Of a stretch of 25,851 nt of DNA, positions 1 through 25,851 are shown in pieces. Position 1 is the stretch's first letter. Each line of letters begins with the position of its first letter. Origin of the DNA: a virus. The notes under the pieces were generated by a model. It ran no database searches, was not told the origin of the DNA, and was given only the letters and a program-made list of their open reading frames with translations. The position numbers and the translations under genes are program-made. The stretch is taken from positions 1-25,851 of IMG/VR virus record IMGVR_UViG_3300009504_000033. One strand, 5' to 3'.

Positions 1-1539
1 AGTGTCGCGGATCGGTGCGCCCTCAAGCAGCACCTTCTCAGCCACCTTGGGTACCACCAACGCACTGGCGTTCTGATGCCACAGTGTGTTCCACTCGTAC
101 GCGCCTTTGCGCTTGACCTTGCCCGACTCTGACTGTGCAATGTAGTTGTTGACATCGCGGATCAGCATGATCTTGTAGATCGCCTCCTCCAGCTCCAAGC
201 CAGTGCGGTGCTGCCACGCCATGCGTGCTATGTCGATCATGATCTTGTTGGCCCGTGGCACACGCACCGTCAAGCCGTCAGTATTGATCTGCACAAGTTC
301 AAGACCGGGTATTGTTAGCAGCCCTTCGGCCAACAGGCACAGCAGCAGCTGACCGTTGAGCGTGATCGTCATGGTGTACAGCGGATCGTAGAACACACTA
401 AAGCGGCTGTTGCTGTCACCGTAGACGCCGTTAAGCGCGAGCTTAAGCATCGCGTTCTCAGCGCTGCCCTTGGCGTATTGCTTGCGCTGCTCGAACAAGT
501 GTTTGTAGATCGTGCAGAACTGCTGACCTAAGTGAGCAGGGTGGAAATTGTTGACGATGGCAAGATTAGGGTAGTAGCTAGTAACATCCAAATCAACAAC
601 AACAAAGTCATCATCCGATTCGACAACTTGCGACTCGACGGAACCATGAATGCCGCCAAGACCAAACACGAAATCAAAACCGTTAACACGTGCAACCAAA
701 TCATTGAAGACTCCTTTGGTTTCTGTAATCGACTGTGACTTTAACCACTCGAGCACACGCTGGAACTCGGGATGCTGAAACTCGATCCACGGCAGGATAG
801 CGTCCTTAAGCTGGATCACAGGTCGCACAGTCTGACGAGGTGTGCGCCCAGCAGGACCATAGTCGTAGCAAGCTACACCACCTTCTTGCAGCTTCATGGC
901 GAAATACTCTTTGCCAATCTTGGTGTCGTTGAAGTTGATCCAGTCCTTGCCAGGGTACTTGACGCACAGCTCTTCGCGAAACCGAATCATCTCGACTGAC
1001 TCGTGCAGAAACTTTTTGGTCGCATCGGTATCGTGTGCGTTGTACTTGTGCAGCACAGGCATGTCGGCTTGTGTGAGCACAGTTCCAGGTGGAAACGGCA
1101 GGTCACTGACGTTCTTCAAGCGCATGTTGAACTCGAGTGCCTTAAGGCTGGTCGAGCGTGCCTTGTTGTCAAAGTGCCAAATTTTGAACAAGTCGATCTG
1201 GGCAATGAACCGATCATCGGGGCGCACATTGTGAACCCATCGGTCGTTGTCGTCTTGCGTGTTAAAAATCGCTTGCGCCTTGTTGTACAAGGTTTCAGCA
1301 GTTGCGTGGCCCATGCGCACAAGTGTGTGGACAACAGGGTAGTCAAAGCTTAAGCTGTTGAAGCCCACCATGCGAGCGTCTTGCATCTTGAGCCATGTCA
1401 GGAAGTCGATGATTAAGCGCGAGTCGTTGCGCCAAGGGCTGATCTCAAAGCTCCATCGCAGCGGGTGCTCTGCGTGCTCCACGGCCAGCGTAAAGACGTT
1501 GGGGTACGTTTCAATGTCGTACACATAGTCGTTGATCAT
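1..1539 (-). CDS. Family-B DNA polymerase with 3'-5' exonuclease domain (partial, runs off left edge)
   Basis: This is the replicative DNA polymerase of the phage; 513 codons are visible and the frame is open at position 1. The proofreading exonuclease comes first: Exo I as D8-I-E10, Exo II as N61-S-L-S-F-D66, and Exo III as Y166-N-A-H-D170. The polymerase motifs follow: motif A is DVTSYYP from D318, motif B is KLALNGVYG from K366, and motif C is INTDG around N419-T-D421. These are family-B signatures, not family A. Motif C has Asn where most family-B enzymes have the first Asp of DTD, while the second, metal-binding Asp is kept. The ATG at 1539 is supported by an in-frame TGA four codons upstream. 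It is the last gene of the leftward replication operon within this window, about 100 bases after the ssDNA-binding protein gene. The family assignment is secure; the C-terminus cannot be seen. Confidence 0.93.
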   Translation of the reverse strand, partial: MINDYVYDIETYPNVFTLAVEHAEHPLRWSFEISPWRNDSRLIIDFLTWLKMQDARMVGFNSLSFDYPVVHTLVRMGHATAETLYNKAQAIFNTQDDNDRWVHNVRPDDRFIAQIDLFKIWHFDNKARSTSLKALEFNMRLKNVSDLPFPPGTVLTQADMPVLHKYNAHDTDATKKFLHESVEMIRFREELCVKYPGKDWINFNDTKIGKEYFAMKLQEGGVACYDYGPAGRTPRQTVRPVIQLKDAILPWIEFQHPEFQRVLEWLKSQSITETKGVFNDLVARVNGFDFVFGLGGIHGSVESQVVESDDDFVVVDLDVTSYYPNLAIVNNFHPAHLGQQFCTIYKHLFEQRKQYAKGSAENAMLKLALNGVYGDSNSRFSVFYDPLYTMTITLNGQLLLCLLAEGLLTIPGLELVQINTDGLTVRVPRANKIMIDIARMAWQHRTGLELEEAIYKIMLIRDVNNYIAQSESGKVKRKGAYEWNTLWHQNASALVVPKVAEKVLLEGAPIRDT

Positions 1540-1586
1540 TACGGTTACTCAAAAAGGTGGGGTACTCGCTGCACTGCGCCGACCCT

Positions 1587-1603
1587 CATGGCTATGAGCC
1601 ATG
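1587..1603. repeat. Intergenic inverted repeat between ssDNA-binding protein and polymerase genes
   Basis: Arms CATGGCT and AGCCATG are perfectly complementary around a 3-base loop, within the 100-base gap between the two replication genes. There is no T-run after it on either strand, so it does not look like an intrinsic terminator. An mRNA-stability or processing hairpin is possible, but chance cannot be excluded. Confidence 0.35.
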
Positions 1604-1639
1604 CGTCAACTCGCCAGCATCTGCTTTCCCCCGTTACAG

Positions 1640-2302
1640 TTACTGCGGCGTCAGGAACGATGGCATCGCTGGCATCGCAGGTGCAGCAGGTGCTGCACCA
1701 AACATCGCAGGCGCTGCGGTAACCGCACCGAACATCGCGGTGACATCTGGTGAGCCGCCTTCACCAAAGGCTGTGTCGTCTTTGTGAAACTGCAATGCGA
1801 TCAGGTCACAGCGGATGCCGTTGCCGTGCGTGTTCTTTTGTGGCCAAGGCTTGATGGCAGCGTTGACGCGACAGCCACCGTACATAGCACGAGCCAGCTG
1901 CTGCGCTTCCATCACATTACCCGGCTCAACGGGCGAGCCGTCTTGACGAATAATCTGTGGCATGCGGTCTGAGCCAGCGGTGATGAACACGTTGCCGTCA
2001 TAACCATCGTAGGGCTTAAAGGTCTTTTTGTTGACCTTCTCGGTGCCCATGCCAAAACAGCGCGACTTGCGGTCGGCTTGGATCATCTGCATGACTTGCT
2101 GCGCATGCTCCTTCCAAGTGTCCTGTGCGAGTTGGGCATATCGTGCCATGAACTGCTGGAAACCTGCGTGGTTCAGCGGCATCAAGAACTCACAGTTGTA
2201 GCTTATGCGCTCTTTGCCTGTCTGCTCGTTGACCTTGCGCTGCGGATCAGCAATGTGGGGAAAAGACAAACGGACGTCGCTCAAAAAAATTACATCTGAC
2301 AT
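1640..2302 (-). CDS. Enc34-type single-stranded DNA-binding protein (DUF2815)
   Basis: The 220-residue protein matches the DUF2815 family, whose Enc34 phage member is an OB-fold ssDNA-binding protein. Family features visible are the N-terminal LSDVRLSFPH, the central GYDGNVFITA (about residues 100-109), the CRVNAAIKPW segment (144-153) and IRCDLIALQFHKDDTAFGEG (163-182). From about residue 184 it ends in a flexible Ala/Pro/Met-rich tail with two MFGA repeats. This is not the acidic tail typical of bacterial SSB. It should coat ssDNA at the replication fork. The ATG at 2302 has a good AGGAG site 7 bases upstream. It follows the DUF2800 gene by 16 bases and precedes the polymerase gene, the usual neighbourhood for this family in phages. 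Confidence 0.9.
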   Translation of the reverse strand: MSDVIFLSDVRLSFPHIADPQRKVNEQTGKERISYNCEFLMPLNHAGFQQFMARYAQLAQDTWKEHAQQVMQMIQADRKSRCFGMGTEKVNKKTFKPYDGYDGNVFITAGSDRMPQIIRQDGSPVEPGNVMEAQQLARAMYGGCRVNAAIKPWPQKNTHGNGIRCDLIALQFHKDDTAFGEGGSPDVTAMFGAVTAAPAMFGAAPAAPAMPAMPSFLTPQ

Positions 2303-2318
2303 GATTTACTCCTAGGGT

Positions 2319-3617
2319 TTACAGTAGCCAAGCAGGAAGTTGCTCAGCCTCGGGTTGCACTGCACTAAACAATGGTGCAGCGTTGACGATAGCCGACTGG
2401 CGACTATCAGACTCTGCGACAACGGTAAGCTTGCCAGCCACCTTTGCCACATACTCTGTCTCAAGCGTCTTGAGTTGACGATCGGACAAAGACTTCTTGA
2501 CCTTCTCGCCAGCCTTGGTGACTTCCCACGCCAGCTTCTCAGCCTTAGCAGGTGTGACGAGTTTGGTTTCATATACGGCCGACTTCGGGATGCCCATCTT
2601 GATCAGCTTCTCAGCCATCTCGCTCTCAGGCAGTGACCAAGAGCGACTGCCGCGCCCGTGGACCAGCTTTAAGCCAGGAAGCACGTCACCAGCTTGCAAG
2701 CGGCGCAAAGCTTCTGTCTCGACAGCTTCCAAGAGTTGACGCATCAGGGGTGCGGCTTCCATGATCTGCCTGATCTGGTTGCCGTCCATCGTCGCTGGGT
2801 CTTTGTTGGCGCTTTGCTGTGCCAACTCCAAAACTTCAGGTTTGGTCGTATCGACTATTGGGAACATGACGCCGATCTCCTTCATTACGGTAGATGCTCG
2901 GGTAGAGCAAGCTTTGTGTTTACAGAACTTACAGTGGTCACCGCTGACAAGCGGGGCATCGGGTGCGTCAGTGGCGGCAGCACCAGCGACGAACCGTCCA
3001 ATTTTACCCAACAAGTAATCAACTGGCACTTCACTGAACGTGATAGGTTGCATACCCTTCATGGCCAACTTAGGCTGGATCACTGTCATGCGCACTGTCT
3101 TAAAAGGATACGGCTGGTTCACAGGAATGCGCAAGCCAGCAAGTGCACCAATCGCATACAGCTCGAGTTGGGGGTTGGTTTCAACCTTGACCTCGCCCAT
3201 ACCGTCCTTGTAGTCAATGATCTCAAGCACCTCGGCACCGTGAATCTGCACGTCAGCCGTACCAGCCAAGTCATTACGACCCAGCAGGTAAGACGGGTTG
3301 ACGCGCCGCTCGGCCACAATGTCGCACACGACCAATTCACCAGCGCGCTTGCGGATGTACTCCACAGCGACCTTGACTCGGGCGGCACGATCAGCGTCAA
3401 CGACAAACTCACCTTCATGGTCCTTCATCTTGATGCCAACCATGCTGATCGAGTCAGCCAGTCCAGCCTTGATGCAGTGCTCCAAAACCGTGTGCGTGTG
3501 GGTGCCGTCTATGCCTGCGGTGCTTGACTCGTCAGGGTACTTGGCCTCCTCGCGCACACTGCCAGGGCACGACAGCCACCGAGCAGCTTTGCTTGGGGAT
3601 AGTGTGGCGTGTGCCAT
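2319..3617 (-). CDS. DUF2800 protein, Cas4/RecB-like PD-(D/E)XK nuclease
   Basis: The 432-residue protein has the DUF2800 layout. Nuclease-type residues are visible in order: GTHTHTVLEH (H40, H42), D122 in GTADVQ, D135-x-K137 in IIDYKDG, and the Q150xxxY154 motif. Four cysteines, C17 near the N-terminus plus C229, C232 and C237, have the spacing of the iron-sulfur staple of Cas4 and AddB nucleases. A role in DNA end processing or recombination during replication is inferred from this fold and from the adjacent ssDNA-binding protein and polymerase. Its ATG overlaps the stop of the upstream gene by one base (TAATG), implying translational coupling. The family call is firm; the activity is not proven for most members. 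Confidence 0.88.
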   Translation of the reverse strand: MAHATLSPSKAARWLSCPGSVREEAKYPDESSTAGIDGTHTHTVLEHCIKAGLADSISMVGIKMKDHEGEFVVDADRAARVKVAVEYIRKRAGELVVCDIVAERRVNPSYLLGRNDLAGTADVQIHGAEVLEIIDYKDGMGEVKVETNPQLELYAIGALAGLRIPVNQPYPFKTVRMTVIQPKLAMKGMQPITFSEVPVDYLLGKIGRFVAGAAATDAPDAPLVSGDHCKFCKHKACSTRASTVMKEIGVMFPIVDTTKPEVLELAQQSANKDPATMDGNQIRQIMEAAPLMRQLLEAVETEALRRLQAGDVLPGLKLVHGRGSRSWSLPESEMAEKLIKMGIPKSAVYETKLVTPAKAEKLAWEVTKAGEKVKKSLSDRQLKTLETEYVAKVAGKLTVVAESDSRQSAIVNAAPLFSAVQPEAEQLPAWLL

Positions 3618-4165
3618 TACTGAGCCTTGCGAACAGCTTCGATGCCAGTGTAGAGCTGTGCATACTGCTCAGGCTTGACATCGTTGATGTTGACCACGCC
3701 GATCTGATTGAGCACGGCTTGGATGCCAGAGGCACGCTGTGGGCCAATCTCGCGGTACACATTGAGCACGTACTGCGTCATGGTCTGCGAGTCGTTAAAG
3801 GGCACCTCGACAGGAGCCACCGGTGCAGCAGCAGCGGGTGCAGCCACAGGAATGTCAAACACGGGTGCAGCGGGCATCGCAGGTGCCGTCGGCTGTGATC
3901 CAGCAGGGTTCGTCGGGATGACAGAAGCTGGAGCAACCGCTTGAGCCAAAGGGACGGTCACCGCCGCGACAGCGGGAGCTGGTGCAGACTGCGTTACTAC
4001 AGGTGCTGGTGCTTGTGCAGCAACAGGTGCAGGTGTAGACTGTTCGATCTTGGTTTCGACAGCGATTTTGGCTTCGCGGGGCAATGAATCTACCAAGCTT
4101 TGCAGCACCTTGGCATTGGCAAGGATGGCTTCAGCGATGGTTTGGATGGTTTTATCGTTCAACAT
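3617..4165 (-). CDS. Hypothetical replication-operon protein with Pro/Ala-rich linker
   Basis: Not recognised by name. The 182-residue protein has three parts. An N-terminal helical segment (about 1-38) is followed by a long low-complexity Pro/Ala/Val linker (about 42-121). A compact C-terminal domain (about 122-182) contains NVYREIGPQRASGIQAVL and ends YTGIEAVRKAQ. The two-domain-plus-linker shape suggests an adaptor or tether rather than an enzyme. It lies between the RHH gene, which it overlaps by 14 bases, and the nuclease gene, which it overlaps by 1 base. It is therefore co-translated with replication proteins and may work with the ssDNA-binding protein or nuclease; that is inference. 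Confidence 0.75.
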   Translation of the reverse strand: MLNDKTIQTIAEAILANAKVLQSLVDSLPREAKIAVETKIEQSTPAPVAAQAPAPVVTQSAPAPAVAAVTVPLAQAVAPASVIPTNPAGSQPTAPAMPAAPVFDIPVAAPAAAAPVAPVEVPFNDSQTMTQYVLNVYREIGPQRASGIQAVLNQIGVVNINDVKPEQYAQLYTGIEAVRKAQ

Positions 4166-4343
4166 GGTACAGACTCTCTTTCGGGTTTACAGGTGGTTTG
4201 ACAATTAAGCGATCTTCGATGAACGCTCTAACGAATTCACGCATGATCTCGGACGGTTGCCCGTACCTTTGAGACTTGTCGTGAAACTTGGTGCTTTCAA
4301 GCTCAGTGAGCCGAAAAGAAATGATGATTTTTTTGGAATCCAT
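4152..4343 (-). CDS. Small ribbon-helix-helix (CopG/Arc-like) DNA-binding protein
   Basis: The 63-residue protein fits the ribbon-helix-helix pattern: a basic N-terminal beta strand (KKIIISFRL, residues 4-12), helix A (13-25), a turn with G28-x-P-S, and helix B (31-44, EIMREFVRAFIED). Such proteins bind operators as dimers and are usually autorepressors. It is the first gene of the leftward operon, only about 20 bases from the predicted transcription start, with GGAG about 8 bases before the ATG. A perfect inverted repeat lies over its own promoter (4369-4391) and is the natural candidate target. The fold call rests on pattern only. Confidence 0.7.
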   Translation of the reverse strand: MDSKKIIISFRLTELESTKFHDKSQRYGQPSEIMREFVRAFIEDRLIVKPPVNPKESLYHVER

Positions 4344-4368
4344 AAATTTTCTCCAATCGATGTAGACA

Positions 4369-4391
4369 AGTGTACCATGTTGAAGTACACT
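4369..4391. promoter_or_regulatory. Candidate operator: AGTGTAC-N9-GTACACT inverted repeat
   Basis: Perfect 7-base arms (4369-4375 and 4385-4391) flank 9 bases. The left arm covers the -10 box and the right arm touches the -35 box of the leftward promoter, so a dimer bound here would block RNA polymerase. The adjacent RHH gene product is the most likely ligand, by position only. Confidence 0.55.
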
Positions 4392-4396
4392 GTCAA
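4369..4396 (-). promoter_or_regulatory. Leftward sigma70-like promoter of the replication operon
   Basis: Read on the - strand there is a perfect -35 box TTGACA (4396-4391), a 16-base spacer, and a -10 box TACACT (4374-4369, four of six consensus bases). The predicted start is near 4362, giving a leader of about 20 bases before the RHH gene ATG at 4343. This is the best promoter match seen in the window. Confidence 0.65.
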
Positions 4397-4441
4397 CAGG
4401 CTAGAGCAAAAAATTTTCAAGGATTTGAAATGCGACATGCG

Positions 4442-4473
4442 AAAAAAAGCCCCGGTGGGTTAGACCAGGGCTT
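4442..4473 (-). terminator. Hairpin with T-run on - strand, upstream of the primase gene
   Basis: Arms AAGCCC and GGGCTT (4447-4452, 4468-4473), extended inward by GGT/ACC across one mismatch, form a stem with a 7-base loop. On the - strand it is followed by seven T (complement of 4448-4442), as in an intrinsic terminator. It would stop leftward transcription coming from the primase region before the divergent control region. On the + strand it has no T-run and would sit in the 5' leader of the primase mRNA, just before AAGGAG. Confidence 0.5.
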
Positions 4474-4486
4474 AAGGAGACACTCA

Positions 4487-4525
4487 ATGAAAATGACAAC
4501 TGCGGTTGCCAAGGATATTGTATGA
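4487..4525 (+). CDS. Possible 12-codon leader peptide upstream of primase
   Basis: An ATG at 4487 with a strong AAGGAG site (4474-4479, 7-base spacing) opens a 12-codon frame encoding MKMTTAVAKDIV. Its TGA overlaps the primase ATG (ATGA at 4522-4525). The primase ATG also has its own AAGGA (4511-4515, 6-base spacing) inside this frame. The small frame could be a coupling leader or simply a fortuitous start codon. Its length is too short for codon statistics. Confidence 0.3.
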   Translation: MKMTTAVAKDIV

Positions 4526-6996
4526 CAATGGTCAATCAGGTGCAACAACACCCTGCGTCTGTCGATGCGTACATACGACACGGTTGGAGCCTTGTGCCCA
4601 TACCACCGGGCACCAAAGGCCCACGCACGCCCAATTGGAACGAGCGTCAAACGGCGTTGAAGTCCCAGTCCGACTTGCCTTCGGGGTGGGGTATCGGCTT
4701 GGCCCATGCCTACAGCGGCACCATGGCCTTGGACATTGACCATTGGGAAGGTGCCACCGAGCTGCTGCGGCAAAACGACATCGATCTGCGCACCTTGTAC
4801 GACGCCCCTGACGCTGTGGTTATCGACAGTGGCAAGACTGGCAGGGGCAAGCTGCTGTACTCGATGCCTTTTGGCCTGACCCTACCGTCCAAGAAGATCA
4901 TCCTCGACGGTCAAACGATTTACGAGCTGCGCTGCGCCACGGCCAACGGCTTGACGGTGCAGGATGTGTTGCCACCGTCCATCCACCCCGACACGCGCCA
5001 GCCTTACCGTTGGGCAGGCAACGGCAACTGGATGCGCGCGCCAGTGCTGCCCGATGCCATTCTTGTCCTGTGGCACTCGCTTTTGGAGCAAGACAAGCAG
5101 CGCAACATCAGCAACGACTCGCCTGTCAACGCCTCATGGGACGAGGTGACCTCGGCGCTGCACAGCATCAGTGCCGACTGCTCCCGTGACGAGTGGGTGA
5201 CCTGCGGCATGGCCCTGCACTATGCCGGTAGTCAGACCAACAATCTTGAGTACGCATTCCACCTGTGGGATCAGTGGAGCCAAGCCTCTGCCAAGTACCC
5301 TGGCGACCGCGCCATGCTTGGCCAATGGGCCTCGTTTAAGACTGAGAAGGCCACTAGCGTCAAGCTCGGTAGCCTGTTCCACTTGGCCAAGCAGCGCGAC
5401 TGGGTGCGTCCTGCACCAGATGTCTCGACCATGTTCGGCTCTGTAGGTGATGTCAAGACCCCGATCCAAATCACCATGGACCTGCGCCCACCAGCGCCCA
5501 ACCTCGACATCAGCCTGTTCCCCGAGGTGCTGCAGCGCCGCGCCCAAGAGATCAGTGACGGCGTGGGCTGTGACCCATTGGTGCCACTGTTTGCGGGTTT
5601 GTCTGCGGTGTGCGGTGCCATCGATGCACGCACCCGGCTTGAACTCAAGCCCGGTTTCCTTGTGCCGCCGGTGCTTTGGATCATGACGATCGGTGACCCG
5701 GCTGACAAGAAGTCACCTGGCTCTCGGCCCATGTTCAAGGTGCTGCGCGAGATCGAGGGCGAGGACCGCCAGCGCTTCGCCAAGGAACTGCTGACCTACG
5801 AGACTCTTGACGCCCAGTACCAGTCGGCCAAGAAGGCGTTTATCGAGCATGCCCAGTCGGCCGATGCTTTGCTCAACAACACCATCCCACCGAACCTGCC
5901 GCCCGAGCCGCAGGAGCCTATCCCGGCCAAGATCATTGTGCAGGACATCACTTCGCAGAAACTCGTGCGCCAAGCGGCCAAGCGGCCACGGGGTCTGTTG
6001 TGCTACCTCGACGAGATGTCATCGTGGGTGGACAAGGTTTGCGACAAGCGCAGTGGGGATGACAGGTCGACATGGACTGTCAGTTACGAGTCAGAAACTT
6101 ACGAGATGGACCGGGTTGGTGCGGGTGTGATTTTTTGTGAGAACTTCGCGCTGTCGATCTTTGGCAACATCCAGCCCCAAGTGTTCCACCAAAACGTGGA
6201 CGCCTTGTCCAAAGATGGCCTGCTTCAGCGCTTCATCCCTGTGCCCCTGCGTCACAACTACACGCGCAAGGGCAACCCCAAGCCTGCGTTCATGACCTCT
6301 GAGTCACATTATGACCAGATGATCCGTTCGATTTACGCTCTGCCGGCGCTCAACTACACCTTGACCGACCCTGCAGCGCAGGCGTTTGACGACTTCCAAA
6401 CGTGGTACGAGGGTGCCAAGAAGAACGAGCGCGTTGTGGGCACGGGCAACCGGTTCATGACGGCCTTTGGCAAAATTGAGGGTCTGCTGGGGCGCATTGT
6501 GCTGTTGTGGCATGTGATGCACGACTCGTACAACACACGGGTGAGCTTGGAGACGATGAACAAGGCCATCGAGTTCATCCGCACCTACTTGATCCCGTCT
6601 CTGCGATACACGCACGAGAACGATCTGGGTGGCAACGACTCCTTTGACATGTGGCTGGCCGACTACATCGTCTATCACAGCGAAATGCCCCTGATGACGC
6701 TGTCTGATCTTAAGCACGGCGCGCGCAAGCAACTCAAGAGCCTCAACACATGGCAAAAGGACCAAGCGGTCATTGGCGCAATGTATCCCTTGGAGCAGGG
6801 CAAGTGGGTCGTGCGAATGGATGACGGCACCAAAGAGCACCAGCACATCGCTCAGTGGGCCATCAACCCCGAGCTGCGCACGATCTTCAAGGATCACCGT
6901 GAAAACGTTATCCGGGCCAAGCAAGCGCTGATGGACGAGGTGCGAGCTGCCACCCGCTCGCCAATACCCAAGGTCAAATATTCCGAGGCTCTGTAG
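4522..6996 (+). CDS. Bifunctional primase-polymerase / DUF3987 helicase-like protein
   Basis: The 824-residue protein is a replicative primase-helicase fusion. The N-terminal PrimPol domain (about 15-185) has the catalytic D71-I-D73 motif after GIGLAHAYSGTMAL, a basic SGKTGRGK segment (103-110) and a VLPPSIHPDTRQPYRW block (149-164). A PriCT_2-like linker domain follows (about 204-293; AFHLWDQWSQASAKY, WASF). The rest is DUF3987-like ATPase: a loop GDPADKKS (391-398) stands where Walker A is expected, and Walker B is LDE (496-498) in LLCYLDEMSS. The Walker A is degenerate, lacking GxxGxGK. The protein should prime and possibly unwind DNA. It is transcribed alone, opposite to the other replication genes, and ends at a terminator. 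The ATG at 4522 has AAGGA 6 bases upstream; an in-frame ATG at 4528 is an alternative. Confidence 0.9.
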   Translation: MTMVNQVQQHPASVDAYIRHGWSLVPIPPGTKGPRTPNWNERQTALKSQSDLPSGWGIGLAHAYSGTMALDIDHWEGATELLRQNDIDLRTLYDAPDAVVIDSGKTGRGKLLYSMPFGLTLPSKKIILDGQTIYELRCATANGLTVQDVLPPSIHPDTRQPYRWAGNGNWMRAPVLPDAILVLWHSLLEQDKQRNISNDSPVNASWDEVTSALHSISADCSRDEWVTCGMALHYAGSQTNNLEYAFHLWDQWSQASAKYPGDRAMLGQWASFKTEKATSVKLGSLFHLAKQRDWVRPAPDVSTMFGSVGDVKTPIQITMDLRPPAPNLDISLFPEVLQRRAQEISDGVGCDPLVPLFAGLSAVCGAIDARTRLELKPGFLVPPVLWIMTIGDPADKKSPGSRPMFKVLREIEGEDRQRFAKELLTYETLDAQYQSAKKAFIEHAQSADALLNNTIPPNLPPEPQEPIPAKIIVQDITSQKLVRQAAKRPRGLLCYLDEMSSWVDKVCDKRSGDDRSTWTVSYESETYEMDRVGAGVIFCENFALSIFGNIQPQVFHQNVDALSKDGLLQRFIPVPLRHNYTRKGNPKPAFMTSESHYDQMIRSIYALPALNYTLTDPAAQAFDDFQTWYEGAKKNERVVGTGNRFMTAFGKIEGLLGRIVLLWHVMHDSYNTRVSLETMNKAIEFIRTYLIPSLRYTHENDLGGNDSFDMWLADYIVYHSEMPLMTLSDLKHGARKQLKSLNTWQKDQAVIGAMYPLEQGKWVVRMDDGTKEHQHIAQWAINPELRTIFKDHRENVIRAKQALMDEVRAATRSPIPKVKYSEAL

Positions 6997-7055
6997 GAGC
7001 GCGTCGGTGTTTTTTCTAATGCTACTTTCCAAAGTGCATTCAGAAACAAAAGGGA

Positions 7056-7079
7056 GGGGGTCACATTTGACCCCCTTTT
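7056..7079. terminator. Bidirectional intrinsic terminator after primase
   Basis: Perfect arms GGGGGTCA (7056-7063) and TGACCCCC (7068-7075) enclose a 4-base loop and are followed by TTTTGCTTT on the + strand. On the - strand the same stem is followed, after a few bases, by TTTTG. It lies 60 bases past the primase stop and before the convergent accessory operon, so it can serve both directions, better on the + strand. Confidence 0.8.
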
Positions 7080-7111
7080 GCTTTGCCGAAAATTCAAATT
7101 TCCCCTTGGAA

Positions 7112-7143
7112 CCCTATTAGGGTAGGGTTATCCCTATATAGGG
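7112..7143. repeat. Two TA-rich palindromes spaced 20 bases apart
   Basis: CCCTATTAGGG (7112-7122) and the perfect palindrome CCCTATATAGGG (7132-7143) start exactly 20 bases apart, about two helical turns. A TAGGGTT half-site lies between them. They sit between the bidirectional terminator and the stop codon of the HTH/AT-hook gene. The arrangement resembles paired protein-binding sites. No promoter is evident next to them. Confidence 0.5.
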
Positions 7144-7473
7144 CTATGGCGCATTTTCAGTCGATTCCAAAACTTGGCCCTTGGGCGGTCGGCCACGGCG
7201 CGGCGCGTCGGCCGCGGTGGGCAACAGCGCAGCGTGCAGGCCGGGGGCTAGGGTTTCGACGATCGCCAGCACATCCAGCAAGCGCAGCACAGCGGCCGGG
7301 GGCATGCGTTCACCCGTTGACCATTTGCGCACGGTGTGCACCGGTGCGCCAAGGTACAGGGCTAAACCGTGCAGGGATAAACCCAGCCGGGCGCGCAGCG
7401 CGTCAAAATGTCCAGGCTGCAGGGTGGCCACAGGTGCAGCGGGTTTTTTGTTTTTGGGGGTTTTGGTGGTCAT
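7144..7473 (-). CDS. HTH transcriptional regulator with C-terminal AT-hook-like motif
   Basis: The 109-residue protein starts with a Lys/Pro/Ala-rich arm (1-20). A helix-turn-helix region follows (about 22-68; LSLHGLALYLGAPVHTVRKW) with the look of Xre-type or antitoxin-type regulators. Near the end, RRGRPPK (92-98) is a typical AT-hook minor-groove motif. Its role is probably control of phage or accessory gene expression. It is the last gene of the accessory operon but lies beyond an intrinsic terminator (7497-7521), so its level may depend on read-through or on an unseen promoter. The ATG at 7473 is preceded by GGAAAG at modest spacing. The HTH call is by pattern; the target is unknown. Confidence 0.75.
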   Translation of the reverse strand: MTTKTPKNKKPAAPVATLQPGHFDALRARLGLSLHGLALYLGAPVHTVRKWSTGERMPPAAVLRLLDVLAIVETLAPGLHAALLPTAADAPRRGRPPKGQVLESTENAP

Positions 7474-7496
7474 TGTGTGGATCTTTCCATGGGGTC

Positions 7497-7521
7497 AAAA
7501 AAACCGGGCACGGTGGCCCGG
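7497..7521 (-). terminator. Intrinsic terminator inside accessory operon
   Basis: CCGGGC (7504-7509) and GCCCGG (7516-7521) pair around a 6-base loop. On the - strand the stem is followed by seven T (complement of 7503-7497). It separates the 72-residue hypothetical gene from the downstream HTH/AT-hook gene. Confidence 0.75.
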
Positions 7522-7541
7522 TGGTTAATTGGTGGCCGGGT

Positions 7542-7760
7542 TTATTCCCGGTCGCATATCTCCGATATTTGGCACAGTTGATCCAGCATGCCGTCGGCCG
7601 TCGGGGGGCTGTAGGCGTTCACGTCGGCCAATTTGCCGATTTCGCTCAATTGATCGACGCGGGTTTTTAACCTATCGGCCATAAGGCGCAGGTGCACATT
7701 CTCGCAACAGTCGGCCGCTCGGATCAATTCGGCATCGGTCATATTGTGATTAAAAAACAT
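7542..7760 (-). CDS. Hypothetical small protein of accessory operon
   Basis: Not recognised. The 72-residue acidic, largely helical protein begins MFFNHNMTDAELIRAAD. It has a helical stretch with C-C-E-N-V-H-L-R-L and a C-terminal LDQLCQISEICD segment; its four cysteines are a CC pair and two single residues near the end. The start was moved to the ATG at 7760 because it has AAAGG 7 bases upstream. The longer frame begins with a TTG at 7766. It follows the stop of the GP88-like gene by two bases and is therefore co-translated. It ends just before the intrinsic terminator. Confidence 0.65.
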   Translation of the reverse strand: MFFNHNMTDAELIRAADCCENVHLRLMADRLKTRVDQLSEIGKLADVNAYSPPTADGMLDQLCQISEICDRE

Positions 7761-7762
7761 AT

Positions 7763-8428
7763 TCAACCTTTCGCGGTGTGGATTTTGATAATTTTGGCCA
7801 TTTTGACCCCGTGGGCCGGGTAGCCGATAAGCTCAATTGACGGGTCCCAGCATGCGCGGCACCCGTTGCAGCGGCCGCCGTGCTCATAAGCTCGGCACAG
7901 TGACGCGCCGGGGGTTTCTTGCCATGTCTCAGCGCTTGGGCCGATAACGGATCCGTGCAGGCCGGGGATATATTCCCCAATGACGCTATCCGACGAAAAG
8001 CGCACCGCGACATTGTCCAGGGTGCGCATGCGTGCGAAAACGTGGGCAAACTTCGGAAATTTGTGCATGCGAGTTGGCAACCAATGCGCGCACCATGGCG
8101 TACGGGTCATTACTTCCAGGATCTTCTCGGCCAGCCCCAAAGCGTACACGTCGCCAGAATCGAACCACCTAAAATAGTGGTCATTCTGCAATTCGTCGAC
8201 CATATCGTTAACCCAGTCGGGCCGGGTCCAGTCGGTTTTGTTGTAGGCCCGGGGGGCTTTTACGTTGGGGAATCGATAATTCCCGGTTGTGGCATAACAC
8301 CCGGCGCAGGCCGGCACCAGTTCCCCGGGGCCGTCGATCGATCCGGGGCACGTGTCCAAAGCTTCCAGGGACCAGGATCGGATCCCGTCGAGTTTTGACG
8401 TAATGGAAATTTTGGGAAAATTGTTCAT
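7763..8428 (-). CDS. GP88-like phage protein, radical-SAM-like cysteine pattern
   Basis: The 221-residue protein resembles the phage GP88 family (mycobacteriophage gene product 88 and relatives, related in look to DUF5131). Visible features are C27-P-G-S, then C41-A-G-C44-Y-A near the N-terminus and an RWFDSGDVYAL segment (88-98). A conserved-looking block around W112-C113-A-H-W-L-P-T-R (112-120) follows. A C-terminal cluster has C178, C187, C190 and C193. The first cluster resembles metal-cluster ligands of radical-SAM-like barrels, and the second looks like a zinc or iron-sulfur site. The chemistry is unknown. It overlaps its upstream neighbour by ATGA and lies in the oppositely transcribed accessory operon. 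The family call is fairly confident; enzymatic activity is inference. Confidence 0.75.
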   Translation of the reverse strand: MNNFPKISITSKLDGIRSWSLEALDTCPGSIDGPGELVPACAGCYATTGNYRFPNVKAPRAYNKTDWTRPDWVNDMVDELQNDHYFRWFDSGDVYALGLAEKILEVMTRTPWCAHWLPTRMHKFPKFAHVFARMRTLDNVAVRFSSDSVIGEYIPGLHGSVIGPSAETWQETPGASLCRAYEHGGRCNGCRACWDPSIELIGYPAHGVKMAKIIKIHTAKG

Positions 8429-8766
8429 TTTGTGACTTTCAAATAATGGGGGCCGTTGGCCCGGGTTTCGTTGGTGGCCATGGGTTCTATGCCGAACCCG
8501 TGGCGCATGCGGTACATGCGCTCAGAATCACGGTGCACGCGCACCAGGCCCGACGGTGCAGGGGGCAGCGCTTCGTATGCGCGCACGATATCGGCCAGGC
8601 TTTGCGCGTGCTCGGGGCCGGGGTTTCTCAGTTTGCGGTAATAGTCGGTTGACGCTTCGTTATGGCCGTCGGCCATGGTCCAGCAAACGATAAACCCGGG
8701 CCGGGCGCGTTCTTCGGGAAAAAACAGGATCAACGAACCGCGTTCAATTTTGGGAATATATTTCAT
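8425..8766 (-). CDS. Hypothetical protein of accessory operon
   Basis: Not recognised. The 113-residue soluble protein begins MKYIPKIERGSLILFFPEE, where the first 35 residues look beta-rich. A charged helical middle (SLADIVRAYEALPPAP) and a basic C-terminal part with RVHRDSERMYRMRHG follow. No catalytic motif or membrane segment is seen. Both ends overlap neighbours by ATGA (8763-8766 upstream, 8425-8428 downstream), so translation is coupled within the operon. Confidence 0.65.
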   Translation of the reverse strand: MKYIPKIERGSLILFFPEERARPGFIVCWTMADGHNEASTDYYRKLRNPGPEHAQSLADIVRAYEALPPAPSGLVRVHRDSERMYRMRHGFGIEPMATNETRANGPHYLKVTK

Positions 8767-9344
8767 GCTGCAGGCCTTTCGGCCACAATTACCGCATGCG
8801 CAAAGCTTCGCGCCGTGGCCCGGTATTGCTGCAGGTCCGAACGATCCGCGACACGCACAAAGAACCCGCGACGTGGGCCGGCGTCGGCCAATATTTCAAA
8901 AACCCGGCCGGTGGGCGTGAACTGCACCCGCATGCCCGGTGCCCATTGGATCTTTGCCCGGCGTTTTTTGTCGGCATGCGCAGCGCGGCACCGGGCGCGC
9001 CAACCGGCCGCATTTGATGCAGGGTCAACCGGCGCGATTTGGTCCAGGCGCTTGATCATGCTCACGGGCGCATCATAAAAATATGGTCCGCACGATTCGC
9101 TCATGTCCTTGTATCCAAATTCACCGCGCTTGCGCTGCGTCAAAATCACGGTGCCGAAATAGTCGCGGGTCATTGTGTGCGCGTGCTCGCGGTACATGAT
9201 CGCGTACACCGTTGACCCTCTGACGGCCATGGAATCAAAACCCCACGAAAACGGGTTATCGGTGGTCGCGGTGCTTTGAAATTCCCGGCGAATGATCGAT
9301 TCGCGGGTTTCTGCCGGGTTATCTTGAAAAAATGTCCAGCCCAT
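8763..9344 (-). CDS. DUF6927-like hypothetical protein
   Basis: The 193-residue protein begins MGWTFF and contains VYAIMYREHAH, TVILTQRKRGEFGYKDMSE and CGPYFYDAPVSMIKRLDQIA. This order resembles a family of plasmid and phage proteins of unknown function, recalled here as DUF6927. No catalytic signature is evident. A longer frame extends 16 codons upstream to 9392. The ATG at 9344 is preferred because it carries AAGGGG just upstream, lies one base after the stop of the preceding gene, and gives the MGW start typical of relatives. Its stop overlaps the next gene by ATGA. Confidence 0.65.
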   Translation of the reverse strand: MGWTFFQDNPAETRESIIRREFQSTATTDNPFSWGFDSMAVRGSTVYAIMYREHAHTMTRDYFGTVILTQRKRGEFGYKDMSESCGPYFYDAPVSMIKRLDQIAPVDPASNAAGWRARCRAAHADKKRRAKIQWAPGMRVQFTPTGRVFEILADAGPRRGFFVRVADRSDLQQYRATARSFAHAVIVAERPAA

Positions 9345-9345
9345 G

Positions 9346-9648
9346 TTATGCCCCTTTGCGTGCAGACAAGCGCACCACAGCGAACGGGGCACCGGTTGAA
9401 GTGTGCGCGTTGATCAATTGGCGCGACGGGTTATATTTGGCCGCGATGGCTTGCCAGTCGATATTGTCACGCCCGGGATTGTGCGAGATGGCCGCACGGT
9501 GCAGCGTGCCCTCGATTACAGGGTGGCCACTATCGGCCAGGATCGATTTAATTTGCTTCTCTTCATCGGCCAGGGTGGCCAGTTGGGCCTTGATCGCGGC
9601 CAGTCGGTCAACAGCAGCGGACAAAATGACGGGGTTTTCGGTTTTCAT
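9346..9648 (-). CDS. Hypothetical protein with N-terminal coiled coil
   Basis: Not recognised by function. The 100-residue protein starts with a heptad-like helix (about 10-38; VDRLAAIKAQLATLADEEKQ), followed by IKSILADSGHPVIEGTLHRAAI and a basic end, RLSARKGA. The design, a coiled coil followed by a small domain, recurs in many phage early-region proteins. The ATG at 9648 has AAAGG about 7 bases upstream (GAAAGGTAAACC). It sits between the small membrane-protein gene and the DUF6927-like gene. Confidence 0.7.
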   Translation of the reverse strand: MKTENPVILSAAVDRLAAIKAQLATLADEEKQIKSILADSGHPVIEGTLHRAAISHNPGRDNIDWQAIAAKYNPSRQLINAHTSTGAPFAVVRLSARKGA

Positions 9649-9672
9649 GGTTTACCTTTCGGGGTTTACGTA

Positions 9673-9822
9673 TTACAGGGAAAACAGGAACAGGATCGAC
9701 GCTAGCACAGCCAGCGCGGCCACAATGCCGAAAAAGACCACAGCCACAGGGCCGGGGGTTTGCTCGGGTTTTTTGGTGCAGTAAATCTGCACATAGTCCA
9801 ATGGGGCGCGCGAGTCGTTCAT
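9673..9822 (-). CDS. 49-residue single-pass membrane microprotein
   Basis: A short frame starts MNDSRAPLDYVQIYCTKKPE and then has one strongly hydrophobic segment (about residues 25-49; VAVVFFGIVAALAVLASI). It ends FLFSL directly before the stop. Lysines lie before the membrane segment, which suggests an N-in orientation. Its ATG overlaps the upstream stop as ATGA (9819-9822), the same coupling seen elsewhere in this operon, which supports it as real despite its size. The function is unknown. A lysis role (holin or spanin) is conceivable, but nothing next to it supports that. Confidence 0.65.
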   Translation of the reverse strand: MNDSRAPLDYVQIYCTKKPEQTPGPVAVVFFGIVAALAVLASILFLFSL

Positions 9823-10145
9823 GCGTCACCCCTTACGACTTGGCCACTAATGGCCGCTTCATCGGCCGCATACTGCAGCGAGACCCGGCGCGACGGTGTG
9901 GCCAGGATCGATTTAAGCTCGGCCTTGATCCGGCGCGCAGTGTCACCGCGCCAGGTGGTCGCATTGGCCAAAAAATATTGCACGATAGAGCGCGCAGTGT
10001 CCAGGCCGTATGCGTCATTGATCGACTGCAGCGACAACATGGCGCCAAGGTACGGCACGGCGCCAAAATAGGGGTTTGGCCAGTCGGTGCGGATTTCGCG
10101 TGCGATGGTGGCCAGGGGGCGCGGTGTGGTGTTCGATTGTGTCAT
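9819..10145 (-). CDS. Hypothetical protein, first gene of accessory operon
   Basis: Not recognised. The 108-residue, probably helical protein begins MTQSNTTPRPLATIAREI. It contains NPYFGAVPYLGAMLSLQSIN, SIVQYFLANATTWRGDTARR and a final QYAADEAAISGQVV. The reading frame is open further upstream to 10292, but that extension runs through the promoter and operator-like repeats. The ATG at 10145 has AAAGGT about 9 bases upstream, like the site before the 9648 gene, and is preferred. It is the promoter-proximal gene of the accessory operon. Confidence 0.7.
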   Translation of the reverse strand: MTQSNTTPRPLATIAREIRTDWPNPYFGAVPYLGAMLSLQSINDAYGLDTARSIVQYFLANATTWRGDTARRIKAELKSILATPSRRVSLQYAADEAAISGQVVRGDA

Positions 10146-10167
10146 TGTGTGTTTACCTTTACAGTTT

Positions 10168-10190
10168 GAACCCGGTTCGACGTTGAACCG
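10168..10190. promoter_or_regulatory. Overlapping GAACC inverted half-sites downstream of accessory promoter
   Basis: GAACC-C-GGTTC (10168-10178) is a perfect 5+1+5 palindrome. Its right half also pairs with a third half-site: CGGTTC (10173-10178) and GAACCG (10185-10190) around 6 bases. The block lies between the predicted leftward start (near 10191) and the ATG at 10145, a place where a repressor would block elongation or initiation. The ligand is unknown; the HTH/AT-hook protein is one candidate. Confidence 0.5.
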
Positions 10191-10197
10191 TGCATGC

Positions 10198-10226
10198 AGT
10201 ATACATGAACCCAATGGGTGAAACAA
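10198..10226 (-). promoter_or_regulatory. Leftward promoter of the accessory operon
   Basis: On the - strand the -10 box is TATACT (10203-10198, five of six consensus bases). At 17 bases there is a weak -35 box TTGTTT (10226-10221). The spacer contains a full CCCAWTGGG element (10210-10218), so binding there would interfere directly with RNA polymerase or help recruit it. The leader to the ATG at 10145 is about 45 bases. Confidence 0.5.
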
Positions 10227-10345
10227 TACCCGACTGCAGCGCGGGGTTAAATTGTGCCCAATGGGTGCAGGGTTTACCGGTGCCTCTACCATATTTCCAG
10301 TATCGTGTCAAACCCAAACACAAAAAGACCCAATTTAAAAAAGTC

Positions 10346-10364
10346 AAAAAAGCCCTCCTCGGGC
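10346..10364 (-). terminator. Leftward intrinsic terminator inside control region
   Basis: GCCC (10352-10355) and GGGC (10361-10364) pair around a 5-base loop. On the - strand they are followed by TTTTTT, then GAC and another TTTTTT. The stem is short, but the T-runs are good. It would stop leftward transcription from the repeat array or late region before the accessory promoter. Confidence 0.5.
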
Positions 10365-10428
10365 GCGCAATGGAAACCCGGTAGACCCTCTAATTATTGC
10401 CCATTGGGTCATATCCCATTGGGTCATT

Positions 10429-10443
10429 GATTAAGGGTTAATC
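10429..10443. repeat. AT-rich inverted repeat GATTAA-GGG-TTAATC
   Basis: Perfect 6-base arms flank GGG. It lies between the CCCATTGGG copies at 10415 and 10447, in the most AT-rich part of the array. It could be a second protein site or an easily melted segment. Confidence 0.4.
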
Positions 10444-10601
10444 TTACCCATTGGGCAATTGTCCCAATGCTTGCCCCATTGGGTCACATTGGCCCGATTG
10501 ACTCGCATTAACCCACTGGCCCGGATTAAGTGCCCCTATTCATACCCGGCCACAATGCCCCGTAATGCTTGCCCAATGGGTGCAGGGCATGCGGTGGCCA
10601 C

Positions 10602-10785
10602 GGTGGCCAGGCTGCAGCGGTGCGCGGGTGCCGGTGGCCATTGGTGCCAGGTGGCCATTGGTGCCGGGTGCGCGGGTGGTGGTGGCCATTGGTGCCGGGT
10701 GCAGGCCATGGGCACAGGGCACAGGGTGGCCAGGCTGCAGGGCTGCAGGCTGCAGCGGTGCGCCGGTGCCGGTGGCCATTGGTGC
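10602..10785 (+). repeat. G-rich direct-repeat block: four GGTGGCCATTGGTGC copies and a 38-base duplication
   Basis: Exact 15-base copies lie at 10633-10647, 10650-10664, 10681-10695 and 10771-10785. The first and last are the ends of a 38-base direct repeat (10610-10647 and 10748-10785) that differs at one base. Both are preceded by GGTGGCCAGGCTGCAG (10602-10617, 10725-10740). CTGCAG and GGTGCCGG subrepeats fill the rest. The + strand is strongly G-rich and C-poor in runs. Confidence 0.8.
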
Positions 10786-10941
10786 AGGCCGCTCGGGTTC
10801 ACGGTGCCCAAAGGGTGGGGGGGGACCCCCAGCGGCCGCTGGAACTATGTTACAGGAGGTCCCCCGGACACCGCGAAACCAAATCCAACTCAAAACCCAT
10901 TGGGTCACATATACGCATGACCCTCTGAAAAAAATTAAAAA

Positions 10942-10971
10942 TTCCAGCACCAGTTGACAAAGTGATACACT
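10942..10971 (+). promoter_or_regulatory. Rightward extended -10 promoter of the late operon
   Basis: TGATACACT (10963-10971) matches an extended -10 (TGnTACACT), with a weak TTCCAG -35 (10942-10947) at 18 bases. The start would fall at about 10978, the A of the terS ATG. A TTGACA at 10954-10959 is too close to this -10 to act as its -35. AGTG-ATA-CACT (10961-10971) is also an inverted repeat. Confidence 0.4.
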
Positions 10972-10977
10972 GCGCCA

Positions 10978-11550
10978 ATGGACAAGTCCCCCGACCCCAT
11001 GAACACACCACACCAACTCGAACTGCCCTCGTGGCTCACCCCTGCACTTGCTGCACCTGAGTCGCCGCAACACTCCCCTCTCGACCTTGCCATCATCCAG
11101 CAGGGTCGTGAGGACAAGCGCGCCTTAGAGGAGCAGCGCAACGAGTGCGCGTTTGACCGGGTGCTTGAGACGATTGCACGGGGTAACCCCTTGAGCGCAG
11201 CGCTGGAGAACGAGGTCTACGAGATCGACTACCCGCGCTACTTGTCGTGGATCATGCGAGACATGGAGCGCAAGCGCAGGTACTACGAAGCGCAGGAGAC
11301 TGGGGCAGAGGTCGTCTCGCACCAGATGATCAAAATCGCCGATGCCGACGACTCGGTAGAGGACGTGGCCCGATCGACCTTGAGGATTAACACCCGTAAA
11401 TGGCTCATGGGTGTGTGGAACAGGAAACGCTTTGGTGACATCAAACAAATTGAGCAGAACGTCACGATCGACCTGAGCGAGGCGATGCGCGTGGCGCAGG
11501 AGCGCGTGGACAGCAGGATCGTGGACGTACAGGCGAGGGTGATACGGTGA
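10978..11550 (+). CDS. terS: Terminase small subunit
   Basis: The 190-residue DNA-recognition subunit of the packaging motor fits the small-terminase type found in many podo- and siphophages. Visible parts are an N-terminal flexible Pro-rich segment, a helix-turn-helix-like region (about 45-90; FDRVLETIARGNPLSAALENE), YPRYLSWIMRDMERKRRYYE (about 77-96), an ADDSVEDVARSTLRINTRKW block and RFGDIKQIEQNVTI before a helical end. It binds the packaging site and loads TerL. The terL start overlaps its stop as GTGA, the usual pairing. No ribosome site precedes the ATG at 10978 or the alternative ATG at 10999. A leaderless transcript from the adjacent promoter would explain that. Confidence 0.88.
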   Translation: MDKSPDPMNTPHQLELPSWLTPALAAPESPQHSPLDLAIIQQGREDKRALEEQRNECAFDRVLETIARGNPLSAALENEVYEIDYPRYLSWIMRDMERKRRYYEAQETGAEVVSHQMIKIADADDSVEDVARSTLRINTRKWLMGVWNRKRFGDIKQIEQNVTIDLSEAMRVAQERVDSRIVDVQARVIR

Positions 11551-13082
11551 AGGCAGGACCATCGCAGAACGAGCAGAAGCTCATCACCGACTTGCTCCAG
11601 TACAAGTATGACCCACTGGGGTTTGCGCTGTATGCGTTTCCTTGGGGCGTGGCCGGCACACCATTGGCTCAGATGGACGGGCCACGGGACTGGCAGAGAG
11701 GCGAGTTCGAGCGCATCGGGGAGCACCTGATGCTCGACATGGAGAAGGTCAAGATTGGCCTGCCGCCCTCACCGGTGTACTTGGCGATCTCTTCGGGCCG
11801 GGGGATCGGTAAAAGCGCATGGCTGTCCATGGTGGACATGTGGGTCATGAGCTGCTGGATCGGCGCTACGACCATCGTGACGGCCAACACCGAGAAGCAG
11901 CTGGTCAGTAGAACCATGGCCGAGCTGGGCAAATGGCACACCATGAGCATCAACTCGCACTGGTTTGACAAGAGCAGTACAGCATTGCGCCCACAGAAGT
12001 GGTTCGGTGACATCGTTTCCGAGCAGCTCAAGGTCGACACCCAGTACTACTATGTCGACGCCCAGTCGTGGAGCGAGGAGAACCCAGATGCGTTTGCCGG
12101 TGCCCACAGCCAGATCGGGATGTGCGTACAGTTCGACGAAGCCTCGGGCATCCCAGATCCAATCTGGCAGGTGACCGAGGGGTTTTTTACGGACTTGGCA
12201 CCACTGAGGTTGTGGCTGGCGATCTCGAACCCCCGGCGTAACACGGGCCGGTTCTTCGAGTGTTTCCACAAAGACCGGGTGTTTTGGCAGACAAGGTACG
12301 TCGACAGCCGCACGGTCGAGGGTGTGGACGGCGGCGTTTACCAACGCATCGCGGACAAGTACGGCGAAGACCACGACGTCACCCGAGTCGAGGTCAAGGG
12401 TGAGTTCCCTCGTACCGGGTCAAACCAGTTCATCGGCCGCGATGTGGTGGCCAAGGCCGTTGCTAGGGAGCTGACCGAGGACAACGGTGCAGCGCTCCTG
12501 ATGGGCGTGGACGTGGCCCGGTTCGGTGACGACGAGAGCGTGATCCGCTGGCGCAGAGGACGCGACGGCCGCACGATCCCACCCTACAAGTACAAGGGTC
12601 TAAACACCATGGAGCTGGCCAACGAGTGCGTGGGCCTGATCGAGCGCTACAACCCAGACGCTGTGTTCGTTGACGGCGGTGGCGTTGGCGGTGGCGTGGT
12701 CGACCGGCTCAAGCAGCTGGGCTACCGGGTCATCGAGGTGCAGTCGGGTGAGAAGGCATACGACGATGAGAAGTACCTGAACAAGCGCGCTGAGATGTGG
12801 GGCGAGATGCGCGAGTGGCTGAGCTTGGCGCACCTGGACAACGACGATGGTCTCATTGACGACTTGACCGGACCAGAGTACAGTGTCACCTTGAAGGGGC
12901 AGATTAAGCTCGAGACAAAGGACGCCATGAAGCGCCGAGGGCTGTCGTCACCTGACGATGGCGATGCGCTGGCCCTGACGTTTGCCGAGAAGGTCGCCCG
13001 TTCCGACTCCCACCTGATGCGCGCGCGCTCAAGACTGAGTGGTAAAACCGCACAGATGGACTACGATGTGTTTTCAACCTGA
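11547..13082 (+). CDS. terL: Terminase large subunit (ATPase/nuclease)
   Basis: The 511-residue packaging motor cuts concatemers and pumps DNA into the prohead using ATP. The ATPase part has Walker A GRGIGKS (84-90), Walker B CVQFDEAS (D197, E198) and a coupling-type SNPRRNTG segment (227-234). The RNase-H-like nuclease has D322 in GVDVARFGDD, D376 in VFVDGGGVGGG, and acidic residues in DDGDALAL (470-477). The length is normal for the family. The start is GTG at 11547, overlapping the terS stop, with GAGGG a few bases upstream. Confidence 0.95.
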   Translation: MKAGPSQNEQKLITDLLQYKYDPLGFALYAFPWGVAGTPLAQMDGPRDWQRGEFERIGEHLMLDMEKVKIGLPPSPVYLAISSGRGIGKSAWLSMVDMWVMSCWIGATTIVTANTEKQLVSRTMAELGKWHTMSINSHWFDKSSTALRPQKWFGDIVSEQLKVDTQYYYVDAQSWSEENPDAFAGAHSQIGMCVQFDEASGIPDPIWQVTEGFFTDLAPLRLWLAISNPRRNTGRFFECFHKDRVFWQTRYVDSRTVEGVDGGVYQRIADKYGEDHDVTRVEVKGEFPRTGSNQFIGRDVVAKAVARELTEDNGAALLMGVDVARFGDDESVIRWRRGRDGRTIPPYKYKGLNTMELANECVGLIERYNPDAVFVDGGGVGGGVVDRLKQLGYRVIEVQSGEKAYDDEKYLNKRAEMWGEMREWLSLAHLDNDDGLIDDLTGPEYSVTLKGQIKLETKDAMKRRGLSSPDDGDALALTFAEKVARSDSHLMRARSRLSGKTAQMDYDVFST

Positions 13083-13093
13083 TGGAGATCATT

Positions 13094-13147
13094 ATGGCTT
13101 ACGGTAAAAAAGGCAAGGGTAAGGACGGCGGGGGTAAAAAGAAATGA
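13094..13147 (+). CDS. 17-residue Lys/Gly-rich microprotein
   Basis: ATG at 13094 opens MAYGKKGKGKDGGGKKK and a stop that overlaps the next gene's ATG (ATGA, 13144-13147). GGAG lies about 8 bases upstream. The ribosome site and the coupled stop/start both argue for translation. The product is extremely basic and unstructured, so it could bind nucleic acid or membrane, or serve only to couple translation. Similar tiny basic frames are remembered between terminase and connector genes in other podophages. The function is unknown. Confidence 0.55.
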   Translation: MAYGKKGKGKDGGGKKK

Positions 13148-13356
13148 GCGGCCTCTTCAGTAAACCCAGTATGCCGGCGATGCCACCAGCTGCTCAAGCA
13201 CCACCAACCGTGGCCACGCCACAGGTACAAGCTGCAGCAGACGCCGCTCGCATGAAGACCCGTGCTGCGTCAGGTCGTGCTGCTACGATGCTGACCGCCG
13301 GTGACGAAGAAGAGAATCGTCCGACCGTGGGTACACGTAAACTGTTGGGAGGCTGA
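13144..13356 (+). CDS. Small Pro/Ala-rich virion-region protein, paralogue A
   Basis: The 70-residue protein begins MSGLF, continues through a Pro/Ala/Gln-rich stretch and ends RAATMLTAGDEEENRPTVG followed by TRKLLGG. It shares its start and C-terminal pattern with the next gene: MSGhF, then A-x-TML, an acidic GD, and VGT-basic-basic-LLG. That points to tandem duplication. The ATG overlaps the stop of the 17-residue frame. Its position between terL and the connector suggests a minor head or adaptor component, but no function is known. Confidence 0.7.
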   Translation: MSGLFSKPSMPAMPPAAQAPPTVATPQVQAAADAARMKTRAASGRAATMLTAGDEEENRPTVGTRKLLGG

Positions 13357-13357
13357 T

Positions 13358-13612
13358 ATGAGTGGCATTTTTAGAAGCTCTTCTCGAAATGCAGCTCCAG
13401 TTGCAGCACCAGTTGCAGCACCAGTTGCAGCACCAGCCCCGACAACTCCAGCCGCAGCCGCAGCATCACCTGCTGCCATGCTTGCAGCAGCACCTGCCGG
13501 TGTAGGGCTAGGGGAAACCCGTGCTCCTGTGACCCGTGCGTCTACGATGCTGTCAAACCGGCGCGCTGGCGACGATGTGCGCGTAGGCACCAAAAGGCTT
13601 CTTGGACAATGA
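13358..13612 (+). CDS. Small Pro/Ala-rich virion-region protein, paralogue B
   Basis: The 84-residue protein begins MSGIF and has a low-complexity middle of VAAP repeats and alanine runs. It ends RASTMLSNRRAGDDVRVG followed by TKRLLGQ, parallel to paralogue A. The ATG at 13358 is preceded by GGGAGG at 6 bases. A longer frame from 13301 lies inside the preceding gene and is rejected. Its stop overlaps the next gene's ATG (ATGA). The shared C-terminal tail may be the functional part, with the linker free to vary. Confidence 0.7.
   Translation: MSGIFRSSSRNAAPVAAPVAAPVAAPAPTTPAAAAASPAAMLAAAPAGVGLGETRAPVTRASTMLSNRRAGDDVRVGTKRLLGQ
13397..13432 (+). repeat. Three tandem 12-base repeats within paralogue B
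   Basis: CCAGTTGCAGCA is repeated exactly three times, encoding a PVAA repeat in frame. Because the unit is a multiple of three, slippage would change linker length without breaking the frame. Confidence 0.8.
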
Positions 13613-14379
13613 CAACCGAGAACCGTTGGCGCGAACAGTACCTGAACACGGGCAGCTACGAGCATGAGATTGCCCGTGGCAACGTCCGTGGCGCGTACCC
13701 TTACAGCGCTTACGGTAAGCTGACAACCAGTGGCGCGGTTACTGACGTCTTGGTCCGTGACGATGACGGCACAACACTCGTGGTGCCCCAAGGTGTGCAG
13801 TTAAGTCTGGTCAGCACCAGCGCCAACGATGCCGCAGCTGGCACAGGCGCTCGTACCGTGGTGGTTGAGTATCTCAACGGCGACCTTGACTATTCGTTTG
13901 AAATGGTTGCGCTCAACGGCACCACACCCGTGCTGACCTTGGCTACCGACGTGCGCTGGGTTCAAGCGGTGCACGTAGCCACTGCTGGCTCGGGTGGCAA
14001 GGCCGCAGGTGACATCACTGCAACCAACGGCGGCGTGACGTACTTGAAGATTCTTGTCGGTGAGCGCACCACGCACAACTCCTTTACCCGTGTGCCGCGT
14101 CAGCGCAGGCTGTTCGTGACCCAGATGTACGCTGGGGCGAGCAGCGGCAGTTCTGCGTCGCGGGTCAAGGTTGAGGCAGTGAGCACGCAGATCAATGGTC
14201 TGGACCAGTCCGAAACAGGTCTGTTCTACAAGGTCGCCGGCATCGCGCTACAGGACGGCTCGGCCACGTTGGCTTTGACCTCACCGTTCCCAGTCAATGC
14301 TGGACAGATATTTGGCTTTGTGGCAACGTCCGACAAAGCTGCGACAATTACGACTGGCTACATGGGCTGGATCGAGTGA
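13609..14379 (+). CDS. Virion structural protein (beta-rich, SANDxxAGTGARTV type)
   Basis: The 256-residue protein contains STSANDAAAGTGARTVVVEY (about 69-88), MVALNGTTPVLT, VHVATAGSGGKAAGDI and a long beta-rich end. This pattern recurs in virion proteins of several podo- and myophages, whose exact role (head fibre, decoration or tail component) is usually unassigned. The ATG at 13609 overlaps the previous stop. It lies directly before the head-tail connector gene, which favours a capsid or portal-vertex location. Confidence 0.7.
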   Translation: MTTENRWREQYLNTGSYEHEIARGNVRGAYPYSAYGKLTTSGAVTDVLVRDDDGTTLVVPQGVQLSLVSTSANDAAAGTGARTVVVEYLNGDLDYSFEMVALNGTTPVLTLATDVRWVQAVHVATAGSGGKAAGDITATNGGVTYLKILVGERTTHNSFTRVPRQRRLFVTQMYAGASSGSSASRVKVEAVSTQINGLDQSETGLFYKVAGIALQDGSATLALTSPFPVNAGQIFGFVATSDKAATITTGYMGWIE

Positions 14380-14398
14380 TCCACAACAAGGACTGAAC

Positions 14399-16039
14399 AT
14401 GGCATACATCGAAGACCTCTGCCAGGTTTACAAAAACCTCAAAGGCAAGCGCGGCAACTGGGAAACCCATTGGGAAGAGATTGCCGAGCGCATTTTGCCC
14501 CGCCAGATCGGATTTGTCGGCGATCGCTCTGACGGCGAGAAGAAAACCCAAAAGGTTTTTGACTCCAAGCCTTTGCTGGCATTGGACCGATTTGCCGCTG
14601 TTATGGACTCGATGTTGACCCCGCGACAGCAAAAGTGGCACAACCTGCGCACAACCAACGAAGAGCTAAACCGCGACTTCGAGGTGCAGGGCTGGTTCTA
14701 CAAAGTCAACAACATTATGTTCCAAGCGCGGTACAGCCCCAAGGCGAACTTCGCTGGCCAGAACTACGAGCGTTGGGTTTCTGTCGGTGCGTTTGGTACC
14801 GGTGCCCTGTTTATTGACTATGAGCCAGGTGTGGGCCTGCGCTACCGCTGCTGCAACCTGCGCGACCTGTATTTGCTTGAGAACCACCAAGGCGTCATTG
14901 ACACCGTGTTCCGTGAGTTCAAGTACACCGCTCGTCAAGCCGTGATGCGCTGGGGCGAGAAGATGATGCCTGAGAAAATCCTCAAGGCGCTTGACAGTCC
15001 ACATCGTCAGAACGACTTGTTTGAGTTTTTGCATGTGGTTAAACCCCGCGAAGACTTCGACTCTCGCCGTGCCGACGCTCGGGGCAAACCGATTGCCTCG
15101 TACTACATCTGCATGGAAACCAAGGCGCTTGTGACACCCGAGGGCGGGTTCAACTCGTTCCCTTACAGCATCAGCCGCTACGTGACAGCCCCTGATGAGG
15201 TCTATGGCCGCTCGCCTGCCATGTCGGCCCTGCCTGACATCAAGATGCTCAACGAAATGGCCAAGACCGACATCCGTGCAGTGCACAAGTTGATTGACCC
15301 GCCGATTCTGCTGCACGACGATGGTGTGCTCGGCGGCGGTGCCATGACGGTCAACATGCGCCCAGGTGGTCTGAACATTGGCGGCGTTAACCGTGACGGC
15401 CGAGCTTTGATGCAGCCCTTTGGCACCGGCGCGCGAGTTGACATCAACGAAGCCAAGATGGACCAGCGCCGCATGGCCATCGATGATGCGTTCTTGGTCA
15501 CGCTGTTCCAAATCTTGGTAGAAACCCCACGTATGACGGCCACCGAGGCTTTGATCCGTGCCCAAGAAAAAGGCATGCTGCTGACCCCCACCATGGGTCG
15601 CCAGCAGTCAGAAGCACTGGGTCCGTTGATCGAGCGTGAAATCGATCTGCTGATGTTCCACAACGTCTTGCCCCCAATGCCTGACATTTTGGTCGAGGCT
15701 GGTGGCGAGTATGAGATTGTGTACGACTCACCCATGAGCCGCATGCAGCGCGCCGAAGAGCTGGTGGGCGTGCAGCGCACACTCGAGCTGTTGACTCCGT
15801 TTGCTCAGATTTCTGGCCCACAAGTGTTTGACGTCATCGATGCTGACGCCTTGGCCCGTCTGACGGCCGAGGTTTCTGGTGTGCCCACCCCGATCATGCG
15901 CAGTCCGCAGGCCGTGGCCGCGATTCGCGAGCAGCGCGCAGCACAGGAGCAAGAAGCCATGATGATGCAGGCAGCTCAACCGCTGGCCGGCGCTGTCAAA
16001 GACGTGGCTCAAGCGCAATCTTTGCTGCAAGGTGGTTAA
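14399..16039 (+). CDS. Head-tail connector (portal) protein, T7-like
   Basis: The 546-residue protein is a podovirus head-tail connecting protein. It begins MAYIEDLCQVYKNLKGKRG and has a WEEIAERILPR-like start, QKVFDSKPLLALDRFAAVMD, a conserved SMLTPRQQKWHNL segment and GNMYLLE-like RDLYLLENHQ. A long helical C-terminal part (RMTATEALIRAQEKG) ends in an Ala/Gln-rich tail. Twelve copies form the DNA channel at the unique vertex. The ATG at 14399 has AAGGA 7 bases upstream; a longer frame inside the preceding gene is rejected. The length is close to T7-like relatives. Confidence 0.92.
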   Translation: MAYIEDLCQVYKNLKGKRGNWETHWEEIAERILPRQIGFVGDRSDGEKKTQKVFDSKPLLALDRFAAVMDSMLTPRQQKWHNLRTTNEELNRDFEVQGWFYKVNNIMFQARYSPKANFAGQNYERWVSVGAFGTGALFIDYEPGVGLRYRCCNLRDLYLLENHQGVIDTVFREFKYTARQAVMRWGEKMMPEKILKALDSPHRQNDLFEFLHVVKPREDFDSRRADARGKPIASYYICMETKALVTPEGGFNSFPYSISRYVTAPDEVYGRSPAMSALPDIKMLNEMAKTDIRAVHKLIDPPILLHDDGVLGGGAMTVNMRPGGLNIGGVNRDGRALMQPFGTGARVDINEAKMDQRRMAIDDAFLVTLFQILVETPRMTATEALIRAQEKGMLLTPTMGRQQSEALGPLIEREIDLLMFHNVLPPMPDILVEAGGEYEIVYDSPMSRMQRAEELVGVQRTLELLTPFAQISGPQVFDVIDADALARLTAEVSGVPTPIMRSPQAVAAIREQRAAQEQEAMMMQAAQPLAGAVKDVAQAQSLLQGG

Positions 16040-16291
16040 GTGAAATTGAACCCTTTTGTGCGGTACCGGCAGTCAGCCTACCGTAAGACATTCGATAACC
16101 CAGAAGGACGCAAGGTTTTGGCTGACTTGCGCCGTTTCTGCCGAGCAACCCAGCCGAGTGCTGACGTGAACAACGTCAACGCGACCTTCTTACTCGAAGG
16201 GCGACGAGAGGTATGGTGCCGAATCATGGCCCATCTTCAGTTGACCGACGAGGACGTTTACAACCTGATTGAGGATTACCCAAATGACTGA
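16040..16291 (+). CDS. Bbp19-like small phage protein
   Basis: The 83-residue protein begins MKLNPFVRYRQSAYRKTF and includes DNPEGRKVLADLRRFCRA and GRREVWCRIMAHLQL. This matches the Bbp19 type of small protein found beside the portal gene in BPP-1-like and other podophages. Its role is unknown, probably in head assembly. The start is GTG at 16040, immediately after the connector stop (TAAGTG). The end overlaps the scaffold gene by 8 bases. Confidence 0.8.
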   Translation: MKLNPFVRYRQSAYRKTFDNPEGRKVLADLRRFCRATQPSADVNNVNATFLLEGRREVWCRIMAHLQLTDEDVYNLIEDYPND

Positions 16292-17105
16292 AGCTACTGC
16301 CGCCATTGCAGGCGATAACGGTGGCACCGATACCGGTGCTACAGGTGCCGGTGCCGCTCCCGCAGCATGGAACTCTGGATTTGACGAGGACACAAGCGCC
16401 TACGTCAGCGCAAAAGGTTGGCAATCGCCCACCGATTTGTTGAGCAGCTACCGCAACTTGGAAAAGTTTGCTGGCGGCTCCAAAAATTTGGTTGAACTGC
16501 CTGGCGTAGACGCCGATGACGCCGCATGGGGTCCGGTTTACGACAAATTAGGTCGTCCACAGTCGCCCGAGCAGTACGGGATTAAGCCGCCCGAGGGTGG
16601 TGATGCCGAATTGACCGAATGGTTCAAAGGCACAGCGCACAAGCTGGGTCTGACCGCCAAACAAGCGCAGTCCCTCTACAAAGAGTGGAACGGCGTAGCG
16701 GGTGGAATGCAGGAAAAGATGCAAGCCCAGATGGCTCAGCAGTCTGAGCAAGCACTGAGCGCATTGAAGCAAGAATGGGGCCAAGGATTCGACAAAATGA
16801 TCGACTCGGGTAAGCGCGCAGTGCAAGCACTGGGCTTTGACGAGGCTAAATTGTCTGAGTATGAAGGCAAGCTGGGTACTGCAGACATGCTTAAGCTGTT
16901 TGCGACCTTGGGTCAAAAAATGGGCGAAGACAGCTTTGAGGGCGGTGAGCGCACCGGTTCTGGAAGCTTTGGTTTGACCCCAGCTATGGCCAAACAGCAG
17001 ATTGCAGACCTCAAAATGGACAAACAGTTCATGGATCACTACATTGGTGGAAACCCTGATGCCGTCAGCAAGATGAAACGACTGATGGAGGCCGCACATG
17101 GATAA
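16284..17105 (+). CDS. Capsid scaffolding protein
   Basis: The 273-residue acidic protein has a low-complexity Gly/Thr/Ala start. A long charged helical/coiled-coil region follows (about 115-215; AQSLYKEWNGVAGGM, MQAQMAQQSEQALSALKQEW). A short C-terminal domain contains QQIADLKMDKQFMDHYIGG. This composition, and the position between connector and capsid genes, is that of phage scaffolding proteins, which guide prohead assembly and leave before packaging. The ATG at 16284 has GAGGA about 8 bases upstream. The longer frame from 16269 is less likely. Confidence 0.85.
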   Translation: MTEATAAIAGDNGGTDTGATGAGAAPAAWNSGFDEDTSAYVSAKGWQSPTDLLSSYRNLEKFAGGSKNLVELPGVDADDAAWGPVYDKLGRPQSPEQYGIKPPEGGDAELTEWFKGTAHKLGLTAKQAQSLYKEWNGVAGGMQEKMQAQMAQQSEQALSALKQEWGQGFDKMIDSGKRAVQALGFDEAKLSEYEGKLGTADMLKLFATLGQKMGEDSFEGGERTGSGSFGLTPAMAKQQIADLKMDKQFMDHYIGGNPDAVSKMKRLMEAAHG

Positions 17106-17337
17106 GGTCGAAGTCAGGATGCGCATCGTTGAGGTGCTGGTTCCCCAAGCAACTCGCGTTGGCATTGAACAACCCGAGTATCTAATCAAGGCTTGCACAC
17201 AATTGGAAGAATATGTGCTAGACTTAAAAAACGACGAGAAACAACCGGACTCGTCAATCCATAGGAAAACGAATCGGCCTGCAAGGGGAACCGGTAGCGC
17301 TCCGAACGGACCCTCAGACCCCACTCATGGTGGATAA
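17098..17337 (+). CDS. Hypothetical small protein between scaffold and capsid genes
   Basis: Not recognised. The 79-residue protein starts MDKVEVRMRIVEVLVPQATR and has a helical region with KACTQLEEYVLDLKNDEK. It ends in a polar, Pro/Gly/Ser-rich disordered tail. It overlaps the scaffold gene by 8 bases and so is translationally coupled to it. Small genes in this position occur in T7-like phages, but no role is evident. Confidence 0.6.
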   Translation: MDKVEVRMRIVEVLVPQATRVGIEQPEYLIKACTQLEEYVLDLKNDEKQPDSSIHRKTNRPARGTGSAPNGPSDPTHGG

Positions 17338-17382
17338 GTCGAATCATTCCGCCGGTATTTTGGTTCCTCTTTGGAGTTCATC

Positions 17383-18264
17383 ATGAGTTTTCAAGTTTCT
17401 ACTGCCTTTGTGCAACAGTACACGACCAACGTGTCGTTGTTGTTGCAACAGCGCGGCTCTAAGCTGCGTGATTTCGTCACTATCGGTTCCTACTCCGGCA
17501 AGGCTGCTAAGGCAGTTGAGCAAATCGGTGCAGTGACCGCTCAAGTGCGTAACACTCGCCACGGCGACACCCCCCTGATCAGCACTCCCCATGACGCCCG
17601 TTGGGTTTTCCCTACGGACTTCGAGTGGGCTGACCTGATCGACGACCAAGACAAACTGCGCATGCTGATCGACCCGACCAGCCCCTACGCCGTCAACGGT
17701 GCTTACGCACTGGGTCGTGCCATGGATGACCTGATCATCAGCGCTGCCTTGGGTACCTCTAAGACTGGCGAAAATGGTTCGGACAACGTGGCTTTCGCAA
17801 CCGCTACCCAGCAAGTTGGTGTCGGTGATACTCCCTCTGGTTTGACTATCGCCAAGCTTCGCAATGCCAAGCGCATTTTGATGGCCAACGAAGTCGACAC
17901 GTCTGTTGACCCCTTGTACATCGCCGTGACTGCTCGCCAGCTCGACGACTTGCTTGGCACGACCGAAGTGACCAGTTCCGACTTCAACACCGTCAAGGCT
18001 TTGGTCCAAGGCGACGTTGACACCTTCATGGGCTTCAAGTTCTGCCACATTGAGCGTCTGGGCCTCGCACCTTCGACCACTCACCGTCGCGTGTTTGCTT
18101 GGGCCAAGTCTGGTGTGCACCTTGGTATGTGGAACGACATCAACACTCGCATCAGCGAGCGTGATGACAAGTCCTACGCCAACCAGGTGTACGTCAAGGG
18201 CACCTTCGGCGCGACTCGCACCGAAGAGAAGAAGGTGGTCGAGATTCTTTGTAACGAAGCCTAA
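17383..18264 (+). CDS. Major capsid protein
   Basis: The 293-residue protein begins MSFQVSTAFVQQYTTNVSLLLQQRGSKL-type and includes TRHGDTPLISTPHDARW, DFEWADLIDDQDKLRML and DPTSPYAVNGAYALGRAMDD. The C-terminal half has WAKSGVHLGMWNDINTRISE. This is the phage capsid family common in podophages lacking the classical HK97 protease and is expected to have the HK97 fold. Hundreds of copies form the head shell around the scaffold. The ATG at 17383 has GGAG about 8 bases upstream, and the upstream in-frame extension starts with TTG. Confidence 0.92.
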   Translation: MSFQVSTAFVQQYTTNVSLLLQQRGSKLRDFVTIGSYSGKAAKAVEQIGAVTAQVRNTRHGDTPLISTPHDARWVFPTDFEWADLIDDQDKLRMLIDPTSPYAVNGAYALGRAMDDLIISAALGTSKTGENGSDNVAFATATQQVGVGDTPSGLTIAKLRNAKRILMANEVDTSVDPLYIAVTARQLDDLLGTTEVTSSDFNTVKALVQGDVDTFMGFKFCHIERLGLAPSTTHRRVFAWAKSGVHLGMWNDINTRISERDDKSYANQVYVKGTFGATRTEEKKVVEILCNEA

Positions 18265-18277
18265 TAGGAGCTGAATC

Positions 18278-18709
18278 ATGGCAACCACTTTCGCAACTGA
18301 AATCGCAAACATCGACGCCATCCCCTCGATCAACGCCTCTGGCGGTGTTCAAGGTGGCCGTCTTCGTCGCTACCGCGCCACTGTGCCTTACGCCGGTCAA
18401 GCCGCTGCTGACGATGTCGTCTTGGCTCGTGTGCCTGCTGGCTACACTTTCGCTTACGGTGTCATCACTGCATCGGCTACTGCCGGTGCTGCTGCCACCT
18501 TGGCGATCGGTGTGACCGGTGCTACTGGTAAATACCGCGCTGCTGCTGTGTTCACTGCTGCTAATACCCCGACTTTGTTCGGTGTTGCTGCTGCCGTGGG
18601 CGAGGCCGCACCTGCTGGTGTCACCGAAGTGAAGTTGACTATTGCTGAGGCAGCTTTGCCTACCAGCTCCAACTTTGCCGTGGTGGACCTGTACTTCTCG
18701 GCACCCTAA
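18278..18709 (+). CDS. Probable capsid decoration or minor head protein
   Basis: The 143-residue, Ala/Gly/Thr/Val-rich, presumably beta-rich protein begins MATTFATEIANIDAI. It contains LRRYRATVPYAGQAA and ARVPAGYTFAYGVITASATA and ends FAVVDLYFSAP. It follows the capsid gene after 13 bases with AGGAG before the ATG, and a strong terminator comes directly after it. That position and composition suggest an abundant shell-associated protein made with the capsid. The assignment is by context, not by a recognised family motif. Confidence 0.65.
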   Translation: MATTFATEIANIDAIPSINASGGVQGGRLRRYRATVPYAGQAAADDVVLARVPAGYTFAYGVITASATAGAAATLAIGVTGATGKYRAAAVFTAANTPTLFGVAAAVGEAAPAGVTEVKLTIAEAALPTSSNFAVVDLYFSAP

Positions 18710-18711
18710 AT

Positions 18712-18737
18712 TCAGGGGGCTTCGGCCCCCTGATTTC
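18712..18737 (+). terminator. TTCG-tetraloop terminator after capsid genes
   Basis: TCAGGGGGC (18712-18720) and GCCCCCTGA (18725-18733) form a perfect 9-base stem closed by a TTCG tetraloop, followed by TTTCTT. The T-run is imperfect, so partial termination is likely. This would lower tail-gene transcription relative to capsid. Confidence 0.8.
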
Positions 18738-18754
18738 TTCAAGGAGATTGACCC

Positions 18755-19315
18755 ATGCCTAGTGTCGTCGACGTGTGCAACCGCGCCCTGGACAAGCTCG
18801 GTCATGGGCCAATCACCAGCTTAGAAGACGGCACCAAAGCTGCAAACCTGTGCATCCGCAACTGGCCGCTTGTGCGTGATCAAGTCTTGCGTGATCACCC
18901 TTGGAACTTTGCTGTCAAGCGCGCTGTGCTTGCCGCAAGCGAGCAAACCCCACCATGGGGGTTCAGTGCCAAGTTTCCTTTGCCTGCTGATAGTCTGAGG
19001 CTGTTGGAAATTGACAAGCTGTCTACCGCAGAGTACCAACTCGAGTCTGGTCACATTTTGGCCAACGAAGGTGCGCTGTATGTGCGCTACATTCGTCGGG
19101 TGACAGACCCCAACGAGTACGACTATGCTTTTATTGACGTTGCCGCCTCTCGATTGGCGTTTGAATTGTGCGAAGCGCTCACTCAAAGCAACACCAAAAA
19201 AGAGCAGATGTTTCAAGAATACGATGACGCATTGACCCGTGCCAAGCGAGTCGATGGTCAGGAGAATCCACCCAGCGTCTACGAAGAAGACGACTGGATT
19301 AACGTGAGGTATTGA
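18755..19315 (+). CDS. Tail tubular protein A-like adaptor (T7 gp11-type)
   Basis: The 186-residue protein begins MPSVVDVCNRALDKLGHGPI. It has the usual WPLVRDQVLRDHPWNFAVKR, FPLPADSLRLL and VRYIRRVTDPNEYDYAFIDV blocks of podovirus gatekeeper/adaptor proteins, and a helical acidic end. Twelve copies are expected to sit under the connector and join it to the nozzle. The start follows a strong AAGGAG site about 9 bases upstream, just beyond the terminator hairpin. Confidence 0.88.
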   Translation: MPSVVDVCNRALDKLGHGPITSLEDGTKAANLCIRNWPLVRDQVLRDHPWNFAVKRAVLAASEQTPPWGFSAKFPLPADSLRLLEIDKLSTAEYQLESGHILANEGALYVRYIRRVTDPNEYDYAFIDVAASRLAFELCEALTQSNTKKEQMFQEYDDALTRAKRVDGQENPPSVYEEDDWINVRY

Positions 19316-19316
19316 C

Positions 19317-21470
19317 ATGGCCAAGGCGAGCATCGCCCAACGCTCCTTTAACGCAGGAGAACTGTCACCTCAGCTTAAGGGTCGAACAGACCTTGAAAAG
19401 TACGGCAATGGTTGCGACGAAATGGTCAACTTCTTGCCGCAAATTCATGGGCCTGCTCGCAAAAGATCTGGCACGCGATTTGTGGAAGAGGTCAAAGACT
19501 CGTCCAAAGTGCACCGTCTTATTCCTTTTGAGTTCAGCACTGAGCAAGCGTACATCCTAGAATTTGGAGACGAGACCTTGCGTTTCTACGCAAACGGTGG
19601 CATTGTCTTGTCTGGTGAAACCATTTACGAAATTTCTACCCCGTATTCCTCGGATGACCTAGCGGCTTTGGATTTTGCACAATCCGCAGACGTGGTCTAC
19701 ATTGCTCACCCAGATTACCCGGCTTACAAACTTTCCCGATTTGGTCCAACCAATTGGACACTGACCGCTGTCAACTTTGACTGGCCACCGTTTAACGACG
19801 AAAACGTCGATCCGTTGACTTTGACACCTTCTGCGGTCACCGGCAATATTACGGTGACCGCATCGGCCAATTTGTTTGTCGCGGCTGATGTCGGCTCCTA
19901 TTTCAAAATTGAAGAGGTGCTGGCGTCCAAGCACGACAAGTGGGAACCCGGCAAGTCGGTCAGCTCGGGCAACACCCGCTGGTACGAGGGCAACTTGTAC
20001 GAAGCTACGACGACAGGCACTACAGGTGGTCGCCCACCGATTCACACAGAAGGCACCGAGTCTGACGGCACAGTTAGCTGGGCGTTTTTGCACGACGGTG
20101 CTGGGTATTTTGAAATCACGGCCTTTACAAACGCAACAACTGTCAACGCCACAGTGGTTAAACGTCTGCCGTCCACCACCGCATCCAAAAAGTGGTCTGA
20201 AGGTGCGTGGTCTGACCGTCGAGGCTACCCTGGCGCGGTCACGTTTTACGAAGATCGTCTGTGGTTTGCCGGGTCAAAGTCCCGTCCCCAAACTTTGTGG
20301 GCATCGACCACCGGTGATTACGAGAACCACCAGTACGGCACCAATGACGACGATGCGCTGAACTACACCATCAACACGCAGGACATGAACACCATCCTGT
20401 GGCTCAGCCCCGGCAAGGTGTTGGCGGTGGGCACAGCCAACGGTGAATTTACTTTGAGTGCCACTCAGATCAGTGACCCTGTAACCCCCACCAATGTGCG
20501 GATTGTGCCGCAAACGACCTTTGGTAGCTCAGAGAACGTGCGTCCGCTGCGCATTGGCAACGTGATCATCTTCTTGCAGCGCTCCGAGCGCAAAATGCGC
20601 GAATACGTGTATGAGTTCCAAAGTGACTCCTACGTGGCCGTTAACTTGAATGTTTTGGCTGAACACATCACCGGCAGCGGTGTTGTTGACATGACCTATC
20701 AGCAAGAGCCTTACCAAATTGTGTGGTCTGCTTGCGCGTGCGGCACTTTAATTGGTTTGACTTACGAGCGTGAAGAAGACGTTGTTGGATGGCACCGTCA
20801 CACCGTTGGCGGGTTTGTTGAGTCTGTTGCCAGCATTCCCCACTGGGACGGTGACCAAGACGTGCTGTTTATGATCATACGCCGCACCATTGACGGGGTC
20901 ACCAAGCGCTATGTCGAATACATGGAAAAGTATTACGATAACGACGAATCGTTTTACGTTGACAGCGGTCTGACATACACCGGCACTCCTGTAAGCAGTC
21001 TGTCAGGGTTGACTCACCTTGAGGGCGAAGAGGTTGCGGTGCTGATTGACGGCGCGGTGCACCCCAACGTCACAGTGGCGTCGGGCGGCGTCACACTGCA
21101 ATACGCTGGGTCAACCATCAGCGTTGGTTTGCCATTCACTGCCCGACTGCGCACAATGCCGCTTGAGGCTGGTGCAGCAGACGGCGTGGCCATGGGTAAG
21201 ACCATGCGCATCAACAACATCGTCATGCGCTTCGATCGCACTGGTCCGGGTGTGTTCTACGGACCTGACGCCTCACGCCTTGACGAGCTGCACCCTCGCC
21301 GCACGACTGATTTGATGGACAGCCCAATCGCGCTGTTTACTGGCAACACCCCGGCGTTGCCGTGGCCAGGTGAGTATCAGCAGTCTCCGCAGCTGATTGT
21401 GGAACATCGTTTACCGACTGCGTGTACACTTGTGGCATTGATGCCTCAACTGCACACTTATGATCGTTAG
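19317..21470 (+). CDS. Tail tubular protein B-like tail nozzle
   Basis: The 717-residue protein begins MAKASIAQRSFNAGELSPQL-type and continues with GRTDLEKYGNGCDEMVNFLP and GPARKRSGTRFVEEV. This is the strongly conserved N-terminus of podophage nozzle proteins. A long beta-rich body contains DRLWFAGSKSRPQTLWASTT and later LPWPGEYQQSPQLIVEHRLP near the C-terminus. It should form the hexameric tail tube through which DNA leaves. It starts one base after the adaptor stop and overlaps the next gene by 11 bases. Confidence 0.9.
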   Translation: MAKASIAQRSFNAGELSPQLKGRTDLEKYGNGCDEMVNFLPQIHGPARKRSGTRFVEEVKDSSKVHRLIPFEFSTEQAYILEFGDETLRFYANGGIVLSGETIYEISTPYSSDDLAALDFAQSADVVYIAHPDYPAYKLSRFGPTNWTLTAVNFDWPPFNDENVDPLTLTPSAVTGNITVTASANLFVAADVGSYFKIEEVLASKHDKWEPGKSVSSGNTRWYEGNLYEATTTGTTGGRPPIHTEGTESDGTVSWAFLHDGAGYFEITAFTNATTVNATVVKRLPSTTASKKWSEGAWSDRRGYPGAVTFYEDRLWFAGSKSRPQTLWASTTGDYENHQYGTNDDDALNYTINTQDMNTILWLSPGKVLAVGTANGEFTLSATQISDPVTPTNVRIVPQTTFGSSENVRPLRIGNVIIFLQRSERKMREYVYEFQSDSYVAVNLNVLAEHITGSGVVDMTYQQEPYQIVWSACACGTLIGLTYEREEDVVGWHRHTVGGFVESVASIPHWDGDQDVLFMIIRRTIDGVTKRYVEYMEKYYDNDESFYVDSGLTYTGTPVSSLSGLTHLEGEEVAVLIDGAVHPNVTVASGGVTLQYAGSTISVGLPFTARLRTMPLEAGAADGVAMGKTMRINNIVMRFDRTGPGVFYGPDASRLDELHPRRTTDLMDSPIALFTGNTPALPWPGEYQQSPQLIVEHRLPTACTLVALMPQLHTYDR

Positions 21471-21888
21471 ACGCTGGACTCTCGGTGACACAGACAAGAT
21501 CAATCTGCAATCTGCTCAAGAGTACATGAGCAACTGGTCAATGATGACGGCCGACTTGACTGACTTGTCAGAAGCCGGGCTGGCTTGGACCGCTGAGCAC
21601 GATGGGCAGGTTTTGGCTATTGCAGGATTGGCCCCACAGTGGGAGAATCGGGCATGTGCATGGGCACTTATTTCTGACGCAGCCGGTGACCACTTTTTGA
21701 CGATCCATAAAGCGGTTAAACGGTTTTTGACAATGTCAGAGTACCGCAGAATCGAAGCAACCGTTGACGTTGGGTTTACCGAAGGTGAACGGTGGATGAA
21801 TTTGCTGGGTTTTGAATACGAGGGGTTGATGCGTGCGTATCGACCAGATGGGCAAGATATGTTGATGTTTGCGAGGGTAGTCAAATGA
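21460..21888 (+). CDS. GNAT-fold-like internal virion protein (T7 gp13 position)
   Basis: The 142-residue protein begins MIVRRWTLGDTDKINL. It has LAIAGLAPQWENRACAWALI, a helical FLTIHKAVKRFL, EYRRIEATVD and GERWMNLLGFEYEGLMRAY. The last block resembles GNAT motif B. The R/Q-x-x-G-x-G/A loop that binds acetyl-CoA is not seen, so catalysis is doubtful. T7 gp13, which occupies the same place after the nozzle gene, is also GNAT-like, so an ejection or assembly role is the better guess. The gene overlaps the nozzle gene by 11 bases and the next gene by ATGA. Confidence 0.7.
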   Translation: MIVRRWTLGDTDKINLQSAQEYMSNWSMMTADLTDLSEAGLAWTAEHDGQVLAIAGLAPQWENRACAWALISDAAGDHFLTIHKAVKRFLTMSEYRRIEATVDVGFTEGERWMNLLGFEYEGLMRAYRPDGQDMLMFARVVK

Positions 21889-22277
21889 GCGGAATGGAAA
21901 TTCTGATGCTAGGCGGCACTGCACTTTCGGCGATGGGGTCCATTCGTCAGGGTCAAGCAGCCGAAATGTCTGCCAACTTCAACGCTGAAAGCGCTCGCAT
22001 GCAGGGCGAGGCTAAAGAAGCCGTGCAACGGCGCGACTCGCAGCGAGTGTTTGGTCAGACGCGAGCGGCTATAGGCAAGTCGGGTATTACGACCGCAGGC
22101 ACACCTATGACAGTGATTGCCGAATCAGCGGCCAACGCAGAAATTGACGCACTGAACACACAATTTGGCAGCTTGCGCGAAGAGGCTTTGTACCGAGCGC
22201 GCGGCAAATACGATAAACAAGCAGCTTACATGCAGGCAGGCGCAACGCTGCTTGGCGGCGCAAGCAAAATCGCATAA
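21885..22277 (+). CDS. Internal virion protein (T7 gp14 position)
   Basis: The 130-residue protein starts with a short hydrophobic segment (MEILMLGGTALSAMGSI). Long Ala/Gln/Glu/Arg-rich helices follow (EMSANFNAESARMQGEAKEA), with a central GKSGITTAGTPMTVIAESAA and a final GATLLGGASKIA. Short tail-channel or ejection proteins of podophages have this form: a hydrophobic N-terminus plus helical arms. It is coupled to the preceding gene by ATGA and precedes two large ejection-type genes. Confidence 0.72.
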   Translation: MSGMEILMLGGTALSAMGSIRQGQAAEMSANFNAESARMQGEAKEAVQRRDSQRVFGQTRAAIGKSGITTAGTPMTVIAESAANAEIDALNTQFGSLREEALYRARGKYDKQAAYMQAGATLLGGASKIA

Positions 22278-22285
22278 GGATCATC

Positions 22286-24172
22286 ATGGCGCAGTTTCCT
22301 ATTTATCGGCAGCAAACAATTGCACAAGCCCCTCGAGCGTCTGCCGCTGAGTTTGGTGGCCAAGTTGGTCAAGCGATGACGCAGGTTGGCAACACCTTGA
22401 CGGAGATTGGTGTCAACATGAAGCGCCGCGAGGACACGATTGATCGCACAATGAAGGCGCGGGATTTTGATGCGTTTGCTCAAGAAGCATCGCGTAGCAT
22501 GGAGCCGCAGGACTTTGCCCGTCAAGAAACCTATGATACCTATGTCCAAGGTTTGCGTGCTAAATCGGACGAGTTGTTGGCCAGTCACAAAGGCACTTCA
22601 GCCAGCCGCGCTGAGTTTAAGAATCAACTGATGAATCAAATTTATCAGTACGAAAAGGGTGCTCGTGAAACTCAAGTTAAGGCGCAGCAGACTATTATCG
22701 GTAACGTCATCGAAGAGCGCACCAATCAATTGTCCGTAGACGCTGGGTTTGCCCCAGATCAACTAGAGTTTGCGTTTGAAGAGCTTGACGTTCAGATCGA
22801 TCAGTTTCGTGACGCCATGAATCCTGCTGTGCTGGAAAAGTACAAAAATGCAGGCCGTAGCGCTATTGCTGCCGCATCGATCGAACAGCTGATCGCACGG
22901 GGTCAGGTTGATGCTGCTGAAACCGTGCTCAAAAATCCTAACGTCAATAAGTTTCTCAATCCTGACGCCACCCGTCGATTTACCATAAACATTGGTGCTG
23001 AAAAAGGCAAACGCGAAACTGAAAACTTGAAACGCGAATCCAATGTGCAAGCATGGTCTAGCATCACTGGTATTCCCGTAGGAAATATGACGCCTCAGCA
23101 ACTTATGATTGCTGGAAACGCTTCGACGGCCACCATGCAGATGGCTGAAAAGCTCGTACTTACCGAGATGTTACAAGGCGCGCCTGCAACACCTCAGCAG
23201 CGCGCAACTATTTTGGGCTTGGACAAAACAGGTCGTCAAACAGAAACACAGTCGTTGATTGCTGACTTGCCAGCATTCGAGTCTGGTCGCATGAGTCCTG
23301 ATGAGCAATCGGCATTTATGATTCAGGCAGAAAGACTTTTTCCAACGCAGTATCGGTTGGATGAAACCAGTGGCACCCAACAACCAATTCCCGGCAGCGG
23401 TGGTATTGCCCGTCTGAACCAAGTGCTTGGCCGTCGAGTTGTCATGCCCAGCAGCTCACAACGCACGCCAACGTCCACACCTGGCAGTACGCCAGTCGGT
23501 GCAGGTCAGAACATGGGTCAAGACACTGACAACTCGTTTGTTGACGCACAAGGTCGCACAGATTTCAGAGCATTGCCCCCAGACCCTGTTGAGCCAAGCC
23601 TTATGCGTGACGATGGCGGCACACCGGACGAAGAGCAAGCTTTTAAGTCAATCAATCAAGGCGGTGGCTTGTTCAACATGGCTGAAAGAATAGCTGGCCC
23701 TGTTGCTGGCTTCGGTCGTGCTGTTGGTGGTGGGCCATTGGACATTGGCATGGGTCAGCAAGAGGTTGCTGCTGCAAGAAACGCAGAATTGATTCAACGC
23801 CGACTGGTTACAGCATTGCAGCAAAACCCACGATACGCCGAGGGTGAGCGCGAGGATATTGCGAAGAGCGTTTCTATCGAGCCATCCGTAATGAGCAACC
23901 CGACTGCGTATCGCACACGCCTGATTGAGATCGGCAAATACTTTCAAGACGAAATCAAATACAACGTCTCTGTTTTGGCAAAACCCGCATCTGAGACAAC
24001 CGTTCAAATGCGACAACAGGCTACACAAGCTATATCGGTGATGCAAAAAGTGTATCAAAGCTTGGGCTTGCCCCCGACAGTCAAGACGCCCGAGGAAGCC
24101 CTTAAAATGCAGCCACGCCCCCGTCAAATCTTGACCCCGGACGGCCGACTGTTTGACGTACCCCAGGAGTAA
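22286..24172 (+). CDS. Large internal virion/ejection protein (T7 gp15 position)
   Basis: The 628-residue, Gln/Ala-rich and largely helical protein begins MAQFPIYRQQTIAQAPRASA. It has a long alpha-helical region to about residue 330, a Ser/Thr/Pro-rich linker (about 390-420; SSSQRTPTSTPGSTP) and a Gly-rich middle (about 455-490). A helical C-terminal part ends RQILTPDGRLFDVPQE. No enzymatic motif is seen. By order and composition it is a core/ejection protein released into the cell envelope on infection. The family relation to T7 gp15 cannot be shown from sequence alone. AGGA lies just before the ATG. Confidence 0.72.
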   Translation: MAQFPIYRQQTIAQAPRASAAEFGGQVGQAMTQVGNTLTEIGVNMKRREDTIDRTMKARDFDAFAQEASRSMEPQDFARQETYDTYVQGLRAKSDELLASHKGTSASRAEFKNQLMNQIYQYEKGARETQVKAQQTIIGNVIEERTNQLSVDAGFAPDQLEFAFEELDVQIDQFRDAMNPAVLEKYKNAGRSAIAAASIEQLIARGQVDAAETVLKNPNVNKFLNPDATRRFTINIGAEKGKRETENLKRESNVQAWSSITGIPVGNMTPQQLMIAGNASTATMQMAEKLVLTEMLQGAPATPQQRATILGLDKTGRQTETQSLIADLPAFESGRMSPDEQSAFMIQAERLFPTQYRLDETSGTQQPIPGSGGIARLNQVLGRRVVMPSSSQRTPTSTPGSTPVGAGQNMGQDTDNSFVDAQGRTDFRALPPDPVEPSLMRDDGGTPDEEQAFKSINQGGGLFNMAERIAGPVAGFGRAVGGGPLDIGMGQQEVAAARNAELIQRRLVTALQQNPRYAEGEREDIAKSVSIEPSVMSNPTAYRTRLIEIGKYFQDEIKYNVSVLAKPASETTVQMRQQATQAISVMQKVYQSLGLPPTVKTPEEALKMQPRPRQILTPDGRLFDVPQE

Positions 24173-24175
24173 TAA

Positions 24176-25851
24176 ATGAGCGATCCGTTTGAGGCAGCAG
24201 GGTTTACCCCATCGACATCGCCAGAGGGTCAGCCTGCCGCAAACGACCCATTTGCCAGTGCCGGGTTTACACCCAGCGGTCAAATCAGCGGTGGTCAAGC
24301 GTTTGGCGCGGCGCGCGAAGGTCTTGCTTACGGCACCGTCAAAACGAGTGGAAGTTTGGCCGGTGCAGCGCTTGGTGCTAAAGGCGGTATGGCGCTGGGT
24401 GCTTTAACTGGTCCAGCTGCGCCTGTGATGATGCCACTGCTTGGTTTAGCAGGCGGGTTGGGTGGGGCGTATTTTGGCGCAGAAGGTCCGGGTGAAATGG
24501 CCGCTGAAGGACTGGGTCTGCGCAGTCCTGATCAAATGCTGCCTGTTGAGCGCCCCTATGGTTACTTTGGTGAGTCTATTGCAGGGTCTGCCACGGTCGT
24601 TGGCTCGGTTTACTCTTTGTCGCGCACCGGCATTCGCTTTATGGACGAGGGTGTTGGCAAGTTTGCAAACCAAGTGTTGGACTTTGCATTACGTCGCCCA
24701 AAAACGTTTGTGGCTACCGAACTGGGTTCTGCCGTTACTGCAGCAACTGGCGCAGCTGCTGCCGAAGCGCTGTTACCCGGTGAAACAGGTTTTCGCCTCG
24801 GTGCCGAAATGGCCGGTGGTGTGTTTGGCCCTCGCATCATTGAAGCTGTAGCGACCCGCACTTACACCGAAATGCGCCGACTGGTTGAAGGGTTTACCCA
24901 GACTGGTGCCGAGTCGGGTGCTGTTCGCATGATCCAAGAGGTGTTTGAGCGAACCGGTGGTGACATATCTGCCGTTGCTCGTGCATACCGTGAGGCCGGG
25001 ATTATTCCAACAGGCGATCTGACACCTGCTCAAAAAACAGGCAGTCCTGAGCTTGCTGCGATTGAAGAATACTCAGCGTCACTCAACAAAGAATTTGGTC
25101 GCAAGATCGATAAACGATTTGCAGACGCATTGGATGTTGTGCGAGGCAACATTGCACAACTAAGTGCGACTGGCGATCCCAACGACTTGGCAATGGCCAT
25201 GAAGATGCAAAAAGACTTTTTTGAAGGTCTGATGCATGCGCGTGCCCAAGAGTCTGCAGTGTACGCCCAGCAACAAGCTGCTCGCATCTCGACGCAGGGT
25301 CGCGAAGGCATTGCAACAGAGTCAACCAAAATCAACCAGATCGTGCAAGACGGCATCAAGCTCAGTCGTGCACATGAAGACGCATTGTGGAAATCGTGGT
25401 TGTCTATCGATGGTCAGCAGCCGACAACGGCCAAAAACCTGACAGACAGTTTCCGTCACCACCAAGAAAAGCTCGACACTTGGTCCAACCAGCTGCCCAA
25501 CGAAGTGCGTCAGTTCCTCAAAAACCTTGAGGGGCCTCCCACGCAGTCGCTGCAGCTTGACGAGCGCACAGGTCTGATGACTCTGCGTGACGCACCTGGT
25601 GAGAGTCAAGCAAGTACGGCGCAGCAGATGTGGAACCAGCGCAGCCAAATTTTGAGCGAGATGCGCAAAGCTCAAAGCGGCGTGCCACCTGATCACAACA
25701 AGGCCCGTATCTTGAACGACTTGGCCGAGGCCATCACTCGAGACTTGGAAGGTGCGATGACCGCAGACGGTCGCGCTGCCTATGACAACGCTCGTGCGTT
25801 TACCAAAGAGTTTTACGACACCTATCAGCGCAGCTTCGTGGGGCGCACCCA
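24176..25851 (+). CDS. Very large internal virion/ejection protein, partial (T7 gp16 position)
   Basis: The frame is open to the window edge, with 558 codons visible. It starts two codons after a TAATAA double stop, with GGAG before the ATG. The N-terminus has two copies of DPFxxAGFTPS (residues 3-13 and 24-34). A Gly/Ala-rich hydrophobic region follows (about 55-105), able to form amphipathic or membrane-inserting segments, and then long charged helices (about 260-555). No lysozyme or transglycosylase motif is visible in this part; it could lie in the missing C-terminus. The position and makeup fit the largest DNA-ejection protein of podophages. Confidence 0.72.
   Translation, partial: MSDPFEAAGFTPSTSPEGQPAANDPFASAGFTPSGQISGGQAFGAAREGLAYGTVKTSGSLAGAALGAKGGMALGALTGPAAPVMMPLLGLAGGLGGAYFGAEGPGEMAAEGLGLRSPDQMLPVERPYGYFGESIAGSATVVGSVYSLSRTGIRFMDEGVGKFANQVLDFALRRPKTFVATELGSAVTAATGAAAAEALLPGETGFRLGAEMAGGVFGPRIIEAVATRTYTEMRRLVEGFTQTGAESGAVRMIQEVFERTGGDISAVARAYREAGIIPTGDLTPAQKTGSPELAAIEEYSASLNKEFGRKIDKRFADALDVVRGNIAQLSATGDPNDLAMAMKMQKDFFEGLMHARAQESAVYAQQQAARISTQGREGIATESTKINQIVQDGIKLSRAHEDALWKSWLSIDGQQPTTAKNLTDSFRHHQEKLDTWSNQLPNEVRQFLKNLEGPPTQSLQLDERTGLMTLRDAPGESQASTAQQMWNQRSQILSEMRKAQSGVPPDHNKARILNDLAEAITRDLEGAMTADGRAAYDNARAFTKEFYDTYQRSFVGRT

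Follow-up and report, generated by a model that had tools for sequence, protein, structure and literature searches.

A conserved palindrome array upstream of terS as a probable early/late control region in uncultured freshwater podoviruses

In Bacillus phage phi29 a single protein, p4, represses the early promoters A2b and A2c and activates the late promoter A3 (PMC10899789). The antitoxin MqsA binds the palindromic operator AACCT(N)3AGGTT (PMC4894380). In the pac region of Bacillus phage SPP1, repeats upstream of terS overlap the terS promoters (PMC4737164), and mycobacteriophage Corndog (Cluster O) carries many copies of the palindrome TGTTCGG-N3-CCGAACA, which has a 3 bp spacer, together with predicted leaderless mRNAs (PMC4351075).

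An array of short palindromes next to the small terminase gene of an uncultured podovirus resembles each of these systems in part. The one-protein logic of phi29, early genes off and late genes on, is what we propose here; p4 itself is unrelated to the helix-turn-helix (HTH) protein of this phage and, unlike in phi29, the array counts about 4 to 15 short palindromes and the operon proposed to be repressed carries the gene of the regulator itself. The likeness to MqsA lies in the HTH similarity and in the operator geometry of 4-base half-sites three bases apart (PMC4894380), whereas the present protein falls below the family cut-off and lacks the zinc-binding domain, its half-site is ACCC and not ACCT, and activation is proposed as well. 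The SPP1 boxes are direct repeats, whereas the sites here are palindromes in both orientations that are tied to promoters and covary with a regulator. Corndog copies are spread genome-wide, mostly away from promoters, whereas here there is one cluster per genome. A literature search for CCCATTGGG gave no phage system among the matches listed. As far as our searches show, switches in which one regulator acts on both early and late genes are known, but this type of regulator, its operator and the array are undescribed.

The window, i.e. the whole 25.9 kb stretch of DNA that was analysed, is a record of an uncultured podovirus. Genes for an SSB-like protein, a RecB-like exonuclease and a ribbon-helix-helix (RHH) protein (4152–4343) run leftward, and that of a PrimPol-helicase runs rightward (4522–6996). 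A second leftward operon extends from 10145 down to the gene of the MqsA-like HTH protein (phrog_2104, 7144–7473, minus strand), which is its last gene; its first gene is phrog_13953 (9819–10145, minus strand). The rightward late operon starts with terS, which encodes an Sf6 gp1-type small terminase (10978–11550, plus strand), and continues with terL and the virion genes. Between the divergent starts of phrog_13953 and terS lies a gap of 832 bp (10146–10977), gene-free as an earlier, sequence-only reading had described it.

This gap contains eight exact copies of CCCAWTGGG. Two lie on the left (10210–10218 and 10257–10265), a central cluster occupies 10400–10408, 10415–10423, 10447–10455, 10475–10483 and 10572–10580, and a solitary copy is found near terS (10896–10904). 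The sequence-only reading was right about the eight copies and the range that they span (10210–10904), as well as the sole copy elsewhere (14466, inside the portal gene) and the 74 bases that separate the last copy from terS. It had estimated about 0.2 chance copies per window. Shuffling the window with its dinucleotides preserved gives a mean of 0.29 (maximum 3), and a first-order Markov null matched in composition to the 832 bp region gives a mean of 0.11 copies, again with a maximum of 3; eight copies are far above either figure. It had also claimed that many copies extend as GGGTCA or a second word and that additional degenerate copies exist: GGGTCA is seen in four of the eight copies and GGGTGCAGGG in two, and one degenerate operator was found, CCCAAAGGG at 10807–10815. 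Tandem-like GGTGGCCATTGGTGCC repeats are present at 10592–10790, between the central operators and a G-run, and close relatives have GGTGGCCA repeats that resemble them.

Clusters of the same word occupy the equivalent position in TerL relatives from IMG/VR. A gene-blind search for three copies in a row yielded 46 viral contigs, most of which encode relatives of TerS (∼34–55% identity) and TerL (44–84%) with the array just upstream of terS. Triple-array contigs without a terminase relative (e.g. L096, L106 and L117) have copies at even intervals; these were taken to be unrelated tandem repeats and left out. About 80 further loci from the same phage group were collected by a search based on the HTH protein (7-row alignment), in which the motif was ignored. 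The position of the array between terS and the divergent leftward operon is conserved down to a TerS identity of about 35%, and in whole relatives of 36–42 kb the motif is essentially restricted to this one locus, with rare single exceptions. The earlier reading had suggested looking for the element upstream of terS in related phages, where its absence would count against a function; it is present. In the shared layout one or two copies stand at the leftward gene, followed by an A/T-rich block that contains a long inverted repeat, and then by the central cluster, the G-run, an A/T tract, the solitary copy and the terS promoter. DSL-LC05 (proposed family Luchaoviridae) was the sole named relative in which the array was found; it carries six CCCACTGGG copies at this locus. 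The cultured Rhodoferax phage P26218, which has genes in common with DSL-LC05, contains zero copies of the motif, and the chromosomal relatives amount to a single distant TerL on a Rhodoferax MAG contig, without the array.

Lineages that are poor in CCCAWTGGG carry CCCAGCGGG or CCCACTGGG in its place. Over 125 regions the site reads CCC-N3-GGG with flanks that are mostly A and T, and its middle triplet varies by lineage (AAT/ATT in 367 sites, ACT/AGT in 243 and AGC/GCT in 133). The true site is therefore an 11 bp palindrome, ACCC-(A-N-Y)-GGGT, in which two ACCC half-sites stand three bases apart, and not the 9-mer with 4+1+4 symmetry that was described from the window. Some close terminase relatives (L017–L021, L028, L011/L025, L009 and L016/L023) have other repeated words in the same place, namely CTCAWTGAG, CACCCATAACCC, ATTGGCACC, ACCCATTGGA and ACCCATTGGC, as if the specificity of the regulator had shifted.

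On the left side of the array, the leftmost operator (CCCATTGGG on the minus strand) lies within the spacer of a leftward promoter (10198–10226, minus strand) with a −35 element TTGTTT (10221–10226), a 17 bp spacer and a −10 element TATACT (10198–10203). This promoter matches 8 of 12 consensus bases, whereas many relatives reach 10–12. A search for a leftward sigma-70 promoter at the leftmost operator gave scores of 10–12 out of 12 in 46 of 85 relatives, compared with 5 of 573 random windows. The typical relative has TTGACA-N16-TATAAT with the spacer filled by the operator. The distance from operator centre to −10 is 5–7 bp in 42 cases and 16–17 bp, so that the −35 is overlapped, in 11. Among the 86 regions there are 85 promoters that score at least 10; 78 of these point left, and 67 of the 78 are at most 25 bp from an operator. 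An operator overlapping the core of the early divergent promoter is a feature of a phi29 p4-type switch and is found in the relatives, with a weaker copy in the window. Repression of the leftward promoter fits this arrangement, since the operator sits within the promoter spacer.

On the other side, terS is preceded by an extended −10 promoter (TGATACACT, 10963–10971, plus strand) that ends 6 bases before the ATG and has no −35 match. In 63 relatives an extended −10 box is likewise found 4–10 bases ahead of the terS start codon, again with no −35. With so short a distance to the start codon the terS mRNA is probably leaderless or nearly so, and no Shine–Dalgarno sequence is visible in the window (10966–10978). 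The solitary operator lies 32, 43, 53 or 63 bp from the terS −10 in relatives. After clustering of related phages these distances have a period of 10.75–11 bp (R of about 0.64), and this periodicity was reached in none of 20 000 trials of a jitter null. Operator-to-operator spacings do not have such a period (R = 0.07). In the window the solitary operator is 66 bp from the −10, which is about 2 bp off the phased series. A late promoter without a good −35 and with an upstream site on a fixed face of the helix is again what is seen in a phi29 p4-type switch, and because the phased site stands upstream of a promoter that lacks a −35, activation at terS fits.

Which protein reads the sites was addressed by comparing the spacer composition of the sites with protein distances in 65 genomes. 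Partial Mantel correlations for the HTH protein are 0.284 given TerS and 0.278 given PrimPol (both p = 0.0005); these values are modest, and distance tests of this kind lessen but do not fully remove the effect of shared ancestry. Given HTH, the partial correlations of TerS (−0.118), RHH (−0.047) and PrimPol are all slightly negative. Sites resemble each other more between nearest neighbours by HTH than between those by TerS (p = 0.0007) or by PrimPol (p = 0.046). Simple linkage would predict the opposite, because TerS adjoins the array while the HTH gene is about 3 kb away. The residues best associated with the spacer are not limited to the recognition helix. The HTH gene and the array co-occur among TerL relatives, and two lineages (L004 and L030) have the gene without a standard array.

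In sequence, the HTH domain lies near those of MqsA-type and other antitoxins and of phage repressors. The MqsA family model matches 15 of 20 HTH members, with scores below the curated cut-off (19.7 bits against 61.8), and the match begins at model position 69; the N-terminal zinc-binding CxxC domain is absent from the 109-residue sequence. The predicted model (pLDDT 84.5) matches the HigA2, MqsA and Aca folds with weak E-values. The geometry of the operator is that of the MqsA operator, a palindrome with a 3 bp spacer, and one base per half-site differs. Most likely the array provides docking sites for this small phage HTH protein.

We propose, with a probability of roughly 0.64, that in this P22-like podovirus the array controls both divergent transcription units through multiple operators, with the HTH protein acting as a repressor of its own early operon and as an activator of terS and the late genes. 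The strong leftward promoter would fire early, with the HTH protein among its products, and this protein would bind ACCC-N3-GGGT as a dimer. As it accumulates, binding at the left end would cover the leftward promoter and turn off its own operon. Bound at the solitary site, on one helix face relative to RNA polymerase, it would recruit the polymerase to the terS promoter, so that the packaging and virion genes are turned on. The central cluster probably raises the local protein concentration or joins bound dimers into one complex. The outcome would be an early phase that limits itself and then gives way to a late one. Against this switch stand the 8/12 score of the promoter in the window, the off-series distance of its solitary operator, the lineages L004 and L030, and the fact that MqsA is known as a repressor. 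The sequence-only reading had listed a regulator-binding array among its options, and promoter overlap, helical phasing and covariation with HTH argue well for that option.

No described gene-control system was found in the literature for the large family of uncultured freshwater podoviruses to which DSL-LC05 belongs. The present comparison supplies this family with a specific proposal, which names a regulator, its operator and the two target promoters and makes a prediction about their geometry, and it suggests that an antitoxin-type HTH domain has been reused as a lytic timing switch. It also shows that metagenomic contigs by themselves suffice to read regulator–operator pairing and helical phasing.

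A wider reading, which we consider rather unlikely, treats the array, the inverted-repeat block, the G-run and the near-leaderless terS promoter as one unit. An antitoxin-like HTH nucleoprotein complex would then end early transcription, start late transcription and license packaging at the G-run, and an LPxWL peptide shared by TerS, the exonuclease, SSB and some HTH proteins would bring in the machinery for packaging and recombination.

That the array is instead a pac region, where TerS binds the palindromes to start headful packaging, is unlikely. It lies directly upstream of terS in the relatives that carry it, as do the SPP1 pac repeats that span terS promoters, and the G-run beside it tracks the terminase. 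TerS does not covary with the site sequence given HTH, which leaves this option of the sequence-only reading without support from covariation, and a pac site would not be expected to keep a helical register with a promoter. In the pac phages examined to date, TerS has a weak affinity for pac DNA and discriminates little between sequences (PMC4737164, PMC9611059). Where no HTH gene was detected, terminase relatives keep the G-run but lack the array. The conservation of this element (GGGTGGGGGGGGACCCCC in the window, 10813–10830, plus strand) follows the terminase and not the array. On the terL strand just upstream of terL, G-runs occur at 1.17 per kb in a 500 bp bin, against mostly 0–0.2 elsewhere. 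They are kept in terminase relatives that have neither the array nor a detected HTH or PrimPol gene in the stretch examined, are conserved more widely than the array and, in some relatives, lie between terS and terL. The G-run is a better packaging candidate than the palindromes.

We also consider improbable an iteron-type replication origin that is opened at the adjoining A/T tracts and used by the phage PrimPol-helicase, another option of the earlier reading. A single noncoding locus with many copies of a short site, next to A/T-rich tracts and a conserved inverted repeat, would suit an origin; iterons are direct and evenly spaced, however, whereas these copies have mixed orientation and irregular spacing. 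PrimPol does not covary with the sites, and the two outermost copies are linked to promoters. The turning point of GC skew that had been suggested as a check is not consistently found at the array in ten relatives, being clear in one (G004) only, and the replication origin could not be placed from GC skew.

Recognition by a host DNA-binding protein, which the phage would use to time its genes, agrees with the stability of the ACCC/GGGT half-site across very different phages, but the spacer varies between phage lineages and follows a phage gene, which makes a host binder very unlikely. Still less probable is the same switch logic with the RHH protein as the binder. An RHH dimer recognises a short palindrome inside a single major groove, and the RHH gene is present in relatives with enough sequence; yet the DNA-reading strand of RHH changes in G004 and G012 while the site is unchanged, RHH does not covary with the sites given HTH, and the 4-3-4 geometry is closer to an MqsA-type HTH operator. 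A cos site was rejected, as the contig ends near terS fall at different positions.

Between the left and central operators the window has an A/T-rich inverted-repeat block (10286–10378), placed by eye as the counterpart of an inverted repeat of about 110 bp, GTGAC...GTCAC, that is found 450–900 bp upstream of terS in relatives. GTGACA...TGTCAC is present in 43 of 93 regions, compared with 1 of 93 for a control word. The arms covary (permutation p below 0.0005) and the interior is conserved. Rfam has no match for the repeat in five relatives, and no known RNA family has a meaningful score in the window; a new structured RNA or a DNA hairpin is possible.

The motif [LMIV]P.[WF][LMI] occurs at the C-termini of the exonuclease (2319–3617, LPAWLL) and SSB (1640–2302, MPSFLTPQ), as LPSWL near the N-terminus of TerS (10978–11040), and in some HTH proteins. 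In ten genomes there are one or two C-terminal copies per genome, against 0.01–0.07 expected, and the motif looks like a docking peptide common to these proteins. Part of the phrog_13953 gene (9907–10121) has ∼70% DNA identity to a gene of Mycobacterium phage Iwokeuplikedis, whose host is very different.
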